DNA from: Gillisia sp.
GTDB lineage: Bacteria > Bacteroidota > Bacteroidia > Flavobacteriales > Flavobacteriaceae
Direction of reading: 5' to 3'
Assembly (NCBI GenBank): GCA_024635655.1
Contig: JAGXIL010000085.1
Location: forward strand, 1-64,000
Length of the DNA stretch: 64,000 bases
A program made the translations under genes and the position numbers. The notes beneath the pieces were generated by a model. The model made no database searches and was not told the origin of the DNA. It saw only the letters and a list, made by a program, of their open reading frames with translations. Shown here one piece after another: positions 1 to 64,000 of the stretch (position 1 is its first letter; each line of letters opens with the position of its first letter).

Positions 1-105
<105 letters not shown>

Positions 106-152
106 CTTAAATTAAAAACGTAATTAAGCTATCAATTTTTAGGGATGAAATG

Positions 153-539
153 CTATAACAGGACCAATTCCCTGAAAAGTCTTTCCAGGGTGTCATCTAT
201 GGCAACACACATCCCCGGGTGAGGACGGGAGGTTTGTATCACTGAACTTCGCACTGCGGTAAGCCACCTGAACCTGGAAGGCACATCAAGTTGGGCAATT
301 GGTCCACCATCTTTAGCGCCCTGGCAGATCTTCTCAAAAGATTCCAGGTTCTTCTGAATTTGCTCCAGGTCAAAATCCTGGCAAAGGCATCGCAAACGTT
401 GCTCATCCAGGCGAAATTTCATCTGAAGATACTTTTCTCTTTTGCAAAAGATAACGATCCCCACATTCAGAAATTCCTCGCGCTCCACCCTTGGCAAAAC
501 CCGGATTACTGCATATTCATATAAGTGTTTGTCTTGCAT
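153..539 (-). CDS. DUF3037 family protein
   Basis: ORF 128 aa 'YEYAVIRVLPRVEREEFLNVGIVIFC'; 23-bp overlap with the upstream HipA-like kinase gene. Confidence 0.85.
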   Translation of the reverse strand: MQDKHLYEYAVIRVLPRVEREEFLNVGIVIFCKREKYLQMKFRLDEQRLRCLCQDFDLEQIQKNLESFEKICQGAKDGGPIAQLDVPSRFRWLTAVRSSVIQTSRPHPGMCVAIDDTLERLFRELVLL

Positions 540-1308
540 CTTGAGCTTCTTTTATAAATATTTCAGAATTCGCCAGTCTTACCAGTAAAAATTTCAGGTA
601 GGCTTCTTTTATTTCTTCAGGTGTTTCCTCATTGCCTTCCCAGGAAAGCCATTCCGCAGGAATAAGATCCACAATGGCTTTTAATTTTCCTTCAGTTAAA
701 AGCTGTTTCATTTCAGCATCAACTTCCGTAAGCTTTTCAGCCTGTGGCAGGAGTACGTGGTCTTTTATAAAACTAAAAGGGCTTTTGGCGTTCTTTTCTA
801 TGTTAGTCCAGGAGTGGTGAAAATAAAAAGAGGCTCCGTGGTCTATGAGCCATAATTCCTTGTACCACATTAACATATTGGTGTTTCTGAATGTGCGGTC
901 TACATTAGTAATATAAGCATCCAGCCACACGATTTTAGAAGCAAGAACGGGATCTACAATGGTGACGACCGGATCATAATTAATGGCACCTGATAAAAAA
1001 TGCATCGCAAGGTTGAGGCCCTTGCTTCCCTGTAAAAGATCCTGGATCTCTTCGTCTCCTTCCGTTCTTCCAAAGGCTTCATCGAGGTGAGCGTAAACCA
1101 GTTCGGGAACCCTTAAACCCATGATCCTGGCTATTTCTCCACCCAATAATTCAGCTATTAAAGCTTTTACCCCGTGGCCGGCTCCGCGAAACTTCAGTAC
1201 ATACTTAAAATCATCATCTGCCTCTGCAAGGGCAGGTAAAGACCCACCTTCCCTTAAAGGAGTGATGTAACGCGTCACGGTGACGGTGCGCAGTTTATTG
1301 AGATTCAT
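517..1308 (-). CDS. HipA-like kinase family protein (HipA_2 type)
   Basis: ORF 263 aa with YVLKFRG (nucleotide-binding Lys), NVDRTFRNTN catalytic loop and LIDHG metal-binding motif. Confidence 0.82.
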   Translation of the reverse strand: MNLNKLRTVTVTRYITPLREGGSLPALAEADDDFKYVLKFRGAGHGVKALIAELLGGEIARIMGLRVPELVYAHLDEAFGRTEGDEEIQDLLQGSKGLNLAMHFLSGAINYDPVVTIVDPVLASKIVWLDAYITNVDRTFRNTNMLMWYKELWLIDHGASFYFHHSWTNIEKNAKSPFSFIKDHVLLPQAEKLTEVDAEMKQLLTEGKLKAIVDLIPAEWLSWEGNEETPEEIKEAYLKFLLVRLANSEIFIKEAQDARQTLI

Positions 1309-1450
1309 ATTAATTATTCAGGTCGTGCAAATTTAGGAAAATCTTCCGGTTACTATGATCAGGTGAATTTTATATGAAACGGTATATTGGAACCGGTGTA
1401 ATCCCGGTGAGCTCTGGAACTCATTTACAAGATCAAGTTGAAATGTGAAA

Positions 1451-1717
1451 TTAAAACAAGAAAAAAGGAAGACCAAAGAAATCTTCGGTATTCCTTTTCC
1501 AGTCGGGGTACATAAAAATCTCAATATCTTCCAAAGGGAGGTAACTTTGTTTGTGGCCTTTTTGCGAGTTCAGTTGAAAATCAGGTTTTTCGTCTGGAAT
1601 ACGGAAGGTAAAGCAATGCTCTAATGATATCAGGGGGAAGAAATAATATTTGGCGCTATAGCTCGTGCTGACAATAAATTTAAAGAAAATAAACCAATTG
1701 CCTAAAATTCGTTGGAA
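1451..1717 (-). pseudogene. ATG-less open frame, possible C-terminal gene remnant
   Basis: Manual minus-strand translation between stops: FQRILGNWFIFFKFIVSTSYSAKYYFFPLISLEHCFTFRIPDEKPDFQLNSQKGHKQSYLPLEDIEIFMYPDWKRNTEDFFGLPFFLF*; only Met is late; composition looks coding. Confidence 0.35.
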
Positions 1718-1766
1718 TTAAGACAAGTCCTGTTTTTAAGTTGGATTAGATTCTTTTATACTGAAG

Positions 1767-2279
1767 CTATATTTTTTCATATGCTTTGGTCATATGATCA
1801 CAGGCATTTGCAGTACCTCGTAGGGTTTTTTCCTGATCTAGAAGTAACCACTCTCCCTTTCCGCCGTCACAATTTTCAATAAGTTCATTTTCTTCGGTGT
1901 AAGAAAGTTTATAGTATTCCTCTCCTGTCCCGGTTGAAACATGCTCAAAAGTGCCTGAGGCTTCCACTTCCTCATCGTTATTCTGTCGAATTTTGGTAAA
2001 GGTATTATCAGGGGAGAAACGATAGGTTTCCTGGTACATCATGTCTTCTCCGGATGTTTCAGAATTTGCCAACATGCCGCTCATCGTTACCAGCTGCCAC
2101 TCCTGGGGAAATTCTTCTTTTGAAAGGGGAAAGACTTTTTCCCCGGCAGAAAGATCTGATGTGCCGGGATCATCAGAAGCTTCTTCTGCTTTATCTGAAT
2201 TGCAGGATTGCGCAGCAAATAAAATAACAGCTATGAGTAAAATAATATTTGTTTTCATGAAAAATACAGTTTCCGACAA
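1767..2279 (-). CDS. Putative lipoprotein, lipocalin-like
   Basis: ORF 170 aa; signal peptide with lipobox-like ILFAAQSCNS; 'WQLVTMSGM...YRFSPDNTFTKIR...GTFE' resembles lipocalin-like domains. Confidence 0.65.
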   Translation of the reverse strand: MSETVFFMKTNIILLIAVILFAAQSCNSDKAEEASDDPGTSDLSAGEKVFPLSKEEFPQEWQLVTMSGMLANSETSGEDMMYQETYRFSPDNTFTKIRQNNDEEVEASGTFEHVSTGTGEEYYKLSYTEENELIENCDGGKGEWLLLDQEKTLRGTANACDHMTKAYEKI

Positions 2280-2412
2280 GGTATTATAATTAAAGCAGTT
2301 AGCGAAGAAGAATAAAATAACTCTTATTGTATTTGGTTCAACGTTTTGAAATAATTGAACAAACTTAAAATTAAATTAGGAGGAGGATGTATTAAATGAA
2401 ATTTGAAATTAA

Positions 2413-2445
2413 AAAACCCGGAGAGAATTTTCTTTCCGGGTTTTT
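2413..2445 (-). terminator. Intrinsic terminator of the downstream-ending Gfo/Idh/MocA gene
   Basis: AACCCGGA...TCCGGGTT stem flanked by A/T tracts. Confidence 0.75.
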
Positions 2446-2475
2446 ACCTTACTTTCAATCCTGCATAAACCAGTT

Positions 2476-3558
2476 TTAGAGTTGTAATCGCTCTCCATTC
2501 CTGGCTGCCGATTCATATATTTTTTCCACAATAACAATATCTTTTAACCCATCTTCCCCGGGAACCCTTACCGGTTCGTCGTGCAGGATGGCCAGGGCGT
2601 CGTTATCCATTTGTACGGCCTGTTGATTCTTTCCGAAAGGTTCCAGTACAGTTCCATCACTTGCCTTACCCTGAACGCCGGAGTATGATTGAAATGGCCT
2701 CAGATAGTACCAGCCATCTTCACAGTTCACTTCCAGATTATTCATGCTTTCTCCAAAACTGGTACGGCAACTGGCCATGATACCACCGGGAAATTCCAGG
2801 TCAAAAATGGTAGTTTCATCAACCTCTGTAAATATTTCCGGCCGGTTGGTCATGGTTCTGGCACTTACTGCAACAGGTTCCATTCCAGTAGTATATCGGG
2901 TGGCATTCAAAGGATAAACCCCCATATCATACATAGCACCACCTCCCATTTCCTTTTCGAGTTTCCATGGCGTAATGGTGGCTCCATTGTATCCGGCGGC
3001 CGCTTCAAGATTTTCTATTTTTCCGAAAGGTTTGGTCTCAGCCCATTTCATAATGGTTTGCGTATTTGCCTCGTGCTGCATTCTGTAGCCAATGGAAAGC
3101 TTCACATTATTTTTGTTACAGGCATTTATAATTTGCCGGCACTCTTCAGCTGTTTTGGCCATAGGTTTTTCACACCACACGTGTTTTCCGGCATTAGCCG
3201 CTTTAATAGCATATTCAGCGTGTAAACCTGTAGGAAGTACGATGTAGACCACATCAATATCTTCATTATTGGCGATATCGTCCATATTTTCATAATTGTA
3301 CACATTGGAATCTTTGATCCCGTATTCCCTTTGCCATTGCGGAATCTTATCAGGACTCCCTGTCACGATCCCTCTTAGCTCACAATGCTCTGTAAGTTGT
3401 AGTGCCGGCGCCAAAAGATCTGTGCTGTAATATCCTAAACCAACCAAAGCCACCCCCAGCTTTTTCTGTTGACCTCCAAATAAAAAATTACAGGAGGGAA
3501 GGGTAGTGGCTGCCAGGAATAATCCCGATTTTTTTATAAAGGTTCTTCTGTTATCCAT
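2476..3558 (-). CDS. Gfo/Idh/MocA family oxidoreductase, exported
   Basis: ORF 360 aa; signal 'RRTFIKKSGLFLAATTLPSC', Rossmann GVALVGLGYYS, CEKPMAKT motif. Confidence 0.88.
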   Translation of the reverse strand: MDNRRTFIKKSGLFLAATTLPSCNFLFGGQQKKLGVALVGLGYYSTDLLAPALQLTEHCELRGIVTGSPDKIPQWQREYGIKDSNVYNYENMDDIANNEDIDVVYIVLPTGLHAEYAIKAANAGKHVWCEKPMAKTAEECRQIINACNKNNVKLSIGYRMQHEANTQTIMKWAETKPFGKIENLEAAAGYNGATITPWKLEKEMGGGAMYDMGVYPLNATRYTTGMEPVAVSARTMTNRPEIFTEVDETTIFDLEFPGGIMASCRTSFGESMNNLEVNCEDGWYYLRPFQSYSGVQGKASDGTVLEPFGKNQQAVQMDNDALAILHDEPVRVPGEDGLKDIVIVEKIYESAARNGERLQL

Positions 3559-3588
3559 GAAAATGTTTTAAAAGTATGATTTTCAGTG

Positions 3589-4212
3589 TTACTGCTGAGA
3601 TTTTCCGGTCTTCACCCAGCCTGCAGTGGTGAGGGTTCTTTTTACCTGGTGAGCAACAGCTTTTTCCACCTTTTCGTTTAGATTTTCCTTTCCTGCAGAT
3701 ACGCTTACCCCGTAAGGATTTCCGCCGGCACCAAAGATAGATTCATCGGTATAGGAAGGGGTTACAACTATTGCTCCCCAGTGATACATGGTCTTATATA
3801 ATGAGAGTAAGGTAGTTTCCTGGCCCCCGTGAATATTTTGGGCACTGGTCATCCCACTTACTACCTTATTGGCAAGTTTACCTGTAAACCAAAGTCCGCC
3901 GGTGGTATCAATAAAAGCCGAAAGCTGGGATGGAAGATCTCCATATCTCGTGGGAGCACTAAAAATAATGGCATCGGCCCATTCCAGGTCGTCCAGGGAA
4001 ACTTCGGGTACATTCCGGGTGGCCTCGATATGTGCCTGCCAGTCCTTATTTTCGGAAATGGCTTCCTGTGGTGCGGTTTCCTTAACTTTCAAAATTTTTA
4101 CTTCTTTTACTCCATTTTGCTTCGCCGCCTTTTCTGCCCACTGCGCAAGCTGATAATTTGTTCCGGTTGAACTGTAATAAACGATCGCTAATTTTACATT
4201 TTCCATCTTCAA
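3589..4212 (-). CDS. wrbA: NAD(P)H:quinone oxidoreductase, WrbA-type flavodoxin-like protein
   Basis: ORF 207 aa; 'IVYYSSTGTNYQLAQ', 'DAIIFSAPTRYGDLPSQLSAFIDTTGGLW'. Confidence 0.85.
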   Translation of the reverse strand: MKMENVKLAIVYYSSTGTNYQLAQWAEKAAKQNGVKEVKILKVKETAPQEAISENKDWQAHIEATRNVPEVSLDDLEWADAIIFSAPTRYGDLPSQLSAFIDTTGGLWFTGKLANKVVSGMTSAQNIHGGQETTLLSLYKTMYHWGAIVVTPSYTDESIFGAGGNPYGVSVSAGKENLNEKVEKAVAHQVKRTLTTAGWVKTGKSQQ

Positions 4213-4472
4213 TTTTTAATTTAAGGTTATTATCTTTTAGTGCTTTAAGATAAATTTTTAATAAGGAAATAGTTTTAAATATTTTATAAAACATGTGTAA
4301 TTCTCAAAATTTTCGGAAATTGTTTTAATAATAACGAGGCAAAGGGGAAAGAAGAAGATTGGAAATGTTGAAATTTTCCAAAGCCTAAGCGGATCTAAAA
4401 ATCGCTAATGGCCGGGAATATATTCAATTAAAAAGCACTATTTTTGCACTTTAATAAAAGACACAAGTCAAT

Positions 4473-5780
4473 ATGGGCAATATAGTAGCCATTGTAGGAA
4501 GGCCTAACGTAGGAAAATCTACCTTTTTTAACCGCATGATCCAGAGAAGAGAAGCCATTGTGGATGCTGTAAGTGGTGTTACCCGGGATAGAAATTACGG
4601 AAAAACCGAATGGAATGGGAGAACCTTTTCTATTATTGATACCGGGGGTTACATTAAAGGTAGCGATGATATTTTTGAGGCCGAAATTGACAAACAGGTA
4701 GAACTGGCCATTGATGAAGCCGATGCCATTATCTTTATGGTTGATGTAGAATCAGGGATAACCGGGATGGATGAGGATGTTGCAAAGCTTCTTCGGAAAG
4801 TGAAAAAACCTGTTTTTTTAGTCGTCAATAAAGTTGATAATTCAAAGCGTCTTGAAAATGCCGTGGAATTTTACTCACTGGGCCTGGGAGATTATTTTCC
4901 CATAGCCAGTACCAGCGGAAGTGGAACCGGAGATCTTCTTGATGCTGTAGTTGAAGCTTTACCGGAACTTGAGGAAGCAGAAGAGGAAGACTTGCCGAGA
5001 TTTGCTGTAGTGGGAAGGCCTAATGCAGGAAAATCTTCATTTATAAATTCTCTCATTGGGGAAGACAGATATATAGTTACAGACATAGCGGGAACTACCC
5101 GTGATGCTATTGATACAAGATACAATCGCTTCGGGTTTGAATTTAATCTTGTAGATACTGCCGGGATCAGGAGAAAATCCAAGGTAAAGGAAGATTTGGA
5201 ATTTTATTCCGTAATGCGGTCTGTACGTGCTATTGAGAATTGTGATGTGTGTTTGATAATCCTGGATGCCACCCGCGGATTTGACGGGCAGGTGCAAAAT
5301 ATCTTCTGGCTTGCGCAACGAAACCGAAAAGGGGTCGTGATCCTTGTCAACAAATGGGACCTGGTAGAAGATAAAGAAACAAACTCTCTGAAAGACTATG
5401 AAGCGAAAATAAAGAGAGAGATGGAACCATTTACAGATGTTCCCATTGTTTTCATGTCTGTTTTGACAAAGCAGCGAATTTTTAAGGCCATTGAAACTGC
5501 TGTTGAGGTTTATAAAAACCGCAGCAAGAAGATCAAGACCAGTGAGCTCAATGACCGCATGCTACCCATAATAGAACATTACCCGCCACCGGCCTGGAAA
5601 GGGAAATATGTGAAGATCAAATACTGCATGCAGTTGCCAACTCCGCAACCGCAGTTTGCATTTTTCTGTAACCTTCCGCAGTATGTTCGGGAGCCTTATA
5701 AGAGATACCTGGAAAATAAATTAAGAGAAGAATTTGATTTTACGGGGGTACCTGTTTCGGTTTATTTTAGAAAAAAATAG
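4473..5780 (+). CDS. der: Ribosome biogenesis GTPase Der (EngA)
   Basis: ORF 435 aa with two tandem G domains ([18 protein letters not shown]) and a KH-like C-terminus. Confidence 0.97.
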
Positions 5781-5866
5781 ATACACCATTAAACTTTGTA
5801 ACAATATTGAGGTCTTAACAACTAATGTTAAGATCTCTTTTTGTTTTCAACCCCTTTTTCACATTC

Positions 5867-8641
5867 ATGAAGAATTATTTTCTCCCCCTCTTGTTGTTGC
5901 TTTCCCTTCAATTAACTGCACAAAATTTTGAAATCTCAGGCCGAATTACAGACGGCACTACTAAGCAACCACTGGAAGCTGCCACTGTTTATGTAGAAAA
6001 TCCTGCAGATAGTACCCTGGTGAGTTACACAATTTCTGAAAGCGACGGAGATTTTTTAATTACCGGAAACACCGGGTCTCCAAACCTCGCCCTCATAGTT
6101 TCCTTTACAGGATTTGAACTCCACAGGCAGATTATTGATTTTTCAGATGGTTATATAAAAAACACAGGAGATATTGCCATGTTGGAGGCAGATAATGCTT
6201 TAGATGAGATCAACCTCGTGGGCGCCCGTGCACCTATTGTGATCAAAAAAGATACGCTTGAGTTCAATGCCTCCTCTTTTGTAACCCGGCCAGATGCCAA
6301 CTTAGAGGAGTTGATGAAAAAACTTCCGGGGGTAGAGGTAGATACCCAGGGAAATATTACCGTTAATGGAAAACCTGTATCCCGGATCCTCGTTAACGGG
6401 AAGGAGTTCTTTGGCAATGATCCTAAGATCGCGACCAAAAATCTTCCCAAGGAGATCATAGATAAGATCCAGGTGACAGATACCAAGACCCGAAGTGAAG
6501 AATTTACCGGAAAAGCAGGTGATCCTGATAATAAGACCATAAATATTACCATTCAGGAAGATAAGAATAAAGGATATTTTGCCCGTGCAACCGTTGGCGG
6601 GGGTACAGATGACCGTTATGAAATGAGCGGGATAGGCAATTATTTTAAGGATAAAATGAGGATCAGTGTGCTGGCCAGCTCCAATAACATCAATAGTTCA
6701 GGTTTTAGCTTTGATGAAGTTTTTGATATGATGGGAAGAAATGCCCGTAGCTTTTCCTTTAACAGCAGCGGGGGATCCTTTGGGATCAACGGCCAGAACT
6801 TCGGCGGGGGAGGCGGTATCACTAAAGCTGAAACAGCGGGAATCAATTTTGTGAATGAGTGGGGTAAGAAAGCTGAGCTTAATGCCGATTACTTCTTCGG
6901 AAGAAACGATACAGAAACGCTAACGATAATTGAAAGGGAAAATATCCTGCCCAACTCCCGTTTCTTTTACAATTCCACCAGTGCAAGTAATCTGGTGAAT
7001 GACAGCCACAGAGCCAATGCGAGATTTGAGTATAAACCCGATACCCTCACCCGCATCTCCATCGCTCCACGCTTTAATTCCAACACAGCATTTTCCAACC
7101 GAAGTAATAATGCAGAATCATTAAATGAGAACAGAGAGCTTGTAAATGCTACCGAAACCATTGATGATGAATTCCTGGAAAGCCAAAGTTTTAGCAACAG
7201 GCTGGACTTTATTCGTCGCTATGGCAACAGGGGAGCATATTCCCAGGTTAACTTTGAAAATCGTCACCAAAAACAGAAAAACGAGAATTTCTTTTTCTCT
7301 GAGAGCCGCTTCTTTGATGATGAAGATGTACAGATCCAGGATCAGTTTATTGATGAAGACCAGATCGAAAATGAATATTCTGTAGGAGTTACGCAGCGAT
7401 TTGTTCTTCTGGAAAAATTCTTTTTAGATGCTTCGTATAATTTTTCGGCAACTAATAATACCAACACCAGATATGTTTATGACCAGGATCTGGAAAGTGG
7501 AGCATATAATGATTTTAATAATCTGCTAAGTAGTGATTTTCAATCCAGGAGCCAGAAGAATATTCCAAATGTCGGTTTAAATTATGAAGGTACAAAATGG
7601 AGGCTGGGCTCAGAAGTTGGCCTGTTGAACACTACTTTGGAGAACAATAATTTCCTGCAGGATATTTCATATTCCAATAACTTCAATAATCTTTTCCTTA
7701 GAGGAAATGTGAGATATGAGATCACCAGGTCGAAAAGTATCTATTTAAACTACAACAGCGATGCAGGTATACCTTCCATAAGGCAACTGCAGCCGGTGGT
7801 TAACAGGACCAATCCTTTAAATATAGTGGTTGGAAACCCCGATCTGCGCCCAACTTTTACCCAAACGCTTCGTGGAGGATTCAGGAACTATGATTTCTCT
7901 AAAAGAAGCGGATTCTTCAGTTATGGGTCGGTAACGTTTACAGATAACAGTATAGTCCCGGTCACTACTACAGATGAGGACCTGGTAAGAACCACGACCT
8001 ATGCCAATGTAGACGGAGCCATAAATTCCAATGTGGGTATGTCCTTCTCTAAGCAGTATAAAAAAGAAAAGCGGGAATTTAGCTATAGGTTGGGGGTCAA
8101 CGGAAATTATGACAGGAACGTTGGATTTACCAATGCGGTACAATATAAGGCGGAAAGATATACTGTAAGGCCGTCTGTTAATTTCACCCTTGCCATTGAA
8201 GATTATTTTTCCTTTAACCCGGGGTACCAGCTGGCATTCACTGAAACACAATACGATATTAATGCCAACAGGAACGAGAATTTCACCAACCACACGATTT
8301 CCCTTGAAGCCACCACCTTCTGGCCCAAAAACGTAGTTTTGGGGAATGATATCTCTTACAATTACTACGGAAATCTGTCGGCAGGATTTGACAACACTGC
8401 GTTCCTCTGGAATGTGAGCCTTGGCTACAAGTTCCTGAAAGATAATGCCACCCTGAAATTCAAGGTTTACGATATGCTGAACGAGAACGTATCTACCCAG
8501 CGTACAGTAGGCGATGACTTTATACAGGATACTCAAAACCTGATCCTACGAAGATATGGAATGCTGAGTTTTACATACAAAATAAGCAAGTTCGGCGGAA
8601 AAGATCCTAATGATGGGGGAACAAGATTCAGGAGAATGTAA
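5867..8641 (+). CDS. TonB-dependent receptor-like outer membrane beta-barrel protein with N-terminal carboxypeptidase-like domain
   Basis: ORF track 5825..8641; start at 5867 gives the signal peptide MKNYFLPLLLLLSLQLTAQ; plug 'KKLPGVEVDTQGNITVNGKPVSRILVNGKEFFG'. Confidence 0.9.
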   Translation: MKNYFLPLLLLLSLQLTAQNFEISGRITDGTTKQPLEAATVYVENPADSTLVSYTISESDGDFLITGNTGSPNLALIVSFTGFELHRQIIDFSDGYIKNTGDIAMLEADNALDEINLVGARAPIVIKKDTLEFNASSFVTRPDANLEELMKKLPGVEVDTQGNITVNGKPVSRILVNGKEFFGNDPKIATKNLPKEIIDKIQVTDTKTRSEEFTGKAGDPDNKTINITIQEDKNKGYFARATVGGGTDDRYEMSGIGNYFKDKMRISVLASSNNINSSGFSFDEVFDMMGRNARSFSFNSSGGSFGINGQNFGGGGGITKAETAGINFVNEWGKKAELNADYFFGRNDTETLTIIERENILPNSRFFYNSTSASNLVNDSHRANARFEYKPDTLTRISIAPRFNSNTAFSNRSNNAESLNENRELVNATETIDDEFLESQSFSNRLDFIRRYGNRGAYSQVNFENRHQKQKNENFFFSESRFFDDEDVQIQDQFIDEDQIENEYSVGVTQRFVLLEKFFLDASYNFSATNNTNTRYVYDQDLESGAYNDFNNLLSSDFQSRSQKNIPNVGLNYEGTKWRLGSEVGLLNTTLENNNFLQDISYSNNFNNLFLRGNVRYEITRSKSIYLNYNSDAGIPSIRQLQPVVNRTNPLNIVVGNPDLRPTFTQTLRGGFRNYDFSKRSGFFSYGSVTFTDNSIVPVTTTDEDLVRTTTYANVDGAINSNVGMSFSKQYKKEKREFSYRLGVNGNYDRNVGFTNAVQYKAERYTVRPSVNFTLAIEDYFSFNPGYQLAFTETQYDINANRNENFTNHTISLEATTFWPKNVVLGNDISYNYYGNLSAGFDNTAFLWNVSLGYKFLKDNATLKFKVYDMLNENVSTQRTVGDDFIQDTQNLILRRYGMLSFTYKISKFGGKDPNDGGTRFRRM

Positions 8642-8785
8642 TTCTCTTTGAGTAATTATCAGCTGGTCCACTCATGTTTTTAAAAGACTTTAGTCAATTG
8701 ACTAAAACCTTTTCTGTGCTTTTCTTCGCGCTCTAAAATTTTATGATGTTTTTCCTTGCGTGAAATCTCCCCTTCCCAAAAAATA

Positions 8786-9720
8786 GCCACGAATTCATAT
8801 AAAAAACCCACCCCGTCCTGCGGACACCCATCCCCGGAGGGGATTTTTTTAACTTGGTACTTAAAACCTGGAACTTGGAATTTGGTGCTTGAAACCTGAA
8901 ACCTGAAATTTGGTGCTTGAAAATTGGAATTTAATTTTCTGTTTTCCCTGAGGTTAGCCACGAATGCACGAATGTTGGGTGGTGGTAATTGGTATACAGT
9001 GGTAAATGGGCAGTGGGCAAAGTTGTTAGATTTTGATTAAGACTGATACAAAAAAAATCCCACCCCGTCCTGCGGCCACCCCTCCCCGGAGGGGATTTTT
9101 TAAACCTGGTGCTTGGGAAATGGAATTTAATTTTTGGTGCTTGAAACCTGAAACTTAAAATTTGGTGCTTGAAATTTTGAATTTTCTTTTCTGTTTTCCC
9201 TGAGGTTAGCCACGAATGCACGAATGTTGGGTGGTGGTGTTAGGTAGATAGTGGTAAGTGGGCAGGGGGCAGAGTCTTTAGATTTTATTAAGACTGATAC
9301 AAAAAAAATCCCACCCCGTCCTGCGGACACCCCTCCCCGGAGGGGAATAAAAAAGGCACCCCTCCTTATTAAAGGAGGGGTGGGCAACTTGTTGGTCGGG
9401 GTGGTTGCGTGGGATTTTTCAAAATAGATTATTTGTGATATTAGTAATGGAACCTCCAGCCCCTGGTTTTCATAAGATCTTTGATTAGTACTACTACAAA
9501 AAAATCCCACCCCGTCGTGCGGACACCCCTCCCCGGAGGGGATCTTTTTAATTTGGTGCTTGGAATTTGGAATTTAATTTTTGGTGCTTGAAACCTGAAA
9601 CCTGAAACCTGAAACCTGGAACTTGGATTTTGGTACTAGTATTTTAAAACTTTGAACATTGAACTTTGAACTTTGAACTTTAAATTTTAAATTCCCTTTT
9701 GGAAATTGGAATTTAGTCCT
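8786..9720. repeat. Intergenic repeat cluster: four copies of CACCCCGTCstGCGGmCACCC(C/A)TCCCCGGAGGGG plus ~250-bp units and heptamer tracts
   Basis: CCCCGTC cores near 8811, 9063, 9314 and 9510; gttttccctgaggttagccacgaatgcacgaatgttgggtggtggt at 8941 and 9193 (252-bp offset); GAAACCT and GAACTTT heptamers at ~9590-9690. Confidence 0.92.
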
Positions 9721-9724
9721 TGTA

Positions 9725-10576
9725 CTACCAGCTCCCCCCGGCACCACCGCCACCAAAACCACCACCGCCAAATCCGCCGCCGAAACCTCCTCCACCACCA
9801 AATCCGCCGCCGCCGGACATACCGCCACCGCCAAAACCTCCACGGCCAAGGCTACTAAGAATAATGACATCCAAAAGAGAGCCACCCATGCCTCTTCGGT
9901 TTCCGGGGCCTCCGTTTCCGCGATTTTTGCGGCTTAATGAGACTAAAAAGATCAGGAAGAAAATTCCCAGGATAAGAGCGGAAACAGGTATACCTCCGGA
10001 TCCTGAACTCTGAGGCCTGGAGCCCTGAAAAGTGCCATCCAGAACCTGGAATATTGCCGTAGTACCTTTATCTAGTCCCCCGTAGTAGCTGTTGTTCCGA
10101 AATTCAGGTAGTATAATATTTTCGATAATATCTTTGGTAGTAGCATCGGTAAGGTATTCTTCGAGTCCGTATCCCGTTGTGATCCAGATCTCCCGGTCTC
10201 CTTCTGATAGCAGGATCAGTAATCCGTTATCTTCGGCTTCCTGGCCAATGCCCCACTCGTGAGCCCACTTGGGAGCATACATCCCAATGTATTCCCCTTC
10301 CAGGGATTCTATGGTGGCAATGACTATTTGGGTAGAAGTTGTATCGGCGTAATTGATAAGCTTTTGTTCCAGCCGGCGTTCCTCTTCAGGGGTCAGCACA
10401 TCGGCAGCATCATAAACACTGGTTTGCTCACCAGGTTTGGGAGGAATATCTCTTTGGGCAAAACCTGTAAGGGTAAAGACAAAAAAGAACAGTAAAGTGA
10501 ATGTAAAAAGGGATTTATTTTTTTGGTGCATTTCCTCTTGATATGGTATTAGAGAGCTCATTTGAGGCATCCTCAC
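9725..10576 (-). CDS. TPM-domain protein (YgcG-like) with Gly-rich C-terminus
   Basis: ORF 283 aa; 'VYDAADVLTPEEERRLEQKLINYADTTSTQIVIATI', TM helix, GGGGFGGG tail. Confidence 0.9.
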   Translation of the reverse strand: MRMPQMSSLIPYQEEMHQKNKSLFTFTLLFFFVFTLTGFAQRDIPPKPGEQTSVYDAADVLTPEEERRLEQKLINYADTTSTQIVIATIESLEGEYIGMYAPKWAHEWGIGQEAEDNGLLILLSEGDREIWITTGYGLEEYLTDATTKDIIENIILPEFRNNSYYGGLDKGTTAIFQVLDGTFQGSRPQSSGSGGIPVSALILGIFFLIFLVSLSRKNRGNGGPGNRRGMGGSLLDVIILSSLGRGGFGGGGMSGGGGFGGGGGFGGGFGGGGFGGGGAGGSW

Positions 10577-10970
10577 TCCAGGGGAAATGAGCCTTTAATT
10601 GTTCCCCGGCTTTCAATATCCCGTCTATAAGGCCCTGCTTGTAATTTCCTGCTTTAAACTGGGCAACAATGGCATCTTTGGTACTTTCCCAAAAATCTGT
10701 AGGAACTACTTCATTTATCCCTTTATCGCCGTAGATCACAAAATCCCTGTCTTCAACAGCAACATAAATTAGCACCCCGTTGGAATATTTGGTATTATCC
10801 ATCTTCAGGGCATGGAAAACTTCCATGGCCCTTTCAAAAATATCCTGCTCACCATGAGTTTTTTCTAAATGAACGCGGATCTCTCCGGAAGTAGATTTTT
10901 CCGCAGTCCTTATTGCTTCAATTACCTGTTCTTCATCCTTGGACGATAAAAACGCTTCTACTTTGCTCAT
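10515..10970 (-). CDS. TPM domain-containing protein
   Basis: ORF 151 aa; 'AIRTAEKSTSGEIRVHLEKT...YVAVEDRDFVIYGDKGINEVV'; overlaps the preceding TPM gene. Confidence 0.88.
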   Translation of the reverse strand: MSKVEAFLSSKDEEQVIEAIRTAEKSTSGEIRVHLEKTHGEQDIFERAMEVFHALKMDNTKYSNGVLIYVAVEDRDFVIYGDKGINEVVPTDFWESTKDAIVAQFKAGNYKQGLIDGILKAGEQLKAHFPWSEDASNELSNTISRGNAPKK

Positions 10971-10981
10971 TTTTAAAAGTT

Positions 10982-11578
10982 TTAAAATTCAAAATCTACT
11001 TCAGGAGCATCCTCTGATCCCGGGTCTGCCTCAAATCGTGCCATAGTATCAAATCCAAACCAGCCTGCAAAAATGGAATTAGGGAATTGTCTTATATAGG
11101 TGTTATAATCCCTTACGGATTCGTTATAGCGGTCCCTTGCAACATTTATACGATTTTCCGTTCCTTCCAGCTGAGATTGTAATTGCTGGAAATTTTGAGT
11201 GGCCCTTAATTCAGGATAGCGCTCTACCGTAACCAATAATCTGGATAAGGCCGATGAAACTTCTCCTTGTGCCTGCTGGAATTGTTCCAGTTGTTCAGGG
11301 GTAATATTTGATGGGTCAATATTTATACCTGTAGCTCTTGATCTTGCCTCAATAACATCGGTAAGTGTACCTCTCTCAAAATCTGCAGCTCCCTGTACCG
11401 TTCTTACTAAATTAGTTATAAGATCATTTCTTCGCTGATATGAGCTTTCAACATTAGACCACGCCAGTCTTGCATCTTCCTGCTTTTCAATCGCCGTATT
11501 GTTAAATCCTATTGACAGACTATAAAAAATGATTCCCAGTACAACAATAACTATTACAGGTATGAGCCACTTCTTCAT
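10982..11578 (-). CDS. lemA: LemA family protein
   Basis: ORF 198 aa; 'ARLAWSNVESSYQRRNDLITNLVRTV', 'RYNESVRDYNTYIRQFPNSIFAGWFGF'. Confidence 0.95.
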   Translation of the reverse strand: MKKWLIPVIVIVVLGIIFYSLSIGFNNTAIEKQEDARLAWSNVESSYQRRNDLITNLVRTVQGAADFERGTLTDVIEARSRATGINIDPSNITPEQLEQFQQAQGEVSSALSRLLVTVERYPELRATQNFQQLQSQLEGTENRINVARDRYNESVRDYNTYIRQFPNSIFAGWFGFDTMARFEADPGSEDAPEVDFEF

Positions 11579-11579
11579 A

Positions 11580-11909
11580 TTAAAGGTTGTTTTTTAAATT
11601 AGTTAGTTCTGCTTTAACGCTTTGCAGTTTGCGGATAATTTCAAAGTTAGTAAGAGTTTTTTTCTTTTCCTCCTTTAAGTGGATCTTTGCTCCTTCAAGT
11701 GTAAAGCCCCTTTCCTTGACAAGGTGAAAAATAAGTTCCAGGTTCCTGATATCCTGTGGAGTAAAGAGCCGGTTGCCCTTTGCATTTTTTTTTGGTTTGA
11801 GCACTTCAAATTCCTTTTCCCAAAACCGGATAAGGGAGGTGTTTACACCAAAGGCTTCAGCTACTTCCCCTATGGCATAATATCGTTTTTCGGGCAGGTC
11901 TATATGCAT
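11580..11909 (-). CDS. MerR family transcriptional regulator
   Basis: ORF 109 aa; 'YYAIGEVAEAFGVNTSLIRFWEKEFEVLKPKKNAKGNRLFTPQDI'. Confidence 0.93.
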   Translation of the reverse strand: MHIDLPEKRYYAIGEVAEAFGVNTSLIRFWEKEFEVLKPKKNAKGNRLFTPQDIRNLELIFHLVKERGFTLEGAKIHLKEEKKKTLTNFEIIRKLQSVKAELTNLKNNL

Positions 11910-12887
11910 TTAATCCAGGGATTGGTTTTCTTGTTGAGCCTGTTGAAGAATTTGATCGAATTCTTCAGGAGAAAGATTTCCGTAGTAAAAATTAATCGGA
12001 TTAATGCGGTCCTGATCTTTCCATATCTCATAATGCAGGTGAGGAGCCTCAGAGCGGCCTGTACTTCCCACAAAACCAATCACGTCTCCACGGCTTACTT
12101 TTTGTCCTACCCGCACATTGTATTTATACAAATGAGCGTACAGGCTTGTATAGCCGTAACCGTGATCTATTCTTATATGATTTCCGTATCCGGTAGAGCG
12201 GTTGTCTGCTCTGTCAATCCGGCCATCTCCGGTAGCATACACCGGAGTTCCGCGGGGAGCTGTGAAATCCATGCCGTAATGGAATTTTTTTACCTTGGTA
12301 AATGGGTCATTTCTCCACCCAAAACCGGAAGCTATTCTTTTGAGATTTTCATTCTTTACCGGTTGAATGGCCGGAATGGAAGAGAGTAATTTCCCCTTTT
12401 CTTTTGCCAGAACTGTGATCTCATCCAGAGATTTTGATTGTACCACGATCTGTTTTGTAAGGATGTCCATTCTTTTGTTGGTCTCTACGATCAGGCTAGA
12501 ATTATCGTAGCCCTCCAGATTCCTGTATCGGTTAATACCTCCAAAACCTGCTCTTCGTTGTTCATCGGGTATAGGGTTAGATTCAAAATACAGGCGGTAG
12601 ATATTATCATCACGATCTTCTATATTTACCAACACATCCTGGACCTGGTCCATTTTTCTGTTAAGTATTCCGTACTGTAACTGCATGTTTTCCAGTTCGC
12701 GCTGTAGAGCCTTTTCCTTGGGAGTTTCGATCTGGGGTAAGTTAAGGTAGATCACCAGTAAAATGAAGCCTGCAAGAAAAGAAGCCAGAAGGCTTAATAA
12801 GGCTATTCCTATTCTCCTGCCTTTTTTACGCTCTATCTTTTGGTAAGAAAGTGTTTCGCTATCGTAATAATATTTAACCTTCGACAT
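11910..12887 (-). CDS. M23 family metallopeptidase
   Basis: ORF 325 aa; 'HYGMDFTAPRGTPVYATGDG...LYAHL...GFVGSTGRSEAPHLHYEI'. Confidence 0.95.
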   Translation of the reverse strand: MSKVKYYYDSETLSYQKIERKKGRRIGIALLSLLASFLAGFILLVIYLNLPQIETPKEKALQRELENMQLQYGILNRKMDQVQDVLVNIEDRDDNIYRLYFESNPIPDEQRRAGFGGINRYRNLEGYDNSSLIVETNKRMDILTKQIVVQSKSLDEITVLAKEKGKLLSSIPAIQPVKNENLKRIASGFGWRNDPFTKVKKFHYGMDFTAPRGTPVYATGDGRIDRADNRSTGYGNHIRIDHGYGYTSLYAHLYKYNVRVGQKVSRGDVIGFVGSTGRSEAPHLHYEIWKDQDRINPINFYYGNLSPEEFDQILQQAQQENQSLD

Positions 12888-13019
12888 AAATTAAAATATC
12901 CTATTTTTGCGGGTATTAGTTGATGTGAAAAACCTTGCAACAACTAATGAGAAACGAACAAATATAAAAATTGTTTTCTCATCCACATAATTTAATAATT
13001 ATAAGACTTTGCCGGCATT

Positions 13020-15632
13020 ATGAAATCCAAGGAGATACGTTCTAAATACCTCGAATTTTTTAACTCAAAATTCCATACAATTGTTCCCTCAGCCCCAATG
13101 GTAGTTAAAGATGATCCCACTTTAATGTTTACCAATGCCGGTATGAACCAATTTAAGGAATATTTCTTAGGAAATACCGTGCCAAAATCCCCCAGAATTG
13201 CCGATACTCAAAAGTGCCTCCGGGTGAGCGGAAAACACAATGACCTGGAAGAAGTGGGCATGGATACCTACCATCACACGATGTTTGAAATGCTGGGAAA
13301 CTGGAGCTTTGGGGATTACTTTAAAAAAGAATCCATTACCTGGGCCTGGGAGTTGCTTACTGAAGTTTACGGAATTGATAAGGATATTTTATATGTTTCA
13401 GTCTTTGAAGGTAGTGAGGATGACAATATTCCAATGGACAAAGAAGCCTATGAGCTTTGGAAAAATATAGTTCCTGAAGAGCGTATCATTTTAGGTAACA
13501 AAAAAGATAACTTTTGGGAAATGGGAGACCAGGGCCCCTGCGGGCCAAGTTCTGAAATACACGTGGATATTCGTTCTGCTGAAGAAAAATCTAAAATCCC
13601 GGGAAGAGACCTTGTAAATGCAGATCACCCCTTGGTAGTTGAAATCTGGAATCTTGTATTTATAGAATTTAACCGAAAAGCAAACGGAAGCCTGGAAAAA
13701 CTTCCCGATCAACACGTGGATACGGGAATGGGTTTTGAAAGGCTTTGTATGGTCCTGCAGCAAAAAAAATCCAATTACGATACAGATGTTTTTGTACCAC
13801 TCATTCAAAGTATAGAAAAAGTAACCAGCAGTGAATACGGGAAATCTGAAAAAACAGACATTGCTATTCGTGTGATCGCAGATCATATAAGAGCAGTGGC
13901 ATTTTCTATTGCAGATGGGCAACTTCCGGGTAATACCGGGGCCGGATATGTTATACGTCGCATCCTGCGGCGGGCCATTCGGTACGGGTTTACTTTTTTA
14001 GATATGAAGGAACCTTTTATTTATAAATTGGTAGATACTTTAAGTATTCAAATGGGGGGAGCATTCCCCGAACTCATTTCCCAAAGAAATCTATGTGAAA
14101 ATGTGATCAGGGAAGAGGAGCAATCTTTTTTGAGAACCCTGGACCAGGGTCTGGTGTTACTGGAAAACATTATTGAAAATACGCAGGGTCAAACTGTATC
14201 CGGAAAAAAAGCCTTTGAACTATATGATACATTCGGATTTCCTATAGATCTTACCGCACTTATCCTAAGAGAGCGCGGATATTCCCTTGATGAGCAGGAA
14301 TTCAATGCTGAGCTTCAGAAGCAAAAGAACAGGTCTCGTGCCGCCTCTGTGGTTACCGCCGGAGACTGGGAGATCCTTGGAAAGGAAGAAAAAGAACCTT
14401 TTATAGGATATGATAATATTGAAGCCGATGTGAAGATCACCCGGTATAGAAAAGTAGAGAGTAAAAAAGAGGGGGCTTTGTATCAGCTTGTTTTCAACAG
14501 AACTCCATTTTATCCTGAAGGTGGTGGCCAGGTAGGAGATAAGGGTTATTTGAAAACGGCTGACGGCGAATTTTTGGAAATTTCAGATACCAAAAAAGAA
14601 AACAATCTTATTATTCATTACTCCAAAGAATTACCTGCAGATCCTGCAGCTAGGCTAAAAGCGGTTGTAGATGTTGCAAAGCGAATTAAAACCCAATCCA
14701 ATCACTCAGCCACCCATTTACTTCACCAGGGATTAAGGGCTGTTCTCGGAACTCACGTAGAACAGAAAGGCTCTATGGTTGGTCCGGACTATCTGAGGTT
14801 TGATTTTTCCCATTTCAGTAAAGTAACTCCCGAAGAATTAAAGCAGGTAGAAGATTTCATCAATCAAAGGATCAATGAACAGATCCCGCTTGTTGAACAG
14901 CGAAACCTTTCCTTTCAGGATGCATTGGAACAGGGAGCGATCGCCTTGTTTGGTGAAAAATACGGAGATTCCGTGCGGGCAATTCAATTCGGGGAATCTA
15001 TGGAGCTGTGTGGGGGAACCCATGTACAGAATACTGCAGAGATATGGCACTTTAAGATCATTTCTGAAGGAGCCGTTGCCGCGGGAATACGAAGAATAGA
15101 AGCCATTACAGGTGTCGCTGTGAAACAGTATTTCTCATTTCAGGAGGAAACTTTGGAACAGATCAAAGCTGAACTTAAGAACACTAAAGACCCGGTAAAG
15201 GCGATCTCGTCCCTTCAGGAAGAGAATGCAAACCTCAGGAAACAAGTAGAGGCATTGTTAAGGGCTAAAGCCAGGGATCTCCAAGGGGAGCTTCAGGAAG
15301 AGATCCGGGAGATCAACGGTGTAAGATTCCTCGCAAAAAAAGTAGACCTGGACGCAGCGGGAATAAAAGACCTGGCTTTTCAAATTGGAGAAAAAGAAAA
15401 AAACCTTTTCCTGCTATTGGCAAGTGAACAGGATGGAAAAGCTTTGCTATCCTGCTATATCTCCAAAGAACTTGTTGCTGAACGAGAATTACATGCGGGA
15501 AAAGTGGTGAAAGAACTTGGAAAGTATATCCAGGGCGGTGGGGGAGGACAAGCCTTTTTCGCTACCGCAGGAGGAAAGAATCCGGCAGGTATAGAGGAAG
15601 CATTAGATTATGCGGCTTCTTATATACAATAG
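13020..15632 (+). CDS. alaS: Alanine--tRNA ligase
   Basis: ORF 870 aa; '[18 protein letters not shown]', '[12 protein letters not shown]', C-Ala domain. Confidence 0.98.
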
Positions 15633-15689
15633 ATTTTATATAAATTTTATTCGCCGGTACAGAATAAGAAAGATAAAATTTCAGAACAA

Positions 15690-16640
15690 ATGAAGTTTAC
15701 GACTCCGGTACCAATAATTAGCAGAGAACCTAAGATAGATCATCATTCCAGGATCTTTCTAACAGGTTCATGTTTTGTGGAAAATATAGGAGAAAAACTG
15801 GATTACTATAAACTTCATAATTTTCGGAATCCTTTTGGGATATTATATCATCCCGCTGCAATTAAAAATCTTCTGGAAAAGGTAAATAGAAATTACCGTT
15901 ACACCTCTGAAGATGTTTTCTTTCACAATGAACGCTGGCATTGCTTTGACGTACATTCAGCCTTGAGTGCTTCTGATAAAGAAACTTTGCTTCAACGTCT
16001 CAATGAAAACCTTCAGAATACCCTGAACTATTTAAAGGAAGCGAGCCACGTGATCATTACTCCGGGCACCTCCTGGGTCTACAGGAATGTAGCCTCTCAG
16101 GAGCGGGTGGCGAATTGTCATAAAGTCCCTCAAAAAAATTTCTCCAGGGAATTAACCTCACCTTCTGAAGTTCAATTTTTACTGAGCAGCGTGGTATCCG
16201 AAATTCAAAGTATTAATCCCGGGACCAAAATTATATTCACTGTTTCCCCTGTGAGACATATTAAAGATGGCATTATTGAGAACCAGTTAAGTAAAGCACA
16301 TTTGCTTACTGCCGTTCATGCCGTTATTAAAGATTTTCCTGAAAGTGCCTTTTATTTCCCGGCTTATGAGATCGTAATGGATGAGTTACGGGATTACCGT
16401 TTCTTTGCTGAAGATATGATACATCCAAATGCAATTGCCGTGAAATATATCTGGGAGAAATTTTCAGAAGCCTGGTTCTCACCGGAAGCAATTTTGGCCA
16501 TGAATACAATAGAAGAAATAAGGAAAGCCCTTTCTCACCGTCCATTTGATGAAGGTTCTGCAGCTCATCAAAAATTCCTGATATCCACACAGAAAAAAAT
16601 TGCTGAGTTTAATCAGCAATACCCTGAGGTAACCTTCTAA
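15690..16640 (+). CDS. GSCFA domain-containing protein
   Basis: ORF 316 aa; 'IFLTGSCFVENIGEKL' motif and 'FTVSPVRHIKDGIIENQLSKAHL'. Confidence 0.92.
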   Translation: MKFTTPVPIISREPKIDHHSRIFLTGSCFVENIGEKLDYYKLHNFRNPFGILYHPAAIKNLLEKVNRNYRYTSEDVFFHNERWHCFDVHSALSASDKETLLQRLNENLQNTLNYLKEASHVIITPGTSWVYRNVASQERVANCHKVPQKNFSRELTSPSEVQFLLSSVVSEIQSINPGTKIIFTVSPVRHIKDGIIENQLSKAHLLTAVHAVIKDFPESAFYFPAYEIVMDELRDYRFFAEDMIHPNAIAVKYIWEKFSEAWFSPEAILAMNTIEEIRKALSHRPFDEGSAAHQKFLISTQKKIAEFNQQYPEVTF

Positions 16641-16731
16641 GGGTTTAAGAGTAAATTAACTACTTTCTGACAAAAGCTGCTTTTATTTCTGTTTTTCCGT
16701 TAATCATAAATCCTGGTATTATATAAATTTG

Positions 16732-16856
16732 TTGTCATTATGAGGAAGTTTAAATCCTAAAAATTTTTAATCCTCATGAGAATTGATTTCATTTTGTTGG
16801 GGTTCAAATTGAAATTGTATATGGGCGGTTGGGGGACCGCCCATTTTGCAATTTAA
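16732..16856 (+). ncRNA. Candidate structured small RNA, element 1
   Basis: Hairpins: 16740-16746/16771-16777 (ATGAGGA/TCCTCAT); ~16785-16794/16806-16816 with loop TGTTGGGGTTC; 16821-16829/16836-16844 (ATGGGCGGT/ACCGCCCAT). TAAATTTG at 16724-16731 resembles the Bacteroidota -7 box. Confidence 0.55.
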
Positions 16857-17044
16857 GGGTTAAGGGTCTGGAAAAAATTATTTTGTTTTACCTTTAAATC
16901 AGATTTTTTTAAATTTTTTTTTCAGCTTTAAGTGTAATTTTTACGGTTTGCTTTTCTTAGGAAATACACGGGTTTGGAATACCCACTCCAGGTTCAAAAA
17001 AGATTTAACTCTTTGTAAACATCTGATTAACATAAATTTATATA

Positions 17045-17216
17045 TTGTTTTAATTTGCGTGAAAGATAAATTATTGTATTTTTATATAAGCAATGAAACT
17101 ATAACAAGAGTGATTTATCATTCTTCTGTAGTCTTAAAGCTAAGTTTCTAAAATTTGTTGGGGTAGATTTTAGAATTAAAAGCAAATGGACGGGTGGGGC
17201 CGTCCATTTGCATTTT
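17045..17216 (+). ncRNA. Candidate structured small RNA, element 2, same architecture as element 1
   Basis: Hairpins: 17146-17154/17167-17175 (TTCTAAAAT/ATTTTAGAA, loop TTGTTGGGGTAG); 17182-17193/17200-17211 (GCAAATGGACGG/CCGTCCATTTGC) then ATTTTT. TTTG (17012-17015) and TAAATTTA (17033-17040) form a plausible promoter. Confidence 0.58.
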
Positions 17217-17291
17217 TAATACTTTCCTTGCTCTAAAACTCCAATCTCTTCGCTCTGCAAATGATTTGTATCTTTACCTAAAAATTCGGGC

Positions 17292-17906
17292 ATGAGGAAA
17301 ATCATTTTTGTTGTACTTCTATTATTGGTTGCTTTCTTTGCCTGGAAATATTTTGAAGCCAGGGACAGCCAACGGGATCAATTGGTTGAAAGTACGGATC
17401 TGATCCAGAAGCAAATCAAAAATGTTGGAAAATTAGTGGTTACAGAAGGTAATTTTGCACAGGTGTACTCTTACAATGATTCTAAAAAGTTTTACCTGGA
17501 TGTCCTTTCTGCCCGAAAAAAGGCCCTTATTATAGTCAATGCAGATGTAACCGTAGCCTACGATCTCAGCAAGTTGCAAACCGAAGTAGATCCTGAAACA
17601 AAAACGGTTACCATCACTTATATTCCGGATGAAGAAATTGCCATTAATCCTAATATTCAATATTATGATGTTACCCAGGATTATTTAAACCAGTTTGAGG
17701 CCAAAGATTATAACCGTATCCAGGAGCGGATCAAGAAATCATTAATGGAAAAGATCGAGAAATCTACCATAAAATCCAATGCGAAGAACAGGTTGGTAAG
17801 TGAACTGCAAAAGATATATATCCTCACAAATTCTATGGGCTGGACCCTTGAATACAATGGCAACACCATAAGCAGCTCTGAGGCGATGGAGTCTATAAGG
17901 CTTTAA
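17292..17906 (+). CDS. DUF4230 domain-containing protein
   Basis: ORF 204 aa; 'LQIKNVGKLVVTEGNFAQVYSYNDSK...ALIIVNADVTVAYDLSKL'-type sequence. Confidence 0.85.
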   Translation: MRKIIFVVLLLLVAFFAWKYFEARDSQRDQLVESTDLIQKQIKNVGKLVVTEGNFAQVYSYNDSKKFYLDVLSARKKALIIVNADVTVAYDLSKLQTEVDPETKTVTITYIPDEEIAINPNIQYYDVTQDYLNQFEAKDYNRIQERIKKSLMEKIEKSTIKSNAKNRLVSELQKIYILTNSMGWTLEYNGNTISSSEAMESIRL

Positions 17907-18132
17907 ATTTTCCTGCCTGTTGCTTTGATTTTCCGCCGGCAGCAATTCAAAAAATTATCCGGTGAAGGATTATGAACTTCACTTCAAAATTTTTGGTTGA
18001 ATTATTTCTGGTGGTGAAAATCCAGGATACTCTAAATATTTTGTCTTTCCCAAATTCACAAGCTTACCTTACATATTTTAATCTTTACCAGGAATTGGCT
18101 ATTAAGAATCAAGGAATGTTACTTATACAGCC

Positions 18133-19890
18133 TTATTCATTTACTAAACAGGACTCGATCATTTCAATTCCTCCATCAATTAAATGACCCACTTCCGGGC
18201 GATCCTTTTTTATTTGTTCCAGGTGTTCCTTTACATTTGCAGCTAATTGCAGTTCCCGCCCTATAACAAGTTCATAGATCTCTACAGGCAGGAGCCAGTC
18301 ATTGGGATGATATTTTTTGACCAGGTCAAAGGCTGCATTTAGCGAAAATTTTGCATTCTCCCCATTCCTGATATTGCTTACCGATTCATATAAGGCTTCA
18401 AGTTCCTGTCTTTCGGGTGTTTTCTTGCTTTTAATTGTGGTGCTTGACGGCGTATGCGTGATAAGATCAAAGGAAAGAGGATCTGCAGGTCCTGCGAAAG
18501 CAGATACCACCTCTTTTCCTATGGCCATATCATATTTTCCCCATTCGGGTTTAAACAGAACTTCATCAAAATAGGTGACGCTGCAGTTTTTCAGGCTTAT
18601 CAAAATAATCTTTCCCTGTAAGTTTCTGCTGCCTGTTATAATTTCACCTTTTACAATTATTCCACCTTCAAATTCAAAAGAGATATTTTCTCCCTCATAA
18701 ATATCATAAGCCCTTAGATCTCGTGGGCTCATATCCTCAATTGCCAAATTTATGCCTTTGAGTTTACCCACAGGGGAACCAAAACCATCGGGATGATTGT
18801 AGGTGGCATGACCTACAAGCTCCTTTTCGCGATTAGCCAATGCTGTTTTTCCTGTAGTTTGAAAATACATGGGTTCACCCTGGTGCTCAATCACACGGGA
18901 AAATTCTCCTGAAATCTGGAGTCCGGTGCTGAGCTCTATAGTACCAATATTCTTAGAGTTAATTAATTTATTTAAGCCTTCCAAACCTCCGGTTCGAAGA
19001 GCCATGGTGTTTGCAAATTCTTCCAGTACCAGGCTAAGGTGGGCAAAATCGGGAGTGACATAAAGCTGGGGTTGTGGTTTTGTAATATCAAAATCCTGAT
19101 TGGCAGCATCCAGGCTGTAAGGGATTTTCTTTACTTTATCTGTCATGCACCAGGCGCTTTCTCCAATGGAGGATAATAATCCGGCACCATATATTTTGGG
19201 ATCCTCAGGGGTGCCTATTAAACCGTACTCAACAGTCCACCAATGAAGATTTCTTATTTGAGCCATCTCACTTTGTTCTCCCATGTTGTTTTGGAGATAA
19301 TCTACCTTTTCTTCAGCTTTTTTGATCTCTTCTTCCGGCGTGTCCTCTGCTTCTTTAATGATGGATAAGTGACGAATAGCTTCGTACATTTCATAATCTT
19401 TTCCGCTGGAGATAGCTTTACAACCTATTTCTCCAAAGCGTCTAAGATATTCAGCGTATTCCGGATTGGCGATAATAGGAGCGTGGCCAGCACCTTCGTG
19501 AATAATATCCGGAGCCGGGGTGTATTCTATATGGTCTAGCTGGCGAATGTCACTGGCGATCACCAGTACATTATAAGCCTGAAATTCCATGAAAGCGGCC
19601 GGGGGAATAAATCCGTCTACAGCAACCGCTGCCCATCCTATTTCCTTTAGGATGCGGTTCATTCCGTACATGTTGGGTATCTTATCAATGGAGATCCCGG
19701 TTTGTTTTAAACCTTCGAGATAAGAATTGTGAGCAACCTTACTTAAGTAGTCAACATTCTTACGCATTACATATCGCCATACCGCCTGATTTATAGCATT
19801 GTATTCCTCATAATTCTGCGGTTTGATAAACTGCTGTAAATGGGCAGGCAGTCTATCCAGAATTTCATTTGATTCTATTTTTTCCAACAT
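18133..19890 (-). CDS. Aromatic amino acid hydroxylase (phenylalanine-4-monooxygenase family) with long C-terminal extension
   Basis: ORF track to 19944; likely start MLEKIESNE at 19890; 'DIIHEGAGHAPIIANPEYAEYLRRFGEIG' and 'WWTVEYGLI' motifs. Confidence 0.9.
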   Translation of the reverse strand: MLEKIESNEILDRLPAHLQQFIKPQNYEEYNAINQAVWRYVMRKNVDYLSKVAHNSYLEGLKQTGISIDKIPNMYGMNRILKEIGWAAVAVDGFIPPAAFMEFQAYNVLVIASDIRQLDHIEYTPAPDIIHEGAGHAPIIANPEYAEYLRRFGEIGCKAISSGKDYEMYEAIRHLSIIKEAEDTPEEEIKKAEEKVDYLQNNMGEQSEMAQIRNLHWWTVEYGLIGTPEDPKIYGAGLLSSIGESAWCMTDKVKKIPYSLDAANQDFDITKPQPQLYVTPDFAHLSLVLEEFANTMALRTGGLEGLNKLINSKNIGTIELSTGLQISGEFSRVIEHQGEPMYFQTTGKTALANREKELVGHATYNHPDGFGSPVGKLKGINLAIEDMSPRDLRAYDIYEGENISFEFEGGIIVKGEIITGSRNLQGKIILISLKNCSVTYFDEVLFKPEWGKYDMAIGKEVVSAFAGPADPLSFDLITHTPSSTTIKSKKTPERQELEALYESVSNIRNGENAKFSLNAAFDLVKKYHPNDWLLPVEIYELVIGRELQLAANVKEHLEQIKKDRPEVGHLIDGGIEMIESCLVNE

Positions 19891-19970
19891 AGTGATAGGT
19901 ATTACGGATGTATAAAGGTACAAAAATGCACCGGGAAATAACAATGGGCGATCCGGGCTAAAAACAAAAA

Positions 19971-19991
19971 AGCCTCCTAAAAAGGGAGGCT
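19971..19991 (-). terminator. Intrinsic terminator downstream of the DUF4136 gene
   Basis: AGCCTCC..GGAGGCT stem, T-tract on minus strand. Confidence 0.8.
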
Positions 19992-20000
19992 GAAAATTTT

Positions 20001-20543
20001 TTATCTTCTAATTTCCGGGGGATACTTTTTAAGGATCTTACCAACGATCTTGTTGATACGTTTTTGCTTACGGTCAACATCTGTAGCCAGAGCTGCAGTT
20101 CCCATTCCCTGCCAAACAAGTTCTTTGTCCTCTGCATCAATAAAATCAAGGTAGAGGGTTCCATCACTGGTTCGGTTTACGGTATTGTTACCGGCTCCCC
20201 AATACCAAGGGTGCCATCCCCAACCATATCCCATTCCCATCATATTGTTTTGATAGATATTGATATTTTCATTGGTTTTGGTGAAAATACTAACCAACAG
20301 GTCCGGATCTTCAGATTTTGTAAAGCCTTTGGCGGCCATTTCTTCTTCTATGGCCCTAAGGATCCTTTTCTTATCAAGGTCAGATATCTCAGCCTTGTCA
20401 ATGCCCGGTTTAAAGAAGGCATAAGTGTTGTACTGTCCAAAGTTAACTTGTTGATCATAATCTGATGCTACCCTTACAGAGCTACATGAAGTCATAACAA
20501 CTGCCAACAATAGTAGTACGGCGGTAATTTTTAAACTTTTCAT
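20001..20543 (-). CDS. DUF4136 domain-containing lipoprotein
   Basis: ORF 180 aa; lipobox VMTSCSS; 'VRVASDYDQQVNFGQYNTYAFF'. Confidence 0.92.
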   Translation of the reverse strand: MKSLKITAVLLLLAVVMTSCSSVRVASDYDQQVNFGQYNTYAFFKPGIDKAEISDLDKKRILRAIEEEMAAKGFTKSEDPDLLVSIFTKTNENINIYQNNMMGMGYGWGWHPWYWGAGNNTVNRTSDGTLYLDFIDAEDKELVWQGMGTAALATDVDRKQKRINKIVGKILKKYPPEIRR

Positions 20544-20567
20544 AAATCAGGTTTTTAAGTTGTGGTC

Positions 20568-22592
20568 TTATTCTAAAAATAGGGAATCTTCCACAATATT
20601 CGGTACAGTAATTTTCATTTTTGGCTCCAGTTCCATGGCACGGGTAATAGAAAATATTGCTTCTTTATTTCTTGCCCAGGAACGTCTCGCCAAACCATTA
20701 TTTACATCCCAGAATAACATAGAACGCAACCTCTTTTCAGACTCATTAGAACCATCAATAACCATACCGAATCCGCCATTAATTACTTCTCCCCAACCAA
20801 CTCCGCCGCCGTTATGGATGCTCACCCAGGTGGCTCCTCTAAAGGAATCGCCAATGACATTTTGTATAGCCATATCGGCTGTGAACTGTGATCCGTCATA
20901 GATATTTGAAGTTTCGCGGTAAGGAGAATCTGTTCCGGAAACATCGTGATGATCCCGTCCTAGGATCACCGGTCCCAACTTTCCCTGTGCAATGGCATCA
21001 TTAAAGGCTGTGGCTATTTCTATTCTTCCCAGGGCATCTGCATATAGGATCCTGGCTTTGGAACCTACTACCAGGTTATTCATTTTAGCACTTTTGATCC
21101 AGTGGATATTGTCCTGTAACTGAGATTGAATTTCCTGTGGTGCCTTTAATTTAAGTTTTTCCAGAATCTCAGTAGCGATGGCATCAGATTGATCAAGATC
21201 CTTTTGCTCCCCCGAGGCACATACCCATCGGAATGGCCCAAAGCCGTAGTCAAAGCACATAGGCCCCATAATATCCTGAACATAGGATGGATAGGCCCAG
21301 CCTTTTTCAGCTTCCTTATCTGAAGGGGCACTGGTAAAATCCCCTTTTTCATTTTTGAAGATCTTAGCACCGGCGCGGGCGGCCTCAAGTAAAAATGCAT
21401 TTCCGTAATCAAAGAAATAGGTGCCTTTTTTAGCGTGATTGTTGATAGCCTCCGTTTGTCTGCGAAGACTTTTTTTCACTTCTTCCTTAAACTTCTCAGG
21501 TTCCCCGGCCATCATCCGGTTTGCCTCTTCCAGGTTCATTTCCACCGGGTAATAACCGCCTGCCCAGGGATTGTGTAAGGAAGTTTGATCACTTCCCAGG
21601 TCGATCTTAATATTTTCCTTATCAAAATGCTCCCAGACCTCTACGATATTTCCCTGGTAGGCAATGGACACTACTTCTTTTTCTTCTTTGGCTTTTCTTA
21701 CCCTTGCGGCCAGCGCATCAAGATCTTTGATCACTTCATCTACCCAGCCCTGAGAATGACGGGTGTGAACCGCTTTTGGATTAACTTCAGCGCAAACGGT
21801 AATGCATCCTGCAATATTTCCTGCTTTGGGTTGTGCCCCGCTCATACCCCCAAGGCCTGAGGTAACAAATAAAGCCCCGTCATTTTGCTGCTTTCCAATT
21901 ATCCGTAGGGCATTTAATACGGTAATTGTGGTGCCATGTACTATCCCCTGGGGCCCAATGTACATATAACTGCCTGCAGTCATTTGCCCGTACTGGGTAA
22001 CTCCCAGGGCATTAAATTTCTCCCAGTCATCCTGCTTTGAATAATTGGGGATCATCATCCCGTTGGAAACTACTACCCGTGGGGCGTTGGTATGGGAAGG
22101 AAAAAGTCCCAACGGATGCCCTGAATAAATGACCAGGGTTTGGTCATCCTCCATTTCGGCCAGATATTTCATCACCAGCAGGTACTGAGCCCAGTTCTGA
22201 AAAACAGCTCCGTTGCCTCCGTATGTGATCAGCTCCTGCGGATGTTGAGCAACATCAGGGTTAAGGTTGTTCTGGATCATAAGCATAATCGCCTTGGCCT
22301 GAAGGCACTTTCCCGGGTATTCTTCAACAGGCCGGGCTAACATTTCGTAATCAGGAATGAACCTGTACATATATATCCTTCCGTAGGTTTGCAGCTCTTC
22401 TCTAAATTCCTTCAGCAAGGTTTTATGATGAGCAGGTTTAAAATATCTCAGCGCGTTTCGTAAAGCAAGAATTTTTTCCTGTTTATTTAAAATGTCCTTA
22501 CGTTTGGGAGCATGGTTGGCAGAGGGATCAAAATTTGATCCCGAAGGTAGCTTCTCAGGGATTCCCTGTAAGATTTGCGCTTTAAAATTCAT
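20568..22592 (-). CDS. hutU: Urocanate hydratase
   Basis: ORF 674 aa; 'YIGPQGIVHGT', 'TSGLGGMSGAQPKAG', 'GRDHHDVSGTDSPYRETSNIYDGS'. Confidence 0.96.
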   Translation of the reverse strand: MNFKAQILQGIPEKLPSGSNFDPSANHAPKRKDILNKQEKILALRNALRYFKPAHHKTLLKEFREELQTYGRIYMYRFIPDYEMLARPVEEYPGKCLQAKAIMLMIQNNLNPDVAQHPQELITYGGNGAVFQNWAQYLLVMKYLAEMEDDQTLVIYSGHPLGLFPSHTNAPRVVVSNGMMIPNYSKQDDWEKFNALGVTQYGQMTAGSYMYIGPQGIVHGTTITVLNALRIIGKQQNDGALFVTSGLGGMSGAQPKAGNIAGCITVCAEVNPKAVHTRHSQGWVDEVIKDLDALAARVRKAKEEKEVVSIAYQGNIVEVWEHFDKENIKIDLGSDQTSLHNPWAGGYYPVEMNLEEANRMMAGEPEKFKEEVKKSLRRQTEAINNHAKKGTYFFDYGNAFLLEAARAGAKIFKNEKGDFTSAPSDKEAEKGWAYPSYVQDIMGPMCFDYGFGPFRWVCASGEQKDLDQSDAIATEILEKLKLKAPQEIQSQLQDNIHWIKSAKMNNLVVGSKARILYADALGRIEIATAFNDAIAQGKLGPVILGRDHHDVSGTDSPYRETSNIYDGSQFTADMAIQNVIGDSFRGATWVSIHNGGGVGWGEVINGGFGMVIDGSNESEKRLRSMLFWDVNNGLARRSWARNKEAIFSITRAMELEPKMKITVPNIVEDSLFLE

Positions 22593-22727
22593 AGGAAGTG
22601 ATGTTATAATGCTATTCTCATTTTAACAAAATTAAGATTACTTATTATAAATACTCCTGCATTTCACTATTTTTACCCGGGCAAATTTAAAGATCAATTT
22701 TTTACTCCTAATTTTTAAAACCTGTAT

Positions 22728-23186
22728 ATGAAAAACCTTTTGCTAATAATGCTTACTTTCTTATTGTTCACAAGTTGCAAAACAACAGAAGAAGATAATG
22801 AAGCCAATGATCGCATGGAAGAATATGCCGAAAATCCTCAACGAGAGAATGAACCTGCACCCCGGGTCTCGCTGGATTGGGAAGGAACCTATAGTGGAGT
22901 ATTGCCTTGTGAAGATTGTACTGGCATCGAAACCTATCTTACCATAGAGGAAGATCTGTCTTATGAATTGGTGCAGCGCCGGGTGAAAACTATTGACACT
23001 GAAAGTGAAGAAAAGGAAACCAGCGGTACGTTTTCATGGAATGGGCAGGGAACAGCCATTTCTTTACCTGCTTTGGAGGGGGAGCTGAGCCTTGAGATTG
23101 GCGAGTTCTATTTAATTCCTCTGGATTCAAACGGAAATGAGATCCCTGCAGAACCCGGAAACAATTTTCGGTTACTTAAACAATAA
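22728..23186 (+). CDS. NlpE-like lipoprotein
   Basis: ORF 152 aa; lipobox LLFTSCK; 'WEGTYSGVLPCEDCTGIETYLTI'. Confidence 0.9.
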   Translation: MKNLLLIMLTFLLFTSCKTTEEDNEANDRMEEYAENPQRENEPAPRVSLDWEGTYSGVLPCEDCTGIETYLTIEEDLSYELVQRRVKTIDTESEEKETSGTFSWNGQGTAISLPALEGELSLEIGEFYLIPLDSNGNEIPAEPGNNFRLLKQ

Positions 23187-23194
23187 TTAATTGA

Positions 23195-23380
23195 TTACCT
23201 AAAGGTGTCAGTCTTTTTATCATAGCCATAAGGACAATGCCGGCAGCCGCTTTTGCAGCAGTATCCCCTTTTAAGGTGATATTGCTCTGTAAAGCATCTG
23301 TATCCTTCCGGAGTTAAATAATAATCTCCTTCTTCCAGAGGTATGTTTTTCTTGGGGAATTCCATGCTGCAAAAGTACAA
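23195..23380 (-). CDS. DUF5522 domain-containing protein
   Basis: ORF 61 aa; 'EEGDYYLTPEGYRCFTEQYHLKRGYCCKSGCRHCPYGY'. Confidence 0.9.
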   Translation of the reverse strand: MYFCSMEFPKKNIPLEEGDYYLTPEGYRCFTEQYHLKRGYCCKSGCRHCPYGYDKKTDTFR

Positions 23381-23397
23381 ATTCTTACATTTAATTC

Positions 23398-23727
23398 ATG
23401 ATCCTCATCGTTAACAAATATCTATTAGGAAAGGGTTTTAAGGGGATCAGCCTTTGGCCCTTTGTAGTGTTGCGCCACAGGAAGGATGCTAAGGACCCGG
23501 TATTCATAAACCACGAGCGTATACATCTTAAGCAGCAGCAGGAGCTTCTGGTCCTGCCGTTTTATTTGCTTTATTTATCGGAATTTGGTTTGCGGTTCAT
23601 AAAGTACCGCAATGTTTATAAAGCCTACCGGAACATATCTTTCGAACGGGAAGCCTATGAAAATGAATTGGATCTGGAGTATTGTAAAACTCGTAAATTA
23701 TGGGGTTTTAGAAAATTCTTCTATTGA
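23398..23727 (+). CDS. Conserved small protein with HExxH motif
   Basis: ORF 109 aa; 'VFINHERIHLKQQQELLVLPFYLLYLSEF...EREAYENE'. Confidence 0.8.
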   Translation: MILIVNKYLLGKGFKGISLWPFVVLRHRKDAKDPVFINHERIHLKQQQELLVLPFYLLYLSEFGLRFIKYRNVYKAYRNISFEREAYENELDLEYCKTRKLWGFRKFFY

Positions 23728-24731
23728 AAAATATGAAGGCAGCGATTTCCTTCCCAAATGCTTTTTTTGAATCTTGCAGAATGAACGAAATGCTGAATTT
23801 TAATCTAAAAGCTTCTCCCATTCAACTGATAGGGAAATTCGGAAATTTTAATGTTTCGTTGTATGTAAAAAGGGAAGACCTCCTGCATCCTGAAGTTTCG
23901 GGAAATAAATTCAGAAAATTAAAGTACAATCTACAAGCTGCACAAGATCAAAACCACAAGACGCTTCTTACTTTTGGAGGTGCTTTTTCAAATCACATTT
24001 CAGCAGTTGCGGCTGCGGGAAAGATGCTGGGGTTTAAAACCATTGGAATAATAAGGGGAGAAGAGCTGGAAAAGGACCTTCAGCAAACGCCAGATCAAAA
24101 TCCTACTTTGAAGTTTGCCAAATCACAGGGAATGCGTTTTAAATTTATAAGCAGAAGCCAGTACCGGGAAAAAGAAAGTGAAGGATTTTTGGTGTCTCTT
24201 AAAAGCGAGTTTGGGGATTTTTATTTAATTCCGGAAGGAGGAACAAATGCGCTTGCGGTTAAAGGTTGTGAAGAAATTCTCACCGAAAACGATTCCGCAT
24301 TTGATATTATTTGCTGTCCCGTAGGAACCGGGGGAACCATTGCAGGAATAATAAACACATCCCGGGATAATCAAAAAGTAATGGGATTTCCGGCACTTAA
24401 AGAAAACTTTTTACATCATGAAATTTCTGCCTACACCTCCGGGGGAAATTGGGAGCTGCAAAGGGATTATCATTTTGGCGGCTATGCTAAAATGAGTCTG
24501 GAATTGGTCTTATTTATAAATGATTTCCAAAAGAAATACCACATTGCTTTAGATCCCGTTTATACAGGCAAAATGTTTTTTGGTATTTTTGATATGATCC
24601 AAAAATCGGCTTTTCCTCAAAATTCCCGTATTTTAGCAATTCATACGGGAGGATTACAGGGCACTGCCGGTATGAATATGCTGTTACAAAAGAAAAATTT
24701 ACCGCAAATTGATGTTGAAGATGAGAAGTAA
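23724..24731 (+). CDS. PLP-dependent ACC deaminase / D-cysteine desulfhydrase family protein
   Basis: ORF 335 aa; 'YVKREDLLHPEVSGNKFRKLKYNL', 'FGGAFSNHISAVAAAGK'; true start may be further downstream. Confidence 0.88.
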   Translation: MKNMKAAISFPNAFFESCRMNEMLNFNLKASPIQLIGKFGNFNVSLYVKREDLLHPEVSGNKFRKLKYNLQAAQDQNHKTLLTFGGAFSNHISAVAAAGKMLGFKTIGIIRGEELEKDLQQTPDQNPTLKFAKSQGMRFKFISRSQYREKESEGFLVSLKSEFGDFYLIPEGGTNALAVKGCEEILTENDSAFDIICCPVGTGGTIAGIINTSRDNQKVMGFPALKENFLHHEISAYTSGGNWELQRDYHFGGYAKMSLELVLFINDFQKKYHIALDPVYTGKMFFGIFDMIQKSAFPQNSRILAIHTGGLQGTAGMNMLLQKKNLPQIDVEDEK

Positions 24732-25500
24732 ACACTTGTGTATCCTGATTTTATCTGTACTTTTTGCCACTTCCTGCGGCAGTAAGAAAAAAACAGTTTC
24801 TCAACAAAATGACCGAAATGTTGCACCGGCCGGTATTCCACGAAACGGAGATCTTCCGGTTACCAGATATGCCGATATAGTAGATAATTACATCGCCGAA
24901 TTTGCTGAGATTGCACAGGAAGAGATGCGTTTATACAATATTCCGGCAAGTATTACCCTGGCACAGGGGATCCTGGAGTCTGGTGCCGGAAGAGGAGATC
25001 TCACCCGGCGGGCCAATAACCATTTTGGTATTAAATGCCATGAGTGGCAGGGAGATAAGGTCTATCACGATGATGACCGAAGAAAAGAATGCTTCAGAAA
25101 ATACAACGATCCTAAATATTCTTACCGGGATCATTCTTTGTTCTTATCAGAACGAAAGCGGTATGCGGCCCTGTTTAAACTTGATATTGACGATTACAAA
25201 GGATGGGCTAAGGGGTTGAGAGCAGCAGGATATGCGACAGACCGGCTTTATCCAAGAAAATTAATTGATCTAATTGAAAGATATGAGCTCTACAATTACG
25301 ATTCAGAAATTACAAGCAATCATTCCCGAAGAGCACCTGTTGCTAAAATAGGGGGTAAAACTCATTATGTTAAGAAAGGGGATACGCTATATTCTATTGC
25401 AAGAAGATATAATGTATCTGTTGAAGACCTGCAAAGGTTTAATAATTTAAGAGACACTTCCATTTCCATTGGTCAGGAACTATCGGTAGAGCTCAAATAA
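24721..25500 (+). CDS. Glucosaminidase domain plus LysM peptidoglycan hydrolase, lipoprotein
   Basis: ORF track 24709..25500; lipobox LFATSCGS; '[31 protein letters not shown]'; LysM '[27 protein letters not shown]'. Confidence 0.93.
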
Positions 25501-25504
25501 AAAA

Positions 25505-26794
25505 ATGATGATGTATAAAAGAAGTAGTGAACTATTTGCCGAGGCAAAAAAGGTAATTCCCGGTGGGGTTAATTCTCCTGTTCGGGCTTTTAATGCCGTG
25601 GGTGGAGATCCCATTTACATTGAACGTGCTGAAGGGGCATATTTATATGACAGTGACGGAAACCGTTATATTGATTATATTAATTCCTGGGGGCCAATGA
25701 TCCTGGGTCATGCGTACCCACCTGTAGTTGATGCAGTTATTGAAAAAGCAAAATTGGGTACATCCTTTGGAACACCTACTGAAGTGGAAACTAAAATTGC
25801 TGAGCTGGCAATAAAAATGGTTCCCAATGTTGACAAGATCAGGTTCGTGAATTCGGGAACAGAGGCTTGTATGAGTGCAGTAAGGCTTGCCCGCGGATTT
25901 ACATCCCGGGAAAAGATCATCAAATTTGCAGGCTGTTATCACGGTCACAGCGATTCTTTTTTGATCCAGGCGGGGAGTGGTGCTATTACCTTTGGAACTC
26001 CCAACAGTCCCGGAGTAACCCAGGGCACAGCAAAAGACACCTTACTTGCTACCTTCAATGATCTGGAAAGTGTGAGGCTATTGGTAGAAGCTAATAAAGA
26101 CGAAGTGGCGTGTATCATTCTTGAGCCGGTTGCGGGAAATATGGGATGTATTCCTCCTCAAAATGGATTCCTTGAAGGATTGCGCAGGTTGTGTGATGAA
26201 AATGATATTCTATTGCTGTTTGATGAAGTTATGACCGGTTTTCGGCTTGCACCCGGTGGGGTACAGGAAAGGTTCGGAGTACCGGCTGATATTGTGATGT
26301 TTGGAAAAGTCATTGGCGGTGGTTTACCGGTAGGCGCATTTGCAGCCCGATCAGAAATAATGGACTTTCTGGCCCCAATAGGACCTGTGTACCAGGCAGG
26401 GACCCTAAGCGGAAATCCACTGGCCATGGCTGCAGGATTGGCCATGCTTACCGAGCTGGACCAAAACCGAAACATCTTCAAAAGCATTGATGAAAAAACC
26501 GCGTATTTACATAAAGGAATAGAAACTGCTTTGGCAAAACATGAGGTAAAGCATACCATTAACCGATTAGGTTCGATGATCTCGATACATTTTTGTGAGA
26601 CTGAAGTGGTGGATTTTGCTTCGGCAGTACATGGTAACAATCACACTTTCAAAGAATTTTTCCACGGGATGCTGGAAAACGGGATCTATATAGCTCCCAG
26701 TGCTTTCGAAACCTGGTTTATTACAGATGCCCTCTCTTATGAAGATCTGGACAAAACCATAGAAGTGGTTGAAAAGATAGCCAGAGATCTTTAG
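25505..26794 (+). CDS. hemL: Glutamate-1-semialdehyde 2,1-aminomutase
   Basis: ORF 429 aa; '[13 protein letters not shown]', '[16 protein letters not shown]', '[13 protein letters not shown]'. Confidence 0.97.
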
Positions 26795-26803
26795 AAAAAC
26801 TAT

Positions 26804-27208
26804 TTATTCATAAAAGTCCCGGAACATTTCTTCTGAAATCTTAACGGGCCTTTTTGTATCGGCATCCATGAGGCACCAGGTAGATTTTGCCTGGATAAGT
26901 ATTTTATCAGTTGCTTTACTTCGAATTACCACATGTCGTTGCGAGGTTACGTGAGTATGTTCCCCTACATAGGTTTGAAGCAGGATCTCGTCTCCCAAAA
27001 AAGCCTGCCCCTTATAGTCGATCTCGTGACGCACTACCACCCAAAAATAATTTTCCTGTATCTCCCGGGGAGCTTTTTCTTTCCAGTGGATCTTGGCTAT
27101 GTCCTCCATCCACTGCACGTACCTCACATTGTTGACGTGCTGTAACTCATCAAGATCGTCTTTAGTGACTTCTATACATTTTTCAAATATTTCGGGTTTC
27201 CTGCTCAT
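26804..27208 (-). CDS. Acyl-CoA thioesterase, hotdog fold (4HBT)
   Basis: ORF 134 aa; 'DLDELQHVNNVRYVQWMEDIA'. Confidence 0.9.
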   Translation of the reverse strand: MSRKPEIFEKCIEVTKDDLDELQHVNNVRYVQWMEDIAKIHWKEKAPREIQENYFWVVVRHEIDYKGQAFLGDEILLQTYVGEHTHVTSQRHVVIRSKATDKILIQAKSTWCLMDADTKRPVKISEEMFRDFYE

Positions 27209-28257
27209 TTTCTTACTATTTCTACTTCAAATAATTTATCCCAGTTTTTTCCGGTAACATATAATTTTTTTGTGTTTGGGTTGTAAGCAATCCCATTTAA
27301 TACATCGAGTTTATCGTGTTGGGTAACCCGGTCCCGGAGACCCTGAAAATTGATCAAACCTTCTATAGCCCCATTTTCAGGGTTAATTATGGCTACCCCG
27401 TCCTTTTGATATGTGTTGGCATAAATTTTTCCTTCTACCCATTCCAGTTCATTCAGTTGGGTAGAAATAGATTTGTGTGTGGTAGGCTGAATATAAGATT
27501 CTTCAGCAAGGGTATTTCCATTCAGGATCCATATTCTTTCAGTGCCGTCACTTTTATAAAACCGGCTGCCGTCATTACATAAACCCCAGCCTTCTTCACT
27601 TTGGTTGTATTTGAAAACTCCTGTACGTTCAAGACCCTCAACATCGTAAATAAGCCCTTCGCCTTCATTCCAGGTAAGCTGGTAGATCTTATGGTTTAAG
27701 ATCGACAAACCTTCCCCAAAGTATTTATCGGCAATTTCAACCTTTTCCAAGACTTCACCGGTCTCAAAATTCGTTTTTCGCAGGGTAGATCTTCCATACT
27801 GCCCCGTACTTTCATATAAGGTATCCCGATAAAATTCCAGCCCCTGGGTATAGGCATCCCGGTTGTGAGGATAGCTGTTAATAACATTATAGTTGTAAAC
27901 CACCGGAGCGGTATTGTTGTAGATCTTCACAGGAATGTGAATGGTGTCTGTCTCCCCTTCAGAATATACCATAGCACTAATGCGCTGGTTTCCCAGTTTT
28001 TGATCCTCCAGTTGGATCTTTACCGAAGTTTTATCTTCCTGTTGTAATACTTCCTCGTCAAAATAAAACCTCGTGGAGTCAATTTCCCTGTTCTTCAGAT
28101 TTTTTATGGTTACTTCAATGGTTTCTCCCAACTGAAATTGTGATTGAGGGTTTGAAATACTTAAAGAAAAATCACTTGTTTTTTTATCAGAATTACTTCC
28201 GCAGGAAAACAGAAAAAGGGTTAAAATAAACAAATACAGGAGGTTAACTTTCTTCAT
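27205..28257 (-). CDS. Glutaminyl-peptide cyclotransferase family lipoprotein
   Basis: ORF 350 aa; lipobox LFLFSCGS; 'PHNRDAYTQGLEFYRDTLYESTGQYGRSTLRK', 'ELEWVEGKIYANTYQKD'. Confidence 0.93.
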   Translation of the reverse strand: MKKVNLLYLFILTLFLFSCGSNSDKKTSDFSLSISNPQSQFQLGETIEVTIKNLKNREIDSTRFYFDEEVLQQEDKTSVKIQLEDQKLGNQRISAMVYSEGETDTIHIPVKIYNNTAPVVYNYNVINSYPHNRDAYTQGLEFYRDTLYESTGQYGRSTLRKTNFETGEVLEKVEIADKYFGEGLSILNHKIYQLTWNEGEGLIYDVEGLERTGVFKYNQSEEGWGLCNDGSRFYKSDGTERIWILNGNTLAEESYIQPTTHKSISTQLNELEWVEGKIYANTYQKDGVAIINPENGAIEGLINFQGLRDRVTQHDKLDVLNGIAYNPNTKKLYVTGKNWDKLFEVEIVRK

Positions 28258-28345
28258 GAATACGGGAAATATATTTGCGGCTAAATTAATTAATCTAACT
28301 TAAAAATGTCTTGTGAAATGGAACAAAGATAGCTATATTTGCACC

Positions 28346-28439
28346 GGCAAGTCCCACACAACCAGCTCCTGCTGAATCCCCCAGGGCCGGAAGGCAGCAA
28401 GGGTAAGTGGTCGTAGCGGTGTGATGTGGGTCGCTTGCC
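28346..28439 (+). ncRNA. ffs: Signal recognition particle RNA, small bacterial type
   Basis: Tip motif CCCCCAGGGCCGGAAGGCAGCAAGGGTAAG; terminal stem GGCAAG (28346-28351)/CTTGCC (28434-28439). Confidence 0.96.
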
Positions 28440-28475
28440 ATTTTTTGTATCTGATATTTAAATTTAATTGCATCT

Positions 28476-29303
28476 TTGTGCTCTATGAAAACAGATACTT
28501 CTTCTCAAGTTGTCCTTATTACTGGCGGTTCTTCAGGCATAGGAAAATCCATAGGCGAATTTCTTAAGACCAAAAAATATAAAGTTTACGGCACCAGCAG
28601 AGACCCCTCCAAATTTACCGATTTTCCTTTTGCTCTTGTAAAACTTGACGTCACTCAAAATGACACCATAAATAATGCTGTTTCTGAAATCCTGAAAAAG
28701 GAAGGAAGAATTGATATTCTTATAAATAATGCCGGAATGGGAATCACCGGCCCTATTGAAGAAACTCCGGAAGAAGAGATCAAAAAGGCATTTAACACCA
28801 ATTATTTTGGGGCTATAAATGTTACAAAAGCAGTTCTGCCCCATATGCGAAAGCAGGGAGGGGGATTAGTGATCAATATTACCTCCATTGCCGGTTATAT
28901 GGGCCTTCCCTTCCGCGGAATATATTCTGCTACAAAAGGAGCATTGGAATTAACAACCGAAGCTTTTAGGATAGAGTTAAAGCCTTTTAATATCAAAATG
29001 ACAAACGTGGCTCCCGGGGATTTTGCCACCAATATTGCTGCAGGAAGATATCATGCTCCTGTCCTTGACAATTCTCCTTACAAAAAGTCCTATAAGAATA
29101 CCCTTGATATTATGAATGAGCATGTAAATGCCGGCAAAGATCCGGGGGTGATGGCAAAGGTGATCCTTAAAGTAATGCAAACTCCAGATCCCAAAGCCCA
29201 TTATAAGGTAGGGGAGCCATTGCAAAAATTCTCAATTGTACTGAAGCGTATTTTGCCGGATAAAGTTTATGAGAAAATGTTGCTTAAACATTATAAGTTG
29301 TAA
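28476..29303 (+). CDS. SDR family oxidoreductase
   Basis: ORF 275 aa; 'ITGGSSGIGKSIGEFL', NNAG, 'YSATKGA'. Confidence 0.94.
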   Translation: MCSMKTDTSSQVVLITGGSSGIGKSIGEFLKTKKYKVYGTSRDPSKFTDFPFALVKLDVTQNDTINNAVSEILKKEGRIDILINNAGMGITGPIEETPEEEIKKAFNTNYFGAINVTKAVLPHMRKQGGGLVINITSIAGYMGLPFRGIYSATKGALELTTEAFRIELKPFNIKMTNVAPGDFATNIAAGRYHAPVLDNSPYKKSYKNTLDIMNEHVNAGKDPGVMAKVILKVMQTPDPKAHYKVGEPLQKFSIVLKRILPDKVYEKMLLKHYKL

Positions 29304-29364
29304 TTTTACACTACGCTACCAAAAGTTCATTTTATCATTTTAAAACACAACTAAAAAACAGGAT

Positions 29365-30018
29365 ATGAAATTTTTTATTGATACTGCAAATCTTGAACAA
29401 ATCAAAGAAGCTCAGGATCTTGGAGTACTTGATGGTGTAACCACCAATCCATCTTTAATGGCTAAAGAAGGAATAACCGGCAGAGAAAATATTTTAAATC
29501 ACTACAAACAAATTTGTGAAATAGTTGATGGAGACGTAAGTGCGGAAGTTATTGCTACATCTTTTGATGAAATAGTAAGTGAGGGTGAAGAACTGGCTAA
29601 GTTGCACAACCAGATCGTGGTGAAGGTGCCAATGATCAAAGAAGGCATAAAAGCCATTAAATATTTTAGCGACAAAGGGATCAGAACAAATTGTACCCTG
29701 GTTTTTTCTGCAGGACAGGCATTATTGGCCGCTAAAGCAGGTGCATCTTATGTTTCTCCTTTCATAGGCAGGCTTGATGATATCTCTACTGATGGTTTAA
29801 ACCTGATCGCTGATATTAGATTGATCTACGATAATTATGGTTATGAAACACAGATCCTTGCAGCATCTGTAAGACACTCTATGCATATCATTGAGTGCGC
29901 TAAGATTGGTGCTGATGTGATGACAGGGCCGCTTTCGTCTATTACAAGTTTATTAAATCATCCTTTAACTGATAGTGGACTGGAAAAATTTCTTGCCGAC
30001 TATAAAAAAGGGAACTAA
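29365..30018 (+). CDS. fsa: Fructose-6-phosphate aldolase / transaldolase-like protein
   Basis: ORF 217 aa; '[36 protein letters not shown]'. Confidence 0.95.
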
Positions 30019-30040
30019 GATATATTCCGCTTTATAAGTA

Positions 30041-30075
30041 AAAAAGCCATGAGGAAGATCCCTCAGGGCTTTTTT
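30041..30075. terminator. Bidirectional terminator between convergent genes
   Basis: AAAAAGCC..GAGG aaga CCTC..GGCTTTTTT. Confidence 0.85.
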
Positions 30076-30081
30076 ATCGAT

Positions 30082-31524
30082 TTAGCGATAACTATATTGT
30101 CCTTCTTCTCCACTCAGGAATTCCAGGATCCTGGTTTCCAGATCAAGGCTATTCATTTTAATATTCCCAATTATTATCTTTCCGGAAGCATCCAGGAACA
30201 TTAATTTGTTAAGGTAATTCTTTAACAGCTTTTCATTCACGGTTATAGAAGTCATTTTGTATTCATATTTTTCCTGATATCCATTATTTTTAATGATTCC
30301 TTTCCATTCTTCAAATTGATCCTTATCTACGTTGATCCCAATAAAATCTATTTCAGGATATTTCTCCCGCAGATCAGTAACAATACTTTGCTGCCAATAA
30401 TAGTGATAAGGAGAATTGACAGACCAGTGATAAGTGATCTTGAATCTTTTGGAAATATCGTTTAATCTTATCTTTTTATTTTGTGTATTCAACAAGGTTA
30501 GTTGACCAAGGCTTTTTCCCGGGAGGAGTGCGTTTTGCAAGCCTGCCATCTGCTGAAAATCTTCTGTGCGTTTCCCTGAATAATTTATCTCTTCGAGGTG
30601 AGCAAGAATATTTTCGATTTGCTCCCGGTTTTTCGAATAAATAATGCCCCGGGCAGCAAGACGATCTATAAAGCGGTTCTTGGTTCTTTTGTTTTTAATT
30701 AAAGAGTCGGCAAGGGTTATACGCCTGTTAATATTTTGATGATCGGTAAGGTTAAAACACCCTACATTTTCTGAGCTAACTATATTACAATCTTCAAGCG
30801 AGCGGGTCCTGAGATAATCATCAATAAGATTTAAATAAACGTAGTAATCATCCAGTTCTTCATCATTGAAATTAATCTCTTTCCGGTAGGAGTGAAAGTC
30901 TGCAGGGATTTTTTCCACATCATCCTTTGAATACCTTCTAACGAGATACGCATAACGTTCTCTTAGATCATAGAATTCATAATTTATAGAAGCGTTTGCA
31001 ATTTTGAGGAATTCTTTTGAAAAATCATTCTTTCTATCCAGCTCTTTCAACTCCTGTAATCTGTTCTCCCTTATAGAATCGGTTTTATCTGCAAATGCTG
31101 AAGGGTCTAATTCGTAAGAACCAAGGATAAAATCATTGTTCTTTTGGTTGAGGAGGTACATTTCGTTCAGGTAATTACTTTTTTCAGCTCCCTCCCCACT
31201 AAAGGCCAGCGATTCATCAAATTCCATGGTATTGACAAAAACCATCATACTGTCCCCCGGCTCCAAATATAGCACCTGGTTTTCCGGTGGATGTTTTAAA
31301 ACATATAAACCTTTTTCTGAAGAGCTGAGGTTGCCCCCAAAACGATTATTTTCATCGAGATAAAAGGTGTCTACCACAACATTTTCCCGAAGCAGAACTA
31401 TATAATCACTTGTTGGATTTACAATAAGGCCTCCTATATACATTTCCTGAGGAGTTGAAATGCCTTTCTTGCACGCAGTAAGTGCGCACAGGATAAGAAG
31501 GGGTAACAATATTTTAAACTTCAT
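30082..31524 (-). CDS. Thioredoxin-fold (TlpA-like) lipoprotein lacking CXXC
   Basis: ORF 480 aa; lipobox LCALTACKK; C-terminal 'ITYHWSVNSPYHYYWQQSIVTDLREKYPEIDFIGINVD'. Confidence 0.75.
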   Translation of the reverse strand: MKFKILLPLLILCALTACKKGISTPQEMYIGGLIVNPTSDYIVLLRENVVVDTFYLDENNRFGGNLSSSEKGLYVLKHPPENQVLYLEPGDSMMVFVNTMEFDESLAFSGEGAEKSNYLNEMYLLNQKNNDFILGSYELDPSAFADKTDSIRENRLQELKELDRKNDFSKEFLKIANASINYEFYDLRERYAYLVRRYSKDDVEKIPADFHSYRKEINFNDEELDDYYVYLNLIDDYLRTRSLEDCNIVSSENVGCFNLTDHQNINRRITLADSLIKNKRTKNRFIDRLAARGIIYSKNREQIENILAHLEEINYSGKRTEDFQQMAGLQNALLPGKSLGQLTLLNTQNKKIRLNDISKRFKITYHWSVNSPYHYYWQQSIVTDLREKYPEIDFIGINVDKDQFEEWKGIIKNNGYQEKYEYKMTSITVNEKLLKNYLNKLMFLDASGKIIIGNIKMNSLDLETRILEFLSGEEGQYSYR

Positions 31525-31553
31525 TAGGGGTTTTAAAGGAGTGGGTAAGCTAA

Positions 31554-33329
<1,776 letters not shown>

Positions 33330-33349
33330 ATATTTAAATAAATTAATAA

Positions 33350-33389
33350 AGGGAACTACAAAGGCTTAATACCCTTCTGTAGTTCCCTA
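33350..33389 (+). terminator. Intrinsic terminator of the ABC-F gene
   Basis: AGGGAACTACA/TGTAGTTCCCT stem then ATTTTTTG. Confidence 0.88.
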
Positions 33390-33411
33390 TTTTTTGTTTT
33401 TAGAATATAGA

Positions 33412-33606
33412 TTACATTCCTTTATAATATTTCCATAGATCGTATATTCCAAATCCTATAAATGCTATTGCCAGGATAAACCCCAGGATATTTTCATTAA
33501 AGTCACTGGAAAGCGTGTAGACCCTATAGGTGCCGTAGCCTAAAAAAATAATTCCTAATATAAGATTCCAGATATTCCTTTTTTGTGGGGTAGTATTATT
33601 CTCCAT
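33412..33606 (-). CDS. Small membrane protein
   Basis: ORF track 33412..33675; likely start MENNTTPQKRN at 33606; two predicted TM segments. Confidence 0.7.
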   Translation of the reverse strand: MENNTTPQKRNIWNLILGIIFLGYGTYRVYTLSSDFNENILGFILAIAFIGFGIYDLWKYYKGM

Positions 33607-33850
33607 CCTTAAAATCTTCAGGAAAGGTGGTTCGGGCGATCTTACGTGCCATGTCATAATGCGGTTTGTCAACAAACAGCATTACCTGTCCCGGCAATCC
33701 GCCTCCAAATCCTCCCCGCAGGCCAGATTCAAAGTCGTTTCGTATTCGGGTTGCTATTCCCTCTTTATTGAGAATTTCATCGAGGTAACTGACATTTACT
33801 TCAGAACCTGTATAGACTCTTTGGTAATCATAATCTTCTTCTGTACTCAT
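33596..33850 (-). CDS. DUF2007 domain-containing putative signal-transducing protein
   Basis: ORF 84 aa; 'YQRVYTGSEVNVSYLDEILNKEGIATRIRNDFESGLRGGFGGG'. Confidence 0.88.
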   Translation of the reverse strand: MSTEEDYDYQRVYTGSEVNVSYLDEILNKEGIATRIRNDFESGLRGGFGGGLPGQVMLFVDKPHYDMARKIARTTFPEDFKDGE

Positions 33851-33923
33851 GGGATAAATTTTGTTAAACCAATGTACACATTAGCAATGGAAAGAGGTAA
33901 GTTTTTAAAAAGAGTTTAACGTT

Positions 33924-34649
33924 CTAGGCATTGAAATAGATGCTGTTCCAGATAGCTGAGCTAAAATTTTTCCCGAATTTAAATCCGTAAAAAATGGCCA
34001 GTGCAGTTATCCACTTGAACATAAAAAAGAAAAGAACAAAGAATTCAGTTGTAGTTTGTTCCTGGCTGAACATCCCAGAAGGAATGAGAACGGTAAAAAT
34101 TAAACTCAGGGCAAATAAAAAGAACATGAAATTTTCCAGTTGACGAAAAGGCCACATCATGATCTTCCGCAAAGGGTGCAGGTCTCTGCCCCAGGAATGA
34201 ATGAGATAGTAATATTGATTGCCAATAGGAGCAAAAAGTAAAGGATCATCGGCGTTTTTCAACTTGAAAACGCTGGCAGGTGCCATGATCTTAAATCCTT
34301 TGAGAGAAATATCGTGAGCCTTTTCTACCTCCTTTATTTTTATAATAGCCTCATAAGGCAGCTCGGCTTTAAATAATGCTGAATTGAGGAATCTGAGCCG
34401 GTAATTCACACATATCTTTTCAATATCGTCCAGGTGAAAGATCCTGTCAGGATGAAGTCGGTCCGGGAGAAAAGGATTTGAAATATGATCGTCACTATTA
34501 TTCTGAAGGATCTTCAGGATCTTATCTTCTCTCGCGGTTTCGTCCCTGAAAATTTGATGAACTGTTTGAAGCAAATCCTGCTCAGCAATACGCTTTTTTC
34601 TGTTCTGAAGAATTTTTTCCGGAATGTTTATTCGCTTCAATTTCATCAT
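33924..34649 (-). CDS. Hypothetical membrane protein
   Basis: ORF 241 aa with two C-terminal TM segments. Confidence 0.75.
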   Translation of the reverse strand: MMKLKRINIPEKILQNRKKRIAEQDLLQTVHQIFRDETAREDKILKILQNNSDDHISNPFLPDRLHPDRIFHLDDIEKICVNYRLRFLNSALFKAELPYEAIIKIKEVEKAHDISLKGFKIMAPASVFKLKNADDPLLFAPIGNQYYYLIHSWGRDLHPLRKIMMWPFRQLENFMFFLFALSLIFTVLIPSGMFSQEQTTTEFFVLFFFMFKWITALAIFYGFKFGKNFSSAIWNSIYFNA

Positions 34650-34835
34650 CCAATCTTTGAATAACTAAATTAACTAATTGATCCTGAAGAAACAATGGAT
34701 TATTAAAAAAAATTAGTGGCTCGTAGTAATTATTTTTTTACTCTGAACATGAGTTAATTCACTCCCAATTTGCTACAAATTAAGAACCGTCCAAGAGGTA
34801 ACAACGTTAATTTGAATATAATTAAAAATAAAATT

Positions 34836-35408
34836 ATGAAAAAGATCAAATTTTTAGCGATCGCATTAATGATCGGAACATTTACGATGAGTGGGAGCCT
34901 GCAGGCCCAGGGATCTAAAGAAAACTCTAAAATGGTTGGTGGTGCAGAAATGTATCCCAATAAGAATATTGTAGAGAACGCTGTGAATTCGAAAGACCAC
35001 ACCACTCTTGTGGCGGCAGTACAGGCAGCAGACCTGGTGACAGTACTTCAAGGGGAAGGTCCCTTTACAGTTTTTGCTCCTACCAATGCAGCTTTCGAAA
35101 AATTACCTGCAGGGACTGTAGAAAATTTATTGAAGCCTGAGAACAAGGAGATGTTGCAAGGTATCCTAACTTACCACGTAATTGCCGGTGATTTTAAAGC
35201 TGCTGATGTAGTTGCTGCAATTGAAAAAAGTAACGGAACTGCTACTTTTAAAACAGTGAATGGAACAGATTTAAAAGCTATGTTAGATGGGGATAACGTG
35301 AAATTACAGGATGCTGCTGGAAATGTTGCCACTGTAACTTTAGCCGATGTGAATCAATCTAATGGTGTGATTCACGTTTTGGATACAGTTTTACTGCCTT
35401 CAAAATAA
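34836..35408 (+). CDS. Fasciclin domain-containing secreted protein
   Basis: ORF track 34770; signal peptide start at 34836; 'FTVFAPTNAAFEKLPAGTVENLL...GVIHVLDTVLLP'. Confidence 0.95.
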   Translation: MKKIKFLAIALMIGTFTMSGSLQAQGSKENSKMVGGAEMYPNKNIVENAVNSKDHTTLVAAVQAADLVTVLQGEGPFTVFAPTNAAFEKLPAGTVENLLKPENKEMLQGILTYHVIAGDFKAADVVAAIEKSNGTATFKTVNGTDLKAMLDGDNVKLQDAAGNVATVTLADVNQSNGVIHVLDTVLLPSK

Positions 35409-35445
35409 GAGGTTTTATTCTACCCTAAATTTAAGGAATAAAACT

Positions 35446-35479
35446 AAAAGCCAATTTCAGATTGCTGAAATTGGCTTTT
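35446..35479. terminator. Bidirectional terminator (15-bp perfect stem)
   Basis: AAAAGCCAATTTCAG attg CTGAAATTGGCTTTT between convergent genes. Confidence 0.93.
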
Positions 35480-35500
35480 CTGTTTATTTGTTCTTTATAA

Positions 35501-37927
35501 TTATCGAAGTTCTGCCTGGAGATCATTCTCAAAACGCTGTTGAAGCTTTTTCATGATCTTATCTACTGTGGCATCAGTTAAGGTTTTATGCTCATCCTGA
35601 AACATGAAACTAACAGCATAGCTTTTCTTTCCCTCAGGTAAACTGCCGCCCTGGTAAACGTCAAATAGATTAACTTCCTTTAGTAGTTTCTTCTCCGTTT
35701 GTTTGGCTATTTCTTCTACCTGATGGTAATTAACCGAATTATCCAGCAACAAGGCAAAATCCCTTCTTACTACCGGGAATCTTGGAATAGGTGAAAATTT
35801 GGTTTTCCGGGTCCTGGCCGCTTCAAGTACAAGATCCCAGTTAAAATCGGCGTAAAACACTTCCTGATCAATATCAAAGTGTTTAAGTACAGATCTTTTT
35901 AGCACCCCAAATTCTACCAACCTCATTTTTCCAAGGCTCAGGGACAGTCCTTCTGAAAATACATCCAATTTTACTTCTCCTGTTTTTAGCGGCTCAAGGC
36001 CCAGGCGTTCCAGGATCCTTTCAATAATTCCCTTGATATAAAAGAAGTTCCCCGGAAAATCACTTTTGCTCCAGCTTTCTGCAGTTCTGTTTCCTGAAAC
36101 CAGCAGACTCAAATGCTTATTTTCAGCCCGGCCACTCTCATAATTGTGGTAGGTTTTTCCGAATTCAAAAAATTTCAGGTCTGCCTGTTTTCGATTGATA
36201 TTGTAGCTTACCGCCTCCAGCCCTGAAAAGAGCAGGGTTTGTCTCATAACTGAAAGATCCTGGCTAAGAGGGTTTAGAATATTTACATTATACTCTTCTT
36301 TGATCTGTTCACTTAGTTTGTTATAGGAAGGGGTAATAAGAGAATTGGCCATACTTTCATAAAAACCCTGCCCTACGAGTTGATTGGCAATAAGATCCTG
36401 AAGCTTGTAATCTTCAAAGCGGGTAGAATTGGAAACCGAAGCACTAAACTTGCTCCCGAATTCTATATTGTTATACCCATAAACCCTCAAGATCTCCTCG
36501 ATTACATCAGCCTCCCGCTGAACATCTACCCGGTAGGAAGGAATAGTAAGCCCCATACCGGTTTCTGTAATGTTATTCACCCGAATCTCCAGGGAAGCGA
36601 GTATAGATTTTATAGTTTCGGTAGCGAGATTCTGGCCTATTAATTTATTTACCTTTTCAAAAGTGAGAAAAACCTGGAAGTCTTCTATCTTTTTGAAATA
36701 AAGATCTTCTATATCACTGGTGATCTCACCGCCGGCAAGTTCCATAATAAGCAGAGCAGCACGTTTAAGAGCGTATTCGGTAATATTGGGATCAATTCCC
36801 CTTTCATACCTAAAAGAGGCATCTGTATTCAATCCGTGCCTTTTGGCAGTTTTACGCACCGTAACCGGATTAAAATAGGCACTTTCTATAAATATTTTTG
36901 TTGTTGTTTTTGTTACTCCGCTGTGTAGGCCTCCAAAAATTCCGGCTATGGCAAGAGGTTTTTCGGTATCACATATCATAAGATCTTCCTCGTGAAGTTC
37001 TCTTTCTACTTCATCAAGAGTCACAAATTTGGTTCCTGCGGGAAGGGTTTTTACGTGGATCTCTTGTCCTTCAATTTTTTCGGCATCAAAAAAGTGAAGG
37101 GGCTGCCCAAGTTCATGGAGGACGTAATTGGAAATATCTACCAGATTATTTTTTGAGTTTATTCCTATGGCTTTCAATCTGTTCTTAAGCCAGTTAGGAG
37201 ATTCACCTACAGTAATACCTGAAATGGTTAAACTGCAATATCTTGGAGCCAGGCCCGCATCTTTTACCTTTACAGGTATCCTGAAACTGCGGCTGTCTAC
37301 GTGGAAACTGCTCACCGATGGGGTGATCAATTCCAGACTTAGGTCCTGCTGCTGGTAACCCGCCTTGAGATCCCGGGCAACTCCCCAGTGACTCATGGCA
37401 TCGGCCCGGTTGGGAGTGAGGCCTATTTCAAACACGTGGTCTGTCTCAACTTCAAAAACATCAGAAACAGGAGTTCCGGGGTTCAGGTCATTTTCCAGGA
37501 CCATAATTCCTTCATGGCTGGTCCCCAATCCCAGTTCGCTTTCTGAACAAACCATTCCCTCACTGGCCTCTCCGCGAATCTTTCCTTTTTTGATCTCCCA
37601 GGCCTCGCCTTTAGGGTCATAGAGGGTAGTTCCTATAGTAGCCACGGGAACCTTTTGACCTTCGGCAATATTAGGAGCACCACAAACTATTTGCAGTTGT
37701 TCCCCATTGCCTATATCGATCTTACAAACCTTCAATCTATCTGCATTGGGATGGGATATGCAGCTTAGCACATGCCCGGTTACTACCCCTTCAAGTCCGC
37801 CTTTAATGCTTTGAAAATTTTTGATCCCTTCAACTTCAAGACCAAGATCGGTAAGTAAAAAGCCTGTTTCTTCAGGGTTGTTGGGAAGTTTAATAAATTG
37901 TTTAAGCCAGTTGTAAGAAATTTTCAT
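35501..37927 (-). CDS. pheT: Phenylalanine--tRNA ligase beta subunit
   Basis: ORF 808 aa; N-terminal tRNA-binding domain, B3/B4, B5 and anticodon-binding C-terminal domain motifs. Confidence 0.97.
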   Translation of the reverse strand: MKISYNWLKQFIKLPNNPEETGFLLTDLGLEVEGIKNFQSIKGGLEGVVTGHVLSCISHPNADRLKVCKIDIGNGEQLQIVCGAPNIAEGQKVPVATIGTTLYDPKGEAWEIKKGKIRGEASEGMVCSESELGLGTSHEGIMVLENDLNPGTPVSDVFEVETDHVFEIGLTPNRADAMSHWGVARDLKAGYQQQDLSLELITPSVSSFHVDSRSFRIPVKVKDAGLAPRYCSLTISGITVGESPNWLKNRLKAIGINSKNNLVDISNYVLHELGQPLHFFDAEKIEGQEIHVKTLPAGTKFVTLDEVERELHEEDLMICDTEKPLAIAGIFGGLHSGVTKTTTKIFIESAYFNPVTVRKTAKRHGLNTDASFRYERGIDPNITEYALKRAALLIMELAGGEITSDIEDLYFKKIEDFQVFLTFEKVNKLIGQNLATETIKSILASLEIRVNNITETGMGLTIPSYRVDVQREADVIEEILRVYGYNNIEFGSKFSASVSNSTRFEDYKLQDLIANQLVGQGFYESMANSLITPSYNKLSEQIKEEYNVNILNPLSQDLSVMRQTLLFSGLEAVSYNINRKQADLKFFEFGKTYHNYESGRAENKHLSLLVSGNRTAESWSKSDFPGNFFYIKGIIERILERLGLEPLKTGEVKLDVFSEGLSLSLGKMRLVEFGVLKRSVLKHFDIDQEVFYADFNWDLVLEAARTRKTKFSPIPRFPVVRRDFALLLDNSVNYHQVEEIAKQTEKKLLKEVNLFDVYQGGSLPEGKKSYAVSFMFQDEHKTLTDATVDKIMKKLQQRFENDLQAELR

Positions 37928-38016
37928 TAGTTGTTTTTTAACGGAAGTAAAGATAGTATTACCATTGGTTTTGGCATAATTACAATTTTATTTTTAATGA
38001 GAAAATCGGGCATAAG

Positions 38017-38042
38017 AAAGGGAAATCCTGCGATTCCCCTTT
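38017..38042 (-). terminator. Probable terminator downstream of the TPR/DUF1579-like gene
   Basis: AAAGGGAAATC ctgc GATTCCCCTTT, one mismatch. Confidence 0.5.
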
Positions 38043-38063
38043 AAAATGATTTAAATTCAGAAT

Positions 38064-38993
38064 TTATGGATTATTCCTGCTCATATCCATGGCATACATT
38101 TTCTTCCAGTCCTCTTTATCAGGTTCAGATTCATAGACCACCCAGTTCAGGCTTCCGTCGGGATTTTTCTTTAGTTCATGCCTCATCTTTTTATCGTCCC
38201 CGTCCTGGTCATTTTCAAGTTCTATTAGTTCATATGTTTCGTTACCAAGCTCCTTTAATTTAAGGGAAGTAGTCCTAATCCCCATTGGTGTATTGATATT
38301 AATATAAGCCACATCGTACTTATCTTCCACAGCATCATAAACCATGATCCTTTTTCCCATCACCTCACCCCGCTGATTTAGGTGGTTGATCATGATCATA
38401 TTTTCATCCTCATTCTGAACATACTCGTCCCTTCCTGTAAAAACGCCGGATCCTATGCCTTCAGCAAAACTTGTGCCTGTGACATTCCATTCGCCCATTA
38501 AGAAATCAAGTTTTCGGTGCTTATTTTCAATCTTGGCAAGTTTGGCTTTTGACATTTTCATTAACTCTTTCTCATCTTCCCTGGTGCTATTCTCAGCCAT
38601 AGAAACAGCTTTTTCAAGATGTTCCCTGGCTGCCTCTTTGTCCCCTTTTTTAATAAAGTAATCGGCATAAGAATCATGGGGATTGGCAGCATCAGGATAC
38701 TCCTCCATGTTTAATTTAAAGATCTTTTCAGCTGCTTCCATATCCCCGTCGTTTTCCATAACTAAATACCCTATCCGGTTAAGTTCCCATTCATTAAATT
38801 TATATTGGTCAGAATTATTGGCTTTAAGATCCCGGTACTTTTCCATTGCACTTTTAATTCCGCTTTGACGGTATTCTTCATATACAATATCTCCCACAGA
38901 ATTTGAGTTTGTTGCCTCCTGGGAGAAAACAAAGCTGGCCAGGCAAATGAAGCACAAGCTTAGAACCTGGCTAAGGTTGAATTTAGTTTCCAT
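38064..38993 (-). CDS. Exported protein with TPR-like region and DUF1579-like domain
   Basis: ORF 309 aa; 'YPDAANPHDSYADYFIKKGDKEAAREHLEKAV', 'LDFLMGEWNVTGTSFAEG'. Confidence 0.75.
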   Translation of the reverse strand: METKFNLSQVLSLCFICLASFVFSQEATNSNSVGDIVYEEYRQSGIKSAMEKYRDLKANNSDQYKFNEWELNRIGYLVMENDGDMEAAEKIFKLNMEEYPDAANPHDSYADYFIKKGDKEAAREHLEKAVSMAENSTREDEKELMKMSKAKLAKIENKHRKLDFLMGEWNVTGTSFAEGIGSGVFTGRDEYVQNEDENMIMINHLNQRGEVMGKRIMVYDAVEDKYDVAYININTPMGIRTTSLKLKELGNETYELIELENDQDGDDKKMRHELKKNPDGSLNWVVYESEPDKEDWKKMYAMDMSRNNP

Positions 38994-39267
38994 AGTATTG
39001 ATTATTAATTGGTTAACTTCTAAATTTACGAAATTAGCAGATCAAATTATGGGGGTAGGTCTAATTTGTAGAATATGGAAGTATGTGTATTTTCTACGGA
39101 AAATTTAATTTTTTTATTAAAGTTTAAATACCTTTTTAAAAGGTGGGAGGTTGATGACTAAAGGATTAAACATAATTCGTTATTTTATAAGTATAGAAGG
39201 TTGACGCATTAGGTATGGAATTAGCAAAAATAGGGGATAACCACCATTTCATTAAGTATGTTTAATG

Positions 39268-39294
39268 AGAAAAGGGCCCCAGAGGCCCTTTTAA
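39268..39294 (-). terminator. Intrinsic terminator
   Basis: AAAAGGGCC ccaga GGCCCTTTT. Confidence 0.85.
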
Positions 39295-39313
39295 AAAAAT
39301 ATTTGTTTGAATA

Positions 39314-40057
39314 TTAGCTACAGCTCACTGTGAATTTATCTTCTTCGTCTGCTTTTTGGGAAATTTTATTGACTGTAAAATCTGTCCAAACATTACTGGT
39401 TTCGGAATTACCACTGCATTTAGGATCAAGCTCTACAATATATTCCAATACTTCACATTTCTCCAGGTCCATTACAGCTTTATAAGTTTGTCCTTCACCA
39501 TTTTGAGAAAAATCATCACCTAACCCGGAAATATAAGATGCCTGTGCAAAAGTGAATACCAATTCTGCATTAACCATGTCTTCACCTGCAGTGTAGGTAA
39601 AGGTATAAGTTCCATCTGCATTAGCAACATAAGTAAAGCTTTCGGTGCAGCAATCTTTTACAGTTAAAATTTGAGGATCATTCCAGGGCCCATTTTCTGC
39701 AGAGTACCTTAATGAGTAGTCTGTTGCTTCTTCAAATGTGTAATTAAAGGATGTCGTGGTTACATTATTTAAATTTTCCTGATATATTTCTACCCATTCC
39801 CCATCAATATATAAATCAACTTTAATATTTGTAGAAAGATTTTTCCCCTGAGGATTAGTCCTTTGTTCAAAATCTACAGTAATCTCTGTTTCTTCACCCG
39901 CACAAACTTCCTCTAGAAAAGTCATACTAGAAGTATATGTAGCATTTAATTTTGCAGAAGCATCAGCAGTCTCCAGATTTTCTCCGGAATCTATGGATTC
40001 TACACTGCAGGATGTAAATCCTATTGCAAGGACAAATAAGTAAATAATTTTTTTCAT
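39314..40057 (-). CDS. Hypothetical lipoprotein
   Basis: ORF 247 aa; lipobox AIGFTSCSV; beta-rich, tandem Ig-like segments. Confidence 0.75.
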   Translation of the reverse strand: MKKIIYLFVLAIGFTSCSVESIDSGENLETADASAKLNATYTSSMTFLEEVCAGEETEITVDFEQRTNPQGKNLSTNIKVDLYIDGEWVEIYQENLNNVTTTSFNYTFEEATDYSLRYSAENGPWNDPQILTVKDCCTESFTYVANADGTYTFTYTAGEDMVNAELVFTFAQASYISGLGDDFSQNGEGQTYKAVMDLEKCEVLEYIVELDPKCSGNSETSNVWTDFTVNKISQKADEEDKFTVSCS

Positions 40058-40258
40058 AATTAATAGATTTTTAATAGTTAGATTATGAATCTAAATCAAA
40101 AGCCCCACTAATTTCGGCATTTTCTTGATTTTTCGATAAAATTTTAGGTTTTTTCGATGAAATACCAAGACTATAGAAAAATTCCCAGGGTGTTGAATAT
40201 CTACTACTAAAGAATCAATATTCACAAACAAATTGAAAACAAAACACCAAAGAGTGGG

Positions 40259-42367
40259 TTAGGAAATGTAATTCCAGATGTTTTTATGTATCCCCAGTTG
40301 CTGATAGGTATAGGCTACGGTCTTGTTTTTTTCCATTGTTATTCCGGGATCTTCAGTAAGTAGTAATTTGGCGTGGTATCGGGCGGTTTTTAGTAGCTGA
40401 TTGTCCTTTACAATATCTGCGATCTTGAGGTTTAGCACCCCACTTTGCTGGGTTCCCATCAGGTCTCCGGGTCCTCTTAGCTTTAAGTCCACTTCAGCAA
40501 GTTCAAAGCCGTCACTGGTGCTAACCATAGTTTCTAACCTGGTTTTGGCATCCTGGGAGAGTTTGTGGCTGGTCATGAGGATGCAATAACTTTGTTCAGC
40601 GCCACGGCCCACGCGGCCACGGAGCTGGTGTAACTGGGAAAGGCCAAACCGCTCTGCACTTTCTATGATCATCACACTGGCGTTGGGTACATTTACGCCT
40701 ACTTCTATAACTGTGGTGGCAACCATGATATTAGTTTCACCTTTGACAAATCGTTCCATTTCTATATCCTTATCGGCATGTTTCATCTGCCCGTGCAGGA
40801 TCGAGATCTGGTATTCAGGCATGGGAAATTCTCTTGCAATACTTTCATAGCCATCCATAAGATCCTTATAATCCATGGTTGCCGATTCCTGGATCAACGG
40901 ATATACGATATAAATTTGCCTTCCCTTTTTAATTTCGTCTCGAATAAATTTGAACACTTTTAACCTGTTGCTGTCGTACCTGTGAACCGTTTTTATTTCC
41001 TGTCTTCCGGGAGGTAATTCATCGATCACGGAAACATCCAGATCGCCGTATAAACTCATGGCTAAAGTTCGCGGAATAGGGGTGGCGGTCATCACCAAAA
41101 TGTGCGGCGGTAAATTATTTTTCTGCCATAATTTTGACCGTTGTTCTACTCCAAAACGATGCTGCTCATCGATGATGGCAAGGCCCAAATTCTTGAATTT
41201 CACCTTGTCCTCAAGCAGCGCATGAGTGCCAATTAAGATGTCTATTTCGCCTTTTTCCAATTTTTCGTGCAGCTCCCGTCTCTTTGAAGCTTTGGTTGAG
41301 CCAGTTAATATAAAAATACTGGTATTCAGTTCTTTACATATTTCAACAAGTCCATTGTAGTGCTGTACTGACAAAATTTCAGTCGGAGCCATTAAGCAGG
41401 CCTGGAAACCGTTGTCAAGTGCGATGAGCATTGACATTAGCGCCACTATGGTCTTTCCTGAGCCCACATCCCCCTGTAAAAGCCGATTCATCTGTGCGCC
41501 GCTTCCCAGATCGGCGCGAATTTCTTTGATCACCCGCTTCTGCGCCCCGGTCAATTCGAAGGGCAAATGCTCCTGATAAAACTCCCCGAAATTTTCTCCT
41601 ACCTGCTCAAAAACAAAACCTTTTATACGCTGTTTATGGATCATGTTTTTTATCAAAAGCTGAAGCTGGATGTAAAATAATTCTTCAAATTTTAACCTGA
41701 TCTGTGCCCTTGATAGTAGCTCCTGACTTTTAGGAAAATGAATATTGAACATGGCTTCTGCCCGGGAAATTAATTTCAATTCTCCCTTGATATCTTCGGG
41801 TAATGTGTCGTAAAATTTTCCGCCGGTCTCGATAAAAAGTTGCTGCATCAACTTATTAATTGCCCGATTGGTAATTCCTGCTTTTGCAAGTTTTTCAGTA
41901 GAAGGATAAACGGGTTGCATCGCGGTGCGTAGATTTTTTTCATGCTCTTCCAGCAGTTCCATTTCAGGATGTGGCATATTGAACATTCCGTTGAACCAGT
42001 TTGTTTTCCCAAAGATCACATAGGGCACATTAATTTTAATATTCTCGCGTATCCATTTCTGGCCTCGAAACCATACCAGTTCCATTTTTCCGGTATCGTC
42101 AATAAATTCGGCTACCATGCGGCTGCCCCGTTTCTGGTCAACGGTCTTAATGTTGATGATCTTCCCTATAACCTGGACTTCAGCTGTATTTTGCTGGAGT
42201 TCCTTTATCTTGTAAAACCGGGTTTTGTCAATATACCTGTTTGGGAAAAAGTTGATGAGGTCCTGGTAGGTATGAATTCCCAATTCCTTCCGGAGAAGAT
42301 CGGCGCGGTTTGGCCCAACTCCTTTTAGATAGTCAATAGGAGTTTGCAGCAGGTTGTTAGAATTCAT
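40259..42367 (-). CDS. recG: ATP-dependent DNA helicase RecG
   Basis: ORF 702 aa; 'LLQGDVGSGKTIVALMSM', 'IIDEQHRFGVEQR', 'QLHQLRGRVGRG'. Confidence 0.97.
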   Translation of the reverse strand: MNSNNLLQTPIDYLKGVGPNRADLLRKELGIHTYQDLINFFPNRYIDKTRFYKIKELQQNTAEVQVIGKIINIKTVDQKRGSRMVAEFIDDTGKMELVWFRGQKWIRENIKINVPYVIFGKTNWFNGMFNMPHPEMELLEEHEKNLRTAMQPVYPSTEKLAKAGITNRAINKLMQQLFIETGGKFYDTLPEDIKGELKLISRAEAMFNIHFPKSQELLSRAQIRLKFEELFYIQLQLLIKNMIHKQRIKGFVFEQVGENFGEFYQEHLPFELTGAQKRVIKEIRADLGSGAQMNRLLQGDVGSGKTIVALMSMLIALDNGFQACLMAPTEILSVQHYNGLVEICKELNTSIFILTGSTKASKRRELHEKLEKGEIDILIGTHALLEDKVKFKNLGLAIIDEQHRFGVEQRSKLWQKNNLPPHILVMTATPIPRTLAMSLYGDLDVSVIDELPPGRQEIKTVHRYDSNRLKVFKFIRDEIKKGRQIYIVYPLIQESATMDYKDLMDGYESIAREFPMPEYQISILHGQMKHADKDIEMERFVKGETNIMVATTVIEVGVNVPNASVMIIESAERFGLSQLHQLRGRVGRGAEQSYCILMTSHKLSQDAKTRLETMVSTSDGFELAEVDLKLRGPGDLMGTQQSGVLNLKIADIVKDNQLLKTARYHAKLLLTEDPGITMEKNKTVAYTYQQLGIHKNIWNYIS

Positions 42368-42535
42368 TGAACGAAGATATAAAAATCCCTTTTTTTAACA
42401 TTACATCCTTCGCATATAAAATTGTAAAGGGATCAGAATTTGCGCTTTCCTCTTTCTGTTTTCCTGTCATTGCACGGTTATTGACTATTATTAATCCCGA
42501 TTTTGTAATTTTACTTTTTATCGACTAAATTTTTT

Positions 42536-44638
42536 ATGCAACACAAATTCCTGTTATTCCTTTTTTTATTTTCTTTAACCGGATTCAGCCAGACAGCTCC
42601 TGACTTAGATCAATTGTCAAAAGTTGATTTTAAAACTGTGCAGGCCAGTATAAGTATTTTTCCTTCCGATAGTATGGTTGAAGGGGAGATGAATTTCAGC
42701 TTTGAGGTGCTTCAGCAAACAGATTCAGTATATATTGATGCTAAGAACATGCAATTTGATAATGTTCTTCTGAATGGGGATGAGATCACTTTTTCAAATG
42801 ATACAAAGAGGTTATGGTTGATCCATGACTTCCAACCTTCCGAAGAAAATCAGCTTTCCCTGAATTTTACCACAAAACCGGAACAGACGATGTATTTCAT
42901 CAATTGGGATATTCCGGCTGAGATCGATGCCCCACGACAGGTATGGACGCAGGGGCAGGGTAAGTATACTTCGCATTGGCTGCCGAGTTTTGATGACGTG
43001 AGGGAAAAAGCAGTCTTTCAACTTACCATTAACTTTAATACAGGATATGATGTGGTCGCAAACGGAACGCTGCTGCAAAAGACTGCGGTCAATGATTCGC
43101 TGGTGGCATGGAGTTACGCAATGGAAAAGCCAATGAGTAGCTACCTGGTGGCTGTGGCTGCAGGGAGATTTGAAAAGGAAGAATTGAAAACAACCTCCGG
43201 AATTCCGGTTTCTTTATATTATGAGCCTAAGGACAGCCTTAAGGTTGAACCAACCTACAGGTATACCAAAGAAATATTTGATTTTCTTGAAGCTGAAATT
43301 GGAGTGCCTTATCCCTGGGAAAATTACAGACAGGTTCCTGTGCAGGATTTTCTCTACGCAGGTATGGAAAATACTGAAACCACTCTTTTTGCCAATTCCC
43401 TCGTAGTAGATTCTGTGGGCTACTATGACCGAAATTATGTGAGCGTAAATGCCCACGAACTGGCGCATCAATGGTTTGGGAATTACGTCACGGCCGAAAA
43501 TAGTGAACACCATTGGTTGCAGGAAGGTTTTGCAACCTATTATGCTTTGCTGGCTGAAAAAGAAATATTTGGGGAAGATCATTACTACTGGAAATTATTC
43601 CAGTCTGCCGAAGAGCTGAAGGCTTTAAGTGATAGTGGAAAGGGAGAACCTCTTTTAAAAGCTAATGCAAGCTCCCTTACCTATTATCAGAAAGGGGCGT
43701 GGGCATTGCATATATTAAAAGAGAAAGTGGGGGAATTGGTCTTTAATGATGCTGTTTCCAATTATCTTTTGAAAAATGCTTATCAAAGTGTTTCCACTGA
43801 TGATTTTCTTGCTGAAGTGGAAGAGTCGTACGGAAGATTTTTAGGAGAATTCAGGACGGACTGGTTGGAACAATCGGCGTTTCAGGGGAGTGAGGCTCTT
43901 GAATCCTTAAAAGAATCAGAATTCTTAAGGAACTATATGAAAATAGCTGCTTTGCGGGAAGTTCCGTTAGAGAGCAAAAGGGAATTGCTGGAGGAAGCGC
44001 TGACAATCCCGGTAAATGATTATATAGGGCAGGAAGCTGTTTATCAACTGGCAGGTGAGCCGGCAATTGGTCTTTATAAAAAGGCATTTGAAAGCAATAA
44101 TCTTTATACAAGACAAGCTATTGCTTCAAGTCTGGACAGTATTCCGGTAGAGATGAAAGCTAATTTCATCACACTGCTGGGTGACGAATCCTATCTTACT
44201 GTTGAAAATGCCCTTTTGAAATTATGGCTGCAATTTCCGAAAGAGACAAAACGCTGGCTGGATAAAATGAAAGGGATTGAAGGGTTTTCCAATAAAAATG
44301 TGGAAATGTTATGGCTGGTCATCAACCTGGTCACTCCGGTGGAAAACCGTGTAAAGATACAGGAGTATTATGAGCAGCTTTCCTCATATACCCGGGAATT
44401 TCGGCCCTTTGAAGTAAGACAAAACGCTTTTGGTTATTTATACCAGATTAACGCCTTTAGCGACCAGAACCTAATTGATCTTATCAAAGCCGGACAACAT
44501 CACAACACAAGGTTCCGGGATTTTTCACGGGCCTTACTGAGTGATCTACTTCAAAAAGAAGAATACAGCCAGCGATTTATCGTTTTAAAAACTGACCTGG
44601 AAGAGAAAGATCTGAATTTTTTAAATGCACGTTCTTGA
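42536..44638 (+). CDS. M1 family aminopeptidase
   Basis: ORF 700 aa; 'GMENTETTLFAN' and 'HELAHQWFGNYVTAENSEHHWLQEGFATY' (HExxH+E). Confidence 0.95.
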   Translation: MQHKFLLFLFLFSLTGFSQTAPDLDQLSKVDFKTVQASISIFPSDSMVEGEMNFSFEVLQQTDSVYIDAKNMQFDNVLLNGDEITFSNDTKRLWLIHDFQPSEENQLSLNFTTKPEQTMYFINWDIPAEIDAPRQVWTQGQGKYTSHWLPSFDDVREKAVFQLTINFNTGYDVVANGTLLQKTAVNDSLVAWSYAMEKPMSSYLVAVAAGRFEKEELKTTSGIPVSLYYEPKDSLKVEPTYRYTKEIFDFLEAEIGVPYPWENYRQVPVQDFLYAGMENTETTLFANSLVVDSVGYYDRNYVSVNAHELAHQWFGNYVTAENSEHHWLQEGFATYYALLAEKEIFGEDHYYWKLFQSAEELKALSDSGKGEPLLKANASSLTYYQKGAWALHILKEKVGELVFNDAVSNYLLKNAYQSVSTDDFLAEVEESYGRFLGEFRTDWLEQSAFQGSEALESLKESEFLRNYMKIAALREVPLESKRELLEEALTIPVNDYIGQEAVYQLAGEPAIGLYKKAFESNNLYTRQAIASSLDSIPVEMKANFITLLGDESYLTVENALLKLWLQFPKETKRWLDKMKGIEGFSNKNVEMLWLVINLVTPVENRVKIQEYYEQLSSYTREFRPFEVRQNAFGYLYQINAFSDQNLIDLIKAGQHHNTRFRDFSRALLSDLLQKEEYSQRFIVLKTDLEEKDLNFLNARS

Positions 44639-44875
44639 CCAAACTAAATAATTTGATTCCGGCAGCTTAACTTACTGCCAATTCATCCTTAAATCCATTT
44701 ATTTTAAAGCTGTGTTTAGAAAGCCTTAAAACATGTTGTTATTAATTTTTACTATCCACCACGCGTATTAACAACCAATTCCCTTATTTTTGATATAGAG
44801 AAGATGGAAATGTGGTGAAAAATAAAGCCTGAACGCCAAATTCAAGAGAAGGAATAAAATAAACCGAATCAGAAA

Positions 44876-45799
44876 ATGCGAGCATTGGTTATATCAGGAG
44901 GTGGGAGTAAAGGGGCATTTGCCGGAGGAGTAGCTCAGTTTTTGATCCAGGAGAAAGGTAAGAAATACGATATATTTTTAGGAACTTCAACCGGAAGTCT
45001 TTTAATTCCGCATCTGGCGGCAAACAATATTCAGAAGGTATATGATATTTATACCAATGTTACCCAAAAAAAGATCTTCAGCATCAATCCTTTTATCGTA
45101 AAGAAAAAAGAAGGTCGGGAATATGTGACCATCAATTTCTTAAATATGATATGGCAGTTTCTTAAACAGAAACGCACCTTTGGGGAAAGCAAAAATTTAC
45201 AGAAGGAGATCAAAAAACATTTTTCTGAACAGGACTTTCTGAAATTGCAAAGTTCGGCTACAAATGTGGTAGTGACAGTTTCCAATCTTTCAAAGAACAG
45301 AGTTGAATATAAAGCCATAAAGGATTTTGGGTATGAAGATTTTTGCGACTGGATTTGGATAAGCTGTAATTATATACCCTTTATGAGCCTTGCCACTAAG
45401 AATGGCTATGAATATGCCGATGGGGGGTTGGGTTGTGTGGTTCCCATACGGGAGGCCATAAAAAGAGGTGCTAAAGAAGTTGATGCTATTATTCTGGAAG
45501 CGGAAAACATGGAGTATCACAAAGTACTGGGGAAAAATCCATTTTCCCTGATGCTCAATCTTTTCGGATTTTTACAGGATCAGGTGGAATATCACGATGT
45601 GGTAGAGGGGAAACTAGCGGCTCTGAATAAAAAGGTGAAATTAACCACTTATTACACCCCGGTTCAACTCACTGAAAATTCCCTGGTCTTTAATAAAACG
45701 GCAATGAAGGCCTGGTGGCAACAGGGCTTTGAATATGCCCAGGAACGTGACCTGGAAGAGCGGCGCTCTGCCAAAACCTTCTGGCGAAGCTTTTTTTAA
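44876..45799 (+). CDS. Patatin-like phospholipase
   Basis: ORF 307 aa; GGGSKGAFAGG oxyanion loop, GTSTG nucleophile, ADGG dyad. Confidence 0.92.
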   Translation: MRALVISGGGSKGAFAGGVAQFLIQEKGKKYDIFLGTSTGSLLIPHLAANNIQKVYDIYTNVTQKKIFSINPFIVKKKEGREYVTINFLNMIWQFLKQKRTFGESKNLQKEIKKHFSEQDFLKLQSSATNVVVTVSNLSKNRVEYKAIKDFGYEDFCDWIWISCNYIPFMSLATKNGYEYADGGLGCVVPIREAIKRGAKEVDAIILEAENMEYHKVLGKNPFSLMLNLFGFLQDQVEYHDVVEGKLAALNKKVKLTTYYTPVQLTENSLVFNKTAMKAWWQQGFEYAQERDLEERRSAKTFWRSFF

Positions 45800-46317
45800 A
45801 TGATATTCCTTACGTCTTTTTTGATATAATCCAGTGCAGCATCTGTAGGAGAAGCCTGGTCCATAAGTTTAGTCAAAAGAACTTCTCTTAGTTTATCGGC
45901 ACTTTCTACCTCTTCCATTTTTCCGGCTTTTCGAATCATTCCTATGGTGGCGTTCTTAGCAGTCTTGATCACGTTCCAGCATTCTCCTGAAAGATAGATC
46001 TGCTGTGCCAAATTGTGCTCAAATTCCATATCAATGGTTTGAATGAGCTGATTTTCGTAATCTTCTGTGTTGTTTCCCGCGGGTTTTACTCTTACCAACA
46101 GTTTCCCTAAAGAAATACGTTCCAGGAACAAGGCCATACGCTCGTAAGCCTGCAGGCGCAATGGCAAAGCAGTTTTTTGGTTTTCCTGCCTCAGGAGAAA
46201 TCTCCTTCTGTTTTCCTGATCTTTAAAATGCATTTGGAAAAAATAAAAGGCGATTACTCCTACCACCAGGGCAGGTAACAGGTAAAAGAACAATTGCAAG
46301 ATATTATTGTCTATCAT
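45796..46317 (-). CDS. Conserved membrane-anchored hypothetical protein
   Basis: ORF 173 aa; N-terminal TM; 4-bp convergent overlap with the patatin gene. Confidence 0.75.
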   Translation of the reverse strand: MIDNNILQLFFYLLPALVVGVIAFYFFQMHFKDQENRRRFLLRQENQKTALPLRLQAYERMALFLERISLGKLLVRVKPAGNNTEDYENQLIQTIDMEFEHNLAQQIYLSGECWNVIKTAKNATIGMIRKAGKMEEVESADKLREVLLTKLMDQASPTDAALDYIKKDVRNII

Positions 46318-46400
46318 AGTTAACTATTATGACTCACGCCGGAAAGGCTTCCGGCGTGAATTATTGTAATTTTCGGTAAAGTTACTATTTCCTTCAGGAA

Positions 46401-47729
46401 TTACTGAGAATTCGGTAAAACTTCCGGTTTTTGGTTTAAATAATCCAGTGCCAGTTGTGACATTACTTTCACTCCCAGCAACATTCCGCTTTCATCAATA
46501 AAAAAGTCGGGGGTATGATGTGGAGCTGCTTCTTTGGTTCCGGCCGGTTGTCCTCCTAAAAAGAAAAAGAACCCCGGGATCTCTTCCTGGAAGAAAGAAA
46601 AGTCTTCACCTCCCGTAGTGGCTTTCATAAGTTCAACTTTTTCTTTTCCTGCAATTCCTTCCAAAGTTGGAAGCATTTGCGCGGTAAGTGCAACATCGTT
46701 GAAGGTAATAGAAGTGTTATTTCGAACCTCCAGGGTAGCAGTACCCCCATAAGCTTCAGCGATAGCAGGAATCATCTCCCCCATTCTTCGCAGAACCATT
46801 TCCTTCATATCAGGGTCCAGAGTTCTTACTGTTCCCACCATTTCTGCTGTTTCCGGAATAATATTAAACCTTGTGCCGCTTGTGATCTTTCCAACTGTAA
46901 TAACCGCCGGGGCGTCAACAAGTTTGGCTTCCCTGCTAATGATGGTTTGCAGACCATCAATGATCTTGGCCGAAATCAGGATAGGATCAACTCCGCTCCA
47001 CGGCGCCGAACCATGAGAACCTTTACCCTGAACATTGATTACAAACTCCTCTACCGCGGCCATGATTCCTTCAGGTTTGTAACGAATAGTTCCCACAGGT
47101 GTACTGGAATTGATGTGTAAACCAAAAATGGCATCAACATCAGGGTTTTTAAGCACTCCTTCTTTAATCATTAAAAAAGCCCCACCTTCTTCCCCGGCAG
47201 GAGGCCCTTCTTCAGCAGGTTGGAAGATGAATTTTATGGTTCCATTGATCTTATCCTTATTTTGAGACATGATCTCAGCAACACCCATTAAAATAGCGGT
47301 ATGCGTATCATGGCCGCAGGCGTGCATTACCCCGGTGTCAACTCCCTGAAATTCTGTAGTGACTTCAGATTTGAACGGAAGGTCATTGCGTTCTGTTACC
47401 GGTAGTGCGTCTATATCGGCACGCAGGGCTACTACTTTTCCGGGATTGTTTCCTTTAAGAACTCCCACAACGCCCGTTTTTGCGACTCCTGTTTGTACTT
47501 CCATCCCAAGACCTTTAAGGTGAGCTGCGATCTTTTCGGCGGTCTTGAATTCGCGGTTGGACAGTTCCGGATATTGATGGAAATCCCTTCTCCATTCAAT
47601 TACCTGTTCCTCAATAATCTCTGCGGCTGCATTGATCTCCGGGTCGATTTGTTGTGGCTGCGCAGATATAGTACCGCAAAAGAGAAATCCGAGCATGGAG
47701 GCCAGGATCCTGGATTTATTGTTTTTCAT
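46401..47729 (-). CDS. M20 family amidohydrolase, exported
   Basis: ORF 442 aa; 'RRDFHQYPELSNREFKTAEKI', 'MHACGHDTHTAILMG', 'GEDFSFFQEEIPGFFFFLG'. Confidence 0.95.
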   Translation of the reverse strand: MKNNKSRILASMLGFLFCGTISAQPQQIDPEINAAAEIIEEQVIEWRRDFHQYPELSNREFKTAEKIAAHLKGLGMEVQTGVAKTGVVGVLKGNNPGKVVALRADIDALPVTERNDLPFKSEVTTEFQGVDTGVMHACGHDTHTAILMGVAEIMSQNKDKINGTIKFIFQPAEEGPPAGEEGGAFLMIKEGVLKNPDVDAIFGLHINSSTPVGTIRYKPEGIMAAVEEFVINVQGKGSHGSAPWSGVDPILISAKIIDGLQTIISREAKLVDAPAVITVGKITSGTRFNIIPETAEMVGTVRTLDPDMKEMVLRRMGEMIPAIAEAYGGTATLEVRNNTSITFNDVALTAQMLPTLEGIAGKEKVELMKATTGGEDFSFFQEEIPGFFFFLGGQPAGTKEAAPHHTPDFFIDESGMLLGVKVMSQLALDYLNQKPEVLPNSQ

Positions 47730-47751
47730 ATTGCTAATTTTAATTATTCTA

Positions 47752-48300
47752 TTAAAAACTTATTAATTGATATTCTGAATTTTGTAATTGTATTAAAGCT
47801 GTCATTGCCGATAGTGCAATTTGTGTTTGAGGGATTCTTTTTTCTTTGGTTATTCCTCTGTGCATAGGAGTTTGGCCGCATAAGATCAATTGAACCCCAT
47901 TTTGATGTAAGGCTTCAAATAATTCTAAATTGGGATTATCGACCTGATAGATCTCGCGGTAATGCTCATCTTTAAGAAGGCCATGAGCGGCTTCTCCATG
48001 CACCACCACAGCAATTTCCATGGTATTCGCCGGTTTCCCCGATTCAGCATGCATATTAATAAATCGTGCTACCGTTTCCACAAGCCGGTTCAAATGGGAA
48101 GGATCTTCCGGGGCTTCAGCAATGTCGAATACCACGCGGTACTTTTCAGAAATGGACGTGGGAAAATCCGGATCTTCTATTTTGTAAGTGGCGCCGTATT
48201 CAGGAATTACCTTTCCTTTAACCGGCTGTGCTTGTCCGTAACTTCCAGAGAAAATAAAAAAGGCAGAAAGAATGGATAGAATATGCAGGTTTTTGATCAT
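47752..48300 (-). CDS. DsrE-family protein, exported
   Basis: ORF 182 aa; 'LNRLVETVARFINMHAESG...EIAVVVHGEAAHGLL...NGVQLILCGQTPMHRGI'. Confidence 0.85.
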   Translation of the reverse strand: MIKNLHILSILSAFFIFSGSYGQAQPVKGKVIPEYGATYKIEDPDFPTSISEKYRVVFDIAEAPEDPSHLNRLVETVARFINMHAESGKPANTMEIAVVVHGEAAHGLLKDEHYREIYQVDNPNLELFEALHQNGVQLILCGQTPMHRGITKEKRIPQTQIALSAMTALIQLQNSEYQLISF

Positions 48301-48453
48301 AGTTTCGTAAAGCTGAACGCACAGACCCTAAATATATTTAAAATAACAACGTGAGCATACTGCAGACTTAATTTGTTTACAAGTAACAGGGTTTTAGATT
48401 TTATCCTAAGCCAATTTTTGGTTAAATTCACGGCATAAAAGAAAGCAGGAACT

Positions 48454-50775
48454 TTGGAATCTTATTTAGCTGAATTGAATGATGCCCAACGGGCGCCGGT
48501 CCTTCAAAAAGACGGGGCAATGATAGTAATTGCAGGTGCGGGATCTGGTAAGACCCGGGTTCTTACATACAGGATCGCATATTTAATGAGCAAGGGGGTT
48601 GACCCCTTCAACATTTTGGCCCTTACCTTTACAAATAAAGCGGCCCGGGAAATGAAAAAACGAATTTCCCAGATCGTAGGGAGCAGCGAGGCGAAAAATT
48701 TGTGGATGGGTACTTTCCATTCCATTTTTGCAAAAATGTTGCGGTTTGAAGCAGATAAACTTGGGTATCCTTCCAATTTCACCATTTATGATACCCAGGA
48801 CAGCCAGCGGCTTATAAGTGCCATCATCAAGGAAATGGCGCTGGATAAGGATGTTTATAAATACAAACAGGTCTATTCCCGCATCTCTTCCTATAAGAAC
48901 AGTCTAATAACGGTAAAAGCCTATTTTCAGAATCCGGAATTGATGGAGGCAGATGCCATGTCTAAAAAACCACGGCTGGGTGAGATCTACAAGAATTATG
49001 TAGATCGATGCTTTAAAGCCGGTGCAATGGATTTTGATGATCTTTTGCTGAAGACCAATGAATTATTAAACCGGTTTCCACAGGTACTGCAGAAATATCA
49101 GAACAGGTTCAGGTATATTTTGGTTGATGAGTACCAGGATACCAACCATTCCCAGTATTTGATCGTTAAGGCACTTTCAGATAAATTTCAGAATATTTGC
49201 GTTGTGGGTGATGATGCCCAAAGTATCTATGCCTTTCGGGGAGCGAATATCAATAACATTCTGAACTTTCAGAAGGATTACGATAATGTGCAGATGTACA
49301 GGCTGGAACAAAATTACCGATCTACCAAAAATATAGTAGAAGCCGCAAATTCTATTATCGAAAAAAATAAGACCAAACTCGATAAAGTAGTGTGGACAGC
49401 CAATGATGAAGGCGCCAAGATCGTGGTGAACCGGCTGATCAATGATGGAGAAGAAGGAAGGTTTGTGGCAAGTTCTATTTTTGAAAATAAAATGCAAAAT
49501 CAGCTTAACAATGGCGACTTTGCTATACTATACCGAACCAATGCACAAAGCCGTGCTATGGAAGATGCCTTGCGGAAAAGGGAGATCCCGTACCGGATCT
49601 ATGGCGGACTTTCATTCTACCAGCGAAAGGAGATCAAGGACGTGCTGTCTTACTTGAGACTGCTTGTAAATCCTAATGATGAGGAAGCTTTAAAACGGGT
49701 GATCAACTATCCCGCCCGGGGTATAGGCTCAACTACAATAGATAAATTGACCATTGTAGCCAATCAATACGGGAAATCCATTTTTGAGGTTATTGATAAT
49801 ATCGATCAATTAGATATCAAAATAAATTCCGGAACCCGTAATAAGCTCACGAATTTTGTGAACATGATCAAAAGCTTCACGATCCTCAATGAAAATGCCG
49901 ATGCTTTTACTGTTGCCGAAACGGTGGCAAAGAAAACAGGATTGATCCAGGAGCTAAAAAAAGATGGTACTCCGGAAGGAATTGCCAGAATTGAAAATAT
50001 TGAAGAATTGCTCAACGGGATCAGGGATTTTGTGGAAGGACAGAAAGAACTAGCCGATGCAACAGGATCTTTGACTGAATTCCTTGAAGATGTTGCCCTT
50101 GCTACTGATATGGACAAGGATACAGGAGATGATGACAGGGTAGCGCTTATGACCATTCACCTGGCAAAGGGGCTGGAATTTCCGTATGTGTATATAGTAG
50201 GGATGGAGGAAGATCTTTTTCCATCTGGTATGAGTATGAATACCCGTTCTGAGCTGGAAGAGGAACGTCGCCTTTTTTACGTGGCTCTTACCAGAGCTGA
50301 AAGACAGGCTTACCTAACCTATACCCAGTCCCGGTACCGTTGGGGAAAACTGATTGATGCAGAACCCAGCCGATTTATAGAAGAAATTGAAGCAGATTTC
50401 CTGGATTATATGATCCCTCAGGATGATTATAAGTATAAACCCCTTATTGATGCAGATATTTTTGGAGAAGTAGACAAGAGTAAATTAAGACAATTTAAAC
50501 CCACCGCAGGCTCCCCGCCACCGGCTCATAAGCCTAGTGAAGAGCAGTTGCGTAAGTTAAGGAAGCTAAGGCCTGCAAGTCCTGCCCCATCAGTTGGTGG
50601 AAATACAGATGGAATAAAACTGGAGGAGGGAAACCAGGTAGAACATATAAGGTTTGGCAAAGGAATGGTCCTGAAAATAGATGGAGTAGGGCAGGATAAG
50701 AAAGCAGAGATAAATTTTGAAAATGGTGGTATTAAAAAGTTGCTACTGCGTTTTGCGAAATTAAAGTTGCTTTAG
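48454..50775 (+). CDS. UvrD/PcrA-type ATP-dependent DNA helicase
   Basis: ORF 773 aa; 'IVIAGAGSGKTRVLTYRIAYL', 'LVDEYQDTNHSQY', 'MTIHLAKGLEFPYVYIVGMEE'; C-terminal Tudor-like region. Confidence 0.96.
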   Translation: MESYLAELNDAQRAPVLQKDGAMIVIAGAGSGKTRVLTYRIAYLMSKGVDPFNILALTFTNKAAREMKKRISQIVGSSEAKNLWMGTFHSIFAKMLRFEADKLGYPSNFTIYDTQDSQRLISAIIKEMALDKDVYKYKQVYSRISSYKNSLITVKAYFQNPELMEADAMSKKPRLGEIYKNYVDRCFKAGAMDFDDLLLKTNELLNRFPQVLQKYQNRFRYILVDEYQDTNHSQYLIVKALSDKFQNICVVGDDAQSIYAFRGANINNILNFQKDYDNVQMYRLEQNYRSTKNIVEAANSIIEKNKTKLDKVVWTANDEGAKIVVNRLINDGEEGRFVASSIFENKMQNQLNNGDFAILYRTNAQSRAMEDALRKREIPYRIYGGLSFYQRKEIKDVLSYLRLLVNPNDEEALKRVINYPARGIGSTTIDKLTIVANQYGKSIFEVIDNIDQLDIKINSGTRNKLTNFVNMIKSFTILNENADAFTVAETVAKKTGLIQELKKDGTPEGIARIENIEELLNGIRDFVEGQKELADATGSLTEFLEDVALATDMDKDTGDDDRVALMTIHLAKGLEFPYVYIVGMEEDLFPSGMSMNTRSELEEERRLFYVALTRAERQAYLTYTQSRYRWGKLIDAEPSRFIEEIEADFLDYMIPQDDYKYKPLIDADIFGEVDKSKLRQFKPTAGSPPPAHKPSEEQLRKLRKLRPASPAPSVGGNTDGIKLEEGNQVEHIRFGKGMVLKIDGVGQDKKAEINFENGGIKKLLLRFAKLKLL

Positions 50776-50856
50776 TGAAGTTAACTTCTCACAATCGTTA
50801 AAATTCTGTTAGGCTGCACCTGAATATTTTAGTGTTTTACTACATTAAAGTAAAAA

Positions 50857-51072
50857 ATGATAAGGGTAGGGAGCAAAGTGAAATGGAAGTGGGGCAAAGG
50901 AGTGGCCACCGGAACTGTCAAAGACACTTTTGACAGAAAGATCTCTACTGAAATAAAAGGAAGTAAAATAACCAGAAACGGGGAACCCGGAAATAAAGCT
51001 CTTTTTATTCAACAGGAAAATGGGAATGAAGTCTTGAAACTGGAAAGTGAAGTAGAGCGGTTAGAGGATTAG
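50857..51072 (+). CDS. DUF2945 / HVA1-like Tudor-domain protein
   Basis: ORF 71 aa; 'GSKVKWKWGKGVATGTVKDTF'. Confidence 0.9.
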   Translation: MIRVGSKVKWKWGKGVATGTVKDTFDRKISTEIKGSKITRNGEPGNKALFIQQENGNEVLKLESEVERLED

Positions 51073-51093
51073 AAACAAGGGTGAAATAAAAAT

Positions 51094-51738
51094 TTGCGCC
51101 TATTAAAACACATGGAAATGGCAGAATTAATAAGAATCTATGAAGAGAATCCCAACGCAAAGGATATTAAAAAAGTTGTCGATGTACTTAGGAACGGAGG
51201 ATTGATCATATATCCTACAGATACAGTATATGGGTTGGGTTGTGATATCACCAATACCTCTGCACTGGAAAGGATCGCCCAAATTAAGAACGTAAAGCTC
51301 GATAAGGCTAATTTCTCCTTTATATGTCAGGATCTAAGTAATATATCTGATTATGTAAAACATATCGATACACAGACCTTTAAGATATTAAAGCGCTGTC
51401 TTCCGGGTCCTTACACTTTTATTTTACCGGGAAACAGTAATCTGCCGAGTGTATTCAAGAAGAAAAAGACGGTAGGAATACGGGTACCGAATAACAATAT
51501 TTGCATGGCGATCGTAAAACAATTGGGAAACCCAATTGTTTCCACCTCCATAAGAGATGAAGACGAAGTGATCGAGTATACTACAGATCCTGAGCTTATC
51601 CTTGAAAAGTGGGACAAACTTGTTGATATCGTGGTTGATGGGGGATACGGAGACAATACTCCCTCCACGGTAATAGACCTAACCACCAGTTCTCCTGAGG
51701 TCATAAGGCAGGGAAAAGGAAGCCTTGAGATTATGTAA
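51094..51738 (+). CDS. L-threonylcarbamoyladenylate synthase family (Sua5/YciO/YrdC)
   Basis: ORF 214 aa; 'GGLIIYPTDTVYGLGCDITN', 'PGPYTFILPG'; start may be at a later Met. Confidence 0.93.
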   Translation: MRLLKHMEMAELIRIYEENPNAKDIKKVVDVLRNGGLIIYPTDTVYGLGCDITNTSALERIAQIKNVKLDKANFSFICQDLSNISDYVKHIDTQTFKILKRCLPGPYTFILPGNSNLPSVFKKKKTVGIRVPNNNICMAIVKQLGNPIVSTSIRDEDEVIEYTTDPELILEKWDKLVDIVVDGGYGDNTPSTVIDLTTSSPEVIRQGKGSLEIM

Positions 51739-51765
51739 TAGAAATTATTTTAAACACAAAATCCC

Positions 51766-51784
51766 GCCACGTGCGGGTTTTTCT
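51766..51784 (+). terminator. Intrinsic terminator of the Sua5/YciO gene
   Basis: CCCGC cacgt GCGGG then TTTTTCT. Confidence 0.8.
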
Positions 51785-51886
51785 ATGCTTAAAAATTGCC
51801 CTGGATTAAAATCCTATAATTTAAAGTAAATAATTACTCCTTCATCCCGGCAAAAAAACAGGCTGAGGTTAAAAATTGGAAATAAG

Positions 51887-51915
51887 AAAAGCCTCTGCAA
51901 AATGCAAAGGCTTTT
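51887..51915 (-). terminator. Intrinsic terminator of the OmpA-family gene
   Basis: AAAAGCCT...AGGCTTTT stem with internal GCA/TGC. Confidence 0.8.
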
Positions 51916-51939
51916 AAATTTTCAAGAAGATTTTTCTTA

Positions 51940-52773
51940 TTATTTAGCAGTTTCCATACCTTCATCTATCAGGTCGTAGAACTGGTCTAATTTAGGAAGA
52001 ATAACGATTCTGGTTCTTCTGTTTGCCGCACGGCCATCAGCAGTTTCATTGGTAGCAAGTGGAATATAATAGCTTCTTCCGGCTGCAGTCATTCTTTCTG
52101 GTGGCACTCCAAAATCATTTTGAAGAACTCTTACTACAGAAGTAGCACGTTTAACACTAAGATCCCAGTTGTCTTCTATAACATTGGTTTTAATAGCCTG
52201 GTCATCTGTATGTCCTTCTACCATAAATTCAATATTTGGTCTGTTTTTTACTACTGTTGCAACTTTCCCAAGTACTTCTTTAGCACGGTTATTAAGACTC
52301 CATTTTCCGCTTTCGAATAAAAGTTTATCAGAAATTGATACGTAAACCACACCTTTCTCAACATTGATCTGGATGTCTTCATCGTCCATATTTCCAAGAA
52401 CCCCTTTAAGACTGGTAACCAAAGCAAGGGTTACAGAATCTTTTTTGGTAATGGCATCCTGCATCAACTGGATTTTCATATCTTTTTCTTTGATGCTCTC
52501 TAAAGATTTTTCAAGATTTTCAGCTTCTTTTTTAGAAAGGGTTGCTAGATCACCTACGTTGTTTAGTAATGCTGCATTTTGATTGTTCAGTGTTTTAATT
52601 TGAGTACCTATTCGGTCTTTCTCATCTAAACAAGAATTTAATTTTACAGTTGCAGTATTTAACTGATCCTGAGTTGTACGGTGTTCCGCTTCCAATTGGG
52701 CGTATTTCTTCTGAGATACACAAGAAGAAAACAGCAACGCCGCGGTCGCAGATAAAAGCATGAATTTTTTCAT
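51940..52773 (-). CDS. OmpA family lipoprotein
   Basis: ORF 277 aa; lipobox LLFSSCVS; 'NIEFMVEGHTDDQAIKTN...NWDLSVKRATSVVRVL', 'NRRTRIVILP'. Confidence 0.95.
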   Translation of the reverse strand: MKKFMLLSATAALLFSSCVSQKKYAQLEAEHRTTQDQLNTATVKLNSCLDEKDRIGTQIKTLNNQNAALLNNVGDLATLSKKEAENLEKSLESIKEKDMKIQLMQDAITKKDSVTLALVTSLKGVLGNMDDEDIQINVEKGVVYVSISDKLLFESGKWSLNNRAKEVLGKVATVVKNRPNIEFMVEGHTDDQAIKTNVIEDNWDLSVKRATSVVRVLQNDFGVPPERMTAAGRSYYIPLATNETADGRAANRRTRIVILPKLDQFYDLIDEGMETAK

Positions 52774-52864
52774 AATTGGGATAATTTCGTTTTTTTATTT
52801 ATTGTTAGAGATTCTCCAAAGCTATCAAATCTAATGCCATTTAACTAACTTTTAACGTTAAACC

Positions 52865-53857
52865 TTAGAGCTTTGGGTATTTATTGTTACCTAGTATATA
52901 ATGATTGCAAACAACGGAATTTTTAGAAAAATATCCCAACCTTTGAGTGCTTTTTTTTCGCTTTTTTAGCAGCAGCAGCAGGTGCTGGTAAAAATTTAGG
53001 TGTGCCTTGAACACAGCAGAAAAATGCCCCCAGTTGCCGGAGAATAAAAATCTGAGAGCTGCCAACCCATCCAGGATCATTCTTACGGTCACTACCCAGA
53101 AAAGATCATGGGAAGGAAGATTTTTAACAAGGTTAAAAAGGCTGTTCCTGAAATTAAAATATGTCTTTCTAGGATTCATACTGCTCAAAGTAGCGCCACC
53201 CACATGATATACCACAGATCTATAGGTATACATCACAGTGTAACCCGCATTGTACAATCGCCAGCAAAGATCTATTTCCTCCTGATGTGCAAAATAATCT
53301 TCATCAAGTGCTCCAACTTCATAAAAAGCCTTTTTTCTTATGGCAAGGCAGGCACCGCTTGCCCAAAAGATTTCGGCCTCATCATCATATTGCCCATGAT
53401 CTTTTTCCAAAGATTCAAAAATTCTTCCCCGGCAGTAAGGATACCCAAATCGATCAATAAACCCTCCGGCTGCCCCGGCATATTCAAAATATTCAGGATC
53501 TTTGAAGTCCAGGATTTTTGGCTGCACCGCGGCTACTTTTTCCCGGGATTTGAAAACAGATAAAATGGCTTCAAGCCAATGCGGTGTGACCTGTACATCG
53601 CTGTTGAGTAAAACAACAATGTCTTCTTCGACATGGGCAAGGGCATCGTTATAGCCTTTGGCATACCCCCCGTTGACCTTATTCTGAATGATCTTTACAG
53701 TTGGAAAATTTTCGGTAACATATTTTACTGAACGGTCTGAAGAAGCATTATCTGCAACATATACTGTTGCTTCGGGGGAAAATTTTACAACATCTGGTAA
53801 AAACTGCTTTAGCAATTGTTTTCCATTCCAGTTTAAAATTACAACTCCTATGGTCAT
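52865..53857 (-). CDS. Glycosyltransferase family 2
   Basis: ORF track to 53902; likely start MTIGVVILNWNGKQLL at 53857; 'VYVADNASSDRSV', 'VVLLNSDVQVTPHWLE'. Confidence 0.93.
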   Translation of the reverse strand: MTIGVVILNWNGKQLLKQFLPDVVKFSPEATVYVADNASSDRSVKYVTENFPTVKIIQNKVNGGYAKGYNDALAHVEEDIVVLLNSDVQVTPHWLEAILSVFKSREKVAAVQPKILDFKDPEYFEYAGAAGGFIDRFGYPYCRGRIFESLEKDHGQYDDEAEIFWASGACLAIRKKAFYEVGALDEDYFAHQEEIDLCWRLYNAGYTVMYTYRSVVYHVGGATLSSMNPRKTYFNFRNSLFNLVKNLPSHDLFWVVTVRMILDGLAALRFLFSGNWGHFSAVFKAHLNFYQHLLLLLKKRKKSTQRLGYFSKNSVVCNHYILGNNKYPKL

Positions 53858-53952
53858 TGAAAAATTCTTTGTAAGTAGGTAAGACCGAAAATAAAAGTTC
53901 AAAAGTACAATAATAATGACAGGTTATAGCTTCAGAAAAGATGAAGGGACAT

Positions 53953-54399
53953 TTAAAACTCGTAGTTGGGAAGATCCGGCAGGAAAATATATTTTTCTTC
54001 CGTGTAATCCATCCGGCAATAAAAATGTTCCAGGCCATTGGTTACCATTAGATACTTAGACCTAATTGCCATGTTGTAACGCGCGATCTGGTCAAAAGTA
54101 GCCTGGGTAATCTTTACTCCGGGGGCTTTACATTCTACCAGGAGGTGAATTTCTCCCCCGGAATTGTATACCACTACATCGTACCGTTTGATAATTGAAC
54201 CAATTTTTAACTGTTTCTCAACATTAATGTGGCTTAGTGGGTAAGATTTTTCGGTAATAAGGTATTGAACCGTATGAAGCCTGACCCATTCTTCGGGCGT
54301 AAGAATTATAAACTTTTTCCGTACCTGATCAAAAGCGGCTATTTTATTTTCGCTATTTTTGAACCGAAATGTATAATTTGGAAAATTCAGTTTTTGCAT
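53953..54399 (-). CDS. Stand-alone HsdR N-terminal-like (PD-(D/E)XK) protein
   Basis: ORF 148 aa; 'RKKFIILTPEEWVRLHTVQYLI', 'YDVVVYNSGGEIHLLVECKAP'. Confidence 0.88.
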   Translation of the reverse strand: MQKLNFPNYTFRFKNSENKIAAFDQVRKKFIILTPEEWVRLHTVQYLITEKSYPLSHINVEKQLKIGSIIKRYDVVVYNSGGEIHLLVECKAPGVKITQATFDQIARYNMAIRSKYLMVTNGLEHFYCRMDYTEEKYIFLPDLPNYEF

Positions 54400-54520
54400 A
54401 AGGTCAAATTAACAAATTTATTAGGGGTTCTGTCAACAGAAATCAGCAGAATTTTCCCCGCGTGGCAGGATTATACCCCGATGGTCTAAAAAAATAATTT
54501 CCAGGCCATAAAAAATTTCC

Positions 54521-55525
54521 ATGGAAGAAGCAGTACAAATAGTTCAGGCGATAAAAAGAGGAGAGGTAAAACCGATCTACTTCTTGATGGGGGAGGAACC
54601 CTATTACATTGATAAAATTGCCGGGTTTATAGAAGCAAGCCTTCTTTCAGAAGAAGAAAAAGGTTTTAATCAAATGGTGCTCTACGGAAGGGATGCCAGT
54701 ATTGATGAGATCATTAGCAATGCCAAACGCTATCCCATGATGGCAGAGCGGCAGGTAGTGATCATAAAAGAAGCACAGGACCTTTCCCGAAGCATTGACA
54801 AGCTTGAACCTTATGCAGAAAATCCTCAGGCCACAACCACCCTGGTTTTTTGTTATAAATACAAGAAGATCGATAAACGGAAAAAATTGTACAAACTGAT
54901 CTCTAAAACCGGGGTCATGTTTGAGGGAAAACGATTATATGAAAATCAGGTAGCAGGCTGGATTCAGAAAACCTTAAAATCCCGAAACTATCAAATATCT
55001 CCAAAAGCGGCTCAAATGCTGGTAGAATTTTTGGGTATGGATTTGAGTAAGATCGATAATGAATTACAGAAGCTTCAACTTATTTTACCCGCCGGTTCCC
55101 TGATCACTCCGGAATTGATCGAAGAGAATATTGGAATTAGCAAAGATTTCAACAATTTTGAACTTCGGAAAGCGGTGGGATTAAAAGATGTTCTTAAAAC
55201 ACACCAGATCATAAATTATTTTTCCCAGAATCCGCGGGACAATCCTATGGTTGTTACCGTATCCCTCCTTTTTTCCTATTTTTCCCAGATCTTACAATAT
55301 CACGGCTTAACAGATAAATCTAAAGCCAATGTCGCAAAACAATTAAAGGTGAGTCCTTATTTTGTATCAGATTACATAGTTGCTGCAAATAATTATCCAA
55401 TGAAAAAGGCCAGCCACGCAATAGGTTACCTGCGGGAAGCCGACGTTAAAGGGAAAGGTGTTGGAGCGGCGAATATTCAGCAGGGTGACCTTTTAAAAGA
55501 ACTTATGGTAAAAATCATGCGATAG
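54521..55525 (+). CDS. holA: DNA polymerase III subunit delta
   Basis: ORF 334 aa; 'EVKPIYFLMGEEPYYIDKIAGFIEASLL', 'RQVVIIKEAQDL'. Confidence 0.93.
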   Translation: MEEAVQIVQAIKRGEVKPIYFLMGEEPYYIDKIAGFIEASLLSEEEKGFNQMVLYGRDASIDEIISNAKRYPMMAERQVVIIKEAQDLSRSIDKLEPYAENPQATTTLVFCYKYKKIDKRKKLYKLISKTGVMFEGKRLYENQVAGWIQKTLKSRNYQISPKAAQMLVEFLGMDLSKIDNELQKLQLILPAGSLITPELIEENIGISKDFNNFELRKAVGLKDVLKTHQIINYFSQNPRDNPMVVTVSLLFSYFSQILQYHGLTDKSKANVAKQLKVSPYFVSDYIVAANNYPMKKASHAIGYLREADVKGKGVGAANIQQGDLLKELMVKIMR

Positions 55526-56428
55526 ATGGTAAAACTTAAAACCTGGGTAAGTGCAGCAAGATTAAGAACTCTTCCCTTATCCATTTCAGGAATTATCGTT
55601 GGAACTACCATTGCTGTGCAGCAAGGAAACTTTAGTGTTGTAATATTCATTCTTGCACTTGGAACCACCCTTGGACTGCAGATCCTTTCCAATTTCGCCA
55701 ATGATTATGGAGACGGAGTAAAAGGTACAGATAACGAAGACAGGGTAGGTCCGGCACGGGCCATTCAGAGCGGGTTGATCTCCAGGAAAGAAATGAGACT
55801 TGGGATCACAGCCACTGCAGTTGCTACTTTTTTACTCGCAGTTCTTTTAATATATACCGCATTCGGTACAAGAAATTTTCTGTATGCCGTTATCTTCTTT
55901 CTTTTGGGATTAGGGGCAATTGCAGCTGCCATTAAGTATACAGTTGGAAATAACGCCTACGGCTACAGAGGCCTTGGTGATGTTTTTGTATTCCTCTTTT
56001 TTGGTTTGGTAGGAGTTTACGGATCTTATTTTTTATATACCTTAGAGCTGAACTGGAAAGTTTTTCTTCCTGCATCGGCCATTGGTTTCTTTAGTGCCGG
56101 AGTCTTAAACCTCAATAATATGCGGGACCGGCAAAGTGATGAAAAAGCAGGGAAAAATACGCTGGTTGTAAAACTAGGGGAAGAAAAGGCAAGGAATTAT
56201 CATTATTTTTTAATTATTGGAGCTGTTTTATGCCTGGTAATATTTTCTGTACTTACAGCAGAAGAATTAAGTGATTTTTTATATCTACTAGGATTTATTC
56301 CACTTATGTTGCATCTAAAGAGAGTGGAGCAGAATCAAAATCCTATGCTTTTAGATCCGGAACTAAAAGTTCTGGCACTAACAACTTTTTTAATTTCCAT
56401 ATTATTTGGAGTAGGATTGATCTTATAA
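55526..56428 (+). CDS. menA: 1,4-dihydroxy-2-naphthoate polyprenyltransferase
   Basis: ORF 300 aa; 'NFANDYGDGVKGTDNEDRVGPARAIQSG', 'NNMRDRQSDEKAGKNTLVVKLG'; starts on the base after the holA stop. Confidence 0.96.
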   Translation: MVKLKTWVSAARLRTLPLSISGIIVGTTIAVQQGNFSVVIFILALGTTLGLQILSNFANDYGDGVKGTDNEDRVGPARAIQSGLISRKEMRLGITATAVATFLLAVLLIYTAFGTRNFLYAVIFFLLGLGAIAAAIKYTVGNNAYGYRGLGDVFVFLFFGLVGVYGSYFLYTLELNWKVFLPASAIGFFSAGVLNLNNMRDRQSDEKAGKNTLVVKLGEEKARNYHYFLIIGAVLCLVIFSVLTAEELSDFLYLLGFIPLMLHLKRVEQNQNPMLLDPELKVLALTTFLISILFGVGLIL

Positions 56429-56515
56429 TTTAAGGAACATTAAATTTTTTTCCCTCGGAGCGGTAAAATACAGGATCAATGCTTATTTTTATATTTAACC
56501 TTTAAAATTCTTTCC

Positions 56516-57196
56516 ATGCAAATTACCTTTTACGGCCATAATTCCTTTGGAATTAAAATAGGAGATGTAAACCTTATTATAGATCCTTTTATTACCGGAA
56601 ATGATCTTGTAAAAGATAAAATTGATCTGGAAGATCTTGAGGCAGATTATATTTTGTTGACTCATGCGCATCAGGATCATACCCTGGATGCCGAAGCTTT
56701 GGCAAAAAGAACGGGAGCAGTAATTGTAAGCAATTATGAAATCGCTAATCACTATGAGAGCAAAGGTCTTGAAGTGCATCCTATGAACCACGGAGGAAGC
56801 TGGGATTTTGAATTTGGGAATGTGAAATACGTAAATGCCATTCATACCAGTTCATTCCCGGACGGGAGCTATGGAGGCCAACCCGGAGGATTTGTAATAG
56901 AGAGTGAACACAAGAATATTTATATTGCAGGTGATACTGCCCTTACCATGGATATGAAACTCATCCCGTTAAGGACAAATCTTGACCTGGCAATCTTACC
57001 TATTGGAGATAATTTTACCATGGGAGTAGAGGATGCGATTATTGCAAGTGATTTTGTGGAATGTGATAAGATCATTGGGTGTCACTACGATACCTTTGGA
57101 TACATTGAAATTGATCACGAAGAGGCAAAACGGAAATTTTACGAAAAAGGAAAAGATCTGATGTTGCTTGAAATAGGAGAGAGTATTGAACTTTAA
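56516..57196 (+). CDS. Metal-dependent hydrolase, MBL fold (UPF0173-like)
   Basis: ORF 226 aa; 'LLTHAHQDHTLDAEALAKRTGAVIVSNYE', 'MNHGGSWDFEFGNVKYVNAIHTSS'. Confidence 0.93.
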   Translation: MQITFYGHNSFGIKIGDVNLIIDPFITGNDLVKDKIDLEDLEADYILLTHAHQDHTLDAEALAKRTGAVIVSNYEIANHYESKGLEVHPMNHGGSWDFEFGNVKYVNAIHTSSFPDGSYGGQPGGFVIESEHKNIYIAGDTALTMDMKLIPLRTNLDLAILPIGDNFTMGVEDAIIASDFVECDKIIGCHYDTFGYIEIDHEEAKRKFYEKGKDLMLLEIGESIEL

Positions 57197-57221
57197 ATAA
57201 TAATTTCTTTAACCCTCGATC

Positions 57222-58280
57222 ATGGGGGAGTTTGATACCCTACATATGCAGGCAGATTACTACAAATATTCTTTAAATTTTAAACGCCCCAGCGGAACTT
57301 CCCGGGGCGTTCTTACTACCAAAGAAACCTGGTTTCTCATTCTTAGATCTGAAGAAAAAACCGGAATAGGAGAGTGTGGGATCCTGCGCTCCCTCAGCAT
57401 TGATGACAGGCCAGATTATGAAGAGAAACTTAAGTGGGTTTGTAAAAAAATAAGCTTAGGTGCAGAAATACTATGGGAAGAACTTCAGGAATTTCCCAGC
57501 ATTCAGTATGGTGTGGAAATTGCTTTTCGATCTTTTGAATCTAAAGATCCTTTTTTATTATATCCTTCAAAATTTACCGCCGGAAAAGATGCAATACCTA
57601 TAAATGGCCTGGTATGGATGGGAGAGAAAGCATATATGAAGGAACAGATCTCAGAGAAAGTTAATTCCGGATTTAATTGTATTAAACTGAAAATTGGAGC
57701 CATTGATTTTCAGGCAGAACTTGATCTTCTAAAATATATTCGCAAGGAGTTTTCTTCAGAAAAAATTGAAATAAGAGTAGATGCCAATGGAGCCTTTTCT
57801 CCCACAGAAGCATTAAATAAACTTGAACAATTGAGCAGGTATGAGATCCATAGTATAGAACAACCAATAAAAGCCGGCCAGTGGATTGAAATGGCTCACC
57901 TTTGCCGCGAGTCTCCAATACCTGTGGCTCTTGATGAGGAATTAATAGGAATAACTTCTGTTACTAAAAAGCAGGAACTAATACAAATGATTAAACCCCG
58001 GTATTTGATCTTTAAACCCAGTTTGATAGGTGGGATTCGCGGCACTACAGAATGGCTGGATCTGGCGGAGGAGAATAATTGCGAGTGGTGGGTAACAAGT
58101 GCGCTCGAAAGCAATGTTGGCCTAAATGCCATTAGCCAATGGACATATACGCTTCAGTCTCCGCTTCCACAGGGATTGGGAACCGGAGGTTTATATACCA
58201 ACAATTTTGAAAGTCCTTTAGAGGTACAAAATGGAACATTACAATATGATCCCAATAAGAGCTGGGATTTTAATTTATAA
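57222..58280 (+). CDS. menC: o-succinylbenzoate synthase
   Basis: ORF 352 aa (start possibly at 57246); enolase-superfamily 'INGLVWMG', 'CIKLKIGAIDF', 'RVDANGAF', 'IEQPI'. Confidence 0.92.
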   Translation: MGEFDTLHMQADYYKYSLNFKRPSGTSRGVLTTKETWFLILRSEEKTGIGECGILRSLSIDDRPDYEEKLKWVCKKISLGAEILWEELQEFPSIQYGVEIAFRSFESKDPFLLYPSKFTAGKDAIPINGLVWMGEKAYMKEQISEKVNSGFNCIKLKIGAIDFQAELDLLKYIRKEFSSEKIEIRVDANGAFSPTEALNKLEQLSRYEIHSIEQPIKAGQWIEMAHLCRESPIPVALDEELIGITSVTKKQELIQMIKPRYLIFKPSLIGGIRGTTEWLDLAEENNCEWWVTSALESNVGLNAISQWTYTLQSPLPQGLGTGGLYTNNFESPLEVQNGTLQYDPNKSWDFNL

Positions 58281-58288
58281 AAGAATTT

Positions 58289-59242
58289 ATGTTTATAGAA
58301 CAGGCTTATAAAGGAAAAACAGACTGGTGGAGATATATCATTGGGATCGTAATTATATTTTTGGGATGGCAGTTGCTTGGAGTTATTCCTTTAACCGTTG
58401 TGGCCTATGTGGCCGCCGGGGATTTCGAAGTATTTTTTGCTGCTGCCGAAAATAATTTTATGGATCTGGCAATAGATCCAAACCTGTTTTTGTTTTTACT
58501 CATACTTACATTTACTTTCGGATTACTGGGATTATGGTTTGCGGTTAAATATGTGCACGAGCAATCTTTTAAAGATGTAACCACTACCCGTGAAAAGGTA
58601 GACTGGTCGCGTATATGGTTCGCTTTCTTTATGGTGATCGCTGTGAATTTACCATTATTCATTATTGGATATTTAATTTCTCCGGAAGATCTTGTTTGGA
58701 ATTTTGATCCTGTTCCCTTTGTCATTCTTCTGGTTATCGCAATTTTATTTCTTCCGCTGCAAACGAGTTTTGAGGAATATTTATTCAGAGGTTATTTTAT
58801 GCAGGGCCTCGGGGTAATGGCAAAGAACAGATGGGTGCCGTTGATCCTCACATCTGTTTTCTTTGGATTGCTGCACGGTTTAAATCCTGAAGTTGAGAAA
58901 CTTGGATATATTATGATGGTCTTTTATATAGGAACAGGATTTCTTCTTGGAATAATGACTTTGATGGACGAGGGTATGGAGCTGGCATTAGGTTTTCATG
59001 CCGCCAATAACATTTTTGCAGCCATCCTGGTAACTGCAGACTGGACTGCCTTCCAGGTTCCTGCCCTATTCCGGGATATTTCTGAGCCTTCTGCAGGATT
59101 AGATATTGTAACTCCTGTAGTGGTTATTTACCCTATTTATCTGTTTATTCTAGCCCGAAAGTATAACTGGACCGACTGGAAAGGAAAACTTTTCGGGAAA
59201 GTTGCACGCCCTGAAACGTTAAAACCTTCAGAAGAATTTTAA
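58289..59242 (+). CDS. CPBP family intramembrane metalloprotease
   Basis: ORF 317 aa; 'TSFEEYLFRGYFMQGL', 'FFGLLHGLNPE', 'GFHAANNIFAA'. Confidence 0.94.
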   Translation: MFIEQAYKGKTDWWRYIIGIVIIFLGWQLLGVIPLTVVAYVAAGDFEVFFAAAENNFMDLAIDPNLFLFLLILTFTFGLLGLWFAVKYVHEQSFKDVTTTREKVDWSRIWFAFFMVIAVNLPLFIIGYLISPEDLVWNFDPVPFVILLVIAILFLPLQTSFEEYLFRGYFMQGLGVMAKNRWVPLILTSVFFGLLHGLNPEVEKLGYIMMVFYIGTGFLLGIMTLMDEGMELALGFHAANNIFAAILVTADWTAFQVPALFRDISEPSAGLDIVTPVVVIYPIYLFILARKYNWTDWKGKLFGKVARPETLKPSEEF

Positions 59243-59257
59243 TTTAATTTATATATT

Positions 59258-60403
59258 TTGTTAAATTTAGAACTTCACCTAAGAAGTCGGTTTAATAAAA
59301 GCTATATGAATGAAAAATTTGACGTACCGGAAGTTCATCCCGATTTTAAGTTAAACAAACTTTATTTTTCCATTTCTGATCTTCAGAAGGTAGCTTACAA
59401 CTATATAAAAGAAGGGGAGCACTATGAAGGGCTCATTGGCGACTTTATATTAGACTGGGTTAAACCATCCCCTTACCTGGAGGTTCAAACCTCAGGCTCT
59501 ACAGGCAATCCAAAAAAAATAAGGATCAAAAAAGAACATATGGTAAATTCGGCTATGGCTACCGGGCAATTTTTTGATCTTCCGGAAAAATCTACCGCAT
59601 TGATGTGTTTGCCGGCTAATTTTATTTCCGGTAAAATGATGTTGGTAAGAGCCATGGTTCTGGGCTGGGAAATGGATTTGATCCCCCCGTCCTCCAATCC
59701 TTTGGACCATGTATTTAAGACCTACGACTTTTGCGCCATGACGCCTTTTCAACTGGATAATTCCCTGGGAAGGTTACATTTAATAAAAAAACTCATTGTA
59801 GGTGGAGGGGCTGTTTCCTCTCCTTTGCAGGAAATGGTCCAGGGAATAAATACTAAGGTATACGAAACCTTTGGTATGACGGAAACCGTTTCCCATATCG
59901 CTGCAAAAAGATTGAATCCTGCAAAAAAAAGATCAGACCTCATACCTTTTAAAGTCCTGCCTGATATAAGTGTATCAGCTGATGAGCGAGGATGTCTGGT
60001 AGTTGATGCTCCTAAACTTTCTGAAGATATTATAATTACAAATGACGTGGTTGAAATTATAACTTATAAAAAATTTTTTTGGAAAGGCAGGATTGATAAT
60101 GTGGTAAATTCAGGAGGTATAAAACTTTTTCCTGAAGAAATAGAATCTAAATTGAACAGCGTTATTGACCGACGTTTCTTCGTAACCGGAATGCCTGACG
60201 ATGCGCTGGGAGAAAAACTGGTATTATTTGTAGAAGCCGATTTTTCTGAAGATCTACTGGAGGAACTTCAAAAGCAGGTTCAATCTGTCGAATCGCTGGA
60301 GAAGTACGAAGTTCCGAAGAAAATTTACCTTATTCAAAAATTTGAAGAAACCCCTAACGGTAAGATCCACAGGGAAAATACTGTCACCAGCAGAAAAAAA
60401 TAA
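59258..60403 (+). CDS. menE: o-succinylbenzoate--CoA ligase-like AMP-binding protein
   Basis: ORF 381 aa; 'VQTSGSTGNPKKIRIKKEHM', 'ETFGMTETVSHIA'; position after menA/menC; start may be internal. Confidence 0.87.
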   Translation: MLNLELHLRSRFNKSYMNEKFDVPEVHPDFKLNKLYFSISDLQKVAYNYIKEGEHYEGLIGDFILDWVKPSPYLEVQTSGSTGNPKKIRIKKEHMVNSAMATGQFFDLPEKSTALMCLPANFISGKMMLVRAMVLGWEMDLIPPSSNPLDHVFKTYDFCAMTPFQLDNSLGRLHLIKKLIVGGGAVSSPLQEMVQGINTKVYETFGMTETVSHIAAKRLNPAKKRSDLIPFKVLPDISVSADERGCLVVDAPKLSEDIIITNDVVEIITYKKFFWKGRIDNVVNSGGIKLFPEEIESKLNSVIDRRFFVTGMPDDALGEKLVLFVEADFSEDLLEELQKQVQSVESLEKYEVPKKIYLIQKFEETPNGKIHRENTVTSRKK

Positions 60404-60427
60404 TTTTTTGCCTACACCTCTAATCTT

Positions 60428-61747
60428 ATGAAAAATTATTTCCTGTTATTGTTGCTATGCGGCATATCTTGTTACTCCCAGGTGTTACCCGAAAAAGAAC
60501 GTGCATCCCTTGTAGATGAGATCCTTAAGGATAGATTTGAAAATCTATTACCTGATTTAATGGATAGAACAGATATCGATATGTGGATCCTGATCTCCAG
60601 GGAATACAATGAAGATCCTGTTTTAAGGACGATGTTGCCTGCTACCTGGTTAAACGCAAGACGTACCACAATCCTTGTTTTTTATCGTGATCAACCTAAA
60701 GATACTCTGGAAAGGCTTGCGGTTGCCCGTTATAATATTGGAGAAAATATCACCTCTGCCTGGAATCCTGAATCTCAACCGGACCAATGGCAGGCCCTGG
60801 TAGAAATAATAGAGGACAGGGATCCAGATAAAATAGGATTAAACTTTTCTGAACATTTTGCAATTGCTGATGGCCTGGTAAAGACAGATCATGAGGATCT
60901 TATGGAGGTTTTACCTCAAAGTTATCAGAATAAAGTAGTTTCTGCTGAAGATCTTGCTATAGGATGGATAGAATCGCGAACAGAAAAGGAAATGGAGCTA
61001 TACGAGGAGCTTGTGGCAATCACACATTCTATAATTGCAGAAGCATTTAGTGAGAAAGTGATCACACCCGGAGAAACAACTTCTGAAGACGTAGTTTGGT
61101 GGATGCGCCAGAAAGTAACCGATCTTGGGCTTGAAACCTGGTTTCATCCTACCGTGGATATTCAAAGAAATGACGAGGCTTTAAAAGATCACATTGAGGC
61201 TTTTTCCTCAGGTTATGGCGAAACAGTGATCCGGGAGGGGGACCTGCTGCATTGTGATTTTGGAATTACCTATTTAAGGCTGAATACAGATTGCCAGCAA
61301 CACGCTTATGTTTTAAAATCCGGAGAAAATGAAGCTCCGGAGTTTCTTCAGGAGGCATTGGAAAAGGGGAATGAAGTTCAGGATTTCCTCACCCGGAATT
61401 TTAAAACGGGAAGTTCCGGAAATGAGATTCTTCTGGCTTCATTAGCGAATGCAAAAGAGGCAGGTTTACGTCCATCCATTTATACACATCCCTTAGGACT
61501 TTATGGACATTCTTCTGGGCCAACCATAGGAATGTGGGATTCCCAGGGTGGGGTAGAAGGCACCGGGGATTACCCGCTTTTTCCCAATACCGTTTATGCC
61601 ATTGAATTAAACACCACAGTAGAAATCCCGGAATGGGAAAAAGATATCCGCATCATGCTGGAAGAGGCAGGATATTGGGGGAAAGATGGTTTTAGGTATG
61701 TCAATGGAAGACAAACAGAAATGCATGTGATCCCGTCAAAAAAATAA
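60428..61747 (+). CDS. M24 family metallopeptidase, exported
   Basis: ORF 439 aa; signal peptide; 'LHCDFGITYLRLNTDCQQHAYVL', 'GHSSGPTIGMWDSQ', 'FPNTVYAIELNTTVE'. Confidence 0.9.
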   Translation: MKNYFLLLLLCGISCYSQVLPEKERASLVDEILKDRFENLLPDLMDRTDIDMWILISREYNEDPVLRTMLPATWLNARRTTILVFYRDQPKDTLERLAVARYNIGENITSAWNPESQPDQWQALVEIIEDRDPDKIGLNFSEHFAIADGLVKTDHEDLMEVLPQSYQNKVVSAEDLAIGWIESRTEKEMELYEELVAITHSIIAEAFSEKVITPGETTSEDVVWWMRQKVTDLGLETWFHPTVDIQRNDEALKDHIEAFSSGYGETVIREGDLLHCDFGITYLRLNTDCQQHAYVLKSGENEAPEFLQEALEKGNEVQDFLTRNFKTGSSGNEILLASLANAKEAGLRPSIYTHPLGLYGHSSGPTIGMWDSQGGVEGTGDYPLFPNTVYAIELNTTVEIPEWEKDIRIMLEEAGYWGKDGFRYVNGRQTEMHVIPSKK

Positions 61748-61772
61748 GATCAAGGGGGGCAATTATTATTTA

Positions 61773-62051
61773 TTAAACTTCATTTTCAGCCTTTTCCCCT
61801 TTTGCCCATGCCCGTAAATTTTCCAGGGTAGTTTCCATATCCTCTTGTATAGCCTCCCGGGTGAGAAATGCCTGATGCGCACGATTAAAACCCCCTGCCA
61901 CATAAGTTTCGGGGTAATTAAAATCATTATTGGGATTCTCCTCAGCAGCTCCCCGGGTTCCCAGATACCCATTGCCTAATGTACATAGAGCTTCACGAAG
62001 TTTTTGTTCTTTAGGTTTCCATTTATTATAGGTTATACAAAAAGCCGCCAT
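61773..62051 (-). pseudogene. Truncated GH65-like N-terminal fragment
   Basis: ORF 92 aa; 'KLREALCTLGNGYLGTRGAAEENPNNDFNYPETYVAGGFNR' looks like the start of GH65 phosphorylases, then a short unrelated tail; no room for the rest before the convergent M24 gene. Confidence 0.65.
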
Positions 62052-62090
62052 AGTTTATTAATTTTACGTGGGGCACTTTTTAATTTTTTT

Positions 62091-63626
62091 CTATATGATC
62101 CTTTGCTTTATATGGTTCAGGAATTCTGATACTTCATCAGTATCACGAAGGGCAAATGAGGCGGAAGTTTTTTCACCGTGAGAACCTACAAGAATTCCAA
62201 TCCCATCTTCTTTAATTGCCTCAAATCCGTCTTCATCTGTAATATCATCTCCCAAATAAATGCGAAGGTAATCTTCCGGTTTCCAGTTCATTTTTTCTGT
62301 GAGCCAGTTTATAGCATATCCTTTATTCCAGTCTAAATCAGGCTTCAATTCCATGATCTTCTTACCACTTCCTGTTTTTAAGATCTCCTGCCTGTCTGCT
62401 TCTTTTTGTACTTCATTTTTCACCGTTTGCACCATCTCATTATCCTGTACATTTCTGTAATGCACAGCAATGGCAAATTTCTTCCTTTCAACCTTTGCTC
62501 CCTGAATATTCTTTAAATGTTCATTTAATCTTTTTTCAGCTTCATCAAGGGCAGGAGTGATCTCTTTTTCTGATTCATGCACCATCTTCAGATCATCAGG
62601 CCCTGAAATGTCAAAACCATGACTTCCCGCGTAGATCAATGTTTCTATATTTATTTTACTTTTTAGATCCTGAAGGTCTCGACCGCTTATGACCGCTACA
62701 GGGATACGGGTAGAAAGATGTGTGATAACTTCACGGTTATCATCCGGTAATTCTGCGGCTTCAGGATCTCTAACTATAGGAGTCAGGGTTCCGTCATAAT
62801 CAAGAAAAACGACCAACTGCCTTTCCCCCTTTATTTCAAATAAGTGTTCAATTTCATCCATTGCATGGGGAAGATTCTCATGGGGTTCCCGGTCAATTTC
62901 TAAAAGGTCTGTGAGTTTTTTAACTACAATATCTGCCCCGGCTTCTTTTAAGGCCTCTTCTTTTCCATTTCTTGCCACCCCAACCACACAGCCAAAACTT
63001 CCTTTTTTTCCGGCTTGTACGCCCTGGATCGCGTCCTCAATAACAATAGTCTCAGCTATGTTCACCCCCAGATATTCAGCTGCTTTTATAAACATATCGG
63101 GTTCCGGTTTTCCTTTAATGTTTTTTTCTACTAAAGTATTTCCATCTACCCTGACTTCAAACCTGTCCTCAAGCCCGGCTTTTTCCAAAATATATTTACA
63201 ATTTTTACTGGAGGAGATCACGGCCAGTTTAATATTTTCTTTTTTCCATTTGTCGATCATTTTCAATGCATCTTCATAAACCTCTACACCCTCTTTCTCT
63301 ATAACCTCTCTAAACATCCTGTTTTTTCTTTTTCCCATTCCATGAACTGTGTTCTTTTCAGGATCGTCATTGGGATCACCTTCCGGAATTTCAAGATTTC
63401 GCGATCTTAAAAAACCACGAATTCCATCCAGGCGGGGAATACCATCTATGTATTTATTGTAATCATATTTAATATCCAGAGGCCGAAAACCTTCTCCCTG
63501 TCTTTCTCTCAAAAAATCATCAAACATTTTTTTCCAGGCCCTGGCATGTACCGTTTCAGTTTTTGTAATAACCCCATCCAGATCCAGGATGACGGCTTCA
63601 AAATTCAGGTTCTTTAGTTTTGACAT
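62091..63626 (-). CDS. Bifunctional beta-phosphoglucomutase-like HAD / trehalose-6-phosphate phosphatase fusion
   Basis: ORF 511 aa; N-terminal 'AVILDLDGVITKTETVHARAWKKMFDDFL'; C-terminal 'VVFLDYDGTLTPIVRDPEAAELPDDNREVI...VISGRDLQDLK...YAGSHGFDI...YLGDDITDEDGFEAI'. Confidence 0.92.
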   Translation of the reverse strand: MSKLKNLNFEAVILDLDGVITKTETVHARAWKKMFDDFLRERQGEGFRPLDIKYDYNKYIDGIPRLDGIRGFLRSRNLEIPEGDPNDDPEKNTVHGMGKRKNRMFREVIEKEGVEVYEDALKMIDKWKKENIKLAVISSSKNCKYILEKAGLEDRFEVRVDGNTLVEKNIKGKPEPDMFIKAAEYLGVNIAETIVIEDAIQGVQAGKKGSFGCVVGVARNGKEEALKEAGADIVVKKLTDLLEIDREPHENLPHAMDEIEHLFEIKGERQLVVFLDYDGTLTPIVRDPEAAELPDDNREVITHLSTRIPVAVISGRDLQDLKSKINIETLIYAGSHGFDISGPDDLKMVHESEKEITPALDEAEKRLNEHLKNIQGAKVERKKFAIAVHYRNVQDNEMVQTVKNEVQKEADRQEILKTGSGKKIMELKPDLDWNKGYAINWLTEKMNWKPEDYLRIYLGDDITDEDGFEAIKEDGIGILVGSHGEKTSASFALRDTDEVSEFLNHIKQRII

Positions 63627-63811
63627 CTCTTAATTTAATATTTAACGGTGCACTTATAAAAAAGCGCTACATTTTTCTAGTAGTAGTGGTACTTAAATTA
63701 CTAATTATTTAATGAACAGCAGGGGAATCTAAGTGGATTAAAAAAAATTTAACGGGAGAATATTTATAGTTCTCAAACATACGCGAGGATTTACTCATGA
63801 GCATAAAAATA

Positions 63812-63843
63812 TAAAACCCGCAGTTGTTTAGCTGCAGGTTAAG
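63812..63843 (-). terminator. Probable terminator of the gene entering from the right edge
   Basis: Minus strand AACCTGCAGctaaacaaCTGCGGGTTTTATATTTTT. Confidence 0.6.
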
Positions 63844-63861
63844 ATGATTGTTAAGCTGATT

Positions 63862-64000
63862 TTATTCTAAAAAAGAAGACTCGATATAAAATTTTTGTTC
63901 ATTTATCTCTATGTCTTTCTTATCCTGAACTTTGGGTTCTAACATCTGCCAATCTTTGGTAGGGTGTAATCTATTTTCTTTGCCTTTAATAAAAACATCA
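63862..64000 (-). CDS. C-terminal end of a CDS truncated by the window edge, function unknown
   Basis: Manual translation: DVFIKGKENRLHPTKDWQMLEPKVQDKKDIEINEQKFYIESSFLE*; followed by a terminator-like hairpin. Confidence 0.6.
   Translation of the reverse strand, partial: DVFIKGKENRLHPTKDWQMLEPKVQDKKDIEINEQKFYIESSFLE

Follow-up and report, generated by a model that had tools for sequence, protein, structure and literature searches.

In the window, a 64,000-nucleotide stretch of a Gillisia sp. genome, the gap between a GSCFA-like gene (15690-16640) and a DUF4230 gene (17292-17906) holds two tandem elements that very probably represent a functional RNA family encoded on the + strand. We refer to the RNA family that comprises elements 1 and 2 as family A. 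Family A appears to be a small regulatory RNA that had not been described before in marine flavobacteria. Moreover, we lean toward the hypothesis that elements 1 and 2 are members of a paralogous family of base-pairing sRNAs whose likeliest partner is a second RNA, B, with A acting as a decoy for B or the reverse.

The first-pass annotation described two tandem two-hairpin elements in this gap, and both are present where it placed them, lie on the + strand, and fold as described. In element 1, a promoter -7 box read from the sequence (TAAATTTG, 16724-16731, + strand), with a predicted transcript start at about 16736, is followed by hairpin 1 with the loop UUGGGGUU (16785-16816, + strand), which is seen in the fold and falls within a covariance model match of 48 bits (16783-16855). 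Hairpin 2 of element 1 (ATGGGCGGT/ACCGCCCAT, 16821-16845, + strand), found both in the fold and in the hairpin census, has a G-rich loop and is terminator-like with a weak U-tract. In element 2, the promoter consists of TTTG (17054-17057), a 19-nt spacer, and TATTTTTA (17077-17084), spanning 17054-17084 on the + strand with a predicted start at about 17089. Hairpin 1 of element 2 (TTCTAAAATTTG-UUGGGG-TAGATTTTAGAA, 17146-17175, + strand) is supported by the fold, DNA identity, the covariance model, and covariation, and hairpin 2 (GCAAATGGACGG-GUGGGG-CCGTCCATTTGC, 17182-17211, + strand, or 17182-17218 with the U-rich tail) by a terminator scan and covariation; together with that tail, hairpin 2 is predicted to be an intrinsic terminator with a conserved loop. 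The predicted + strand RNAs thus extend over about 16736-16856 (element 1) and about 17089-17220 (element 2). Direct reading of the sequence 3' of the element 2 terminator also gives the DUF4230 gene (ATG at 17292), whose protein is 84% identical to its G. limnaea counterpart, a separate candidate -7 box, TATCTTTA (17269-17276, + strand), and a box in this position argues against element 2 being a simple leader.

The folding energy is -31.1 kcal/mol for element 2 (z -6.4) and -27.7 kcal/mol for the core of element 1 (z -4.3 to -4.4), and in either case none of 200 shuffles folded as well. The minimum-energy fold of element 2 presents the hexaloop UUGGGG in hairpin 1 and the hexaloop GUGGGG in hairpin 2. 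When pairs of adjacent hairpins with stems of at least 8 pairs and GGGG loops were counted, 3.6 Mb of Markov-shuffled sequence contained none, and 1.2 Mb of real congener sequence contained three, one of which is element 2 and two of which are weak.

It had been argued from the two copies in the window that the loop is conserved while the stems covary, and this now holds across 37 distinct A sequences. In their alignment, 18 of 23 base pairs are changed on both sides, including 9 of the 12 pairs of hairpin 2. Paired cells amount to 95.0% (81.6% in shuffled alignments) and cells with a double change to 92 (19.2 when shuffled), and the covariation score of 0.366 (shuffled, 0.124) was reached in 0 of 500 shuffles; when the 3' partner was slid by one column as a control, pairing fell to 54%. 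Because the 37-sequence alignment was fitted to the structure, a MAFFT-based count provides the more cautious figure, with 93.3% paired versus 85.0% and 13 pairs changed on both sides. The alignment contains 53 G-U or U-G cells, about half of which come from one conserved U-G column, versus four A-C or C-A cells, and this excess indicates that the + strand is the RNA. Both A hairpins carry a loop of the UUGGGG/GUGGGG type, the conserved loops being UUGGGG, GUGGGG, and UGGGGG. Copies in g244 and g189 have wholly different stems (e.g., AATTGTTCGTGGGGAACAATT and GAGGATGGTTGGGGCCATCCTC), yet their loops are still UGGGG.

The family is conserved beyond this strain: a covariance model was built, Flavobacteriaceae genomes were searched, and members were found in congeners and in other genera. 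Element 2 is present in most congeners at 88-96% DNA identity over short matched segments, mostly upstream of DUF4230, an arrangement shared by nearly all Gillisia genomes sampled, and its named loci belong to Gillisia, Salegentibacter, Gramella, and Zunongwangia. At least four genomes (that of the window, G003, G010, and G013) carry a copy of the element 1 type directly 5' of element 2, of which element 1 is a tandem paralogue. Other A paralogues occupy different places in G003, G007, and G010, and G001 has a second A copy just 3' of DUF4230. The first covariance model (R1) gave matches in eight genera among 400 genomes of the family; on inspection six of these are true (g1, g47, g61, g117, g189, and g244) and two are chance terminators. 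With the updated A model, 16 of 16 genomes of the genus were matched, with up to six matches per genome, some of them weak. Many weak matches (L134, L135, L138, L169-L173, L175-L182, L211, L166, and others) were rejected as ordinary terminators whose two hairpins do not both carry a G-rich loop, and we likewise place outside family A the weak matches L168 and L239, in which only hairpin 1 has such a loop, and L174, in which only hairpin 2 does. In the further A-type copies at G003:C1:579972-580047 (minus strand), L162, and L154 (G011), hairpin 2 is changed to AGCTAATGAACAGGTGGGGCTGTTCATTAGCT, which is compensatory relative to element 2. In addition, genera g2 and g244 share another conserved two-hairpin element, TTACTTCCCTTCAGAATGAAGTAA followed by the terminator GGATGGGCGTGCACCCGTCC or similar (L214, L216, L231, L248, and L251, in G258, G412, G016, and G267, and also L176 in G418), which is a candidate sRNA.

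Promoters of the flavobacterial type had been proposed for both elements. The -7 box proposed for element 1 is confirmed; the phylogenetically conserved promoter of element 2, however, is the one at 17054-17084 and not the proposed TTTG-N17-TAAATTTA. Of 22 element-2-type loci, 20 have a TA-N-W-TTTA box 56-84 nt upstream of the matched core, and nine of the 22 also have TTG 18-20 nt upstream of this box, an arrangement seen in 2.3% of shuffles. Among the element-1-type and paralogue loci that were checked, five have TAnnTTTG-type boxes 46-59 nt 5' of the matched core. TAnnTTTG is a flavobacterial promoter (PMC9723704), to which the TA-N-W-TTTA box of element 2 corresponds. Family A combines hallmarks of an independent trans-acting sRNA, namely a promoter box, an intrinsic terminator, and paralogues at unrelated loci. 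Its lack of a conserved ORF was judged solely from the sequence that precedes the core, which is poorly conserved.

Neither element has a match at gathering level in Rfam, in agreement with the earlier remark that no Rfam family was recognized. A cmscan of the locus against Rfam 15 at E up to 10 yielded noise only, the best hit being a microRNA family at 21.9 bits (cut-off 66), and BTnc231 (19.7 of 80.4 bits) and rteR (18.9 of 72) were rejected as far under their cut-offs. The Flavo-1 RNA motif is a widespread structured element of Flavobacteriaceae, and it gave no cmscan match to either element even at E 10. Elsewhere in the window, 28338-28444 (+ strand) encodes a small signal recognition particle RNA (Rfam RF04183, 102.7 bits). 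In the open-access papers searched we found nothing on A or B. Family A resembles the RbpB-associated FopS/GibS sRNA family of Bacteroides, whose members are multicopy, paralogous, intergenic Bacteroidota sRNAs ending in an intrinsic terminator hairpin (PMC11697453). However, FopS has a conserved R1 seed in a single-stranded 5' region ahead of one terminator hairpin and is deposited in Rfam (PMC11697453), whereas A has two hairpins, conserved sequence in G-rich loops, and no Rfam match, and so does not qualify as FopS. Similarly, A is like Rfp18 of Flavobacterium psychrophilum in being a conserved structured flavobacterial sRNA outside annotation, but Rfp18 is described as pairing through a third stem-loop and as having a deletion phenotype on metalloprotease mRNAs (PMC9723704), and A, in a comparison by description only, shows two core hairpins rather than three.

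RNA B was first seen as a weak match of the updated A model in the window's own genome (G000:C85:196264-196335, minus strand). This match was rejected as a copy of A and is instead a conserved unannotated RNA, which extends over G000:C85:196264-196366 (minus strand) and is also found at L163, L183, and L202. B is conserved in 14 of 16 congeners and has a promoter (TTTGG-N19-TATCTTTGA), an invariant CTTTTTTTGCCCCAA, a hairpin (TTTTCATTT-CCCCAA-GATGAAAA), and a terminator (GGATGAA-CCTAC-TTCATCC), with CCCCAA occurring both in an unpaired stretch and within a loop. Compared with Rfam, B has no match. The B model (R3) matched six genera, of which five are true; the locus is syntenic across these five, and every B checked is flanked on one side by a divergent ECF-sigma gene with a small downstream gene and on the other by a convergent ABC-transporter gene. 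Between the divergent sigma gene and B, most congeners (L183-L196) have a conserved direct repeat upstream of B, TGTAGGAA-N6-TGTAGGAA with slightly variable spacing, which is a candidate regulator or sigma site. At the orthologous place in further genomes (G122/G325, G185, G045, G023, G020, G024, G155, and G047) there are hairpins with CCCCAA loops on unrelated stems, often with CCTAC just 5' of them, and the presence of such hairpins at the B locus in further genera indicates that B is older and wider than A. At the syntenic locus in g2, g189, and g244 no B was found, though A-like RNAs or fragments exist in these genera, and in G332 B is degenerate whereas A is kept. G003 also has, at L348:3965-3989 (minus strand coordinates), a hairpin of 9 bp whose loop is exactly CCCCAA (CAAATTGGT-CCCCAA-ATCGATTTG).

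The UUGGGG of A and the CCCCAA of B are exact complements, and in both RNAs the sites are exposed and conserved. In the window's genome, element 2 can form 14 contiguous base pairs with B (UUUGUUGGGGUAGA with UUUGCCCCAACAAA, G-U included) at -11.1 kcal/mol and element 1 can form 13 at -11.8 kcal/mol, these energies being given after the opening cost in our own simple helix model on ViennaRNA accessibilities; 0 of 150 shuffles of B pair as well with either element. In G272, B has five Cs and the best A-like match five Gs, which results in a perfect 10-bp duplex (rank 1 of 23), although this A-like match is weak (E 0.0068), lies just past a stop codon, and has a hairpin 2 without a G-rich loop. 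The A-like RNAs of g189 and g244, genera in which no B was found at the locus, contain AAGTAGGTT, the complement of the AACCTACTT of B. Separately, A-like RNAs of g2, g189, and g244 (L174 (G267), L133, L136, L140, and L244) share a conserved stretch 5' of hairpin 1, ATAAGTAGGT, which is complementary to the ACCTACTT that B contains in other genera. B came up by chance in a structural search that was not aimed at complementarity. Beyond the core, pairing is not systematically stronger within a genome than between genomes, and the ranks of own pairs are mixed. Given these mixed ranks and the retention of A in G332 where B has decayed, we regard A-B pairing as a supported hypothesis rather than a demonstrated interaction, and the complementarity may be a coincidence, since G-rich and C-rich loops are common.

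Based on these findings, we propose that each A element would have its own flavobacterial promoter, which drives + strand transcription as far as the second hairpin, where the transcript would end, and that each RNA would present two short G-rich loops of the UUGGGG type on stems that are largely free in sequence. The loops, singled out at the outset as a candidate binding site, keep that candidate status and would serve as base-pairing sites; that A acts by pairing through them is, in our judgment, probable. The likeliest partner would be B, made at the ECF-sigma/ABC-transporter locus and exposing CCCCAA on a hairpin loop as well as in single-stranded sequence, so that A, in one to several copies, may bind B and serve as its decoy, or vice versa. 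That B is the main partner we put forward tentatively, at somewhat less than an even chance. It is conceivable, if rather less likely, that the two form a conserved reciprocal sRNA pair of Flavobacteriaceae, in which the C-rich B is divergent from the ECF sigma gene and the younger, multicopy, G-rich A mimics the targets of B with its twin hexaloops and titrates B by loop pairing, as an RNA-level counterweight to the sigma response.

CsrB/RsmZ decoys titrate CsrA by means of multiple hairpins with GGA in the loop, and A, like these decoys and bacterial sponge RNAs, repeats identical exposed loops and could act by titration. The same loop occurs twice per RNA on changing stems and paralogues multiply the sites, as would be expected if UUGGGG loops were sites for an RNA-binding protein that A titrates. 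We nevertheless consider a protein decoy unlikely given that the conserved loops of A are of the UUGGGG type and lack the GGA of CsrA sites, that there is no credible Rfam match to the CsrB/Rsm families, and that the hairpin 1 stem hardly varies between the element 2 copies of several genera, beyond what pure loop display needs; A also differs from CsrB/RsmZ in being encoded by multicopy intergenic genes. Less likely still is that A is a direct mRNA repressor whose loops pair with C-rich sequence just 5' of start codons, mainly those of envelope protein genes. The initial 1.2 Mb of the congener G003 contains 24 genes in which ACCCC or CCTACTT lies no more than 20 nt from the start, and 15 of these have signal peptides as predicted by a crude rule, versus 31% overall (p 0.001), but the held-out 0.8 Mb gave 0 of 6 genes (pooled p 0.02, uncorrected), and we claim no targets. 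Nor was either TTGGGG or CCCCAA enriched around start codons over Markov expectation (for CCCCAA, 19 versus 16.8). Finally, although hairpin 2 is a good intrinsic terminator and the position of element 2 upstream of DUF4230 is fixed, it is very improbable that the elements are only a conserved terminator or other cis element of the GSCFA/DUF4230 neighborhood with no trans role, because further loci, and other genera at sites unconnected with DUF4230, have paralogues built with the same two loops, the loops and not the stems alone are conserved, hairpin 1 is not needed for termination, and a conserved promoter box lies upstream.

Few sRNAs have been described from marine Flavobacteriaceae, and most sRNA paradigms come from other phyla. 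The present analysis adds two well-supported unannotated RNA families, with models that are good enough for genome annotation. A and B offer a concrete case in which to ask whether sRNAs regulate each other by loop pairing in Bacteroidota, and whether the conserved terminator loop is itself a functional site can be tested as well.
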